Notes under the pieces: generated by a model
Told to the model about the DNA's origin: nothing
What the model saw: the letters and a program-made list of their open reading frames with translations, nothing else
The model's database searches: none
Shown: positions 1 to 40,040 of the stretch, piece after piece
How positions within the stretch are numbered: the stretch's first letter is position 1
Layout: the number at the start of each line of letters is the position of its first letter
IMG/VR virus record: IMGVR_UViG_3300023181_000050
Span: 1 to 40,040 of that record
Length of the DNA: 40,040 bases
Direction: 5' to 3' (one strand)
Origin: a virus
Position numbers and translations under genes: made by a program

Positions 1-2
1 AC

Positions 3-224
3 ATCAGCAACTACGAGCCCAGATGCATCCGATGCCACCGAATCTTCGATGACGCCGGAAAGAACCGTGAGCGGAACATCAAAGGCCAGTTCGCTCCCAA
101 CGACGAACCCGAACCGTACACAATCCCGATCGACGTTGCCCTGGCAGCCGCTGCACGAGTCGCCAAACAGAACGCCGAACTACTCCGCAGATTGGAACGT
201 CATGAGCAAACTGACGAAAGCTGA
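3..224 (+). CDS. HNH endonuclease, C-terminal part (5' end outside window)
   Basis: The reading frame is open from base 3 to the TGA at 222-224 and has no start in the window, so this is the last 73 residues of a longer protein. It contains a CxxCH knuckle in the context YEPRCIRCHRIFDD, the usual second half of an HNH zinc site in actinobacterial phage HNH proteins. A basic stretch and a long helix follow. The upstream HNH core is missing, so catalytic residues cannot be checked. It overlaps the next gene by 23 bases. On a circular map it would lie just after the YqaJ-like exonuclease at the other end of the window. The family call is inferred from the CxxCH context only. Confidence 0.6.
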   Translation: MSNYEPRCIRCHRIFDDAGKNRERNIKGQFAPNDEPEPYTIPIDVALAAAARVAKQNAELLRRLERHEQTDES

Positions 225-1104
225 GGCGAAACTTCACACCGCAGCTCTTGCGCTGCTCGAAAAGGACTCGATGACGGATGATGACCGAATCTTCTTCATG
301 GAGAACTGGCAAGAGTCAGCAAATCATGTCAACTCCACCGCGGGGGCTTTCTTCACCCCGCATGGTCTGGCTCGAGATGCCGCACTTGATGTGTACGACA
401 CCGGTCGGGTCATCGACTTGTGCGCTGGGATCGGCACCTTGTCGCTTGCCGTTTTCTGGCGCGGTTACTACGAGCGCGAGCAGCAGGGGACGGCTCTTGA
501 TCTGGTCTGCGTTGAGCTGAACCCGGCATATGTGGAAATCGGCCGCAAGATTCTCCCCGAGGCCACATGGATCTGCGCAAGCATCTTCGATCTGCCTGAC
601 CTCGGACACTTCGATTACGCCATCAGCAACCCGCCGTTCGGGAACATCAAGACGGGCGGTGACTGGAAGGGCAAATACTCCGGCTCTGACTTCGAGTATC
701 GAACGATTGAGGTTGCATCGAGGATTGCCGATCGCGGAATGTTCATCATCCCGCAGATGTCAGCCGGATTCCGATACTCGGGTGCTCGTTATTACGAGCA
801 CAGCGACAACGAACGCGACACGTTCAGATCTCCCAAATATCAGAAGTTCTCCCAACAAACCGGCATTCGCCTAGACCTGGGAGTGGGGGTGGATACCACC
901 TACTACCAGGACGAATGGCATGGGGTGTCACCGCTTGTGGAAATCGCATGCGCTGACTTCACCGAGCTTGAACGCACCATGAACGTCAGCACATACAAGG
1001 CGGCACCGAGGTTTACCCCAATGGTGCCTGCCGTCACCCCGCCATTGGACGAAATTCACCCGACCGACACTCTCGACTTTGGCGACTGGGAGGCCACAGC
1101 ATGA
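202..1104 (+). CDS. DNA methyltransferase, N6-adenine type (NPPF motif)
   Basis: Predicted 300-residue S-adenosylmethionine-dependent methylase. Residues 52-66 (FTPHGLARDAALDV) resemble motif X of class I amino-methyltransferases. DLCAGIGTLS at 72-81 is the SAM-binding motif I, and ISNPPFGN around 141-148 is the catalytic (D/N)PP(Y/F) motif IV typical of N6-adenine methylases. No target recognition domain or partner endonuclease is seen, so it is probably an orphan enzyme that protects phage DNA or modulates it. The open frame extends upstream to 49, but that part overlaps the HNH coding frame and reads as low-complexity shadow, so ATG 202 is preferred; no strong ribosome site is seen. The stop overlaps the next start (ATGA). 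Confidence 0.82.
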   Translation: MSKLTKAEAKLHTAALALLEKDSMTDDDRIFFMENWQESANHVNSTAGAFFTPHGLARDAALDVYDTGRVIDLCAGIGTLSLAVFWRGYYEREQQGTALDLVCVELNPAYVEIGRKILPEATWICASIFDLPDLGHFDYAISNPPFGNIKTGGDWKGKYSGSDFEYRTIEVASRIADRGMFIIPQMSAGFRYSGARYYEHSDNERDTFRSPKYQKFSQQTGIRLDLGVGVDTTYYQDEWHGVSPLVEIACADFTELERTMNVSTYKAAPRFTPMVPAVTPPLDEIHPTDTLDFGDWEATA

Positions 1105-1322
1105 CCGATTCCCTGAGTTGGCGTGATGACGCGAATTGTCTCGGTGTTGACCCGGAACTTTTCTTCCCCATCGGTCATGCACTCGCCGGCACAAGACAGA
1201 TCTGTGCCGACTGTGACGTGTTCGAACAATGCCTCAAATATGCGCTCGAACATGAGTTGCGACACGGCTGGTACGCGAACACAGCACCCAAAGACAGACA
1301 ACGAATCAGAAAGGCAGGCTGA
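1101..1322 (+). CDS. WhiB-family iron-sulfur transcription factor
   Basis: A 73-residue protein with the four cysteines of the Wbl family: Cys13, then CxxC at 35-38 and Cys44 (C-x2-C-x5-C), which ligate a [4Fe-4S] cluster. The following HGWYANT replaces the usual G(V/I)WGG turn, and a basic tail (KDRQRIRK) matches the DNA-binding end of the family. WhiB proteins are confined to actinobacteria and their phages, which is the best host clue here. Phage WhiB proteins (for example TM4 WhiBTM4) can down-regulate host whiB2 and affect septation and superinfection exclusion; a similar job is inferred only. It starts at an ATGA overlap with the methylase and ends overlapping the next ATG. Confidence 0.9.
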   Translation: MTDSLSWRDDANCLGVDPELFFPIGHALAGTRQICADCDVFEQCLKYALEHELRHGWYANTAPKDRQRIRKAG

Positions 1323-1573
1323 TGGCAAGAGCGAAGGTGTACTCGCAAACCATGCGCCTGAAAGAGAACGGGCGTATGAAAACGTTCCGCTACTGGTGCT
1401 TCACCGTCCACGGATGGAACGGAACAGTCCTGTCTGATAACGGGTACGGGTCGCAGCAAGCGGCACTCGCAGATGCTGACAAGTTAGCTCGAGCCGTGGG
1501 AATGATCGAAAACCGCGGCCACAAGCTGCCCACATGGCGTGACGTAGTTGACGCCGCATCACGGAGAAGCTGA
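1322..1573 (+). CDS. Small hypothetical protein
   Basis: An 83-residue protein with a basic N terminus, then an aromatic beta-rich stretch (YWCFTVHGWNG) and an alternating NGYGSQQAALADADKLARAV helix. The layout, strands followed by a helix, recalls DUF1508-type small phage and host proteins, but the resemblance is weak. It starts and ends in one-base overlaps with its neighbours, which supports translation as part of the early operon between WhiB and the replication initiator. No function is assigned. Confidence 0.7.
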   Translation: MARAKVYSQTMRLKENGRMKTFRYWCFTVHGWNGTVLSDNGYGSQQAALADADKLARAVGMIENRGHKLPTWRDVVDAASRRS

Positions 1574-2283
1574 TGCCGTGGTTCAAAGTAGACGACGGGT
1601 TTTGGTCCCACCCCAAGGTGATCGAACTTTCACCAGCCTCCGTTGCGCTCTGGGTTCGTGCTGGCAGTTACAGCGCACAGCACCTCACAGACGGCTTCGT
1701 TAGCCGTTCAGTGGTCAGGATATTGGGCCATGCATCAGGCGATGCTGACTCGCTTGTGGAGGCCGGTTTATGGGATGGCAAACCTGATGGCAAACCTGCC
1801 GGGTATCAGTTCCACGACTGGGGAAACTACCAACCTCCGTCGATCGCGTCGAAGGAGAAAAGGGACGAATTATCCCGGAAACGTGCGGAATCTGGGCGCA
1901 AAGGGGCCGAAGCAAGATGGTCGCAAGATGCATTGCAAACCGATGGCAACAGTGATGGCAAGTTGCCATCGACCTCGGATGGCAACGCGATAGCCCCGTC
2001 CCGTCCCGTCCCGTCCCGTCCCGAAGCTTCTAAAGAAGCTTCTTCTTCCGGCAAGAAACCAGAAACTCGGATGCCCGACGATTGGGCCCCGACCGTGGCG
2101 CACTTCACCAGAGCTCGAGATAACAACATCGACATTGCTAAGGAGGTCGAGTCGTTCAAGCTGTTCTCCGAAACACACGACAGGCACGCAGCCAACTGGA
2201 ATGCAGCGTTCACCACATGGCTGATCAAGGCGAAACCGTCTGATCCCGTCAAACGCAATCCCGACGCGTGGATGAACCCATGA
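1573..2283 (+). CDS. Replication initiator-like protein with N-terminal winged helix
   Basis: A 236-residue protein. Residues 1-90 (MPWFKVDDGFWSHPKV..., then LVEAGLWD) match the N-terminal helix-turn-helix domain seen in actinophage replication-initiation or replisome-organiser proteins. Residues 95-120 are basic. A low-complexity linker follows (DGK/DGN repeats, then PSRPVPSRPE), and a compact C-terminal helical domain (about 165-225) resembles DnaD/DnaT-like or lambda O/P-type tails. It lies directly before a DnaB-N/RepA-type ATPase, the usual initiator-loader arrangement. The linker DNA holds six copies of an 8-mer, a CCCGT tract and a hairpin (annotated separately), so the gene may contain the phage origin, as lambda O does. 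The family call is moderately sure; initiation function is inferred. Confidence 0.75.
   Translation: MPWFKVDDGFWSHPKVIELSPASVALWVRAGSYSAQHLTDGFVSRSVVRILGHASGDADSLVEAGLWDGKPDGKPAGYQFHDWGNYQPPSIASKEKRDELSRKRAESGRKGAEARWSQDALQTDGNSDGKLPSTSDGNAIAPSRPVPSRPEASKEASSSGKKPETRMPDDWAPTVAHFTRARDNNIDIAKEVESFKLFSETHDRHAANWNAAFTTWLIKAKPSDPVKRNPDAWMNP
1774..1985 (+). repeat. Iteron-like GATGGCAA cluster inside the initiator gene (candidate origin)
   Basis: The octamer GATGGCAA occurs at 1774-1781, 1786-1793, 1942-1949, 1954-1961 and 1978-1985 on the + strand, and at 1963-1970 as its complement TTGCCATC. The first and second copies, and the third and fourth, are each exactly 12 bases apart. The first pair extends to a 12-base direct repeat. 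An octamer is expected about once in this window by chance, so six within 212 bases is clear enrichment. Direct iterons inside an initiator gene are the organisation of lambdoid origins; use as an origin here is inferred. The repeats also encode DGK/DGN peptides. Confidence 0.55.
1995..2023 (+). repeat. Pentanucleotide CCCGT tandem repeat
   Basis: Five full CCCGT units followed by CCCG, in the linker of the initiator gene. The period of five is not a multiple of three, so gain or loss of one unit would shift the frame; the present number keeps the protein open. It directly abuts an inverted repeat. Confidence 0.85.
2023..2042. repeat. Inverted repeat next to the CCCGT tract
   Basis: GAAGCTTCT (2023-2031) and AGAAGCTTC (2034-2042) form perfect 9-base arms around two A residues. 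An A-rich stretch follows. With the iterons upstream it completes an origin-like layout of iterons, GC tract, palindrome and A-rich segment. Confidence 0.7.
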
Positions 2284-3473
2284 CCGGCTCACCTGCGGAA
2301 CGGGCCGTGCTCGGTTCGATCCTCATGGATTCGAAGGTGTACCGGTTCGCGGCTGAGGTGGTGTCCGCGGATGACTTCGAGGATCAACGGTTGGGTGCGA
2401 TCTTCGCCGGCATGGGGAGGTTGCTCAGCACGGGCGCACCGGTCACAGCAGTCACGGTGGGTAACCATTTCCCGGAGTGGCAGATTCGCGGCATTGATCC
2501 GACTGAGGTGTGGACGTGGACGGATGATGTCCCGTACGCGCAGGCGGTCACCGAGTTTGGTGTAGCGGTCAGGGATGCGGCTATCCGTCGCGGGCTTCGG
2601 TCTGTTGGTCAGTCGATTATGGCGAACGCAACCAATCCGGGGTTTGCGTCCCCGGATGCTGTGTCGTCTGCGATCACCGAACTTGAGAGGTTGCGGTCGT
2701 CGGCTGCAACGTCAATGTTTGTGGCCCGGAAGTTGGCGGACATTCTTGACGGTTCTGATGAGTACGACTGGATCATTCCGGACCTGCTCGAGCGGAAAGA
2801 CCGTCTGATTCTGACCGGTGGTGAGGGTGCCGGTAAGACAACGTTCGTCCGACAGTTGGCGATCCTGGCGGCTGCTGGTATTCACCCGACGACGTTTCAG
2901 AAGATCAAACCGGTTCGCGTGTTGGTGGTTGATGCCGAGAACACGGAACGGCAGTGGCGTCGTGCAGTCCGGGTGATGGTCCGTGACGCCGCACAGCAAG
3001 GATCAGTCGACCCGGCACAGACCGTGCACGTCATGGCCTCACACCGGATCGACATCACCAAAGAGCAACACCTGGGTGAGATCCACCGACTCGTGGACCT
3101 GCACAAACCGGATGTGTTGTTCATCGGGCCGCTGTACAAGCTCGTGCCGAAAGCGATCAACAACGACGACGACGCAGCCCCGCTCATTGTTGCCCTCGAT
3201 TCCCTCCGTGAACGTGACATTGCCCTGGTGATGGAAGCACACGCCGGCAAGGGAACCGGTGGTGATGGTGAACGCGACCTGCGTCCTCGTGGTTCGTCAG
3301 CCCTTCTCGGATGGCCCGAGTTCGGCATGGGGTTGCGGGTGACCGACGACCCTTCAGGAAATCAGGTGCAACTGATGCGGTGGCGTGGCGACCGCGACGT
3401 GCGCGACTTCCCGAAGTTCATGAGACGCGGTCATTTGTGGCCATGGATGCCAGAAAGCGAGTACGGACAATGA
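2280..3473 (+). CDS. DnaB-N/RepA-type replicative ATPase (helicase-like)
   Basis: A 397-residue protein. Residues 5-60 (ERAVLGSILMDSKVY, then a helical block) match the DnaB N-terminal domain. Residues 150-345 form a RecA-fold ATPase with Walker A GGEGAGKT at 180-187, VLVVDAEN at 214-221 and a Walker B-like KPDVLFIGP at 276-284, as in RepA/AAA_25 ATPases. It is shorter than DnaB (about 450), so it is either a primary phage helicase or a helicase-like loader. Start 2280 gives an ATGA overlap with the initiator; 2268 is also open. Codon usage changes around base 2950, from G/T-rich third positions to C/A-rich, suggesting a recombination joint inside the gene. Confidence 0.8.
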   Translation: MTGSPAERAVLGSILMDSKVYRFAAEVVSADDFEDQRLGAIFAGMGRLLSTGAPVTAVTVGNHFPEWQIRGIDPTEVWTWTDDVPYAQAVTEFGVAVRDAAIRRGLRSVGQSIMANATNPGFASPDAVSSAITELERLRSSAATSMFVARKLADILDGSDEYDWIIPDLLERKDRLILTGGEGAGKTTFVRQLAILAAAGIHPTTFQKIKPVRVLVVDAENTERQWRRAVRVMVRDAAQQGSVDPAQTVHVMASHRIDITKEQHLGEIHRLVDLHKPDVLFIGPLYKLVPKAINNDDDAAPLIVALDSLRERDIALVMEAHAGKGTGGDGERDLRPRGSSALLGWPEFGMGLRVTDDPSGNQVQLMRWRGDRDVRDFPKFMRRGHLWPWMPESEYGQ

Positions 3474-3604
3474 CACAACTTCTGCCCTACCTGCGGGTGC
3501 ACGCAGACCTAGCACTACAACGCAACGACTGGCGCGAGTTCATGCGCCTTCACGAATTGGCGAAAGCCGCAACCGAACATCTAGCAACGAGAGTGAGCAA
3601 CTAA
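3470..3604 (+). CDS. Small hypothetical protein (44 aa)
   Basis: MTQLLPYLRVHADLALQRND... is a 44-residue, mostly helical and basic protein. Its ATG overlaps the TGA of the ATPase (ATGA), and its TAA overlaps the ATG of the SSB-like gene (TAATG). The position between a replicative ATPase and an SSB suggests a replication accessory, but nothing in the sequence shows a function. Confidence 0.6.
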   Translation: MTQLLPYLRVHADLALQRNDWREFMRLHELAKAATEHLATRVSN

Positions 3605-3972
3605 TGGCAAACGACAAGCCGATCAAAGACGGTGTGTACGGGTACGTGTCCGGCACGGTGGGTCGCAGTTTTCAGCACAAGAACGGGCGTGCGTTCGAGC
3701 TCGAGGTGAAAGACCCGAAGCAGCAGTACGGCGACAAATGGACGATCTGGGCTGACCTGCCTGTGGCTGAAGGCGACCGCGCGTCAGTGAAGGGTTGGCT
3801 GGGGATCTCGAAGGAGAACTACACCAAGGACGGTGAGCAGAAGACCGCTATCCGCCGCAGTGTGAACTCAGCCGAACTTGCAGCACACGAAGCCAACGCG
3901 ACTCCCGCTGCACCCCCCGCCGCCGACGCATGGAGCACTCCGGGGACCTACTCAGACGAAAGTCCTTTCTAG
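3604..3972 (+). CDS. Single-stranded DNA-binding-like protein
   Basis: A 122-residue protein. Residues 8-95 alternate beta strands (YGYVSGTVGRSFQH, FELEVKD, WTIWADLPVAEGDRASVKGWLG) in the manner of an OB fold. A Pro/Ala-rich flexible tail ends in SDESPF, which copies the acidic DDIPF-type tip that SSB proteins use to recruit partners. At 122 residues it is shorter than host SSB (about 160-180). Together with the ATPase upstream and the YqaJ-type exonuclease elsewhere it would coat single-stranded DNA in replication or recombination. The tip and strand pattern are seen; the fold is inferred. Confidence 0.72.
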   Translation: MANDKPIKDGVYGYVSGTVGRSFQHKNGRAFELEVKDPKQQYGDKWTIWADLPVAEGDRASVKGWLGISKENYTKDGEQKTAIRRSVNSAELAAHEANATPAAPPAADAWSTPGTYSDESPF

Positions 3973-3975
3973 GCC

Positions 3976-4173
3976 ATGGACGCCACCACAATGCACGCCC
4001 ACCTTGCCGACCAGAACACCCACTACACGAACAACCCCCGCCATGACGATGCAACCCCGGACTGGGATGACCTGAACCCGGAAGAACAACTCACCCTGGA
4101 CGAAAACCGGTACCTACTCGAAAACGGTGGGATCGCATTCGGGCATGAAGACGAAGAATCGAAGGAGTCCTGA
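3976..4173 (+). CDS. Acidic small hypothetical protein
   Basis: A 65-residue, strongly acidic protein (DWDDLNPEEQLTLDEN, ending in HEDEESKES). Such charge could mimic DNA, but no homologue is recognised. ATG 3976 follows the SSB-like gene after three bases; the stop overlaps the next ATG (TGATG). A downstream RBS-like AAGGAG near 4161 serves the next gene. Confidence 0.6.
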   Translation: MDATTMHAHLADQNTHYTNNPRHDDATPDWDDLNPEEQLTLDENRYLLENGGIAFGHEDEESKES

Positions 4174-4550
4174 TGTCTACCCCTGACCCCGAAGCAACCG
4201 AACGGGAAGCACTTGCGCGAGAAATAGCCCGTTTTCACCAGCCCGTGTGGGATTGGCAGGCGTTCAATATCGCGTGTCAGTGCGGGCATCGCGGAACGTC
4301 GGTCAGCCAGCCCGGGGACTTTGAGGCGCATGTGGCTAACGAGGCGCTCATCGCTGCCCGTCGCCTGTCCGAGTCCGAGATGCGCCGCGACCAAGCCGAG
4401 GCAGTCAGGGCCGCGAAAGAGGAGGGCTGGGAGCGTGGCCGGTCAGACACCATCGCCGATCACCGACCCCCACTCAGCGGGTTCGACAAGCGCGACAACC
4501 CGTACTTCGCCACCCCTTCACCCGAGATGGAACAGGAGAACACGCGATGA
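4173..4550 (+). CDS. Hypothetical protein with CxCGH knuckle
   Basis: A 125-residue protein with the segment FNIACQCGHRGTSVSQPGDFEAHVANE, where C-x-C-G-H and a later His could bind zinc. A charged helix (about 65-90: RRLSESEMRRDQAEAVRAAKEEG) follows. AAGGAG lies just upstream of ATG 4173. The arrangement recurs in small actinophage proteins of unknown role; no function is assigned. Confidence 0.65.
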   Translation: MSTPDPEATEREALAREIARFHQPVWDWQAFNIACQCGHRGTSVSQPGDFEAHVANEALIAARRLSESEMRRDQAEAVRAAKEEGWERGRSDTIADHRPPLSGFDKRDNPYFATPSPEMEQENTR

Positions 4551-4762
4551 GCCGAGAACAGCTGGTGCGCTTCATCTATGCAGTCCTCGATCGCACCGAA
4601 ATGTATGACGACGAAGGCTTACTCCGGACGGTCGAAAGCATCGACAAAGACCCATGGAACATCCCCGACCTCACCGACACAGGAGCCGCCGCGATACTCG
4701 CAGACGCGCTCCTAGCCGCCAACCTTGTGACCCTTGCGAACGGAGAACCAGATGAGCGATGA
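4547..4762 (+). CDS. Small hypothetical protein
   Basis: A 71-residue acidic, helical protein (MSREQLVRFIYAVLDRTEMY...). It starts in an ATGA overlap with the preceding gene and overlaps the next by 11 bases. The spacing supports a real operon member; no family is recognised. Confidence 0.6.
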   Translation: MSREQLVRFIYAVLDRTEMYDDEGLLRTVESIDKDPWNIPDLTDTGAAAILADALLAANLVTLANGEPDER

Positions 4763-5633
4763 CAGACATGACCTGTTGCTCGAAGCCGTCGAAGCACTCA
4801 CCAAACCAAGGCGAGTAACCACATGGCAACCCAGCCACGAACACGCCTGGGGACCATGCGCTGGGTATCACGACGAACGCAAACAGGTCCGATGCACATT
4901 GCTCGACTGTGACCTCGAAATATGCGGAGACTGTGGGGCAATGCGAGTCGCCGGGACTGAGGATGTTCCGGCCAGCACCTACGACAACATGGTCACCGAA
5001 CTCCACCCGCCACTGCTAACCATGCTCATCGAAGGCAACGGGTCCAGCTCAGGCGGCAAATCATCCGACCCCGGCATCCCAATCGACGCCGACGCGCTCG
5101 AACTATGGGGACAAGTCCGCGACCTCATCCGTCTGTGGTGCAAGAAACTCCATGTCCCATTTGATGACGAACTACTCGGGTCCACGGTGCGTTGGTATAA
5201 GGCACACGTCAACGCTGTCAGGTCCGGTCGCGTATCCGAAGTCATCGACCATGACGTCACCCGGATGGTCCAAGGATGGGTGCGGATGATCGAAACCAAA
5301 TTCGACCCACCCGACATTCGCGAATGGACCGGACCATGCCCCGCATATGTGCCGATCCGTGACGAACTCGACAACATCACCGGATACAGGCGTTGCGGGG
5401 CAAGGCGGGTTGTCGTCGGCGGAACTGAACGATTCGCAATCAGCATGAACTTCACCCAAGAGTCGGCAACATGTTGCGTGTGCGGGATGGCATGGATCAG
5501 TGCCACGTGGAGGAAAGACCTGCTCTACGAATCCGAGGAATACGAGCTCGAACTTGCCGACCGTGAAGCCGGAAGACAGGCCGAAATGGCACGACTTGCC
5601 AACCCAGAAAAAAGTTCCGAAATCGCGGTGTAA
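4752..5633 (+). CDS. Hypothetical protein with N- and C-terminal Cys-rich (zinc-ribbon-like) modules
   Basis: A 293-residue protein. The N-terminal part has C..H..C and LEICGDCGAMRV (about residues 30-65), and the C-terminal part has GPCPAY, YRRCGARR and ATCCVCGMAW (about 190-255), so at least two metal-binding modules flank a central helical domain with WVRM and WYKAH motifs. GGAG six bases before ATG 4752 supports this start; an in-frame TTG at 4734 lies upstream. Zinc-ribbon pairs of this kind are common in phage proteins that bind nucleic acid, but no function can be given. It is the last gene before the terminator at 5696-5730. Confidence 0.7.
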   Translation: MSDDRHDLLLEAVEALTKPRRVTTWQPSHEHAWGPCAGYHDERKQVRCTLLDCDLEICGDCGAMRVAGTEDVPASTYDNMVTELHPPLLTMLIEGNGSSSGGKSSDPGIPIDADALELWGQVRDLIRLWCKKLHVPFDDELLGSTVRWYKAHVNAVRSGRVSEVIDHDVTRMVQGWVRMIETKFDPPDIREWTGPCPAYVPIRDELDNITGYRRCGARRVVVGGTERFAISMNFTQESATCCVCGMAWISATWRKDLLYESEEYELELADREAGRQAEMARLANPEKSSEIAV

Positions 5634-5695
5634 AACCGCAACAGATGTGCAATAATCAAAACCACTACGGCTGTGCCATCAAAACGCCCAGTCAG

Positions 5696-5730
5696 ACGAA
5701 CGCCCCGTGACCGAAGTCCGGGGCGTTCGT
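5696..5730 (+). terminator. Strong intrinsic terminator after the replication block
   Basis: ACGAACGCCCCG (5696-5707) pairs perfectly with CGGGGCGTTCGT (5719-5730) around an 11-base loop, giving a 12-base stem. The T run after it is short (CATTTAAAAG), and the upstream side is not T-rich on the other strand. It would end transcription of the early operon finishing at 5633. Confidence 0.8.
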
Positions 5731-5954
5731 CATTTAAAAGACTTCCGATCACCTGGGACACATCAGACAGCCTCGAGCGTCAACGCCAGCCGATGAATCG
5801 GAACACCCCTCCTGCACGTATCGATCCCCGTTGCGTGCATGGGATACAAACACGGCACAGATGCCGTTATAACCGCTGACTGACCACAAGTTGGGCAGCG
5901 GCCCCCTCAGACGCGACACCGATGCACATAGCGGCACCGGTCCTCGCAACCCGC

Positions 5955-6016
5955 CTGAGTGGGCATCCGAGGTGAGCCTGACGTGTTTCGTCTAGCCCTA
6001 GGCCCTGCCCACTCAG
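5955..6016 (+). ncRNA. Candidate structured RNA element upstream of the phosphoesterase gene
   Basis: CTGAGTGGGC (5955-5964) and GCCCACTCAG (6007-6016) form a perfect 10-base stem around a 42-base interior. The interior can fold further, for example GACG/CGTC around TGTTT. It ends about 25 bases before ATG 6042, so it lies in that gene's leader. It could be a regulatory leader, a DNA site or a small RNA; no known family is recognised. Confidence 0.4.
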
Positions 6017-6041
6017 TTGCGCTAACCCGAGTGGAGCCGCA

Positions 6042-7379
6042 ATGTCCTGCACCGTCTGCGCGTCAGGAGTTGTCATTGATGACAGCCTCAGCAACGTGGC
6101 ATGGGGGCGGGAAATTGGCGTATCCGAGCACGCTGTACGCCGACACCTCAAGCACGCACCTCGGGTCATTGGCAACGCACCCCCCAAACCCGCCAAGGAC
6201 GAATGGCAAGCGGGAATCCTGTTCGACCCCATCACGGGCGCACCAACAGAGATCCGCACACCCCCAATGTCCGAGATCATCGGTGACGACTACACGGCCA
6301 TCATCGAAGCAATGAACATCGCCCTCCCGCAAGGCCACGAGCTGCGCCTAGTTGAGGTCAACTACAACCAAAACGCATGGACTCGCGAAAACGCGGGCCA
6401 AGAAAAAGCGGTCACCAAACCGAACGTGCGGTACCGATTCAAAGTCGTTGTCGTTGGCGGGCCGCTGATCACTGATGAAGAGATCGCAGCAGCGCGCAAG
6501 CGCACCCAGACATGGAAGCTGCCTAAGCGCATCCCCGGCTCAGGCCTTGGTGCGCCCGTAGCAGTCGTTGTGAACCTTGCTGACATGCAGGCCATGAAGA
6601 ACGAAGGCGGCGGCATAGACGCGCTCCTGCAGCGCATGTACGACGGTCTAGAGAACACACAGAAGTACATTGACCGCCAACGCAGATCCGGTCACAACAT
6701 CAGCGAACTTGTACTCGCCAACAATGGTGACCCGTTCGAAGGCATCGCCGGCAACTACTCCAACCAGACGCACACCGTCCAAGGCGGATTGCGCCGGCAG
6801 ATGAACCACGTCCTCGATATCTGGGAAGCGTACTCACGCGAACTATTCCCCCAATTCGACAAAGGCCAATTCGTCACCGTCCACTGCAACCACACCCAAT
6901 TCGGACGTCAAGGCGGTGCGGCGAAGTCGATCACGGGTGACGAAGACACCGGCTCAGCATTCCTCGCAGAATCGCTACAACGCATCCTCAAAGGACGCCC
7001 CGAGTTCGACCACGTTTCGTTCGTCATCCCCGACAACGAAATGAACGTCTACACAACCATCGCGGGCGTCCCCACCGCGTTCAACCACGGGCACAAAATC
7101 CCAGGCAACGACGCATCCGGCTTCGAAAAATGGCTCAACGGCCAAGTCCGCGGAGACAAACAAGCCTACGAAGCGCGCATCTGGATCACCGCCCACCGCC
7201 ACCACTTCGCATCCTGGGACATGGGCAGCACATTCGTGTTCCAATGCCCATCCTGCGAAGGCGAGGGCGCATCCAAGTGGCTGCGTGACGGCACCGGACG
7301 CTACTCACGCTCGGGCATCCTGACCATGCTGGTTGGCGAACATGACCAGCTCGGATGGTCAGACGTCGCATTCATCTAA
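6042..7379 (+). CDS. Metallophosphoesterase-like protein with N-terminal zinc/HTH segment
   Basis: A 445-residue protein. Residues 1-45 hold CTVC and an HTH-like segment (VAWGREIGVSEHAVRRHLKH). Residues 220-395 carry phosphoesterase signatures: NNGDPFEG at 227-234, HCNHTQFG at 281-288 in place of GNHD, a lone FNHGHK at 347-352 and TAHRHHF at 383-389 as the final GHxH-like metal ligands. This set matches calcineurin-like phosphoesterases that many actinophages encode near the terminase end. The substrate is unknown; nuclease or RNA/DNA end processing is likely. GTGGAG lies six bases before ATG 6042. The operon continues downstream with small genes and HNH proteins. Confidence 0.75.
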   Translation: MSCTVCASGVVIDDSLSNVAWGREIGVSEHAVRRHLKHAPRVIGNAPPKPAKDEWQAGILFDPITGAPTEIRTPPMSEIIGDDYTAIIEAMNIALPQGHELRLVEVNYNQNAWTRENAGQEKAVTKPNVRYRFKVVVVGGPLITDEEIAAARKRTQTWKLPKRIPGSGLGAPVAVVVNLADMQAMKNEGGGIDALLQRMYDGLENTQKYIDRQRRSGHNISELVLANNGDPFEGIAGNYSNQTHTVQGGLRRQMNHVLDIWEAYSRELFPQFDKGQFVTVHCNHTQFGRQGGAAKSITGDEDTGSAFLAESLQRILKGRPEFDHVSFVIPDNEMNVYTTIAGVPTAFNHGHKIPGNDASGFEKWLNGQVRGDKQAYEARIWITAHRHHFASWDMGSTFVFQCPSCEGEGASKWLRDGTGRYSRSGILTMLVGEHDQLGWSDVAFI

Positions 7380-7416
7380 CCCGCGCCGATGGAGACGCGA
7401 CCAAGGACCAAACATC

Positions 7417-7641
7417 ATGGACCATGCCGCACACGCTGCCGTGAAATATCTAGTCAAGGGCTACAGCGACTGGAAAACCCAACCGCACCCACTCGACCCG
7501 GTGATCGCTGAAGCCGTCGACCACATCAACGAGTTACTGCCAACGCGGTACCGCGAACCGTTGATCACCGCACGTGACTGTGAACTCGCAGGATTCGACC
7601 TAGCCCTGGTTCTCGAAGCCGCGAAAGGGAACGCACCATGA
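7417..7641 (+). CDS. Small hypothetical protein (74 aa)
   Basis: MDHAAHAAVKYLVKGYSDWKTQ... is a helical 74-residue protein. AAGGA at 7402-7406 precedes ATG 7417 at a workable distance, so this start is preferred to the in-frame codons inside the phosphoesterase gene. The stop overlaps the next start (ATGA). No family is recognised. Confidence 0.6.
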   Translation: MDHAAHAAVKYLVKGYSDWKTQPHPLDPVIAEAVDHINELLPTRYREPLITARDCELAGFDLALVLEAAKGNAP

Positions 7642-7748
7642 TCTACCCATACCCAGTCGCATGCCCCGACTGCAAGCACCTCTGGTTCAGCGAAGACAGC
7701 AAATACCGCGGTGCAACAGAACGATGCGGCAAATGCCTGAGCGCATGA
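7638..7748 (+). CDS. Zinc-ribbon microprotein (36 aa)
   Basis: MIYPYPVACPDCKHLWFSED..., 36 residues, with CPDC at 9-12 and CGKC at 30-33, a complete four-cysteine zinc ribbon in a minimal chain. It is linked to both neighbours by ATGA overlaps (7638-7641 and 7745-7748), which argues for translation. The partner or function is unknown. Confidence 0.6.
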   Translation: MIYPYPVACPDCKHLWFSEDSKYRGATERCGKCLSA

Positions 7749-7852
7749 CCGACCTAACCCCGGCCGAAGCAGCAGGCGTCAACATCGCAGCACGACTCGA
7801 ACCCAGTGTGCTCGCGGAGTTGCGGGACTGGATTGATACGCATGACGTGTGA
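7745..7852 (+). CDS. Small hypothetical protein (35 aa)
   Basis: MTDLTPAEAAGVNIAARLEP..., 35 residues, helical and acidic at the end (LRDWIDTHDV). It starts on an ATGA overlap with the zinc-ribbon microprotein. Nothing indicates a function. Confidence 0.5.
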   Translation: MTDLTPAEAAGVNIAARLEPSVLAELRDWIDTHDV

Positions 7853-7958
7853 ACCGATCGGTTTCGATGGGCATGGCGCACCACTGTACGAATGGCAGGT
7901 AGACGATGCCAGCAAGAGGCAGACCCTGGGACAGGGAAAGAGCAGCATTCAAAGCTGA
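7842..7958 (+). CDS. Possible 38-aa protein overlapping the HNH start
   Basis: ATG 7842 opens MTCEPIGFDGHGAPLYEWQV..., 38 residues, overlapping the preceding gene by 11 bases and the HNH reading frame by 53. The first 21 residues look protein-like; the rest coincides with the HNH coding frame, so it may be a gene truncated when the HNH gene arrived, or chance. Confidence 0.3.
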   Translation: MTCEPIGFDGHGAPLYEWQVDDASKRQTLGQGKSSIQS

Positions 7959-8198
7959 ATGCCGGGCGGCCAACTCACCATGCTGGCTCTGCAACGGGCG
8001 GCTCGGACCAATCGACTATGACTCGCCATACGACTCGACGAAGCGCAACAACTTAGCGTTCACCGTTGATCACGTTGAACCGACATCGCTCGGCTCTGAC
8101 CCCATGCGAAAAGCACTATGGCGACCGGCCCACTCTTTTGCAATACAAGTCGCGGCAACACCACACGCGGCTTGTTCCCTACAAGCAGGCAGTGGTAG
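7906..8198 (+). pseudogene. Packaging-type HNH endonuclease, frameshifted
   Basis: The first frame reads MPARGRPWDRERAAFKAECR, then CWLC, FTVDHVEPTSLGSDP and ALWRPAHS, the classic actinophage HNH core. At the TTTT run (8136-8139) the frame leaves the family pattern, while the -1 frame continues CNTSRGNTTRGLFPTSRQW and stops at TAG 8196-8198, exactly as intact relatives end. One base appears lost in the T run. Such HNH proteins sit beside the terminase and assist large-terminase cleavage at cos in HK97-like phages. Either the gene is broken or the base is a sequencing error. AGG seven or eight bases before ATG 7906 supports the start. The unshifted frame runs on to 8505 as nonsense. Confidence 0.75.
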
Positions 8199-8222
8199 CC
8201 GACCAACAAACAACACAACAGA

Positions 8223-8278
8223 GAAACCCCCGCGCTGCTCTAACAGCCGGGGGCATGACCGACTTATGAGGAGTCGAT
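8223..8278 (+). promoter_or_regulatory. Leader hairpin of HNH cassette (shared with 13401-13456)
   Basis: CCCCCG..GCTG and CAGCCGGGGG (8227-8253) form a GC-rich hairpin with loop CTCTAA. TGACCGAC and GAGGAG follow, then ATG 8279. The same order of elements, with near-identical bases, precedes the endonuclease VII gene at 13457. The hairpin could stop upstream transcription or hide the ribosome site. Confidence 0.65.
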
Positions 8279-8908
8279 ATGAGCAACCGTACCTGCAACG
8301 TAGACAAGTGCAACAAGCCCGGCACGGCGCTCGGCATGTGCAACCTGCACTACCAGCGCTACATCAACGGACGCCCCCTTGTTCAGGAGGCCAAGCCCGT
8401 ATACGCCTACTGCACCGTAGACGGATGCACCCTGCCAACAAGATCGAAGCACGCCTCGATGTGCATGAAGCACTATCACCGCCAGTACCGCCACGGCAAT
8501 GCTGACGCGGTAGCTACTCGCTCGAACATCAGCGTTAGCCACGGTCGGAGATACAAGACCAAGTACAACCCGAGACACCCACTCGCATCCAAACATGGCA
8601 TCGTCTACGTACATCGCATGGTGCTGTTCGACGCCATCGGCTACGGTCCACACCCATGCCATTGGTGCAAGACGCCAGTCAACTGGGGCCCCAAGGGTTC
8701 GCCCGATGAACTGCAACCCGATCACCTCAACGGATACGGCGACGACAACGAGATAGACAACCTGGTTCCCTCGTGTCGTTCATGCAACATCGCACGCGCA
8801 GGACAGGCGCGCTCCGCCGCTCTGCGCCAGGCCGGCTGGTGGTCTGAGCACGACACCATCGCCGCACTTCGAACCCAGTCGCGAAAGAGCAAAGTTGAAG
8901 ACAACTGA
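8279..8908 (+). CDS. HNH endonuclease with N-terminal Cys/His repeats
   Basis: A 209-residue protein. Residues 6-75 contain two copies of a C-x4-C-x9-C-x2-HY module (CNVDKC..CNLHYQR, CTVDGC..CMKHYHR), a zinc-binding DNA-targeting unit found in phage HNH proteins. The HNH core is at 127-170: CHWC, QPDHLNGYGDDN with the catalytic His149, N161 and CRSC at 166-169. GAGGAG precedes the ATG. Its own conserved leader marks it as a free-standing homing-type cassette. It is also the last gene before the inferred cos region, so a packaging role is the alternative. Confidence 0.85.
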   Translation: MSNRTCNVDKCNKPGTALGMCNLHYQRYINGRPLVQEAKPVYAYCTVDGCTLPTRSKHASMCMKHYHRQYRHGNADAVATRSNISVSHGRRYKTKYNPRHPLASKHGIVYVHRMVLFDAIGYGPHPCHWCKTPVNWGPKGSPDELQPDHLNGYGDDNEIDNLVPSCRSCNIARAGQARSAALRQAGWWSEHDTIAALRTQSRKSKVEDN

Positions 8909-9027
8909 AGCCTCATTGCCCAACCTCAAAGGGTAGGGGGCAGGGCTTAGATCCGCACAGGGCGGTGGCCCTCCGGGGCGGCAACCTTTTTATTCGCGAC
9001 AGAATTTTGACCCCGAGGCGGTGCGCG
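8909..9027. other. Gap before terminase genes; likely location of cos
   Basis: A 119-base stretch with no gene, between an HNH gene and the small-terminase-like gene, rich in G/C runs (GGGTAGGGGGCAGGG, CCCTCCGGGGCGGC). In cos-type HK97-like actinophages the cohesive end lies in this position. Base composition of the coding strand also switches here from A/C-rich to G/T-rich. No overhang can be defined from sequence alone. Confidence 0.35.
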
Positions 9028-9279
9028 GTGCCGGTTTTCGATGATGTGACGGCCGAGTTGGATCGCCTCGAGGTTCAGGGTTGGCAGCGTTCGGTGGCTC
9101 TTGCTCTGGCGGAGGCGATTGATGAGAAGGCGAATGCGTCGATGGCTTCGGAGTTGCGTGCGCTGATGGCTTCGGTTGGTTCTAAGGCTGTTGTGAAGCC
9201 TGCTGCTGTCGTTAGTGATGATTTGAAGAGTCAGCGGGAGAAGCGTCGTGCCGAGTCTCGTTCTTCCAAGAGTTCGTAG
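9028..9279 (+). CDS. Small terminase subunit-like protein
   Basis: From GTG 9028 the product has 83 residues: a helical N-terminal part (MPVFDDVTAELDRLEVQGWQ) and a basic, Lys/Arg/Ser-rich tail. GAGG at 9015-9018 gives good spacing; the frame is open from 8965 but that part has no coding character. It is the gene directly before the large terminase and overlaps it by 32 bases. Position is the main ground for the call: it would bind packaging-site DNA and recruit the large subunit. The length is short for the family, so confidence is limited. Confidence 0.55.
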   Translation: MPVFDDVTAELDRLEVQGWQRSVALALAEAIDEKANASMASELRALMASVGSKAVVKPAAVVSDDLKSQREKRRAESRSSKSS

Positions 9280-10672
9280 TGTTCCGAAGTATGGCTTTTC
9301 GTCTGGTGTTGAGGCGATTGAGTTGGCGGCGTCTGCTGGTCTGATTTTGGATCGTTGGCAGCGTGAGGCTGTGATGGACATTTTGGCTGAGAAGCCGAGT
9401 GGTCAGTGGTCGTCGTTTGAGGCGGCTCTCATCCTTCCCCGCCAGAACGGGAAGAACAGTGTTCTCGAGTGCATCGAGCTGGCTGGTTTGTTCCTGTTTG
9501 GCGAGCAGCTCATTATTCATACGGCGCATGAGTTCAAAACTGCGCAGGAAGCGTTTCGCCGCATTCGTAGTCTGATTGAGAACACTCCCGAGCTGTTCGA
9601 TCAGTTGAAGAACGATGGTCGTTCTAACGGGATCTTGACTGGTGCCGGCAATGAGGGCATCGAGTTGAAGACGGGTCAGCGTCTCCGGTTTCTGGCACGG
9701 TCGGGTAACTCTGGTCGTGGTTTTTCGTGTGATCGTCTGATTTACGACGAAGCGTATGACTTGCCGGAGGAAACCATCGCGGCGTCATTGCCCACGATGT
9801 CTGCTCGCCCGAATCCGCAGCTTCTGTACACGTCGTCGGCGGCGCTTGACAAGTCGATCGTGTTGAAGTCGGTGATGAAGCGCGGTCGTGAGGGTGGCGA
9901 CAAGAACCTTTGCTATATCGAGTACAGCGCCGATCCGAAGGCTGATCTCGATGACCACAAGGCGTGGCGTGATGCGAATCCTGGCACTGAGGCTGGGCGT
10001 ATCCGCATTGACTTCATTGAGAAGGAACGTTCGGCTCTGTCGGAGGTTGCGTTCGCTCGTGAACGCCTCGGGATTGTTGACGAGTCGCAGGGTGCGACCG
10101 TCATTGATATGGATGTGTGGGAGCAGCGCGCTGATGCGTTGTCGTCTCCGCTTGATCCGGTTGCTTTCGCTATTGATGTGAACCCGGATTCGTCGTTTAC
10201 GTCGATTGCGGTTGCTGGTCGTCGTGCTGATGGGCTTGTTCACACTGAGGTGGTTGAGCGTAAGCGCGGCACCGGTTGGGTTGTTGACCGTGTTGAAGAG
10301 TTGGTTGCTAAGTGGTCGCCGTTGTCGGTGACGTTGGATGCGATCGGTCCGGCCGGTTCGCTGTTGCCGGCTTTCTCGGAACGTGGTCTTGAGATCGATG
10401 TTGTGTCGATGACTCAGTACGGGCAGGCGTGTGGGCAGTTCAAGACGTTGGTTGACGATGACCGGCTCCGGTTCAAGGAGCAGTCGGGTTTGACGGCGGC
10501 GCTTGAGTCGGCTCGTAAGCGTCCCCTTGGTGATTCTGGCCTGTGGGGTTGGCATCGCCGCGACACGACGGACATCACGCCTCTGGTCGCGGTCACCCTG
10601 GCTACGTATGCGTTTTCCCGGAATTTGGCTCCTGTTGAGCCTGAAGACAATACCGTTCTCGTTTTTCGTTGA
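9248..10672 (+). CDS. terL: Terminase large subunit
   Basis: A 474-residue packaging motor. The ATPase domain has a Walker A-type PRQNGKNS at 64-71, a conserved HTAHEFKTAQEAF segment at 89-101 and Walker B LIYDEAYDLPEE at 164-175, as in the Terminase_1 family. The C-terminal nuclease domain has acidic positions in FAIDVNPDSS, TLDAIGPAG and DTTDITPLVA. It translocates DNA into the prohead and cuts concatemers. GTG 9248 follows GGGAG at a good distance. Length fits cos-type siphoviruses. Confidence 0.93.
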   Translation: MPSLVLPRVRSVPKYGFSSGVEAIELAASAGLILDRWQREAVMDILAEKPSGQWSSFEAALILPRQNGKNSVLECIELAGLFLFGEQLIIHTAHEFKTAQEAFRRIRSLIENTPELFDQLKNDGRSNGILTGAGNEGIELKTGQRLRFLARSGNSGRGFSCDRLIYDEAYDLPEETIAASLPTMSARPNPQLLYTSSAALDKSIVLKSVMKRGREGGDKNLCYIEYSADPKADLDDHKAWRDANPGTEAGRIRIDFIEKERSALSEVAFARERLGIVDESQGATVIDMDVWEQRADALSSPLDPVAFAIDVNPDSSFTSIAVAGRRADGLVHTEVVERKRGTGWVVDRVEELVAKWSPLSVTLDAIGPAGSLLPAFSERGLEIDVVSMTQYGQACGQFKTLVDDDRLRFKEQSGLTAALESARKRPLGDSGLWGWHRRDTTDITPLVAVTLATYAFSRNLAPVEPEDNTVLVFR

Positions 10673-10689
10673 TCTTGATTGGAGATCCG

Positions 10690-12066
10690 TTGGACATCTC
10701 CATGAGTATCAATCTCACTGTGACCGAGCGGTCGCTGCTGACTAATTTGAAGGCGACCCTGGATCGTTCGCGGGCTCGCACGTCGACCTTGAATGACTAT
10801 TACGAGGGTGAGCAGAAGCTTGAGCAGTTGGGGCTTTCGATCCCTGACGAACTCAAGGATTTTGCTGTCATTCTCGGGTGGCCGCGGACGACGGTCGATT
10901 CTGTTGAGCGACGGTTGGATGTGCAGGGGTTCCGGCTTCCGGGGAAGTCTGCTGATGCTTCCTTGTGGGAGGTTTGGCAGTACAACAACATGGATGAGCG
11001 GCAGACGTTTGCTCACACGGATGCGTTGGCTCTCGAGCGGTCGTACATCTGTGTTGGGACGAACGAGCAGGACCGTCGCTACCCGCTGATCACGGTTGAG
11101 TCTCCTATGGAGATGGTTGCGATTCGTGACCCTCGCACTCACCGAGTCATTGCCGCGTTGCGATCGTACGATCCGGGCGGCGTGGATGGACTTTCCCCAG
11201 ATCAGCGCATCACACTGTATTTCCCGAACCGTACCCTCTGGCTCCGCCTGAATAACGGCAAGTGGGAGAACGAGTTCGAGCCGGACGTGCACAACCTGGG
11301 TACTGCTCCGGTTGTGGTGATGGTGAATCGCAACCGTGCCACTCGCCGCAAGGGGTCGATCCTGGAGGGCGTTTCGGAGATGTCGGACATTATCCCGATC
11401 GCCAATTCAGCGTCTCGGGCGGTCACGAATGCGCAGTTGGCGCAGGAGACGATGGCAGCCCCGCAGAGGGGCGTCCTTGGCGCTACCAAGGGTGATTTCA
11501 TCGGTGCGGACGGGCAGCCGTTGTCGGCTTGGCAGGCGTATTTCGGTTCTGTTTGGGCGATGGCGAACAAGGACGCGAAAACGTTCCAGTTCGACGCTGC
11601 AGATCTGTCCAACTTCGAGAACATCGTGAACATGTACGCCCGCCTCGCTTCCGGCGTTACCGCTCTCCCGGTGGAGTACTTCGGGTTGAACACGCAGAAC
11701 CCGCCTTCTGCTGATGGACAGCGAGCTGGTGAGACACGGTTGATCAAGAACGCCGAGCGCAAGCAGGTCGGTTTCGGTCATTCGTGGGAGTCGGTTCAGC
11801 GTCTGGTGATGCGGTTCCGTGACGGCGTTTGGGATACCGATGCTCGCCAGCTTGAAGCGATTTGGCGAGATGCGGGGACTCCCACTGTGGCTCAGATGAC
11901 AGATGCGGTCGTGAAGCGTTTCCAGGTCGGTTTGATCGATTGGGAGACGGCGCAGGAGCGGTTGGGTGAGACTCCGGCCGCTATTGAGCAGATGAAGGAT
12001 CGGCGTGCTGCTGATTCTGATGCTGCTGTTGGTTTTGGAGTGCAGGCGGCAACTGAGGCGGTCTAA
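10690..12066 (+). CDS. Portal protein
   Basis: About 458 residues from TTG 10690, which follows GGAG at 10681-10684; an earlier TTG (10669) and ATG 10702 are also in frame. It begins with a helical stretch ending in LNDYYEGEQKL, then VILGWPRTTVDSVERRLDVQGF, typical of SPP1 gp6/HK97-like portals of actinophages (Phage_prot_Gp6 family). Twelve copies would form the DNA channel at the capsid vertex. It follows the terminase and precedes the MuF gene, the usual order, and its stop overlaps the MuF ATG. Confidence 0.9.
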   Translation: MDISMSINLTVTERSLLTNLKATLDRSRARTSTLNDYYEGEQKLEQLGLSIPDELKDFAVILGWPRTTVDSVERRLDVQGFRLPGKSADASLWEVWQYNNMDERQTFAHTDALALERSYICVGTNEQDRRYPLITVESPMEMVAIRDPRTHRVIAALRSYDPGGVDGLSPDQRITLYFPNRTLWLRLNNGKWENEFEPDVHNLGTAPVVVMVNRNRATRRKGSILEGVSEMSDIIPIANSASRAVTNAQLAQETMAAPQRGVLGATKGDFIGADGQPLSAWQAYFGSVWAMANKDAKTFQFDAADLSNFENIVNMYARLASGVTALPVEYFGLNTQNPPSADGQRAGETRLIKNAERKQVGFGHSWESVQRLVMRFRDGVWDTDARQLEAIWRDAGTPTVAQMTDAVVKRFQVGLIDWETAQERLGETPAAIEQMKDRRAADSDAAVGFGVQAATEAV

Positions 12067-13232
12067 TGGTTTCCCCAGCGGATCTCGCAGATGCACGCCA
12101 ACGACGACTCATTGAAATCAACGCGCTTGCCACTACGAGGGCCCTCAGGGCATGGTCGCAGGTCGACTATGACGACCTGGACGGTTCATGGGCTGCTCTG
12201 GCACCTCAGATTGTCGGGCAGGCGACTGGTGCGCAGCTTGCTTCGGCTCGAGGTGCGGATTCATACACATCGCAGTTTGCGAAGTCGTACGACTTCGATG
12301 CCTCGAGCTCGCAAATAATCCCGGAAGCGTTCGCTGGTGTTGATGGTGCTGGTCGTGATGTCGAGGGTGTCCTTTTCGGTGCTGTGACGACCACGAAGGA
12401 AGCTGTTGGTGCGGGGTTGGGCCGCGTTCGGTCCCTTGAGGCAGGCGCTACCTACCTTGCGGCGATTATGAAGACGGTCATTTCGGATCTCGGTCGCACA
12501 TCGGACATCACCGCCGCGACGGGGCGTTCGTACACGCATTATGTGCGTGTTGTTTCGCCTGGCGCTTGCTCGAGGTGCGCGATCCTTGCGGGGATTTCCA
12601 GCTATGAGGTTGCCTTCAAACGCCACCCCGCCTGTAAGTGCACGACGGCACCGGTGATGGATGGTGAGTCTGGTGCGCCGAAGGGATTCCATGCTTCCCC
12701 GGAGGAATACTTCGACTCGTTGAGTGATGCTGAACAGGATCGGGTGTTCACGAAGGCGGGCGCGCAGTCGATTCGTGACGGCGCTGAGCTGCAGAAGGTT
12801 GTTTCCGCTCGCCGCGGTGCGAAGGGCGTTGGCTATTCTTCCGCGATCGGTGGCAAGAGCCGTCCCGGTGATCCGCGTGGCCATTTTGTGAAGACCACGA
12901 TTGGTCGCCGCCCCGATGGAAGCCCTGTGCAGGTCTATACGACCACTGAGGGCACCACCGTTCGCGGTACTTTCGGCCGCAACCAGCGCCAATCGTCAGT
13001 CACCAGGCTTTCCGGCTCCCGCTACACGTCAACCACCCGCGTTCGCCTGATGCCCGAGAGCATCAACGAAATAGCGGGCAACGACCTGGCGCTACGTCAA
13101 GCGTTCCTCCGAGACGCCGGCTATATGACCACCCCGCGGCTGTCCGCTGCAGAGCGAATCGCGCAGGAACGCGCCGATCGCATCTTGGTCGACCGCGCAA
13201 CCCGGAAGTTCAGCAACTTCTACCTCGGCTAG
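12066..13232 (+). CDS. MuF-like minor head protein
   Basis: A 388-residue protein in the MuF position after portal. The helical N-terminal half leads to HYVRVVSPGACSRCAILAG and then FKRHPACKCTTAPV (about 165-200), the CxxC plus HPxCxC metal-type motif that marks the phage MuF domain. The C-terminal third is basic and repetitive and has no recognised domain; some MuF proteins carry toxin or protease modules there, but none is recognised here. It is likely injected with or bound to DNA at the portal vertex. Confidence 0.85.
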   Translation: MVSPADLADARQRRLIEINALATTRALRAWSQVDYDDLDGSWAALAPQIVGQATGAQLASARGADSYTSQFAKSYDFDASSSQIIPEAFAGVDGAGRDVEGVLFGAVTTTKEAVGAGLGRVRSLEAGATYLAAIMKTVISDLGRTSDITAATGRSYTHYVRVVSPGACSRCAILAGISSYEVAFKRHPACKCTTAPVMDGESGAPKGFHASPEEYFDSLSDAEQDRVFTKAGAQSIRDGAELQKVVSARRGAKGVGYSSAIGGKSRPGDPRGHFVKTTIGRRPDGSPVQVYTTTEGTTVRGTFGRNQRQSSVTRLSGSRYTSTTRVRLMPESINEIAGNDLALRQAFLRDAGYMTTPRLSAAERIAQERADRILVDRATRKFSNFYLG

Positions 13233-13400
13233 ATAGCAAATCCGATAGAATTTCGCCATGGCACTCGCCTGACCTGCAGGAAAGTCTGCCCCGACCGGAG
13301 CTATGGGCCATCTCCGGATTTGGTTGTCCTCACCGGGGCATCCCACGAACCTCCACCTAAGACGTGGAGGTTTCGTCGTTTACCGATAACCTAAGAAAAA
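13233..13400. other. Structured intergenic stretch after the MuF gene
   Basis: A gene-free stretch with nested inverted repeats: TGCCCCG (13287-13293) pairs with CGGGGCA (13334-13340), enclosing CCGGAG/CTCCGG around an 11-base loop. The terminator-like hairpin at 13346-13375 follows. The 7-base outer stem is identical in sequence to the outer stem of the tRNA-like element at 36266-36314. Confidence 0.45.
13346..13375 (+). terminator. Terminator-like hairpin after MuF
   Basis: CGAACCTCCAC (13346-13356) pairs with GTGGAGGTTTCG (13364-13375) with one bulged base and a 7-base loop; a short T-containing tail (TCGTTTACC) follows. It would reduce, not necessarily stop, read-through to the scaffold and capsid genes. 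Confidence 0.55.
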
Positions 13401-13456
13401 GCCCCCGCACCTGCTACTAACAGGCCGGGGATTGACCAACCTGACTAGAGGCTGAT
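13401..13456 (+). promoter_or_regulatory. Leader hairpin of endonuclease VII cassette (shared with 8223-8278)
   Basis: CCCCCGC..CTGCTACTAACAG and GGCCGGGG (13402-13430) form a hairpin, followed by TTGACCAAC and AGAGG before GTG 13457. It aligns over its whole length with the leader of the HNH gene at 8279, including TAACAG in the loop and TGACCNAC after the stem. Confidence 0.65.
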
Positions 13457-13945
13457 GTGTCATATCTTACGAAATTTTGTCCTGCCTGTTCTACGGAACT
13501 ATCGCTTGAGCTATTCGACAACTACCGCGCCGGCAAAGATGGCAAGCAGCCTTGGTGCCGTGGCTGTCAAGCCACCTATCGCAAACAGCGAATAGCCAAG
13601 ACAGAGTCCTACTACTCAAGCGATGAGCGAGCCAACCGCGCTGCGCGCCCTAGGGGTCCGCAGCGCCGGAACATTCGCTACAAGTACGGACTAAGCGCCG
13701 AACAATTCGACCTGCTGGTTCTCGAACATGGTGGACGATGCGGTATTTGCGCGGCCCAGCTTGTCAAGCTGAATGTGGACCATGACCATGTGACTGGCCA
13801 AATTCGCGGGCTGCTTTGCTCGCTGTGCAATCGAGCCCTTGGATTCTTCCGGGACGACCCCAGCCGTCTGCGTTCTGCAGCCCACTACTTGGAGAGCAGC
13901 CCAGAGCGGGCGGCTTTCTTTGTGCCCGCGAAAACACGGGCATAA
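13457..13945 (+). CDS. Recombination endonuclease VII-type HNH nuclease
   Basis: A 162-residue protein. An N-terminal zinc module (C8, C11, C34, C37) precedes the endonuclease VII core: YGLSAEQFDLLVLEHGGRCG, CGIC at 95-98, NVDHDHVTG at 106-114 and IRGLLCSLCNRALG with C121, C124 and N125. T4 gp49 resolves DNA branches, but in actinophages this family is widespread as mobile, free-standing nucleases. It splits the usual MuF-scaffold gene order, and its shared leader with the other HNH gene supports a mobile cassette. AGAGG precedes GTG 13457. Confidence 0.88.
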   Translation: MSYLTKFCPACSTELSLELFDNYRAGKDGKQPWCRGCQATYRKQRIAKTESYYSSDERANRAARPRGPQRRNIRYKYGLSAEQFDLLVLEHGGRCGICAAQLVKLNVDHDHVTGQIRGLLCSLCNRALGFFRDDPSRLRSAAHYLESSPERAAFFVPAKTRA

Positions 13946-14005
13946 CACCCCGCCGATACGCGATGTTTGGCGGTTTCATCCAGAGCGATTTTGGAGACAA
14001 ACCCA

Positions 14006-14494
14006 ATGCCCGAAAACGACAACCCCACCCCCGGCAACCCGAGCGATTCGGACGCACTGGGAGATGCAGGCAAAGCGGCACTTGCTGCCGAGCGGAAGCG
14101 CGCTAACGAAGCGGAAAAGGCCAACAAAGACCTCGCCGCGCAGTTGAAAGCGATCGAAGACGCAGACAAGTCGGATCTCGACAAAGCCAACGAGCGCATC
14201 AAAACGCTCGAGGGCGAGAACGCCACCCTCACTACTGACCTCGGCAAAGCGGATCTAACGATCACGAAACTGAACGTCGGCATTGCGGAAGGCCTTCCCG
14301 CGAATCTGATCGCCCGCCTGCAGGGAACAGACGAGGACACGTTCAAGACGGACGCTGCCTCGCTGAAGGAACTCATTCCGGGCGACACACCGCAGTCCCC
14401 GTTCCCCAAGGCTGACCCGTCACAGGGGCCGAAGGACAAGACGGGCATCACCTCTAACGCCGCAGCGTTCGCTGAACAGCTCGGTGACTTTTAG
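14006..14494 (+). CDS. Capsid scaffolding protein
   Basis: A 162-residue acidic protein. Residues 20-85 form a heptad-like coiled coil (AAERKRANEAEKANKDLAAQ, then ERIKTLEGENATL). A Pro-rich C-terminal part ends in AAFAEQLGDF. This is the standard form of actinophage scaffolds, placed directly before the major capsid gene. It guides prohead assembly and leaves before DNA filling; no protease domain is seen. GGAG at 13993-13996 supports ATG 14006 over the earlier open frame start. Confidence 0.85.
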   Translation: MPENDNPTPGNPSDSDALGDAGKAALAAERKRANEAEKANKDLAAQLKAIEDADKSDLDKANERIKTLEGENATLTTDLGKADLTITKLNVGIAEGLPANLIARLQGTDEDTFKTDAASLKELIPGDTPQSPFPKADPSQGPKDKTGITSNAAAFAEQLGDF

Positions 14495-14514
14495 CCCTTG
14501 AAAGGGGAACAATC

Positions 14515-15408
14515 ATGGTCGACGTAAGTCGCTCTACCACCGGGATCACACTGACCCCGGAACAGTCTCAGGAGATTTGGTCGAAGGCTGACTACGCCTC
14601 CGCAGTTCTTCAGCTCGCGAACCGTGTCAACCTTCCGGGCTCCGGCCTGTCGGTCGACATCATCACCGGTGAGCCGACCGCGAACTGGGTTGGAGAGACG
14701 GCCATCAAGCCGCTCTCGCGCCCCACGTTCAGCTCGAAGCTGATGACCCCGTACACCGCGGCGGTTATCGTGCCGTTCTCGAACCAGTTCAAGCGGGACA
14801 AGGCGGCCCTCTACAACGAGATCGTTCGCAAGCTTCCGCAGGCGCTGGCGAAGAAGCTCGACGCGACCGTGTTCGGCAGTGATACTGTCCCCGGTAGCAA
14901 CTTCGACACTCTCGCGGGTGCGGCAACGGTTGGCATCGCGGGCAAGACCTACAACGGTCTTGTTGCTGCTGACCAGGCCATCGCGGTCGGTGGCGGGAAC
15001 CTGAACGGTTGGGCTCTGTCTCCGCAGGGGCGCGGCATCCTTCTGGGTTCCGCAGACACCACCGGTCGTCCGCTGTTCATCAACAACGTGCAGACCGATG
15101 GTGCGGTTCCCGCACTGCTCGGCTCGCCGGTGTTCGCAACTCAGGGCGTTTACCTGGCCGACTACAACGGCGCGACCGCAGGCACCGACAACCAGCTCGG
15201 TTTCGCCGGCGACTGGACGTCAGCGCACGTTGGTGTCGTCGAGAACATCAGCCTCTCCATCAGCGAGCAGGCATCGGTCACAGACGGTGGCACGGTCCTG
15301 AACCTCTGGGAGCGGAACATGTTCGCCGTTCGCGCCGAGTTCGAAGTTGGGTTCCGCATCCGCGACATCGCCCACTTCGTGCGCCTCTCCAACGCGGTCC
15401 AGGCGTAA
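14515..15408 (+). CDS. Major capsid protein (HK97 fold)
   Basis: A 297-residue protein with the features of HK97-type capsid proteins: an N-terminal helical arm, ANWVGETAIKPLSRPTFSSK (the P-domain approach), LMTPYTAAVIVPFSNQFKRD (spine region) and a C-terminal FEVGFRIRDIAHFVRL strand region. No long N-terminal delta domain is present, in agreement with the separate scaffold gene. AAAGGGGAA precedes ATG 14515. The protein builds the icosahedral shell. Confidence 0.92.
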   Translation: MVDVSRSTTGITLTPEQSQEIWSKADYASAVLQLANRVNLPGSGLSVDIITGEPTANWVGETAIKPLSRPTFSSKLMTPYTAAVIVPFSNQFKRDKAALYNEIVRKLPQALAKKLDATVFGSDTVPGSNFDTLAGAATVGIAGKTYNGLVAADQAIAVGGGNLNGWALSPQGRGILLGSADTTGRPLFINNVQTDGAVPALLGSPVFATQGVYLADYNGATAGTDNQLGFAGDWTSAHVGVVENISLSISEQASVTDGGTVLNLWERNMFAVRAEFEVGFRIRDIAHFVRLSNAVQA

Positions 15409-15413
15409 CCGTC

Positions 15414-15566
15414 ATGGGCGTCCTGATGAGCGCTCAGGGCACGCCGGGAGTTGTCGAGATTCCTGACGCGCTCGTTGAGCAGTACAAGTCCGCAGGTTGG
15501 ACGGAAACCGAGAAGCCCGCTGAAGAGAAGCGCGGCCCGGGCCGTCCGGCGAAAACCAAAGAGTAG
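15414..15566 (+). CDS. Small head-associated protein with AT-hook-like tail
   Basis: A 50-residue protein between capsid and head-tail connector genes. The first part (VVEIPDALVEQYKSAGWTET) resembles the SAP-like/MuN-type short segments seen after capsid genes. The tail KRGPGRPAKTKE contains an AT-hook-like GRP core flanked by basic residues, suggesting contact with DNA. ATG 15414 and ATG 15426 are both possible starts. Function is inferred from position. Confidence 0.6.
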   Translation: MGVLMSAQGTPGVVEIPDALVEQYKSAGWTETEKPAEEKRGPGRPAKTKE

Positions 15567-15581
15567 AACGGAGGGTGCGCA

Positions 15582-16022
15582 ATGGCTACCAACCCAGCAA
15601 CCGAAAACGACCTGGCTAACCGGTCATTGCGCACCCTCACCCCTCAGGAACTGCAGGTGGGTGGTGTCCTTCTTGATGATGCCTGGAACATCATCAACTC
15701 GCGTAACGCCACCGTTGGAACGCGGCTGGATGCGTTGCCCGCAAACCTGGTGTTCTCTGCACTGATTGTGCAGATCGAATGCGCAATGGTGTTGCGTGTT
15801 CTGAACAACCCCGATGGGGTGCTCGAGGAAGCCGGCGATGACTATCGGTTCCGACGTGACGCGGCACTGTCCACCGGTTCGTTGTATTTGTCGGACGCTG
15901 AACTGGCGCTGATCGGTGCCGGCGACAGCACCTCGGATGGTGCGTTCACCATCAAGACGACTGCAGCCGGTCGTGGCCGCGGTTATTGGTCGGACACCAC
16001 TACATGGGTGCCGCTGCCGTGA
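15582..16022 (+). CDS. Head-tail adaptor protein
   Basis: A 146-residue helical protein with the layout of gp15/Gp19-type connectors (LDDAWNIINSRNATVGTRLD, long helices, VLEEAGDDYRFRRD). It lies in the first connector slot after capsid. It would bind the portal ring inside the completed head. AACGGAGG precedes ATG 15582. The C-terminal WSDTTTWVPLP is typical of this family in actinophages. Confidence 0.78.
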   Translation: MATNPATENDLANRSLRTLTPQELQVGGVLLDDAWNIINSRNATVGTRLDALPANLVFSALIVQIECAMVLRVLNNPDGVLEEAGDDYRFRRDAALSTGSLYLSDAELALIGAGDSTSDGAFTIKTTAAGRGRGYWSDTTTWVPLP

Positions 16023-16417
16023 GCCGCGCATCGGTACTCGCAAAAGGTCGCGCTTTCACGGAAGCGTCGATGACTGACACTTGCGTGATCCGTCGCGCCG
16101 GGGGTTCCCCGGTGTTGAACGAAGAAACTGGTCAGTATGAGCCGTCCTTTGTGGACGTGTATTCGGGCCCATGCAAGGTGAGGTTCATTACCAGCACTGT
16201 TTCGGAGCAGGACTACCAGTCGCAGACGGTGGTTGAGCAGCAGGTTGTGTTGTCGCTCCCGGTTGAAGAGTCCACCCCCGTGGTCGTGAACGACATTGCC
16301 GAGATCACGACATCACAGACGAACGTGAGCGCGATCGGTAAGACGTTCCGAATTGCAGGACTGTTCGATCAGACATATGCGACCGCCCGTCGCTTCCCCG
16401 TTGAGGTGGTGTCCTGA
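16019..16417 (+). CDS. Head-tail stopper/closure protein
   Basis: A 132-residue, beta-rich protein from GTG 16019, which overlaps the preceding TGA (GTGA). The order TDTCVIRRAGG, FVDVYSGPCKVRF and VNDIAEITTSQTNVSAIGKTF matches the DUF6093/stopper-like family. It is the second connector ring that keeps packaged DNA in place and docks the tail. The stop overlaps the next ATG. Confidence 0.75.
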   Translation: MSRASVLAKGRAFTEASMTDTCVIRRAGGSPVLNEETGQYEPSFVDVYSGPCKVRFITSTVSEQDYQSQTVVEQQVVLSLPVEESTPVVVNDIAEITTSQTNVSAIGKTFRIAGLFDQTYATARRFPVEVVS

Positions 16418-16815
16418 TGGCTGACAGCAGTTTTGACTATTCCGACATTTCGAAGCTGGCAGTCGACATCGATGTGGCGACTGCGGATGCTTCCAAGAAT
16501 GTGGCTAAGGCTGTGGGAGTGAACGCCCGAAATGTGAACGACACCTGGCGCGACAAATTGAAGGGCTCGGCAACACTGCCCGGCCTTCCTTATGCACTCT
16601 CATATGAACTTTCAGAGTCATCCTCTGGTGTTGACGCTGAGATCGGTTTCGACAAGGGCCGTCGTCAGGGGGCACTTGGCAATATCTCAGAGTACGGAAC
16701 CCCGAAGACTGCCCCGCGTGGTTTCGGTCTGGCGTCTCTGAATGAGAACCAGGAAGATTTCGAGCGCGGGATTGAGATTGCGATCGATCAGGCGTTGAGG
16801 GCGGCGGGGTTGTGA
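16417..16815 (+). CDS. Tail component, HK97 gp10-like
   Basis: A 132-residue protein (SKLAVDIDVATADASKNVAK, ending YGTPKTAPRGFGLASL and a long helix) that matches the HK97 gp10/neck-tail family in size, order and the Y-G-T...P-F pattern near the C terminus. It is placed between stopper and tail terminator. It helps join or complete tails. Confidence 0.75.
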   Translation: MADSSFDYSDISKLAVDIDVATADASKNVAKAVGVNARNVNDTWRDKLKGSATLPGLPYALSYELSESSSGVDAEIGFDKGRRQGALGNISEYGTPKTAPRGFGLASLNENQEDFERGIEIAIDQALRAAGL

Positions 16816-17231
16816 GTCGTAAACATACTGCCGCGCTGGTTGCCCTTGTATCGGCGTCTGCGTTGGGTGCGAAGTTCTATCCGGGCAAGGTCCCGCTGGT
16901 AGACGGCAAGCCCCAGACGGGGCCGTACGCGGTCTTCTATTCGCAGCCTGGTACTGATCGCCAGACCCGTTTGACTGGTCCCGCTCATGAGCAGAATCCG
17001 CGTTGGACGATTCATTGTGTTGGGTCGACTGCGGATCAGGCCGAATGGGTCAATGAGCAGATCAAGGGCGCTTTGATCGTCAATGGTTTTGGCGTAGTTC
17101 CGGTAATCGCGGGCGAGAACCCCGGCCGATTCTGGTATTCCAACCCGCAGCCTGGTGACCGTGATGATGACGCCACACCATCACTCTTCGATGTGGTTGC
17201 GGAGACAGGGTTCACCAGTGATCTGCTGTAA
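16812..17231 (+). CDS. Tail terminator-like protein
   Basis: A 139-residue protein from GTG 16812 in an overlap with the gp10-like gene. The pattern of a helix, YAVFYSQPG, WTIHCVGST and a C-terminal strand region agrees with lambda gpU-like tail terminators, and the gene immediately precedes the major tail protein. It would cap the tail tube and bind the head connector. Position carries much of the weight. Confidence 0.7.
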   Translation: MSRKHTAALVALVSASALGAKFYPGKVPLVDGKPQTGPYAVFYSQPGTDRQTRLTGPAHEQNPRWTIHCVGSTADQAEWVNEQIKGALIVNGFGVVPVIAGENPGRFWYSNPQPGDRDDDATPSLFDVVAETGFTSDLL

Positions 17232-17258
17232 CGGCGTCTAACCCGCGCCTCTATTTCT

Positions 17259-17316
17259 TCACCGGTCGTCTGATCGGTGATTCCGGCATGCCCGGAAACA
17301 AAACGGTGGAACCACC
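17259..17316 (+). repeat. Chain of short hairpins in the leader of the major tail gene
   Basis: Three inverted repeats follow one another: TCACCG/CGGTGA (17259-17280), TTCCGG/CCGGAA (17281-17297) and GGTG/CACC (17305-17316). They fill the 125-base gap before the most highly expressed tail gene, so a leader that stabilises or times its mRNA is plausible. Confidence 0.5.
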
Positions 17317-17356
17317 CTCAATCCCTCGGCTTCGGGGGTCTCGAAAGGAAATTCTC

Positions 17357-17878
17357 ATGGCCGATGTCGTTGACGTTGTACCTCCCGCAGTTGATCAGAC
17401 CGGCAACCTGACCGTTTGGTTCGTCCCCACGATCACTGATGTGACCGCGCCGAAGGCTGCTACCGAGCTCGGTGCTGCTGGCGCGTACCGCATTACCTAC
17501 TCGTTCACTTCGGACGGGTACGCGCCCACTGGTGATCAGGGCATCCTCACTGATGACCGCCTGACGCTTCCGCAGGGCCTGCAGTCGCTGGACAAGGTGA
17601 CGGTTGGTCTGACGCTGAAGTATGTCGATTCGACCGCGGCGACGTCTGCTGCGGTGGTTCTGAAGCCTGTTGCGCCGGCCACTTCGCTGAGTGGCTATCT
17701 GGTGGAGCGCCCGAACGTGCCGAATGCGACGCTCGCTGCGGCGTCGCAGAAGGTGATTGTCCGTCCGGTGACTCTCGGTGTGCAGATTCCTGGCCCGCGT
17801 GATGGGCAGGGCAAGTTCACCATCACTCAGGTTGCTGCGATCACCGGTCCGGTGACGAACGGCATTCTCGCCGCGTAA
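17357..17878 (+). CDS. Major tail protein
   Basis: A 173-residue beta-rich protein (GAYRITYSFTSDGYAPTGDQ, LDKVTVGLTLKYVDS). Its size, the place before the tail assembly chaperones and its own leader and terminator are typical of tail tube genes in actinophage siphoviruses. AAGGAA at 17345-17350 fixes ATG 17357. The open frame upstream to 17288 covers the hairpin leader and is not expected to be translated. Confidence 0.85.
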   Translation: MADVVDVVPPAVDQTGNLTVWFVPTITDVTAPKAATELGAAGAYRITYSFTSDGYAPTGDQGILTDDRLTLPQGLQSLDKVTVGLTLKYVDSTAATSAAVVLKPVAPATSLSGYLVERPNVPNATLAAASQKVIVRPVTLGVQIPGPRDGQGKFTITQVAAITGPVTNGILAA

Positions 17879-17886
17879 CACAAGCC

Positions 17887-17935
17887 CCTGTGCGGTCGGT
17901 TTCCACCGGCCGGCCGCACAGGTTCTCTCCTTTTC
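17887..17935 (+). terminator. Terminator after the major tail gene
   Basis: CCTGTGCGGTCGG (17887-17899) pairs with CCGGCCGCACAGG (17910-17922), with one mismatch, and a T-rich tail TTCTCTCCTTTT follows. It lies just after the major tail stop and would keep tail tube mRNA in excess over the downstream chaperone and tape measure messages. Confidence 0.8.
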
Positions 17936-17960
17936 GGTGGATGTTTTCGGTGGAGGCGTT

Positions 17961-18569
17961 ATGAGTTTCAGTGCGAAGTTGGCGGCGGCTAAGGCTGCCC
18001 CTCGTAAGTTCAAAGATGTTGAGGTTCTTCTTGATGCGGAGCTCTCGGAGCTGCGTGATGAACTGCAGTCGGCGTTGGATGACGTGAAGCGGCGCAACGC
18101 TGCAGACCAGCGTCTGACGTCGGTGAACAACGATGGCGAGTCTGAGCTTCAGGAGAAGCTGGATGCTGTCATTGCGGAGTCGCAGGATTCGGTTGTGACG
18201 ATCCGGTTTTTCCGTCTGCCGGGTGATGCGTGGGCGGACATTATGTCTCGTTGCCCTGCCCGTCCCGGTGCGGTGATGGATGAGTATTACGGCTACAACA
18301 TGCAGACGGCGACGAAGCTTGCTGCACCGTATGTCGATTCGCAGGGCCTCATTTACGGGGGTCGGGTTGAGGGTGACGCGGTTGTGCCGCTCGAGTATGC
18401 GCCGGCTACGGATGCTGCCCCTGCAGTAAATGAGTGGGCGGATCTGTTCCGTGTTGCTTCTGGGGCCGAGCAGGCTCGAATGGAGTCGGCGGTGTGGGAG
18501 CTGAACATCAGCGACCCGGATACCAGCTTGGTTGATCTCAAAAAAAAATTGCAGAATCTCCCCGCCTAA
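17961..18569 (+). CDS. Tail assembly chaperone (gpG-like), unshifted product
   Basis: A 202-residue helical and charged protein. GGTGGAGG lies five bases before ATG 17961. Its place between the major tail and tape measure genes and the run of nine A near its end identify it as the first of the two tail assembly chaperones. In the zero frame it ends DLKKKLQNLPA. It binds tape measure protein and recruits tail tube subunits. Confidence 0.88.
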   Translation: MSFSAKLAAAKAAPRKFKDVEVLLDAELSELRDELQSALDDVKRRNAADQRLTSVNNDGESELQEKLDAVIAESQDSVVTIRFFRLPGDAWADIMSRCPARPGAVMDEYYGYNMQTATKLAAPYVDSQGLIYGGRVEGDAVVPLEYAPATDAAPAVNEWADLFRVASGAEQARMESAVWELNISDPDTSLVDLKKKLQNLPA

Positions 18570-19015
18570 GGGATGAGCTGTCCCTTGCTCTGCAGTTGGG
18601 TGTTGCCCCTCGTGTTCTTTCCGGGTGGGCACCATCCGAGCTGACGGAGTATGAGTACGACGAGGGTGGGCGTTTACTTCGGTCGTTGTCGATCACGGAG
18701 AGCCCGTTCGATGTTGAGCAGGTCGACCTGTTGTTGGCGATTCGCGAGTACCAGCGGGGGCTTGACCAGAACGGAATCCCGTTCGAACGGGCCACATCGG
18801 ACCAGGCGAACCCCAACCCCACTCCCGGCTCAGAGCAGTCACACCCTGTTCGGTTCTTGGCACATGGGCCGTTCACGAACTGGGCGGAGAAGTCGCGCCT
18901 TGACGCCGAGGACGCCTACAAGAAGCAGTCGGGTGACGACGTGAATCTCAACGGCATGTTTTGGACGGTCGAAGAGAAAACGTACGCGCCTAACCCCGAC
19001 GCAGATGCGACATAA
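17961..19015 (+). CDS. Tail assembly chaperone fusion (gpGT-like), made by -1 frameshift
   Basis: After -1 slippage on the A run the frame continues IAESPRLRDELSLALQLGVA, then RVLSGWAPSELTEYEYDEGG, a very typical second chaperone sequence, to TAA 19013-19015. The -1 frame has no start with a ribosome site of its own and is open only from 18536, just before the slip site. The fusion is about 350 residues. The T part is thought to draw tail tube protein to the tape measure, and the low frameshift rate sets the G to GT ratio. Its 3' end overlaps the minus-strand gene at 18990. Confidence 0.85.
18540..18548 (+). promoter_or_regulatory. -1 ribosomal slip site (nine A)
   Basis: In the zero frame the site reads CTC AAA AAA AAA TTG. 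A tandem slip of AAA codons by -1 is favoured on such a run and gives the gpGT frame. The zero-frame stop lies 19 bases beyond the run. Confidence 0.88.
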
Positions 19016-19175
19016 CCCACCCGGTTACGCCGATCACGACACCGAGCCCAATCAGGATCACGCCGAACCAACTGTTTTCGGACGCGAATCCTACGAGCAC
19101 CCAGATCAGTCCGACGACGACGAGTAGTGCTGCTGTGCCTACGAGCACGGTCGATGTCTGCTGAGTTTTCCCCAT
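18990..19175 (-). CDS. Minus-strand two-helix membrane protein (61 aa)
   Basis: MGKTQQTST, then TVLVGTAALLVVVGLIWVLV (TM1), a short ASENSW loop, FGVILIGLGVVIGVTGWVM (TM2) and a basic tail SHLRRG. Two clean hydrophobic helices with a short loop and basic C terminus argue for a real protein. It is on the strand opposite to all surrounding morphogenesis genes and lies in the only gap between chaperone and tape measure. Its stop overlaps the chaperone gene by 26 bases. The ATG lacks a good ribosome site; TATGAA near 19194-19199 is a weak -10. Likely expressed independently, for example from the prophage; a superinfection-exclusion or holin-like role is speculation. Confidence 0.68.
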   Translation of the reverse strand: MGKTQQTSTVLVGTAALLVVVGLIWVLVGFASENSWFGVILIGLGVVIGVTGWVMSHLRRG

Positions 19176-19218
19176 GCGCTGAGCGTACCTAACTTCATAC
19201 GACGAAACGAGGCCCACC

Positions 19219-22098
19219 GTGACCGATCGCGTCGTAAAAGTCACCCTTCAGGCCCAGGTTGCTAACTACATCGCTGGGATGAAGCAGGCCCAGCAGGAGA
19301 CGAACAAGACCACCAAAACGTCTGCTGATGCGAAGGCGTCGTTTGAGGCGCAGAACCAGGCGATGACGCAGCTTGGTGTCGGGCTGTTGGCGATGGGTGC
19401 GCTGGCTGCGGCTGGTGTCGGTTTGGCGATCAAGAAGTACGCGGAGTTCGACTCTGCGATGTCTGAGGTTCAGGCATCGACGCATGAGTCCGAAGCGAAC
19501 ATGAACAAGCTGCGTGACGCGGCTATCGATGCGGGTGCACGCACCGTGTTCTCCGCGACGGAAGCTGCGAACGCGATTGACGAGCTGGCAAAGGCTGGCC
19601 TGTCAACTGCCGACATTCTTGGTGGTGCGCTTGACGGGGCACTCTCGCTGGCCTCTGCCGGTGGTCTAAAGGTCGCTGACGCAGCACAAATCGCCGCTAC
19701 GGCCCTCACTCAGTTCAAGCTCGAGGGCAAGGATGTCCCGCACGTTGCTGACCTTCTGGCGGCTGGTGCTGGTAAGGCGCAGGGTTCCGTTGAGGATCTG
19801 TCTCAGGCCCTGAACCAGGGCGGTCTTGTCGCGTCGCAGGCGGGTTTCTCGATTGAGGAGACGACTGGTGTTTTGGCGGCGTTCGCGTCTGCGGGGCTGA
19901 AGGGCTCTGACGCTGGAACGTCCCTCAAGACCGCGATCATCGCACTGCAGGCTCCGTCGCAAAAGGCGCAGGCCACGATGGATCAGTACGGCATTTCTGT
20001 CTATGACTCCAACGGGCAGATGAAGTCGTTCTCTCAGATCGCTGAGGTTCTGAAGACGAAGCTTGGTGGCCTGACTGATGAGCAGCGCAACTCTGCTCTG
20101 GCAACGATCTTCGGCACCGATGCTGTTCGTTCTGCTTCTGTTCTGTACTCCAACGGCGGCAAGGGCATTGACTCGTGGAACAAGAAGGTCAACGACTCTG
20201 GCTACGCGGCTGAGACTGCGCGTCTGAAGCTGAACAACCTGAACGGTGACCTTGAGCAGTTGGGTGGTTCGTTCGATACCGCTCTGATCAAGTCGGGGTC
20301 TGCCGCCAACGAGGTTCTTCGCGGCATTGTGCAGACCGCCACGAACGCGGTCAACGCTTTCGGCTCGGCACCGCCCGTCATCCAGGGCACAGCTCTGGCA
20401 CTTGGTGCACTTGCCGCTGCGACACTGCTCGCGGGTGGTGCGTTCCTGGTTGGTGTTCCGAAGTTGGCGCAGTTCCAGGCGGGCCTCGAGGTGCTCAAGG
20501 ATTCGAGCATGCCGGGGGTCGCTTCGGCGGCCGGGCGCATTGAAGGTGCAGTTGGCAAGGCTGGGTCGGCGCTGAGCAAAACTGCGTCGTTCCTTGCCGG
20601 CCCGTGGGGGCTCGCTCTCGCTGCTGCTGCTCTCGGTGTGAAGGCGCTTGAGAACTACATCGATTCGCTGCAGGCCACGAGCGAAGAGATGTCCAACAGT
20701 CTGAAGACTGCATCGACCGCACTCGACGTGTTCAAGATCGCTTCGCAGGGCAAGGACTTCAAGTACGTGCTCCACCAGGACACGTTGAAGAATCTCAAGG
20801 ATCTGAACGCGGTCCTCGAGGCCGGCGCGCAGGACAGCGAGAACTTCGGCGCACGGTTCGACAACAACGTGCGCAAGTACTACGGCGCTCTCGATGCACT
20901 CAAGGGTGTTGGTACCGAGCTTGGCAAGGTCGCATCGTCTGACCTCCCGGCAGCACAGAAGTCGTTCCGTCTGCTGGCCGATGAGACTGACGGCAGCCGT
21001 AAGCGGCTGTGGGAACTCTTGTCGGACATGCCCGACTACAAGGACGCTCTCATTGAGCAGGCCACAGCGCAGGGGCTCAACGTCACCTCTGCTGATGAAG
21101 CAGCCAACAAGGTCAACCTTCTTGCGTTGGCGATGGGCAATGCGAAGCCGTCTGCAGTTGAAGCGGCCGACGCATATCTGAAGACCGCGGATTCGGCAGA
21201 CGAAACGAACGATGCTGTGCGTCGACTCATCGACTCCATGAACGCGGTCAACGGCAAGAACCAGGATGCGATCTCTTCCAACGCTGACTATCAGCAGTCG
21301 CTGCAGGACGTGAAGGACAAGATCGCGGATATTGACCCAGCAACGGGGAAAGCGCGCACTGGGGTTGAGGCGTTCCAGCACACGCTTGACGAGTCAACTG
21401 CGGCTGGTTCCGCGAACGTGGCCATGCTGTCCGACCTGGCGGCAAAGGGTCAGGACGCAGCGCAGAAGCAGTTGGATGCGAGCGGCAACGCTGACCAGTT
21501 CACCGCTTCTCTTCAGGCCAACTATGACGCCGTTTATAACAACGCTCTCGCCATCACTGGCAACGCTGATGCGGCGAAGTTGCTCGCGGATCGTGTGGCT
21601 GCAATCCCGACCCAGAAGCAGATTGCTCTGCTTGTTGCGACGGCTCAGGCGAACGCGGAAATAGACGCGTTCGTAACGCGGAACGACGGGCGCAAGATCC
21701 GCATCAACATCACCGGGGCGGGCCCTGGTGGTGCGCTCATCCCATCGCTCGGGAACTTGGCATTTGCTTCAGGCGGCATGGTCCCCGGCACACCGTCCCA
21801 CAAGGACAACATGGTGGCCACGGTCGCGTCGGGCGAGTTCATCACCAGGACAGCTCAGGCGCAGATCCCGTCGAATCGGGCCGCACTCGAGTACATGAAC
21901 GCGGGTGGTGTGATTCGTGGTTATGCGTCTGGTGGTTTTGTGCAGCCGCAGTATGCGCGTCCGTCTTATGGCGGTGGCTCAGGTTCGGCGGTTGTTGGTC
22001 GCGGTGATGTGAATGCGTCATTCCAGATCAATGAAGTGTCGGACACGGTTGGTACCGCGAATGCTGTGGTGCGTCGATTGAAAGCGTTGGCGAGCTGA
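19219..22098 (+). CDS. Tape measure protein
   Basis: A 959-residue protein, the longest in the window. Residues 1-60 are charged and helical; a hydrophobic stretch at 51-72 (TQLGVGLLAMGALAAAGVGL) and another near 390-412 (ALALGALAAATLLAGGAFLV) are the usual membrane-active parts. The region about 75-300 (FDSAMSEVQASTHESEANMN, DELAKAGLSTADILGG) matches the TP901-type tape measure core. Length scaling of about 0.15 nm per residue would predict a tail near 140 nm. No lytic domain is recognised. ACGAGG precedes GTG 19219. Confidence 0.93.
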   Translation: MTDRVVKVTLQAQVANYIAGMKQAQQETNKTTKTSADAKASFEAQNQAMTQLGVGLLAMGALAAAGVGLAIKKYAEFDSAMSEVQASTHESEANMNKLRDAAIDAGARTVFSATEAANAIDELAKAGLSTADILGGALDGALSLASAGGLKVADAAQIAATALTQFKLEGKDVPHVADLLAAGAGKAQGSVEDLSQALNQGGLVASQAGFSIEETTGVLAAFASAGLKGSDAGTSLKTAIIALQAPSQKAQATMDQYGISVYDSNGQMKSFSQIAEVLKTKLGGLTDEQRNSALATIFGTDAVRSASVLYSNGGKGIDSWNKKVNDSGYAAETARLKLNNLNGDLEQLGGSFDTALIKSGSAANEVLRGIVQTATNAVNAFGSAPPVIQGTALALGALAAATLLAGGAFLVGVPKLAQFQAGLEVLKDSSMPGVASAAGRIEGAVGKAGSALSKTASFLAGPWGLALAAAALGVKALENYIDSLQATSEEMSNSLKTASTALDVFKIASQGKDFKYVLHQDTLKNLKDLNAVLEAGAQDSENFGARFDNNVRKYYGALDALKGVGTELGKVASSDLPAAQKSFRLLADETDGSRKRLWELLSDMPDYKDALIEQATAQGLNVTSADEAANKVNLLALAMGNAKPSAVEAADAYLKTADSADETNDAVRRLIDSMNAVNGKNQDAISSNADYQQSLQDVKDKIADIDPATGKARTGVEAFQHTLDESTAAGSANVAMLSDLAAKGQDAAQKQLDASGNADQFTASLQANYDAVYNNALAITGNADAAKLLADRVAAIPTQKQIALLVATAQANAEIDAFVTRNDGRKIRINITGAGPGGALIPSLGNLAFASGGMVPGTPSHKDNMVATVASGEFITRTAQAQIPSNRAALEYMNAGGVIRGYASGGFVQPQYARPSYGGGSGSAVVGRGDVNASFQINEVSDTVGTANAVVRRLKALAS

Positions 22099-22931
22099 TG
22101 GCATTTCAGGCATTGATTGGCGCGCTGGATGTGACGGCGCGTGAAGCATCTGGGGTGCAGTGGTCTACGGCGACGATGGATGGTTTGGGTTCTTCGGGTT
22201 CGACGTTGCAGGTGGTTCAGAAGCCGCGGCAGTCGGGCGGGTGGGCTGGTGATGCGTTCAGCACGCCGGCCCATCCGGTCCTTTCGGGCCTTATCCAGGC
22301 TCCGACTCAGGACCTTCTCATTGATGCTCGTGACCGTCTGATTGCTGCGGCGTCGTTGTCGCCCACGGTTATGCAAGTCACCGAGGCGTCGAAGGTGTGG
22401 ACGTGGGTTGTCCGCCGTGAGGATGAAGTGATCTTCACGTACGTCACGGATGTTGTGGCTCGTTGGTCGGTGCAGTTTGTTGCTCCTGATCCTCGCAAGT
22501 TCGGTCTGCCGTTGACGGGTTCAACGTTTCTGCCGTCTGCTTCTGGTGGTTTGACGGTTCCGTTTACGGTGCCGTTTGCGATCAGTTCGACGGTGGTGTC
22601 TGGGCAGGTGTCGTTGACGAATCCGGGGAATGCTCCGGGTCGTGTGGTGATCCGTTTGGATGGTCCGTTGGTTGGTCCGCAGGTGACTCATTCGGGTTCT
22701 GCGTTGCCGCTCACGTTTGCGAGCTCGCTTGTGTTGGGTGCTGGTGAGTGGTTGACGGTTGATATGGATCGTCGGACTGCTTTGGCGAATGATCAGGCGT
22801 CCCGTAACTCGACGATTACGGCTCGTGGTTGGTCGTCGTTTGATCCGGGCCCGAATACGTGGTCGTTCACGGCGACTGGTTATAACGCTCTTTCGAAGAT
22901 GACTGTCACGGCTTACCCGGCGTCTCTCTAA
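22098..22931 (+). CDS. Distal tail (Dit-like) minor tail protein
   Basis: A 277-residue beta-rich protein directly after the tape measure gene, overlapping its stop. It carries STLQVVQKPRQSGGWAGDAF near the N terminus and FVAPDPRKFG in the middle, the signature of Siphovirus distal tail proteins in actinophages, and ends in a beta-sandwich-like domain. It forms the ring joining tube and tip. Codon use is strongly G/T-rich, as in the rest of the late region. Confidence 0.8.
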   Translation: MAFQALIGALDVTAREASGVQWSTATMDGLGSSGSTLQVVQKPRQSGGWAGDAFSTPAHPVLSGLIQAPTQDLLIDARDRLIAAASLSPTVMQVTEASKVWTWVVRREDEVIFTYVTDVVARWSVQFVAPDPRKFGLPLTGSTFLPSASGGLTVPFTVPFAISSTVVSGQVSLTNPGNAPGRVVIRLDGPLVGPQVTHSGSALPLTFASSLVLGAGEWLTVDMDRRTALANDQASRNSTITARGWSSFDPGPNTWSFTATGYNALSKMTVTAYPASL

Positions 22932-22989
22932 CCCCCTTTCTCTCTTCCATCTATGGCCGCGGATGACGCGGTGTCTAAGGAGTTCCGTC

Positions 22990-24006
22990 ATGGCTGGAAC
23001 TGGTGTTGTGTGGCCTGTTGATGCGGTGTCTGGTGCGCCGTCGTATACGGGGCGGATGTTGCGTAATACGCAGGCCCCGTTTTTGGCGGGTGCGACTGCT
23101 GCGCGTCCGTTGGGTGCGATTTCTGGTGTTCGTCCGGGCACACCGAATGTGGTGTCTGCATCCTCGACGACTTACACGGTGACTCCGTTTGCGGGGATTA
23201 TCGATCTTGAGGCTGCAGCGATTTCGGGGCCGTATGCGTTTGCGTTTAATGCGAATGTGACGGGTGCGGTGACGGCGGCTTCGGGGTCGATCGCCCGCAA
23301 GGACATCGTCTATGTGCAGATCAATGACAACGCTGAGGGTGATGGCACGGCGGGCACACCGAATATCAAGATCGACTATCTGGCGGGCACGGTTGCTTCA
23401 ACCGCACCGGCCACCCCGGCTCGATCGTTTGTCATTGCGGAGATCAACGTTCCGATCTCGGGTGGTGGCTCACCGACCGTGAGCTGGGTTGCTCCGTTCA
23501 GTGTCGCGGCGGGCGCGATTCTTCCGGCCCCGAGTTTTGCTGCTCTGCCGTCCGCGTCCTCAAGCGCGGGGCAGTACGCGAACCCGACCGACATTGGCGT
23601 TCTGGTTCGCTCTGACGGCACCTCTTGGCTGCCCGCTAAGACAGAACTGAAGTCGTCGGATTCCCTCGACGTGGGAACTACCAACGGTGCAAGCGTCGTT
23701 ATGATAACGAGGGTTTTTCCGTCTCTTCCTTTCGCCTCTGTTGTCGATCTTGATTTCATCGGCGTTGCAGGGAACACGGGTGGCGGTTCGGGAACACTAT
23801 CTGTCGCCTTTGCTGCGACAGCGGGGGCCCTTGCCATCACCGCGCTTCCCGGGGCTACTGCAGCAGTCGGCGGGTGGGTGAGCGTAACTACTGCGAATGT
23901 CCTGTCGTTGCCTGCGAACACGGCGGCAACAGTGACCGTGGCAACCGCATCCACCCAGCAAGCCGCCTACAAGGGCGTCATGCGTGCCACCAGGCGGGCG
24001 GCGTAA
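22990..24006 (+). CDS. Minor tail protein
   Basis: A 338-residue Gly/Ala/Ser/Thr-rich protein (VRPGTPNVVSASSTTYTVTP, VYVQINDNAEGDGTAGTPNI) of a type common in actinophage tail tips. AAGGAG precedes ATG 22990. The N-terminal half (to about residue 150) looks like a baseplate-attaching domain and the C-terminal half (from about residue 230) a beta-sandwich. A receptor-contacting role is possible. Base composition becomes more C-rich toward the 3' end. Confidence 0.7.
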   Translation: MAGTGVVWPVDAVSGAPSYTGRMLRNTQAPFLAGATAARPLGAISGVRPGTPNVVSASSTTYTVTPFAGIIDLEAAAISGPYAFAFNANVTGAVTAASGSIARKDIVYVQINDNAEGDGTAGTPNIKIDYLAGTVASTAPATPARSFVIAEINVPISGGGSPTVSWVAPFSVAAGAILPAPSFAALPSASSSAGQYANPTDIGVLVRSDGTSWLPAKTELKSSDSLDVGTTNGASVVMITRVFPSLPFASVVDLDFIGVAGNTGGGSGTLSVAFAATAGALAITALPGATAAVGGWVSVTTANVLSLPANTAATVTVATASTQQAAYKGVMRATRRAA

Positions 24007-24008
24007 CC

Positions 24009-24773
24009 ATGCCCACCTTGGTGCCCGTACCGTGGCAGCCGTGGCTGTACCTGACCCCGCACACACTGTCGCTGTTCGTGGCTGCTGGGAAACGTCTCGG
24101 CCGAAACATCATCTTCAACAGTGTCCGCTCACCAACCGGAAGCTACCTCGCCACCTGGCGCAGCTACTCCGATGCTGTCTACCTCTGGGACCAGTACCTG
24201 CACCACGGCGGCGCACCCGCATCCAACCCCGACACCGGCCAACGCAACCACCTACGCGGTGCGGCCGGCGACATCATCGGCACCGACGCAACAACTCAGG
24301 CCGCATGTCGTGCGGTCGGTTTGGTGCGCGACCCGAACGAAGCATGGCATTGGAACGACCCCCAGTGGCCGACCATGCCGATCATCGCATCAAACCCTGC
24401 AGCCGCTGGTGGCGGTTCAACACCGATTGGAGACGACAGCATGAGCGCAGCCGATGTAGCAGACCTGAAAGCGTGGATGACTGCAGCTTTGTATGTTCCC
24501 GGGCAGCCGTATACGTGGGCTCAGGCAGCAAATAACAGTGCGGCTGCTGCGGCGGATGCGTTGACGAAACCGTCTCCCGCATCGGGTCAGTTCCGTCCGA
24601 TCGATGTGCTGGTATCGCAGACGGTGGCAACCCTCACCGCGGTGAACAAACTGCCCACAACTGCGAGCTCGGGCGGGAACGGTACCGGCGCATCAACACA
24701 AGACATTGTGGCGGCGCTCAAACCGCTATTCGACGCACTCCCCGCAGCCGTACGCGCCGCAATCATCAAGTAG
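24009..24773 (+). CDS. M15-family peptidase (endolysin or tail-associated lysin)
   Basis: A 254-residue protein with the zinc site of D,D-carboxypeptidase/L-Ala-D-Glu peptidases of family M15: H81-x6-D88 in NHLRGAAGDI and catalytic E111 plus ligand H114 in NEAWHW. It cuts peptide cross-links of peptidoglycan. The rest (about 150-254) is a Ser/Ala-rich linker with a helix, with no recognised wall-binding repeat. The gene lies between minor tail genes rather than in a lysis cassette, so it could be virion-borne and used at entry; it is also the only lysin seen here. ATG 24009 is two bases after the upstream stop. Confidence 0.85.
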   Translation: MPTLVPVPWQPWLYLTPHTLSLFVAAGKRLGRNIIFNSVRSPTGSYLATWRSYSDAVYLWDQYLHHGGAPASNPDTGQRNHLRGAAGDIIGTDATTQAACRAVGLVRDPNEAWHWNDPQWPTMPIIASNPAAAGGGSTPIGDDSMSAADVADLKAWMTAALYVPGQPYTWAQAANNSAAAAADALTKPSPASGQFRPIDVLVSQTVATLTAVNKLPTTASSGGNGTGASTQDIVAALKPLFDALPAAVRAAIIK

Positions 24774-24782
24774 GAGACAACC

Positions 24783-25907
24783 GTGACAAACCTGCAGTGG
24801 ATTGCCACGGAGATGAAAACGGGGAAGGTGATTGCCGACCTTCCCGATCTGGACGGTGATAGCGGCCCGCTCACTGTGAAGCAAACCATCGGCAGGTATG
24901 AGCAGGTCACCGCGGAATTGCCGATCCCGACCGCACCGGAGAACTGGACCCGAGCCACCCTCCAAGGTGGGACAACACTGGTTCTTTTGCAGGACGACGT
25001 GCCGGTGTGGGGCGGGTATATTTCACGCCGCCCACGTGATGCGGGCGACACGGTGCAGTTGTCCCTGATGACGATGGAGGGGTACCTGGACCGTCGCTTT
25101 GTTGGCGACCAGGTGTTCACCGCAACGGGGCAGAACAGCATCATTCAAACGCTGGTGACGAACTATGTTGTGGCCGGGTCGAATGGTGGCATTCCGATGC
25201 GGGTGCAGATCGTGAATGGTGGGGTTGGCACCCTCCGGGATCGCACCTATTTCGACAAGGACGACAAAACCGTGTACTCGGTGATGCAAGACCTGTCCGG
25301 TGTAATTGGCGGCCCTGAGTGGACGATCGGGTGGGAGCACCAGACCAACCCGGAACGGTACACACCAGTTCTCTACATCGGCAACCGCATCGGATCACCT
25401 GTTACGGCGGGGATGGGTGCGAACGCCACGTTTGAGATCCCTGGTGGCATCAACGACTTCTCCCTCGCAGAGGATTTTGGTGCGTCAGCGGGTGCGAACG
25501 ATGTCATGGCGTACTCGTCAGGGCAGGGCGACTCCCGTCCACAGTCGCCGCGACAGGTCTTGACGGACCCTGACCGCCCGACCTTCGAATACAGGTACTC
25601 GCCGTCCACATCTATCTCGGACGTTTCAACGCTAACCAGTCACGCACAGGCGCGGTTGGGTCAGATGTTTGGTGGGTCGAACGTGCTAGCCATGTCCGCG
25701 ATTCTCGACGACTCCCCGAAGCTCGGCACCGATTGGTTCATCGGAGATGACATCGGCTATCAGATCGGCGGGTACGACTCGGATGGTAAAGATACCGTTC
25801 CGTCTGTCCCCGGTGGGCTTGCTGGAATCGCCCGTGCTGTCGGTTGGGAACTCGAAACAAGCGCCACACCGATCATCACACCCATCCTTGCAAGCGCCGA
25901 CCTGTAG
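24783..25907 (+). CDS. Minor tail protein (tail-hub/Tal-like)
   Basis: A 374-residue protein from GTG 24783 after AGGAG. The segments TVKQTIGRYEQVTAELPIPT and TLVLLQDDVPVWGGYISRRP resemble the N-terminal domain of siphophage tail-hub proteins of actinophages, and RDRTYFDKDDKTVYSVMQDL matches the characteristic middle region. It would form the trimeric tip that contacts tape measure and fibre. It is followed at once by the S74 fibre gene. Confidence 0.75.
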   Translation: MTNLQWIATEMKTGKVIADLPDLDGDSGPLTVKQTIGRYEQVTAELPIPTAPENWTRATLQGGTTLVLLQDDVPVWGGYISRRPRDAGDTVQLSLMTMEGYLDRRFVGDQVFTATGQNSIIQTLVTNYVVAGSNGGIPMRVQIVNGGVGTLRDRTYFDKDDKTVYSVMQDLSGVIGGPEWTIGWEHQTNPERYTPVLYIGNRIGSPVTAGMGANATFEIPGGINDFSLAEDFGASAGANDVMAYSSGQGDSRPQSPRQVLTDPDRPTFEYRYSPSTSISDVSTLTSHAQARLGQMFGGSNVLAMSAILDDSPKLGTDWFIGDDIGYQIGGYDSDGKDTVPSVPGGLAGIARAVGWELETSATPIITPILASADL

Positions 25908-25915
25908 GAGAACTG

Positions 25916-26893
25916 ATGCCAAATCCTGGTGATCTTGTTCCCTACGGTGACGACGCGATCGTGCGCCGGCAGGATGACACCAACCGCCGGCTTCGGGAGC
26001 AGGGGTCAGCACGTTCCTTAGCTGCATCGCAAATCGGGTCCGGTGGTCTGCTCATCAACAACGGTGGCTCACTGACCATCTCCGGCACAGGCTCTCTGAA
26101 TGTCGGATCTGGTGCGTTGAACTCGGCCGGGTCGATTTCCGCAGGTACGACAATCAGCGCTGGTGGCAACATCAGCGGTGGTGGATTCAGTACGGCCGGC
26201 GCGATCAGCGGCAATACAGTCTCTGCAGCATCCGTTGGAGCCTCGGGACAAGTGAGCGGCAACACTGGAGTTTTCAATGGCGGCCTGTTCTCCACTGATG
26301 CCTACTCGTTCAACATCACTGGCACTCGCGTTACTGGCTGGCATCAGATCGACGGGCATATCGGAACGGCGTCGTCTTCCGAGAAGTTCAAGACGAACAT
26401 TCGTGATGCTCGGCTGGTCGACAAAGCAGAAGCCATCCTCGGGATTGAATTTGACTACTACAACTACAAAGCCGAGATCGCGAAACGTGATGACCCGTCG
26501 TCCCCCGATTACATCGGCCCTGGCTACCAGGTTCACCAGGAGCTCGGGGCCATCGCGGAACGGCTTCACGAGGCGGGCCTGTGGGAGTTCGTCGTGTACG
26601 AGCGGGACACCGTAACAGAAACCCGTTACAGGGATGTCGAAACGATTGAGATAGACGAGAGCGGCGAAGAGCACACGGTGGTCGTGCAGGAGCCGTACAC
26701 CGTCTATCTCGGAGACACGTTGCGACTGGGATCTGACGGGGAACCAATTCCGTTCGGCATCCACTACGACCTGCTCGGCCTCGCTGCCATCGCTGCAGGC
26801 CAGTACCTGTTCCGCCTGTATAAGGCGCAGCAGGAACAGATCGACGCAAACACCGCGGAGATCAGTGCGCTAAAGCAGCACCTGGGGATTTAG
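25916..26893 (+). CDS. Tail fibre with C-terminal S74 chaperone/autoprotease domain
   Basis: A 325-residue protein. Residues 1-35 are a likely attachment helix, and 40-140 a Gly/Ser/Thr-rich beta-prism-like shaft (SGTGSLNVGSGALNSAGSIS). Residues 150-325 match the intramolecular chaperone domain of family S74: SSEKFKTNI at 154-161 supplies the Ser and Lys used for self-cleavage, then AILGIEFDYY, YQVHQELGAIAERL, PFGIHYDLLGLAAIAAGQYL and a final coiled coil (QQEQIDANTAEISALKQHLG). The domain trims itself after the trimer folds. AGGAG precedes ATG 25916. The last stop interlocks with the minus-strand gene stop (TTAG). Confidence 0.85.
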   Translation: MPNPGDLVPYGDDAIVRRQDDTNRRLREQGSARSLAASQIGSGGLLINNGGSLTISGTGSLNVGSGALNSAGSISAGTTISAGGNISGGGFSTAGAISGNTVSAASVGASGQVSGNTGVFNGGLFSTDAYSFNITGTRVTGWHQIDGHIGTASSSEKFKTNIRDARLVDKAEAILGIEFDYYNYKAEIAKRDDPSSPDYIGPGYQVHQELGAIAERLHEAGLWEFVVYERDTVTETRYRDVETIEIDESGEEHTVVVQEPYTVYLGDTLRLGSDGEPIPFGIHYDLLGLAAIAAGQYLFRLYKAQQEQIDANTAEISALKQHLGI

Positions 26894-27444
26894 GGCTTGT
26901 ACCAGTTGGTGCAGGTGTTGTTTTCGTCGTACGCCTGGCACTGCTCGCCGCCAGCACCGAGCGACTCGCAAGCACTTTCATTCCCGGCCGCATCCACTGC
27001 GTTTGCCTTCGTCCCAGCGGGGCACTTCACAACGCCGCCCGAATTGCTCGAGCTGCGCGACGGTGCTTTCGTTGCGGCTTTTGCTGCAGCATCGGCAGCG
27101 GCCTGAGCTTCTGCAGCGACACGGGCATCCTCCGCAGCTTTCGCATCCGCCGCAGCCTTCGCTTCGGCGGCTGCCTTGTCGACAAGGAACTGCTGATAAG
27201 CGGCTTCGTCAGCAGCGTCCTGTGCCTTCTTCGCAACATCCGCGGCGGCGTACATGTCCTGCTCCATCGCGGACTGTTCAGCAGCATCCTCAGCCGCTGC
27301 AGCAACCTGCGCCTGATGGTCAGCACGCGCCACAGCAAGACCATTCACAACCGTGAACCCGCCCACACCGACAGCACCGAGCACCACCGCGGCAACACCG
27401 ATGCGGATTCGGTTCCGATACTTCGTCAGCTTGGACATGGGCAC
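26890..27444 (-). CDS. Minus-strand membrane-anchored Ala-rich coiled coil with Cys-rich end
   Basis: A 184-residue protein on the opposite strand. After a basic N terminus (KLTKYRNRIR), residues 15-36 form one membrane anchor. Residues 45-128 are an Ala/Glu/Lys/Asp coiled coil, and a Ser-rich linker leads to a 45-residue domain with four cysteines (VKCPAGTK, SACESL, EQCQAY, NTCTNWYKP). The topology places the coiled coil and Cys domain outside the cell. AGGA is seven bases before GTG 27444; ATG 27438 is the alternative. Its stop shares TTAG with the fibre gene stop. Candidate for prophage-expressed surface or exclusion function; homology unknown. Confidence 0.75.
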   Translation of the reverse strand: MPMSKLTKYRNRIRIGVAAVVLGAVGVGGFTVVNGLAVARADHQAQVAAAAEDAAEQSAMEQDMYAAADVAKKAQDAADEAAYQQFLVDKAAAEAKAAADAKAAEDARVAAEAQAAADAAAKAATKAPSRSSSNSGGVVKCPAGTKANAVDAAGNESACESLGAGGEQCQAYDENNTCTNWYKP

Positions 27445-27524
27445 AGATTAATCCTGCCCACCGACAACAGCAACCAATTTCACACTTTGTTCCCGAACTG
27501 GGGCCAAACAGCAAGGGGACCGCC

Positions 27525-28037
27525 ATGTCTGACCCGTTCAGCACTCAGGGGAAGGTTCGGGTTCGCCGCCTGATCGAGACGATGAAAACAAAACCGCTCC
27601 CCATCGTCATGCCCCGGTGGATGCTGTACCTCTTCTACCTGATGTTCGCCCTGCTGGGGGTGACGTTGGCAACCTTCGGGTCAGTGTCGGTGAGGGATAG
27701 CACCCCCGCAGGCTATGTCCTGCCGTACGGTGTCGCGATCTTCATCACCGCCATTGGCGGGGCGATCGGCGCGTACCTGACCCGACACGAGGGCGAACCA
27801 GCGCTACGCAAAATTGCGGTCGAGCTGTGGTTCGTTGTGCTGCTGTTCTCTCTGCTCAGCGTCTACGTGGCGGCATCCGTGGGCCCGTGGGTTCAAGGGG
27901 ACATCGGTAAGGGAACACTCGCCGTCGTTGTCACTATCGCGTCACTCATCCCGTTCACTCGCACCGTGGAACTGAGCAGCACAATCATCACCACCCTCGC
28001 AGTACGTGCGAAGACGAGACAGCAGGACCCCGCATGA
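27525..28037 (+). CDS. Multi-pass membrane protein
   Basis: A 170-residue protein with about four hydrophobic helices: 31-52 (WMLYLFYLMFALLGVTLATF), 66-84 (PYGVAIFITAIGGAIGAYLT), 100-118 (WFVVLLFSLLSVYVAASVG) and 128-145. Ends are basic. AAGGGG precedes ATG 27525. With the next two genes it forms a membrane-protein set after the fibre genes, where actinophages keep lysis genes. A holin or a lysis regulator is likely but not shown; four helices is more than most holins. Confidence 0.7.
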   Translation: MSDPFSTQGKVRVRRLIETMKTKPLPIVMPRWMLYLFYLMFALLGVTLATFGSVSVRDSTPAGYVLPYGVAIFITAIGGAIGAYLTRHEGEPALRKIAVELWFVVLLFSLLSVYVAASVGPWVQGDIGKGTLAVVVTIASLIPFTRTVELSSTIITTLAVRAKTRQQDPA

Positions 28038-28417
28038 TCGCCGCCGCCGCAACAACAGCAGCCAGCGATGGTCTTATCCCGTACCTGCCACTCATCACAA
28101 TCATCGTCGGCGGTGTCATCGCCGGATGTTTCGCCCTCTACCAGATCAAGTTCAAGTCGCGGAAAGACCAGGAGCGTCCTCTGCCCCCGTCGTGGCCTGA
28201 AATGTGGAAGAAGATCAGCGAACTTGACGACAAGTTGAAAGCCGCTGACGAACGCACCGAGAAGCGAGACAAGGCGATCGGCAACATTCTGACGACCATC
28301 GTCGAACAGTGGCCCACTGGTGTGCCTTTCCCCGTGTTCGACCAGGCCGACCTTGAGGTTGTCACCGACATCATGCCCGGTAAATGGGCACGCAGACCCC
28401 GACCCGCAACACCATAA
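28034..28417 (+). CDS. Single-pass membrane protein with coiled coil
   Basis: A 127-residue protein starting in an ATGA overlap. Residues 15-38 (LIPYLPLITIIVGGVIAGCF) form a membrane helix; a basic KFKSRKDQ follows, then a charged helix (MWKKISELDDKLKAADERTE) able to form a coiled coil. Such proteins are common next to holins in actinophages (sometimes annotated as LysB-adjacent or membrane proteins). Role unknown. Confidence 0.68.
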   Translation: MIAAAATTAASDGLIPYLPLITIIVGGVIAGCFALYQIKFKSRKDQERPLPPSWPEMWKKISELDDKLKAADERTEKRDKAIGNILTTIVEQWPTGVPFPVFDQADLEVVTDIMPGKWARRPRPATP

Positions 28418-28428
28418 GGAGCAACAAA

Positions 28429-28668
28429 ATGAGCCACGTATCACCCCCCACCGACACGCCGAACGTTGTCATCGAGTCCCCCCGCGCCAGGAAGATCGCC
28501 TACTCCGCATTCGGTTGGGCATCCCTCGCCGTTGCCGTTGCTGTCGGTGTTGACCTTGCCAGCCCCGCATTCGACATCACCGCATTCACCACCCCCGCAC
28601 TTGCTGGCCTCGGAATCCTCGGTGTCGGTATCGGCTACACGGCCAGCAAGAACACCCCCACCGTATGA
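28429..28668 (+). CDS. Probable holin (79 aa, two membrane helices)
   Basis: From ATG 28429, after AAGGAGC, a 79-residue protein. A polar N terminus (about 24 residues) is followed by two helices (YSAFGWASLAVAVAVGVDLA and ITAFTTPALAGLGILGVGIG) and a short tail. Size and topology match class II holins of actinophages, which would let the peptidase reach the wall. It is the best holin candidate in the window; the neighbouring membrane proteins could alternatively do the job. Confidence 0.62.
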   Translation: MSHVSPPTDTPNVVIESPRARKIAYSAFGWASLAVAVAVGVDLASPAFDITAFTTPALAGLGILGVGIGYTASKNTPTV

Positions 28669-28733
28669 ACCCGACCGAATACGAAGTCCCTGTCGACCCG
28701 GCAGACGAATTCGCGTGCGAGAGCTGCCAGTAA
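28665..28733 (+). CDS. Microprotein (22 aa) with C-terminal CxxC
   Basis: MNPTEYEVPVDPADEF..., 22 residues ending ACESCQ. The ATG overlaps the holin stop (ATGA), and the TAA is followed at once by the ATG of another Cys-rich microprotein. The acidic body and CxxC end suggest metal or redox chemistry; translation is inferred only from the coupled layout. Confidence 0.45.
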   Translation: MNPTEYEVPVDPADEFACESCQ

Positions 28734-28817
28734 ATGTGCGCTTGCCGTCACCACTGCACTGATCCGAACTGTCGCTGCGAACCCGTCTGCGACTACTGCA
28801 CCGACCACAAGGAGTAA
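28734..28817 (+). CDS. Cys/His-rich microprotein (27 aa, seven Cys)
   Basis: MCACRHHCTDPNCRCEPVCD, then YCTDHKE: seven cysteines (2, 4, 8, 13, 15, 19, 22) and three histidines in 27 residues, arranged as CxC, C, CxC, C-x2-C. This density is found in metallothionein-like and zinc-binding peptides. ATG follows the preceding TAA without a gap. The GGAG in its last codons is the ribosome site of the next gene (28821). No family is recognised. Confidence 0.55.
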   Translation: MCACRHHCTDPNCRCEPVCDYCTDHKE

Positions 28818-28820
28818 CCC

Positions 28821-29210
28821 ATGGCTATCACCATTTCGGCCGCTGCTGCCCAAGCTATGGGTGCAGCACTGGCCTCTGACATTGGCGCATCATCGACTAT
28901 CCAGATCTATTCGGGGTCGAAACCTGCGACTGTTGCGACTGCTGCGACGGGCACGCTGTTGGCGACGATCACGATCAGCGGTTCGTACACGTCCTCGGGT
29001 GGTGTGCTGACTGCGGCTGACCCTGCAGCGGTTGCCCCTGTCGCGTCTGGCACGGCGGGGTATTTCCGCATCTCCACATCTGGTGCGGTCGCGAAACTGG
29101 ACGGAACGGTCGGGACGAGCGGCACCGACATGATCCTCGGATCCACGACGATCACCACGGGCGTGAACATTGACCTTGGTGTCCCGACGATCACGGTCCC
29201 GCTCTTGTAG
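28821..29210 (+). CDS. Hypothetical virion-type protein (beta-rich)
   Basis: A 129-residue Ala/Thr/Ser/Gly-rich protein (ITISAAAAQAMGAALASDIG, TIQIYSGSKPATVATAATGT). Similar low-complexity beta proteins occur in actinophage tail-fibre regions and are often annotated as minor tail or hypothetical proteins. AAGGAG precedes ATG 28821. It could decorate the tail tip with the following repeat protein. The function is not established. Confidence 0.6.
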   Translation: MAITISAAAAQAMGAALASDIGASSTIQIYSGSKPATVATAATGTLLATITISGSYTSSGGVLTAADPAAVAPVASGTAGYFRISTSGAVAKLDGTVGTSGTDMILGSTTITTGVNIDLGVPTITVPLL

Positions 29211-29253
29211 CCACACCCTCCATTTACGCCGTTGAACTGTTGGAGGGGAAGTA

Positions 29254-30717
29254 ATGGCCGTCTACAATTTCCCCTCCAACGCACCACTCACACCATCCGG
29301 CACTAACACTGATGTCGGACAGGCGAACCCGCTCTACCTCGGCACGGTCATGCACGCCACCACCACGGGCGTCACCGCAACGGGTGTCCGGTTCTGGGTG
29401 CCCGCAGCAGGTGTGGGCGAAACGATAATCGGGTGCCTGTTCGATGGGGCAACCGGCAGCACGATCCTGGCATCCTCGAGCGGTGTCACAGCAGTGTCCG
29501 GTTGGAACAGTCTCACCTTCACCACCCCCTACTTGCTCACGTCCGGCACTGACGTCGTTGCCACCATCGGAATCACCCCACTGTCCGGGAGTGTCAGCTA
29601 CCCCGCCGTCGCGTCCGTACTCGCCAGTGCCGTAACCGTCACACCCCTGCAAACCCTCGCAACCGGTGGACGATACAGCTACAACGCCGCAACGCCCACC
29701 ATCACCGGGGGCGCACCATCCGGGACATCCACGGCCTGGTACGGCGTGGACATCATCGCCTCCGACGCTGGCGGGCCTGTCACCGGAACTCTCGCCGCGA
29801 AGACACCAACCATCACTGCGGCAATCACCGGCGCAACGAAGAACAACGGGACGCTCACAAGCAAAGTCCCCGTCCTCAAAACGACTTTCACAGGTGCGGC
29901 GAAGAACGCTGGGACTGTCAGCGCGAAGACCCCACTGGTCACCGCATCGATCACCAGCACCGCCACCGCAGTCACCGGGACGATCGCTGCAGCGCTCCCC
30001 GTTGCCACCGCATCACTCGCGGGTGCATCGACCAACGCCGGAACTGTGGCCGCGAGTGCACCAGTAGTCACGAGTTCTGTTGCGGGGATGTCGGTCAACC
30101 CTGGCACACTCACCGGAACGATGCCCACCGAGACGGTTGCGATAACTGCGGCGTCCACCAACAGCGGAACAGTCACCGGAAAAACCCCGACCGTTACCGC
30201 AAGCATCCTCGACACCAGCTCGATCACCGGCAACCTCAACGCCACACTGCCGACCACTCGTGCCACGCTCACGGGCACCCAGAAGAACACGGGCACACTC
30301 GCCGGTAAAACGCCCACAGCGACCGCAGCAATGGCTGGCACCAGTGTGGTCGCTGGAACTCTCGCAGCCACCACACGACCCCTCACAGCGTCTATCGCGG
30401 GCACGATAGCCAACAGCGGCTCACTCACCTCGAGCCTGACGCCACTGACCGCCAGCATTCTCGGAACCGCGTACACACTCGGGATGCTCGCGGCACGACT
30501 GCCACTCATCACCTTCACCGGGGCAGGGACCAGTGGCGTCCTCCGCGACATCAGCCTCACAGCAACACCACTCGCAGACCGGTTCACAGCCACGCCACTA
30601 GCCGACCGGTACGAAACCACAGAACTCGAACCACGGCTACAAGCAACCGAGCTCGCCACTAGATGGACAGCCACACCACTGCCCGACCGATACACCGCCA
30701 CCCCGGAGGAAAACTGA
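29254..30717 (+). CDS. Repeat-built tail fibre/minor tail protein
   Basis: A 487-residue protein. Residues 1-175 form an N-terminal beta-sandwich (VMHATTTGVTATGVRFWVP, SGWNSLTFTTPYLLTSGTDV) like the DUF4082/carbohydrate-type domains. Residues 178-430 consist of about twelve 21-residue units with the pattern GTLAAKTPTITAAITGATKN. The last 55 residues repeat TATPLADR(F/Y) with a period of nine. The body would form a long beta-structured rod. GGAGGGGAA precedes ATG 29254. A role in surface binding is inferred. Unit number may vary by recombination. Confidence 0.75.
   Translation: MAVYNFPSNAPLTPSGTNTDVGQANPLYLGTVMHATTTGVTATGVRFWVPAAGVGETIIGCLFDGATGSTILASSSGVTAVSGWNSLTFTTPYLLTSGTDVVATIGITPLSGSVSYPAVASVLASAVTVTPLQTLATGGRYSYNAATPTITGGAPSGTSTAWYGVDIIASDAGGPVTGTLAAKTPTITAAITGATKNNGTLTSKVPVLKTTFTGAAKNAGTVSAKTPLVTASITSTATAVTGTIAAALPVATASLAGASTNAGTVAASAPVVTSSVAGMSVNPGTLTGTMPTETVAITAASTNSGTVTGKTPTVTASILDTSSITGNLNATLPTTRATLTGTQKNTGTLAGKTPTATAAMAGTSVVAGTLAATTRPLTASIAGTIANSGSLTSSLTPLTASILGTAYTLGMLAARLPLITFTGAGTSGVLRDISLTATPLADRFTATPLADRYETTELEPRLQATELATRWTATPLPDRYTATPEEN
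29785..30540 (+). repeat. Twelve degenerate 63-base coding repeats
   Basis: Units of 21 codons begin with G(T/N/S/M)(L/V/I) and carry TP or LP at position 7-9 and a TAS(I/L) core, for example GTVTGKTPTVTASILDTSS. Units differ in sequence, so the array is old or under diversifying pressure rather than freshly duplicated. Confidence 0.8.
30545..30714 (+). repeat. Nine-residue TATPLADR(F/Y) repeats at the fibre end
   Basis: Five units: TATPLADRF, TATPLADRY, ETTELEPRL, QATELATRW, TATPLPDRY, then TATPEEN. The Arg at position 8 and an aromatic or Leu at position 9 are constant. Short acidic-basic repeats of this kind at the end of a fibre could be a trimerisation or attachment tail. Confidence 0.75.
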
Positions 30718-31046
30718 TGCCCACAAAAGCCATCTACGTCACCCAAGGGAAAAAACGATACGTCGGCGGAACCATCACCGAACGATTCGGCAAAGACATC
30801 AGCGGTGCCACCTACACCGTTGCGATCGGAACCAGCACCGATGTGCCGCCGACAGCAGGATGGGCGGCACCAACCGTCAACACGGCAGGAACATCACCAT
30901 CCAGCCGCGTTCTGAAGGTGCTGATCGAAGCAACCACCCAATACGCCGGCGCACCCATTGTTCCCGGCCGCTACACCATCTGGGGAAACATCACCGACAA
31001 CCCCGAGATCGAACCCATCTACCTACAACGGTTCGACGTCGCATAA
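30717..31046 (+). CDS. Hypothetical tail-associated protein
   Basis: A 109-residue beta-rich protein (KAIYVTQGKKRYVGGTITER, PGRYTIWGNITDNPEIEPIY) that starts in an overlap with the fibre stop (TGATG). GGAGG lies before it. It is the last late gene, followed by the terminator at 31055. Similar small Ig-like proteins follow fibre genes in other actinophages; the role is unknown. Confidence 0.65.
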   Translation: MPTKAIYVTQGKKRYVGGTITERFGKDISGATYTVAIGTSTDVPPTAGWAAPTVNTAGTSPSSRVLKVLIEATTQYAGAPIVPGRYTIWGNITDNPEIEPIYLQRFDVA

Positions 31047-31054
31047 CGAACAAT

Positions 31055-31089
31055 GTCCCGCTCAGTCTTCGGATTGGGCGGGACTTTTT
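31055..31089 (+). terminator. Strong intrinsic terminator of the late operon
   Basis: GTCCCGCTCAGTC (31055-31067) pairs along its whole length (two G-T pairs) with GATTGGGCGGGAC (31072-31084) around a TTCG tetraloop, followed by TTTTT. This is a textbook terminator nine bases after the last late gene. Confidence 0.95.
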
Positions 31090-31333
31090 GCGTTTGCGCC
31101 TGACGTTCAATAAATCAGGCCCAGACTTTACACATCCCCGCAACGTTCAAGAAAACTTGTGACAACCAGTGCGGGTTGATCAGGGGTGGAACAAGTTTGA
31201 GGGGTTGAGTCAGAGGTGGGGGAGTGGTCGCCCCGTAAGCTTGGAAAAAGCACCAGCAGAACCCGATGTGCCCACCATTGTGTACACCGGCTATGGTCTA
31301 GGTGCCGCCGATGCCAGTAAATTACAGGCATCT

Positions 31334-31384
31334 GCCTCTGTAGCTCAATGGAAGAGCAGTTCCGTCCTAAGGAAAGACAGAGGC
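31334..31384 (+). other. Truncated tRNA-Arg(CCU)-like sequence lacking the T arm
   Basis: GCCTCTG (31334-31340) pairs with CAGAGGC (31378-31384) as a 7-base acceptor stem. TA, then GCTC-AATGGAA-GAGC, is a perfect D arm with A14, G18, G19 and A21 in place. The anticodon arm TTCC-GTCCTAA-GGAA has loop anticodon CCT with U33 and A37-A38. Only five bases link it to the 3' acceptor strand and there is no T arm. At 51 bases it cannot be a normal tRNA. It most probably is the attP core acquired from a host tRNA-Arg(CCU); a TTTTCTT run follows. Confidence 0.6.
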
Positions 31385-31462
31385 TTTTCTTGTCCCCAAT
31401 TGTGGGCAATAATTGCCTGTAGATCGTTGTAATTCCGGGCTTTTCACTCACCCGTTAGGTGA

Positions 31463-31489
31463 CACTGGCAAACATATGGTTTGCCAGTG
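31463..31489. repeat. Perfect 11-base inverted repeat upstream of integrase
   Basis: CACTGGCAAAC (31463-31473) and GTTTGCCAGTG (31479-31489) around ATATG; outer GGTGAC and GTCACC (31458-31463, 31493-31498) extend the symmetry. It lies between tRNA-like core and integrase promoter and could be a site for excisionase, integrase or a host bending protein. Confidence 0.7.
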
Positions 31490-31490
31490 G

Positions 31491-31519
31491 TTGTCACCAC
31501 CTTTGTCACCACCTATAGT
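31491..31519 (+). promoter_or_regulatory. Integrase promoter built into arm-type sites
   Basis: TTGTCA (31491-31496) and TATAGT (31514-31519) are separated by 17 bases and each match the sigma-70-type consensus in five of six positions. Both TTGTCACCACC arm repeats lie within it, so integrase bound at its arm sites would block its own promoter. The message would begin near 31526 with a leader of about 175 bases containing a hairpin at 31544-31573. Confidence 0.65.
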
Positions 31520-31543
31520 TGAAGAAGACCTCAACAAACAAAA

Positions 31544-31573
31544 GAGGGCCACCGGCTGGAACCAGTGACCCTC
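31544..31573 (+). repeat. Leader hairpin before integrase
   Basis: GAGGG and CAC (31544-31552) pair with GTG and CCCTC (31565-31573), with one mismatch. It has no T run, so it looks like a leader structure rather than a terminator. Confidence 0.45.
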
Positions 31574-31700
31574 AATCGAATACCTGAGAAAGCAGGCCTC
31601 GATTCATGAATCATAAGCAGCCGTACCACAGAAGACCAATACACGTCGGCATCATCGGCGGGCAGTGGACAGCGCACGACAGACAACGCAAGGAGCACCG

Positions 31701-32918
31701 ATGCCCCGCAAGCGCAGCACCGGACAGGGTGGGCTCTACTTCGATGCCAAGCGCAAGTTGTGGATAGGTTCGTACGACAACGGGTTCACCCCTGAGGGGA
31801 AGCGGAAACAAGTCCGCGTCACCTCGAAATCGCAATCTGTAGCGCGTGCGAAACTCGCGAAGCTCATCACTGAAGTGAATACTCACGACGCCCCGCTCGG
31901 CAATCAGACGGTTGCCGAGTGGGGCGTTTTGTGGTTGGAGATGGTGAAGGCCAAGAAGCCGCAGACGTACCGCACTTATAACTCCATCTTGAAGACGTGG
32001 GTCCTGCCGCAGATCGGACGACGGAAAGTTAAAGACATCCGCCCCTCCGACCTGGCGAAGGTCTACGCCAACATCAAAGCCGCTGGACGCGCATCGTCCA
32101 CCGCCCTCAAAGCGCACAACGTCATGTCGGCCATGTTCGAACAGGCACGACTAGAGCGGATCACCGACCGGAACGTGGCCGCAGACATCCGCCCACCAAA
32201 GGCGGCGAAGACCACCCGTGACAGTCTCAGCCCCGCGGAAACGTTCAACGTCCTCGAAGTGGCGAAGCAGATCCCGGACGGGTCCAAATGGCTGGTGTCG
32301 CTGTATGCGGGCATCCGTCAGGGGGAACGTCTGGGGGCTACGATCGATTCGATAGACCTCGAGCGGGGCACATTCACCGTCCGCTGGAACCTAGTCGAAG
32401 GCAACTACGAACACGGGTGCGCCGGAGACTGCGGCAAGAAGGCTGCCGGTCACTGCCCGCAGAAACGGCTAGTCATCCCCGACGTAACCGACTACCGGCT
32501 ACTCAAAGGGCGGCTCATGCTAGTCCCGCCGAAGTCAGGGGAGGAACGCACCTTCCCCATCCCCGAAGGACTCCGATCAATCCTGCAAGACCAGATCGAC
32601 CGTGCCAATTCACAGCCGAACCCTCACGGCCTGTTGTGGCCGGCAGAAGACGGCTCGCCCATCCTTCCCAGATCCGATCAGGAACAATGGAGGGCGCTGC
32701 TTAGAGCGGGCGGGATCGACAGACCCGGCGCGACCACTCACTGGGCGAGACACACGGCCATCTCCGACATGACCGCAGGTGGCACCGCAGACCGTGTGAT
32801 TGGCGAGATGGTCGGGCACAAGTCGCCTGGTGTGACCGGCAGATACCAGCACGTTTCGTCACAGGATGCATCCGAGGCAATGGACAAGCTCGAGAAGCGT
32901 CGTCAGCTCGAAAGCTGA
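31701..32918 (+). CDS. int: Tyrosine-type integrase
   Basis: A 405-residue site-specific recombinase. Residues 1-55 (GGLYFDAKRKLWIGSYDNGF) form the AP2-like arm-binding domain, about 65-160 the SAM-like core-binding domain and 175-390 the catalytic domain. Catalytic residues are R206 (AGIRQGE), H347-x-x-R350 (HWARHTA), H373 (GHKS) and nucleophile Y382 (GRYQHV). An insert with Cys240, Cys244 and Cys252 (HGCAGDC..GHC) may bind zinc, as in other actinobacterial integrases. AAGGAG before ATG 31701 fixes the start. It integrates phage DNA by recombining attP, just upstream, with the bacterial site. Confidence 0.93.
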   Translation: MPRKRSTGQGGLYFDAKRKLWIGSYDNGFTPEGKRKQVRVTSKSQSVARAKLAKLITEVNTHDAPLGNQTVAEWGVLWLEMVKAKKPQTYRTYNSILKTWVLPQIGRRKVKDIRPSDLAKVYANIKAAGRASSTALKAHNVMSAMFEQARLERITDRNVAADIRPPKAAKTTRDSLSPAETFNVLEVAKQIPDGSKWLVSLYAGIRQGERLGATIDSIDLERGTFTVRWNLVEGNYEHGCAGDCGKKAAGHCPQKRLVIPDVTDYRLLKGRLMLVPPKSGEERTFPIPEGLRSILQDQIDRANSQPNPHGLLWPAEDGSPILPRSDQEQWRALLRAGGIDRPGATTHWARHTAISDMTAGGTADRVIGEMVGHKSPGVTGRYQHVSSQDASEAMDKLEKRRQLES

Positions 32919-33331
32919 CGGGCCAACGCACCAGACAGACCGGTGCGCCACGAGCGGCCATACGTTCGCCCACCGAGACGTTGCAGGCATTGCTCCTGGT
33001 AGGCGGTCACGATGTCGACCGTCACCTGCAGCTCGTCAGCTATCGCGGCGGGGGAGGGGTCGATCGCCTCGGCCGCCGCGTAATCCTCCGGCGCAATGAG
33101 CATCTGTGCAGCGTGCCTTTCCGCTCTTCTCTCGTTCGCGCTGGTGCTGCACTCGTCACCCATGAGGCAGTGAGCGAGCTCGTGGGCGAGAACAGACCGA
33201 AGTTCGAACGGGGTCAGGCCCATGCGGAGAACGATCATCTGTTGTTCCTTGTTGTAGTAGCCGAGCAGTTCGGGATCGTCGCTGAAGTGAGCGACATGTA
33301 CCCGGACCCCCAACTCCGCAGCCCTAATCAT
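32903..33331 (-). CDS. ImmA/IrrE-type metallopeptidase
   Basis: A 142-residue zinc peptidase with HELAH at 50-54 (VLAHELAHCLMG) and the third ligand E71 in NERRAERHA, the ImmA/IrrE family (DUF955). In ICEBs1 such a protease cleaves the XRE-type repressor next to it and releases the element. Here it follows the repressor gene in the same operon: ATG 33331 overlaps the repressor stop (ATGATTAG), with GGGAG five bases before. A role in induction by cutting the repressor is inferred from this pairing. It overlaps the end of integrase by 16 bases, tail to tail. Confidence 0.85.
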   Translation of the reverse strand: MIRAAELGVRVHVAHFSDDPELLGYYNKEQQMIVLRMGLTPFELRSVLAHELAHCLMGDECSTSANERRAERHAAQMLIAPEDYAAAEAIDPSPAAIADELQVTVDIVTAYQEQCLQRLGGRTYGRSWRTGLSGALARQLSS

Positions 33332-33752
33332 CAACTCCCGCAATGTTCCCCCAGGTCTTCTTCGCTCGCCCCCGCTTGGCCGCCAGCCCGAAGTCATCGG
33401 GACGACTCTCCCGCTCTTGAGCATCGGAAAGTGGGGTGGGCTCATCATCCTTCGGGCTACTGACACGCTCTCCCTCAATGACAAGGAAGGGCACATCTGG
33501 CCATAGCCCGCGGTTGAGGACCGCCAGCGCCGCTTCGTCCATCACTTTGTCGATCTCGACACCGAGGACAGTGCACATGATTTCGAGCTGGTCGATGTTG
33601 ATGTGACGCATGCCGCGGATCATCTTGGATAACTGCGACTGGTCTACGCCGACGAACTTGGCCATCTCTGTCTGGCTCACGTCGTAGCGACTCATGCGGC
33701 CTTTGATAATGCCGGCGATCTCCTTGGTAAGGGGGCCTGGAACTGTACTCAT
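33324..33752 (-). CDS. XRE-family repressor (likely immunity repressor)
   Basis: About 142 residues from ATG 33752; ATG 33764 is also possible. The helix-turn-helix is at about 25-60 (VSQTEMAKFVGVDQSQLSKM, with RHINIDQLEIMCTVLGV completing the fold). The C-terminal half is charged and ends in a basic tail (KRGRAKKTWG). It pairs with the ImmA-like peptidase downstream and diverges from a Cro-like gene across a 78-base operator region, so it is the best candidate for keeping lysogeny. It lacks the LexA-type self-cleaving domain. Confidence 0.82.
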   Translation of the reverse strand: MSTVPGPLTKEIAGIIKGRMSRYDVSQTEMAKFVGVDQSQLSKMIRGMRHINIDQLEIMCTVLGVEIDKVMDEAALAVLNRGLWPDVPFLVIEGERVSSPKDDEPTPLSDAQERESRPDDFGLAAKRGRAKKTWGNIAGVDD

Positions 33753-33770
33753 GGGCCTAATCATGCCATA

Positions 33771-33784
33771 GCCGAAATAATTCG
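33771..33784. repeat. Inverted repeat in the switch region
   Basis: CCGAA and TTCGG flank ATAA, a 14-base near-symmetrical site in the intergenic region close to the repressor start. It is a second candidate operator with a sequence different from the one in the Cro promoter. Confidence 0.5.
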
Positions 33785-33793
33785 GGTCAGATG

Positions 33794-33829
33794 TTGCATG
33801 TTTAGGTTCTGTGACCTAGATTAGTTCTC
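33794..33829 (+). promoter_or_regulatory. Rightward promoter with embedded operator, leaderless Cro-like mRNA
   Basis: TTGCAT (33794-33799), 17 bases, TAGATT (33817-33822), then 7 bases to the GTG start at 33830. No ribosome site precedes the GTG, so transcription probably begins at the start codon. The spacer holds TAGGTTCTGTGACCTA (33803-33818), an inverted repeat that overlaps the -10. GTGACCTA recurs at 33830-33837 over the start codon. A repressor or Cro bound here would block the promoter. Confidence 0.65.
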
Positions 33830-34066
33830 GTGACCTACCAAAGAAGAACTGAAATTGCGGCGGGAGAGGTTCGAGCCCTCCTTGGCCGTAATCGCCAGTC
33901 GATCCAGGAATTATCTTCCGGCACTGGCATTCCACTGTCCACCCTGAATCGCAGACTGCTCGGAAAAGCTGCATTCACGATTGATGAACTTGACACCATC
34001 GCCCGCTATTTTGCGGTGCCCCTCTCCGCGCTGCTGAAAAATGCAGCGCGGGAGGAGGCGTCATGA
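33830..34066 (+). CDS. Cro-like helix-turn-helix protein
   Basis: A 78-residue protein: VRALLGRNRQSIQELSSGTG, then IPLSTLNRRLLGKAAFTIDE is a complete XRE-type helix-turn-helix. It is divergent from the repressor, first in the rightward operon, which is the Cro position. The start codon GTG 33830 lies at the expected transcript start. The stop overlaps the excisionase-like ATG. It would shut off repressor synthesis in the lytic phase. Confidence 0.8.
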   Translation: MTYQRRTEIAAGEVRALLGRNRQSIQELSSGTGIPLSTLNRRLLGKAAFTIDELDTIARYFAVPLSALLKNAAREEAS

Positions 34067-34287
34067 CCGGCCCGGTGCTGCGGATTGAGTTCGCACCGGC
34101 GCTGATGACACGAGAACTCGCCGCTTACTACATCTCCGGATCGCTGCGTGACCTCGACCGCCTACGCGAGTCGAAGGAAATCACCCCCGTAGGCGACGGC
34201 AGAAGAGTGATGTATCGGAAGTCCGAATTGGACACCTACATCGAGAAGATCCGCGAGCGCGCCGCCTCGAGAGGCCCGAGCGCATGA
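34063..34287 (+). CDS. xis: Excisionase-like MerR/HTH_17 protein
   Basis: A 74-residue protein: LMTRELAAYYISGSLRDLDR, then EITPVGDGRRVMYRKSELDT is a winged helix of the helix_turn_helix_17 type found in phage excisionases. GAGGAGG precedes the ATG, which overlaps the Cro-like stop. Together with the integrase it would direct excision at the att sites, by binding near the palindromes at 31458-31500; that link is inferred. Confidence 0.78.
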   Translation: MTGPVLRIEFAPALMTRELAAYYISGSLRDLDRLRESKEITPVGDGRRVMYRKSELDTYIEKIRERAASRGPSA

Positions 34288-34922
34288 TCGCCGCGGTTAT
34301 TTCTTCGGATGATGCCCAGCGGCTGACCCAGCGCATCCGCCTCGTTGCCCAGACATTGAGCGAGAACATCGACAAGCTCAAGATGTTGGTGGCTGAGGCC
34401 CGCGAGTCGAACGCATACGCCGCGCTCGGCTACCCGTCCTGGACCGCATATCTGGCTGATGTGCTCGGGGAAACGCCGCTCCGTCTTGAGCGTGAGGTTC
34501 GGCAGGAACTTGTAGCTGAACTCTCAGCCCAGGGGATGTCCACCCGTGCCATTGCGCCGATCGTGGGCGTCGATAACGCCACGGTGCACCGTGACATCTC
34601 AGGTGTTGCAAATGCAACACCTGAACCGGCCATCGACTACCCCGAGTACGACGCGGAAACCGGTGAGGTCATCGAAGCCGAACTTGTCGACCCTGAGCCC
34701 GTGCGCCCTGTCGTTGGGCTGGATGGCAAGCAGTACACGGCGACTCCGCAACGTCAGATCGCGAAGCCCAGCACGGAGCTGAGCATCCTCAACGACGTGC
34801 GCCTGTACCTCCGCAATCTGGCGACTTCCCCCTCGATCACCCGACTTTCCACTGTCGGCAAACAGCACATCATCAACGCCCTGCAGGACACCATCACTCA
34901 ACTAGAAGGAAGCATCAAATGA
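34284..34922 (+). CDS. ParB-like/HTH early regulator
   Basis: A 212-residue protein. The N-terminal half is helical (NIDKLKMLVAEARESNAYAA, LGYPSWTAYLADVLGETPLR). Residues 70-100 hold an HTH (LSAQGMSTRAIAPIVGVDNA, TVHRDI), followed at about 105-115 by ISGVANATP and a VVGLDGKQYTA segment near 145, a pattern common to actinobacterial phage and plasmid regulators. The DNA for GVANATP forms a 12-base perfect palindrome. AGGAGG is absent but the ATG overlaps the previous TGA. It probably binds DNA; the target is unknown. Confidence 0.72.
   Translation: MIAAVISSDDAQRLTQRIRLVAQTLSENIDKLKMLVAEARESNAYAALGYPSWTAYLADVLGETPLRLEREVRQELVAELSAQGMSTRAIAPIVGVDNATVHRDISGVANATPEPAIDYPEYDAETGEVIEAELVDPEPVRPVVGLDGKQYTATPQRQIAKPSTELSILNDVRLYLRNLATSPSITRLSTVGKQHIINALQDTITQLEGSIK
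34599..34624. repeat. Perfect 12-base palindrome inside the regulator gene
   Basis: TCAGGTGTTGCA (34599-34610) and TGCAACACCTGA (34613-34624) flank AA. It directly follows the HTH coding part. It could be an autoregulatory site or an mRNA hairpin; the symmetry goes well beyond what the encoded peptide needs. Confidence 0.7.
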
Positions 34923-35503
34923 CCATCCCGCAGCTGACTGGCATCGTCAAGTTCAAAGTCGAAGGGCAGTCTGCTCTGCCGAAGTGGATGCAGACAGCAT
35001 TGGCTGACGCTCTGGACAAGGCCGACGCCCCGCCCGAGTCCCTCAGATTCCAGTGCCGCATTGCCACGGACGCGCAGAAGAACTTGGCCCTGATCAAGCT
35101 CGCGTCTGGGGAGACGCTGACCCTCCACCCGATTGCCCGTCCGCAGTTCGGCAAGGACAACAAGGGCCACGCATACCTCACCGCGACGATGACCTACTCC
35201 GGTGATGGCGAAAACTACACGCTTCGGTGGATCGGTGACGCTGTCCCGCCGAAGATGCAGGAAGTTGCCGTCAAGCACGACAAGGGGTTGGCGGTTTCAC
35301 CTACAACGATTGCGCTGGATCTCTCTGCGGCGCAGGTTGCGCCTGCATGGAAGGTGCAGAACAAGCCGGGACCGTCCGCTCTTGTTCGTGACCACAAGGC
35401 CGAGCGTGCACGCAAGAAGGAGATCGAGGCTGCTGGCGCTGTGCGCAAGCGCGGGCCTCGCAGTTGCGCCCGCCTGACCGACGCCGACCTTCTCTCCGCC
35501 TAA
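34919..35503 (+). CDS. Hypothetical early protein with basic tail
   Basis: A 194-residue protein; residues 1-140 alternate strands and helices (VKFKVEGQSALPKWMQTALA, HAYLTATMTYSGDGENYTLR), and 150-185 is highly basic (RDHKAERARKKEI, VRKRGPRS). The tail suggests contact with DNA or RNA. AGAAGGAAG precedes the ATG, which overlaps the previous stop. No family is recognised. Confidence 0.65.
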   Translation: MTIPQLTGIVKFKVEGQSALPKWMQTALADALDKADAPPESLRFQCRIATDAQKNLALIKLASGETLTLHPIARPQFGKDNKGHAYLTATMTYSGDGENYTLRWIGDAVPPKMQEVAVKHDKGLAVSPTTIALDLSAAQVAPAWKVQNKPGPSALVRDHKAERARKKEIEAAGAVRKRGPRSCARLTDADLLSA

Positions 35504-35970
35504 CCAATTCCAATCTCGTTCGTTCTGTAGCTGGCCCGAGCTTCTGCAGCCCGAACTTCCGAGCTATCTAGCTCAGCCTCCGAGTCACGGACCGGTCGGG
35601 GGTACGCGTCGCGCTACCCAAAAACGGGTGGTCGGCAAGCAACACCAATACATAGATCGCGCGTAGCCCTTATCTCGACCTGGATCGGCATTGAGGCGTG
35701 ATCGTCAAAGAGTGGGCAGTCAGGATCTCGCCATTGTGCATGGGGGGCGAGGAAGGGCTGTCGCAATAAATGTTTCACCTGAGTTAGAGCTACGTGACTA
35801 TGCGCCGGACTGTCCGCTGCGTCATACACCCGCCCACTAAAGGCACACCGGTGCTGGGGTTTGGAGGAACGGCTGACTCACTGGGGCCTGTCGCTTTCAT
35901 CGGCGGCAGGTTCACTCTCGGGTCTGGTGTTTGCCGGCCCGCACATGTGATCGATAGAAGGAGGAAGCAA
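35504..35970. other. 467-base stretch without a convincing gene
   Basis: It contains short hairpins (GAGCTA/TAGCTC near 35562-35575) and several G-runs. The frame that runs into the gene at 35971 is open from 35794 but has no ribosome site there and an Arg/Pro-rich unstructured composition. No tRNA and no clear promoter is recognised. It may hold a regulatory RNA or the remains of a deleted gene. Confidence 0.45.
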
Positions 35971-36258
35971 ATGGGGCTGTTCAAAGGTTCGACTGAGTAC
36001 AAGAGCGACATCATTTTAGGTGATCGCTACATCGACAAGCAGACCGGGTACGAGGGTGTCGCCACATCGGTGAGTTTCTTCCAGCACGCCTGTGAGCGAG
36101 TTTGCGTCGAAACATTCGATAGGGAACGGCAGAGCGTCATCGAGTGTGTGTTCGATGCCCCGCGACTCACTCATGTTGAGACGCAAGCCGTTGCAACGAC
36201 AACAAAGACGGGCGGACCCCAGAAGCCGCCTGGACAGCGCGGCTCCAACGCCCGTTAG
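35971..36258 (+). CDS. Small conserved-type phage protein
   Basis: A 95-residue protein from ATG 35971, directly after AAGGAGG. The sequence IILGDRYIDKQTGYEGVATS, then FFQHACERVCVE is the pattern of a small protein found in many phages and prophages (LGDRYRDKxTGxEGVAT type), of unknown function. The C-terminal third is basic and Pro/Gly-rich. Confidence 0.72.
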   Translation: MGLFKGSTEYKSDIILGDRYIDKQTGYEGVATSVSFFQHACERVCVETFDRERQSVIECVFDAPRLTHVETQAVATTTKTGGPQKPPGQRGSNAR

Positions 36259-36265
36259 CACCTCT

Positions 36266-36314
36266 TGCCCCGAGTCGTTCCCGGGATCGTCTGAGTTCGA
36301 GTCTCAGCGGGGCA
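36266..36314 (+). other. tRNA-like element: acceptor stem and T arm only
   Basis: TGCCCCG (36266-36272) pairs with CGGGGCA (36308-36314). CTGAG-TTCGAGT-CTCAG (36291-36307) is a canonical T arm with G53, TTC, A58 and C61. The 18 bases between the 5' acceptor strand and the T arm are too short for D and anticodon arms. CCA-like ACCA overlaps the 3' end. It may be a tRNA remnant, an old attachment-site core or a tRNA mimic. Confidence 0.45.
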
Positions 36315-36376
36315 CCACATCACCACTTCTCCGGTCCCACCGTTTGGTGTGCCCGCAACCCGACAGATAGGGGCCA

Positions 36377-36697
36377 ATGATGTCTCAGCCATTTCTAATG
36401 TCCCGTCACGCATGCACAAGAGCAATCGACATGGGTGTGACGGCGGATGAGATTCGTGATGCGTTCGACCGTCCACTGAATCAGTCGTATTCACGGAAGA
36501 CGAATGCGTGGTATTTGACCCGGCACAGGATCACGTTGGTGCTGTCCGACGACCCGATACCGACCGTCAAAACGATTGTGTGGGCGCGTGCAGCAGACAT
36601 GGCTGCGGATCTGCAACTACCGGCACTTCAGGGTCGTGATGACTCACATATGGCTAAGCAGCGTGAGGTTCAACGACTCCGCAAACGAAACAGATAA
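36377..36697 (+). CDS. DUF4258-like small protein
   Basis: A 106-residue protein. SRHACTRAIDMGVTADEIRD, then NAWYLTRHRITLVLSDDPIP and TVKTIVWA follow the layout of DUF4258 proteins (His/Arg helix, strand, strand), a small fold related to RelE-like toxins in some settings. No antitoxin partner is evident next to it. The C-terminal 25 residues are basic. ATG 36377 or 36380 could be the start. Confidence 0.6.
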   Translation: MMSQPFLMSRHACTRAIDMGVTADEIRDAFDRPLNQSYSRKTNAWYLTRHRITLVLSDDPIPTVKTIVWARAADMAADLQLPALQGRDDSHMAKQREVQRLRKRNR

Positions 36698-36708
36698 AGG
36701 AGCAACAG

Positions 36709-36873
36709 ATGACCGACCCCAAAGCCCCGAAGCTCGATCCACTGCCCTTCAAAGACGATGAGGACACGAGTGGGTGGCATGACTTGCAACGCTCGCCCGT
36801 TAGATGGCACTCCGGCAACGTCTTCGCTCCGCGCGGCGGTTACTCCCAGGACCGGAAGGACTACGAATCATGA
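36709..36873 (+). CDS. Small hypothetical protein (54 aa)
   Basis: MTDPKAPKLDPLPFKDDEDT..., 54 residues, Pro/Asp-rich then basic and aromatic. AAAGGAG precedes ATG 36709 and the TGA overlaps the next ATG (ATGA), both good signs of translation. Function unknown. Confidence 0.6.
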   Translation: MTDPKAPKLDPLPFKDDEDTSGWHDLQRSPVRWHSGNVFAPRGGYSQDRKDYES

Positions 36874-37196
36874 CCACGACTGCACCCCAGATTCTCCCCG
36901 ACGATACTGCGCGGACCAGGAGATCGGACCCGATCACCAGCCATGAAGCGGCCGACAGCAACGATGTCCACGGTTCCCAGGTGTCCGTCCTCCTAATCCT
37001 GTCGATGAGTGGTCCTCTTGCGGATCACGAGTTGGTGGAACGCATCAAGGACTACTCACCATCACGAGTGAGGACGGCACGCCATGAGATGCAGGAGGCC
37101 GGACTGATCGAATATGCCGGATTCGACCGACTCACAGCGGGGAAACGACGGACACAGGTATGGCAAGTCACCGGTCCGATTTGGACAGACCAGTGA
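36870..37196 (+). CDS. Winged-helix DNA-binding-like protein
   Basis: A 108-residue protein. DPITSHEAADSNDV is followed by a winged-helix pattern: SVLLILSMSGPLADHELVER (helices 1-2), SPSRVRTARHEMQEAGLIEY (recognition helix and wing) and a basic RRTQVWQVTGP strand. This layout is common to small phage regulators and MarR-like wings. It starts in an ATGA overlap. A role in early regulation is inferred. Confidence 0.68.
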   Translation: MTTTAPQILPDDTARTRRSDPITSHEAADSNDVHGSQVSVLLILSMSGPLADHELVERIKDYSPSRVRTARHEMQEAGLIEYAGFDRLTAGKRRTQVWQVTGPIWTDQ

Positions 37197-37282
37197 TGCA
37201 CATCGATCTCCTACCTCTCCTTATCGCACTTCCCCTTATTGCGGGCATGTGGTTGCTGCACCGGAAAGAAGGACGGGGATGA
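37196..37282 (+). CDS. Single-helix membrane microprotein (28 aa)
   Basis: MHIDLLPLLIALPLIAGMWL, then LHRKEGRG: one hydrophobic helix with a basic tail inside. The ATG overlaps the previous stop (TGATG) and the TGA overlaps the next ATG. Single-pass microproteins of this size occur in phage early regions and can modulate membrane targets. Unknown. Confidence 0.5.
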   Translation: MHIDLLPLLIALPLIAGMWLLHRKEGRG

Positions 37283-37428
37283 GTATCCACGAAGTTCACG
37301 GGCGCATGGTCGATTACACCCCTTGCGCAAAGCATGCCGAGTACGAGAAGGCCGGCTACTTGGTTCTCAGTTGTCGGAAGTGTGTTGTCCGCCGTGTTGA
37401 TGAGCAATCTGATGACGCAGACGAATGA
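37279..37428 (+). CDS. Small hypothetical protein with Cys residues (49 aa)
   Basis: MSIHEVHGRMVDYTPCAKHA..., 49 residues, with Cys16, His19, and CRKC near 32-35, a possible zinc site, and an acidic tail. GGACGGGG precedes ATG 37279, and both ends overlap neighbours. Function unknown. Confidence 0.58.
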   Translation: MSIHEVHGRMVDYTPCAKHAEYEKAGYLVLSCRKCVVRRVDEQSDDADE

Positions 37429-37565
37429 CCACCACCCGCACGATCCCGTCTCCCGGGACTCTCACCGAGTTCCTTACCCGTATTCGTGCGGCAGGGATAC
37501 AGGAACCCGATGACGACGACCGCAGAAAACAACGACTTGAAGAAACGGAAGACGAACGAATATGA
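37425..37565 (+). CDS. Small hypothetical protein (46 aa)
   Basis: MTTTRTIPSPGTLTEFLTRI..., 46 residues, ending in a highly charged helix (DDDDRRKQRLEETEDERI). Overlaps on both sides (ATGA) place it in the operon. No family is recognised. Confidence 0.52.
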   Translation: MTTTRTIPSPGTLTEFLTRIRAAGIQEPDDDDRRKQRLEETEDERI

Positions 37566-37951
37566 GCGCACTCAACGAGATCGAAGCGGCCATCAAGAGG
37601 CTGACGAAGCTCAAGGCCGAGTCAACCCAGTGGCAACCCGACCCCGATATGCCCGAACTTGCAGGCTGGTATGTGGACTCAGACGGCTCCGGGCGCAAGG
37701 GCGTTTTCACGATCAAGGAAGCGTTCCACGGCGGTCATGCGGTCGCACTCTACGCCGACCCGCCCGACGCAGAGCTGATCGTCACCCTTCACCGCACCAT
37801 CGACGCACAGTTGGCGATCCTCAAGCACGCGATCGGGCATTTCCCGCACTACAACTTGCGAGGTGCGGAGGAAGAGGAATGGCTTGGTAAGCGCACCGGT
37901 GTGCGTGATGCGCTTACTCTCGCCCGTGCGATCAACAACACCGCATCATGA
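37562..37951 (+). CDS. Hypothetical protein (129 aa)
   Basis: An N-terminal coiled segment (MSALNEIEAAIKRLTKLKAE), a beta-rich middle (GWYVDSDGSGRKGVFTIKEA) and a helical C-terminal part. The gene overlaps both neighbours by four bases. The pattern of a short helix plus beta domain recurs in small early actinophage proteins, without known function. Confidence 0.62.
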   Translation: MSALNEIEAAIKRLTKLKAESTQWQPDPDMPELAGWYVDSDGSGRKGVFTIKEAFHGGHAVALYADPPDAELIVTLHRTIDAQLAILKHAIGHFPHYNLRGAEEEEWLGKRTGVRDALTLARAINNTAS

Positions 37952-38115
37952 CCACGATTCCGCGTGACCGTGTTTCCCGGATCATCGCCCAACATGAAGC
38001 CGACGAAGCACGAGTTAGGGCACGGGTTCGGGCTGTGTGGCCGTGGATCAAAGACACCGCATTCATCATCGGGTGTATTGCATTCGTTGTCATCGGTGCC
38101 TGGTGGATCGCATGA
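37948..38115 (+). CDS. Small membrane protein (55 aa)
   Basis: A charged N-terminal helix (RIIAQHEADEARVRARVRAV) is followed by one membrane helix (DTAFIIGCIAFVVIGAWWIA) at the C terminus, a tail-anchored layout. Both ends are ATGA overlaps. Function unknown; an early membrane effector is possible. Confidence 0.58.
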   Translation: MTTIPRDRVSRIIAQHEADEARVRARVRAVWPWIKDTAFIIGCIAFVVIGAWWIA

Positions 38116-38342
38116 GTCACGAATACACGCCCGCCCTTGACGAGGTGAAGCGCATCTATGTCCGCGCCGTCCGTCAAGCATTCATCGCATCGAGCGGTGA
38201 ACACGAAGCCGAATTCGACCGGTTCATTGCCAAGCACGACGCCGAGCTGCTCACTGCTCACGGACTGGTAACCGATCAATACCACAACGCGATCGTGAAG
38301 CAATCGCGAGAGACACCCTTACCTGAGACGGACGAGAACTAA
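38112..38342 (+). CDS. Small hypothetical protein (76 aa)
   Basis: MSHEYTPALDEVKRIYVRAV..., 76 residues, helical, with a His/Glu/Asp-rich middle (EHEAEFDRFIAKHDAELL). Its start overlaps the membrane protein stop. This EVRxxYVxxR...F..WL-like layout is common in actinophage early regions; no function known. Confidence 0.58.
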   Translation: MSHEYTPALDEVKRIYVRAVRQAFIASSGEHEAEFDRFIAKHDAELLTAHGLVTDQYHNAIVKQSRETPLPETDEN

Positions 38343-38608
38343 TGCTGACCGAAGAAAACGAACCGGCGAACCCGATAATCGCCCGAGCGCGGGAGCGAGG
38401 ATGGAACTCGCCCGTTCATGCAGCCCGCTTGTTGCGCTGCATCGACGACAAGAACCCGAGGATGTCGGGGCACATCGAGGTGGACTGGAATGACTTCGTA
38501 GCCGCAACCCCCGAGCAGATCGAACACGCCCGTCACGCCCTAACGCGCATTGCCGATTCGGGGCTAGCGCTCCCTTCGGGTGACCACTACACCCATCGGG
38601 GTTCCTGA
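38342..38608 (+). CDS. Small hypothetical protein (88 aa)
   Basis: MLTEENEPANPIIARARERG..., 88 residues, with WNDFVAATPEQIEHARHALT in a helical second half. The stop overlaps the next ATG (TGATG). No family is recognised. Confidence 0.58.
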   Translation: MLTEENEPANPIIARARERGWNSPVHAARLLRCIDDKNPRMSGHIEVDWNDFVAATPEQIEHARHALTRIADSGLALPSGDHYTHRGS

Positions 38609-39120
38609 TGCTTGTTGGTTTCAAGGCAGATAACCACCCGCAGCAGACGGCCAAGCGCGGCGCACTCGATGAGGTGGACGATCGCGCTACTCACCCTGAC
38701 GACTTCGGCCGGTGGAATGCCGAGCTCGGTCCGTTCACCCTCGACGTCGCAGCAGCGCCGCACAACACGAAATGTGAAAGGTTCTTCACCCGTGCAGACA
38801 ACGGCCTCGAAATGTCGTGGGCTGGAGAGAAGGTCTGGTGCAACCCGCCATACAGCGGGCTGGGTGACTGGCTGGCAAAAGCGTGGGCCGAATATGCGAC
38901 CACTCGCGGCATCGTCATGCTGCTGCCCGCGAACCGGGTGGAACAGAAGTGGTGGCAGGAACACGTCGAACCATTCCGCGACCGACCCGACTCGCCACTG
39001 ACGGTGCGGTTCCTTCCCGGTCGACTCCGCTTCATCAAAGCCGGAGCAACCGAAATCAAACCCAACGAACGACCACCATTCGGCTGCGCACTACTCATCT
39101 GGTCGGACCCCACCAGATGA
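38608..39120 (+). CDS. Phage N6-adenine methyltransferase (Dam type)
   Basis: A 170-residue protein with the compact layout of phage DNA N-6-adenine-methyltransferases: FTLDVAAAPHNTKCERFFT at 43-61, then VWCNPPYSGLGDWLAKAW with NPPY at 79-82, MLLPANRV and the C-terminal RLRFIKAGA..PFGCALLIW. Such enzymes methylate adenine in short sites, often GATC, and may protect phage DNA. It is a different family from the methylase at 202-1104. It overlaps its neighbours on both sides. Confidence 0.88.
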   Translation: MLVGFKADNHPQQTAKRGALDEVDDRATHPDDFGRWNAELGPFTLDVAAAPHNTKCERFFTRADNGLEMSWAGEKVWCNPPYSGLGDWLAKAWAEYATTRGIVMLLPANRVEQKWWQEHVEPFRDRPDSPLTVRFLPGRLRFIKAGATEIKPNERPPFGCALLIWSDPTR

Positions 39121-39209
39121 CCCCACACCGATTCATTCTCATGGGCCTCCTATTCGCCCTCACCATCATCACGGTCTGCTGCCTCTGGGTGCAGACCGTT
39201 AGTTATTGA
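39117..39209 (+). CDS. Single-helix membrane microprotein (30 aa)
   Basis: MTPHRFILMGLLFALTIITV, then CCLWVQTVSY: nearly the whole chain is one membrane helix. The ATG overlaps the methylase stop. It resembles the microprotein at 37196 in size and plan. Function unknown. Confidence 0.48.
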   Translation: MTPHRFILMGLLFALTIITVCCLWVQTVSY

Positions 39210-39221
39210 AAGGCCAAAACA

Positions 39222-39416
39222 ATGTCCAAACTCGACCACGCCAGACTGTGCCTCCAAGCCGCAGAACACCTCGCAACACTGCCCGACAGCCACACCATGC
39301 GGGCACAAGTCGCCGTACTCAACGAATGGTTACAACGCGACCAACCAGCCACCCTCGAAGAATCCGTAATCGGGTTGGCGGTCGCGATCCTGCATGATGC
39401 CGGAGTGCTGGCGTGA
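39222..39416 (+). CDS. Small hypothetical protein (64 aa)
   Basis: MSKLDHARLCLQAAEHLATL..., 64 residues, helical. GAAAGG precedes the ATG at a workable distance; the stop overlaps the GTG of the exonuclease gene (GTGA). A recombination accessory is possible from position only. Confidence 0.58.
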   Translation: MSKLDHARLCLQAAEHLATLPDSHTMRAQVAVLNEWLQRDQPATLEESVIGLAVAILHDAGVLA

Positions 39417-40040
39417 CACTGCACACCTACGAGGAAATAGAGCAGGGATCAGAACTCTGGCATTCGGCCAGACGCGGCATTCTCACCGCGTCAGTAACCG
39501 GCCAGTTCATCACCCCGAAGACAGTCAAAGTCGCCGCGAACGACAAGACCCGTGCGATGGCGCACCAACTCGTAGCCGAACGAATCACAGGCCACACGGA
39601 AGACACCTACGTGTCACGCGACATGGAGGAAGGCCACTTCATCGAACCACTCGCCCGCGACCTATACAGCCAGCACTACGCGCCGGCGACAGAAGTTGGG
39701 TTCATGGTTCGTGACGACTGGGGATTCCGCATCGGCTACTCACCCGATGGCGTGGTCGGTGACGACGGGCTGATCGAGATAAAGAAACGCCTCCCCAAAC
39801 TGCACCTCGAAACGATCCTCACCAACCAGATGCCGCCCGAACACGTGGCCCAAGTACAAACCGGGCTACTCGTTTCCGGTCGTCAGTGGCTCGACTTCAT
39901 CAGTTATTGCGGGGGGATGCCGCTGTACGTCAAACGCATCTACCCGGACCCGATCTGGCACGCAGCAATCGTCGAAGCCGCAACCGCATTCGAGGAATCA
40001 GCCGCCGACATGATCAGCCGCTATGACGCAGCCACCGCGG
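39413..40040 (+). CDS. YqaJ/RecE-like exonuclease (3' end outside window)
   Basis: The first 209 residues are in the window. SELWHSARRGILTASVTGQF near the N terminus and RIGYSPDGVVGDDGLIEIKK (the D-x(n)-ExK nuclease motif) mark the YqaJ viral recombinase family, a PD-(D/E)xK 5'-3' exonuclease. HLETILTNQMPPEHVAQVQT adds the conserved Gln helix. It would resect DNA ends for single-strand annealing, together with the SSB-like protein. GTG 39413 overlaps the previous stop. No annealase is seen in the window; it may lie just beyond. Confidence 0.9.
   Translation, partial: MTLHTYEEIEQGSELWHSARRGILTASVTGQFITPKTVKVAANDKTRAMAHQLVAERITGHTEDTYVSRDMEEGHFIEPLARDLYSQHYAPATEVGFMVRDDWGFRIGYSPDGVVGDDGLIEIKKRLPKLHLETILTNQMPPEHVAQVQTGLLVSGRQWLDFISYCGGMPLYVKRIYPDPIWHAAIVEAATAFEESAADMISRYDAATA

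Follow-up and report, generated by a model that had tools for sequence, protein, structure and literature searches.

What are clustered octamers, a pentanucleotide tract and a palindrome doing inside the gene for a putative replication initiation protein, and could they together make up an origin? The window (the whole stretch of DNA analysed) is a 40,040-nt virus record; profile matches identify genes for integrase, terminase, head, tape-measure and tail proteins, indicating a temperate siphophage-like genome. Two DNA methyltransferase-like genes are present, one at 205–1104 (phrog_3820), just upstream of the replication genes, and one at 38608–39120 (phrog_111). There is also a 27-nt direct repeat in two copies (30557–30620) near the end of an ORF at 29254–30717, about 1 kb before the integrase gene. 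GC skew across the window gives no clear origin signal. The features considered here are:

1573–2283, plus strand: initiator gene (236 amino acids), phrog_2447, "replication initiation protein"
Initiator residues about 1–86 and 90–123: predicted winged-helix-like N-domain and long helix (AlphaFold model)
Initiator residues about 124–160 and about 165–220: predicted disordered linker and DnaT-like C-terminal helical domain
1774–1793, plus strand: iteron copies 1 and 2, GATGGCAA, at 12-nt spacing, inside the N-domain coding region
1942–1961, plus strand: iteron copies 3 and 4, GATGGCAA, at 12-nt spacing
1963–1970, minus strand: iteron copy 5, inverted, facing copy 4 with one base between
1978–1985, plus strand: iteron copy 6
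1994–2022, minus strand: G-quadruplex motif, six G runs with 2-nt spacers; the top strand reads CCCCGTCCCGTCCCGTCCCGTCCCGTCCC
2023–2042, no strand assigned: hairpin GAAGCTTC-TAAA-GAAGCTTC, abutting the tract; the loop is TTTA on the bottom strand
2023–2065, no strand assigned: A/T-rich stretch, candidate melting region
2280–3473, plus strand: helicase gene; DnaB N-terminal (PF00772, 2e-11), AAA_25 (PF13481, 2e-21), phrog_19 (4e-19)

The first-pass annotation described an initiator-like gene followed by a DnaB-N/RepA-type ATPase, and both identifications hold: the ORF at 1573–2283 matches phrog_2447 over residues 1–174 (E = 1.8e-38), covering the N-domain and linker, and the downstream gene, whose start overlaps the initiator gene end (2280 vs. 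2283), has both DnaB N-terminal and AAA_25 domains. The AlphaFold model of the initiator has a mean pLDDT of 82, with low-confidence stretches at residues 129–140 and 153–158. Its match to DnaT (PF17948) is weak, under the Pfam cut-off. No lambda O-family match was found in Pfam, PHROGs or NCBIfam, and no convincing sequence relative in the PDB; a fold search returned weak winged-helix-type matches only (all E > 0.05), and no close relative.

The repeats themselves are as first described: six copies of GATGGCAA in 212 bp, five direct (1774, 1786, 1942, 1954, 1978) and one inverted (1963), with two pairs at 12-base spacing (1774/1786 and 1942/1954). The whole 40 kb contains 10 copies, where 1.5 are expected and the maximum in 100 shuffles was 5. 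One further copy, at 1321–1328, overlaps with the start codon of the small upstream gene (1322–1573), perhaps by chance or perhaps as an additional binding site. The CCCGT ×5.8 array is found at 1995–2023, or 1994–2022 if counted by C runs. Its bottom strand, (GGGAC)n, fits the definition of a G-quadruplex motif (four or more GGG runs, loops 1–7); it is the only four-run C or G motif (loops 1–5 nt) in the 40 kb, and has the highest |G4Hunter| value of any 25-nt window there, 1.88. The palindrome at 2023–2042 can be drawn with the 9-base arms originally proposed and a 2-nt loop, or as an 8-bp stem with a 4-nt loop, and A/T-rich DNA does follow it. All of these elements were said to lie in the linker of the initiator; they are all within the gene, but the octamers at 1774 and 1786 are in the N-terminal domain.

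For comparison, homologous loci were gathered from viral contigs, bacterial genomes and named phages by protein similarity, ignoring the tract. This yielded 221 loci, 157 of them non-redundant at 85% identity of the N-domain and 156 with enough sequence; the use of protein patterns to find them biases the sample towards WFKVDD-type initiators. The module is found inside the initiator gene in more than 100 related phages and prophages of actinobacteria.

The most conserved element of this module is the tract. At least four CCC runs are present on the coding strand between +250 and +1000 of the gene in 117 of the 156 relatives, and on the opposite strand in one; 108 tract motifs fall in the +250 to +500 bin, and 0–4 in distant bins. 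Chains of four (38 loci), five (39), six (26) and seven (11) C runs occur, with three in 19 loci and fewer in 21, and lengths peak at 4–6 at the tract position vs. 1–2 in a control window. The strict tract is missing in 39 of the 156 (25%), including the 19 loci with three runs; some of these have clear weaker forms and others none. The C runs are mostly exactly three long, and the spacers (GA, GT, GTA, AT, GG, GAA, TT, AGT and others) are 2–3 nt in 477 of 492 cases. Between close relatives the C runs resist change while the spacers vary: rates are 0.041 at C-run sites, 0.122 in spacers and 0.151 at flanking C (P = 2e-5 and 7e-14). The tract and palindrome had originally been listed as side details. 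They are indeed present, but that ranking does not stand: no other part of the element is as conserved or as unexpected.

The module is not confined to coding sequence. In 11 non-redundant loci, mostly with genes shortened to the N-domain, the tract is 3' of the stop codon, and an intergenic gap in Propionibacterium phage Anatole contains AAGCAAA iterons, followed by CCCCGTACCCGTACCCGTACCC and by A/T-rich DNA. In two viral contigs, iterons, (CCCGA)n and a hairpin lie outside the initiator gene, 6.3 kb (G001) and 26.5 kb (G002) away, while the initiator loci of these contigs have no tract motif. The G001 module (G001:12341–12374; intergenic in L092, minus strand near 8420–8370) has the iterons GATGTTCG/GAACAT, as read in L092, and the hairpin GTGAAACCTAACGGTTTCAC; that of G002 (L175, G002:5186–5219) has the hairpin GTGAAAACTAACGTTTTCAC. 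Tracts past the stop codon in 11 loci and intergenic modules in two phages argue that the module acts as DNA rather than as protein.

Searches starting from the tract lead back, in part, to the same gene family. In an unbiased scan for (CCCGN)5, viral contigs yielded 117 distinct tracts, of which 53 were at the window's initiator family and on the same strand; distant members of the family sharing the hairpin loop were reached as well (L106, L115). The corresponding scan for (CCCAT)3CCC placed 22 of 79 tracts at the family. Initiators with a different N-domain, DUF1376, can also have a CCCAT tract in the linker (L395:6398–7249, minus strand; L437:1224–2159, minus strand, where the DUF1376 assignment falls under the Pfam cut-off; L364:9315–10211, plus strand). 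In the first of these, ATGGCAA/ATAGCAA repeats are found just 5' of the tract despite the difference in N-domain family from that of the window. Of seven loci found as relatives of the DUF1376 initiator, the six besides the query are without a tract. Among named phages, Appa, Schmidt, Anatole, Guppsters, BritBrat, Jinkies, Fruitloop, TZGordon and Marvin have the tract; the more distant initiators of LOCV5, Shipwreck, Clautastrophe, Nala, Liefie, Jinglebell and Chuckly do not. Two other repeats came to light. In Pseudomonas phage Alize, the "primosomal protein I" gene, which has the same type of C-domain, contains repeats followed by (GGGACA)n (L463:1680–1712), here with the G runs on the coding strand, the reverse of the orientation in the window; this is possibly an independent quadruplex at a Gram-negative phage origin. 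A CCCATCCCATCCCATCCCATG array, seemingly unrelated to initiators, runs into ATG codons in many metagenomic viral contigs (L357, L370, L379, L380, L392, L402 and others).

Repeats upstream of the tract are general, though their sequence is not. In the 130 nt 5' of the tract (118 loci), repeated 6-mers are spaced at 11 nt (15 times control), 12 nt (7.6 times), 22–24 nt and 33–36 nt, which would put them on one face of the helix; the lag of 11 is not divisible by three. ATGGCAA, rather than the full octamer GATGGCAA, is the core shared among relatives. Arrays of it are found in nine loci (the window, L001, L003, L011, L201–L203, L250 and L301), in L301 and L250 in all three codon phases, and in L201–L203 at +138 to +198, a similar place to copies 1 and 2 of the window. 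Other loci use GTTCG, GTGAC, GTAAC or AGCAAA. It had been suggested that the octamer be counted at the same site in related phages: eight other loci do have phased ATGGCAA, but most relatives have other iterons. Taken literally, then, most relatives have an intact initiator without clustered octamers, the pattern that the first-pass annotation had set against its own proposal, and GATGGCAA must be rejected as a universal iteron; it is one of several types. Mapped on the N-domain tree, iteron class changes 21 times vs. 37.5 in shuffles (minimum 30), so that the class of site is conserved rather than the octamer. This is as expected if the N-domain reads the iteron.

The hairpin after the tract follows a different pattern. 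A perfect stem of at least 7 bp within 50 nt 3' of the tract is found in 46% of 118 loci, vs. 0.8% in shuffled sequences and 0–8.5% at control offsets; a good hairpin is thus present in only about half of loci. The stems differ in sequence in 52 of 54, indicating that complementarity is kept and sequence is not, around a constant, very small loop, and close relatives can differ in both arms (L054 AGCAGTAGCTACTGACGTAGCTACTGCT vs. L058 AGCAGTAGGTACTGACGTACCTACTGCT, and L044 TCTCCTCC vs. L049 TCTTCTCC, all with matching 3' arms). The closing pair is C-G in 51 of 59 hairpins. Read on the bottom strand, the 59 loops are TTTA (11), GTTA (10), GTCA (9), GTA (7), GAA (5), GGTA (3) and others, with 36 of the GNA/GNNA type and none on the top strand. 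GNA and GNNA loops closed by G-C pairs form extraordinarily stable DNA mini-hairpins (PMC4686876). The window's own loop (TTTA) is outside this class; its hairpin's position and loop class do recur in relatives. With DNA energy parameters the bottom-strand hairpin is the stabler in 30 of 59 and the top-strand one in a single case. Among the stem pairs there are 556 Watson-Crick pairs, 12 other mismatches and no interior G·T, as expected for DNA rather than RNA pairing. The 40 nt 3' of the tract have a mean folding z of -2.3 (controls 0 to -0.5), and A+T in the first 30 nt is 0.58, 0.50 and 0.45 per 10 nt against a background of 0.35, a short A/T-rich region beside lambda's. A second inverted repeat, rich in GC and GCGCAAGCGC-like, is frequent beyond the first hairpin, 30–45 nt after the tract, where the coding sequence for the KRxTR motif of the C-domain begins (L001, L009, L019, L195, L215, L242, L271).

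The three parts, their order, their strand bias, their conservation at the DNA level and their independence from coding can be read directly from these sequences. We consider it about two-thirds probable that the segment at 1774–2065 is the replication origin of a temperate actinophage, located in its initiator gene and made up of iterons, a G3N2 tract able to form a quadruplex, and a hairpin in A/T-rich DNA. Origin activity, protein binding, folding of the quadruplex and hairpin, and helicase loading are what we infer from this arrangement. The winged-helix N-domain would oligomerise on the helically phased iterons, coating them, and the flanking DNA would then melt. The opened bottom strand could fold at the G3N2 tract into a three-layer G-quadruplex, followed by the small hairpin in A/T-rich DNA, whose tiny loop fits stable DNA mini-hairpin types best on that same strand. 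With the bottom strand trapped as quadruplex plus hairpin, the top strand would stay single-stranded, available for binding by the DnaT-like C-domain, and the DnaB-type helicase from the next gene might be loaded onto it.

Other functions for these sequences could be at the protein, RNA or DNA level. The linker is proline-rich (PTRPDP, PSRPVP, PSHPIP, PEPEPE) and predicted to be disordered, and if selection acted on these residues the DNA pattern might simply follow. Recoding the same amino acids synonymously with the codon usage of neighbouring sequence, however, gives the motif in an expected 18 of 147 genes vs. 108 observed; C-run starts use all three codon phases (224/176/158); and the tract lies outside the gene in the short-gene phages and is intergenic in two. 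These non-coding copies contradict selection on the linker, an explanation we reject and to which we attach almost no probability. An RNA hairpin, with or without the C-rich RNA, regulating translation or transcription of the initiator is highly improbable. The hairpin is usually within the coding region, and its loops on the sense strand, UAAC and UGAC, are of the GNRA-like UNAC class, but there is not one G·U among 556 stem pairs, an Rfam search gave no match, the module also occurs intergenically beside iterons, and the sense RNA of the tract is without G runs.

The remaining alternatives keep the origin and change the role of the tract. In a plain lambda-type origin only the iterons and A/T-rich DNA would matter, and the tract would have arisen incidentally, through replication slippage in a disordered linker. 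The iterons of lambda O, at +348 to +432 of that gene, are placed much like those here, and perfect tandem repeats make up about half of the tracts. Mixed spacers in 54 of 118 tracts and the constraint on C runs relative to spacers nevertheless lead us to reject pure slippage as a full account, and the 117-to-1 strand bias and the persistence of tracts in non-coding DNA make this version very unlikely. A less remote idea, though still an unlikely one, is that the tract acts through its C-rich strand or as a repeat, with CCC as primase starts, as the site of a C-strand-binding protein, or as an i-motif, no quadruplex being needed. It is the C runs that are conserved, as would follow from any factor reading CCC, and an i-motif or a repeated CCC site for binding or priming would also be compatible with the tract. 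Against this, priming sites would need neither the soft threshold at four runs nor spacers of 2–3 nt, and it is on the G-rich strand that the hairpin loops match stable DNA loop types (36 of 59 vs. 0).

The quadruplex-and-hairpin origin may represent a widespread and undescribed class, in which iteron binding leaves one strand locked as G-quadruplex plus mini-hairpin and the other free for helicase loading; it would reside inside many actinophage initiator genes, be movable to non-coding DNA, and recur with an initiator having a DUF1376 N-domain. We regard the case for this broader claim as evenly balanced. A literature search for G-quadruplexes at phage origins, with subscription journals partly covered, found nothing on point and no such module described. 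The origins of most actinobacteriophages are unmapped, though this initiator family is annotated in hundreds of genomes; in many of those, the three-part signature would show where the origin lies, and it could guide work on actinobacterial replicons and vectors. If the mechanism is true, it offers a tractable phage model for a much-debated matter, with the G-quadruplex as a positive, conserved part of an origin vs. an obstacle. It is directly testable, since synonymous recoding of the tract would leave the protein unchanged and the stem can be swapped by compensatory changes.

Several known systems share some of these features. The bottom-strand loops GTTA, GTCA, GTA, GAA and GGTA, closed by C-G, resemble the GNA/GNNA mini-hairpins (PMC4686876) in 36 of 59 cases, but the latter are known as oligonucleotide chemistry and the window's loop is TTTA; in the literature searched, they are not described as conserved components of phage origins. 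For the RepA systems of cluster A mycobacteriophages, a 2020 study suspected a lambda-like origin within or just upstream of repA, and the repA-proximal region examined had no repeated motifs (PMC7157519). That is a different RepA system from the window's initiator. Another parallel is the RSF1010-type oriV, which combines iterons, GC-rich and AT-rich segments, and ssi hairpins. The window likewise has iterons next to GC-rich sequence and A/T-rich DNA, together with a stem-loop that might direct single-strand events; it differs in having one hairpin, on one side only, and an origin inside the initiator gene, with no RepB'-type primase identified nearby and no primase seen among the proteins scanned in profile searches.

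The closest comparison is with the lambda origin in gene O, which the first-pass annotation rightly described as having iterons inside the gene. Both have iterons within the initiator gene, at a similar distance from its start and between the DNA-binding and C-terminal parts, with A/T-rich DNA, a short region in this case, after them and a helicase-related gene next. Clustered, helically phased repeats inside the initiator gene, the mark of a lambda-type in-gene origin, are present here as repeats, i.e., as candidate binding sites, and the eight other ATGGCAA loci and the phased repeats in 118 loci lend the proposed lambda-like origin good support. Lambda, however, has 18–19-bp iterons, a long A-rich stretch, an initiator family without homology to this one, and a P-type loader, and has neither a four-run C/G tract (by the same test, run as a control) nor a tract-linked hairpin. 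On the sequence evidence, the locus is best read as a lambda-like in-gene origin of new architecture: iterons, then G-quadruplex, then hairpin.
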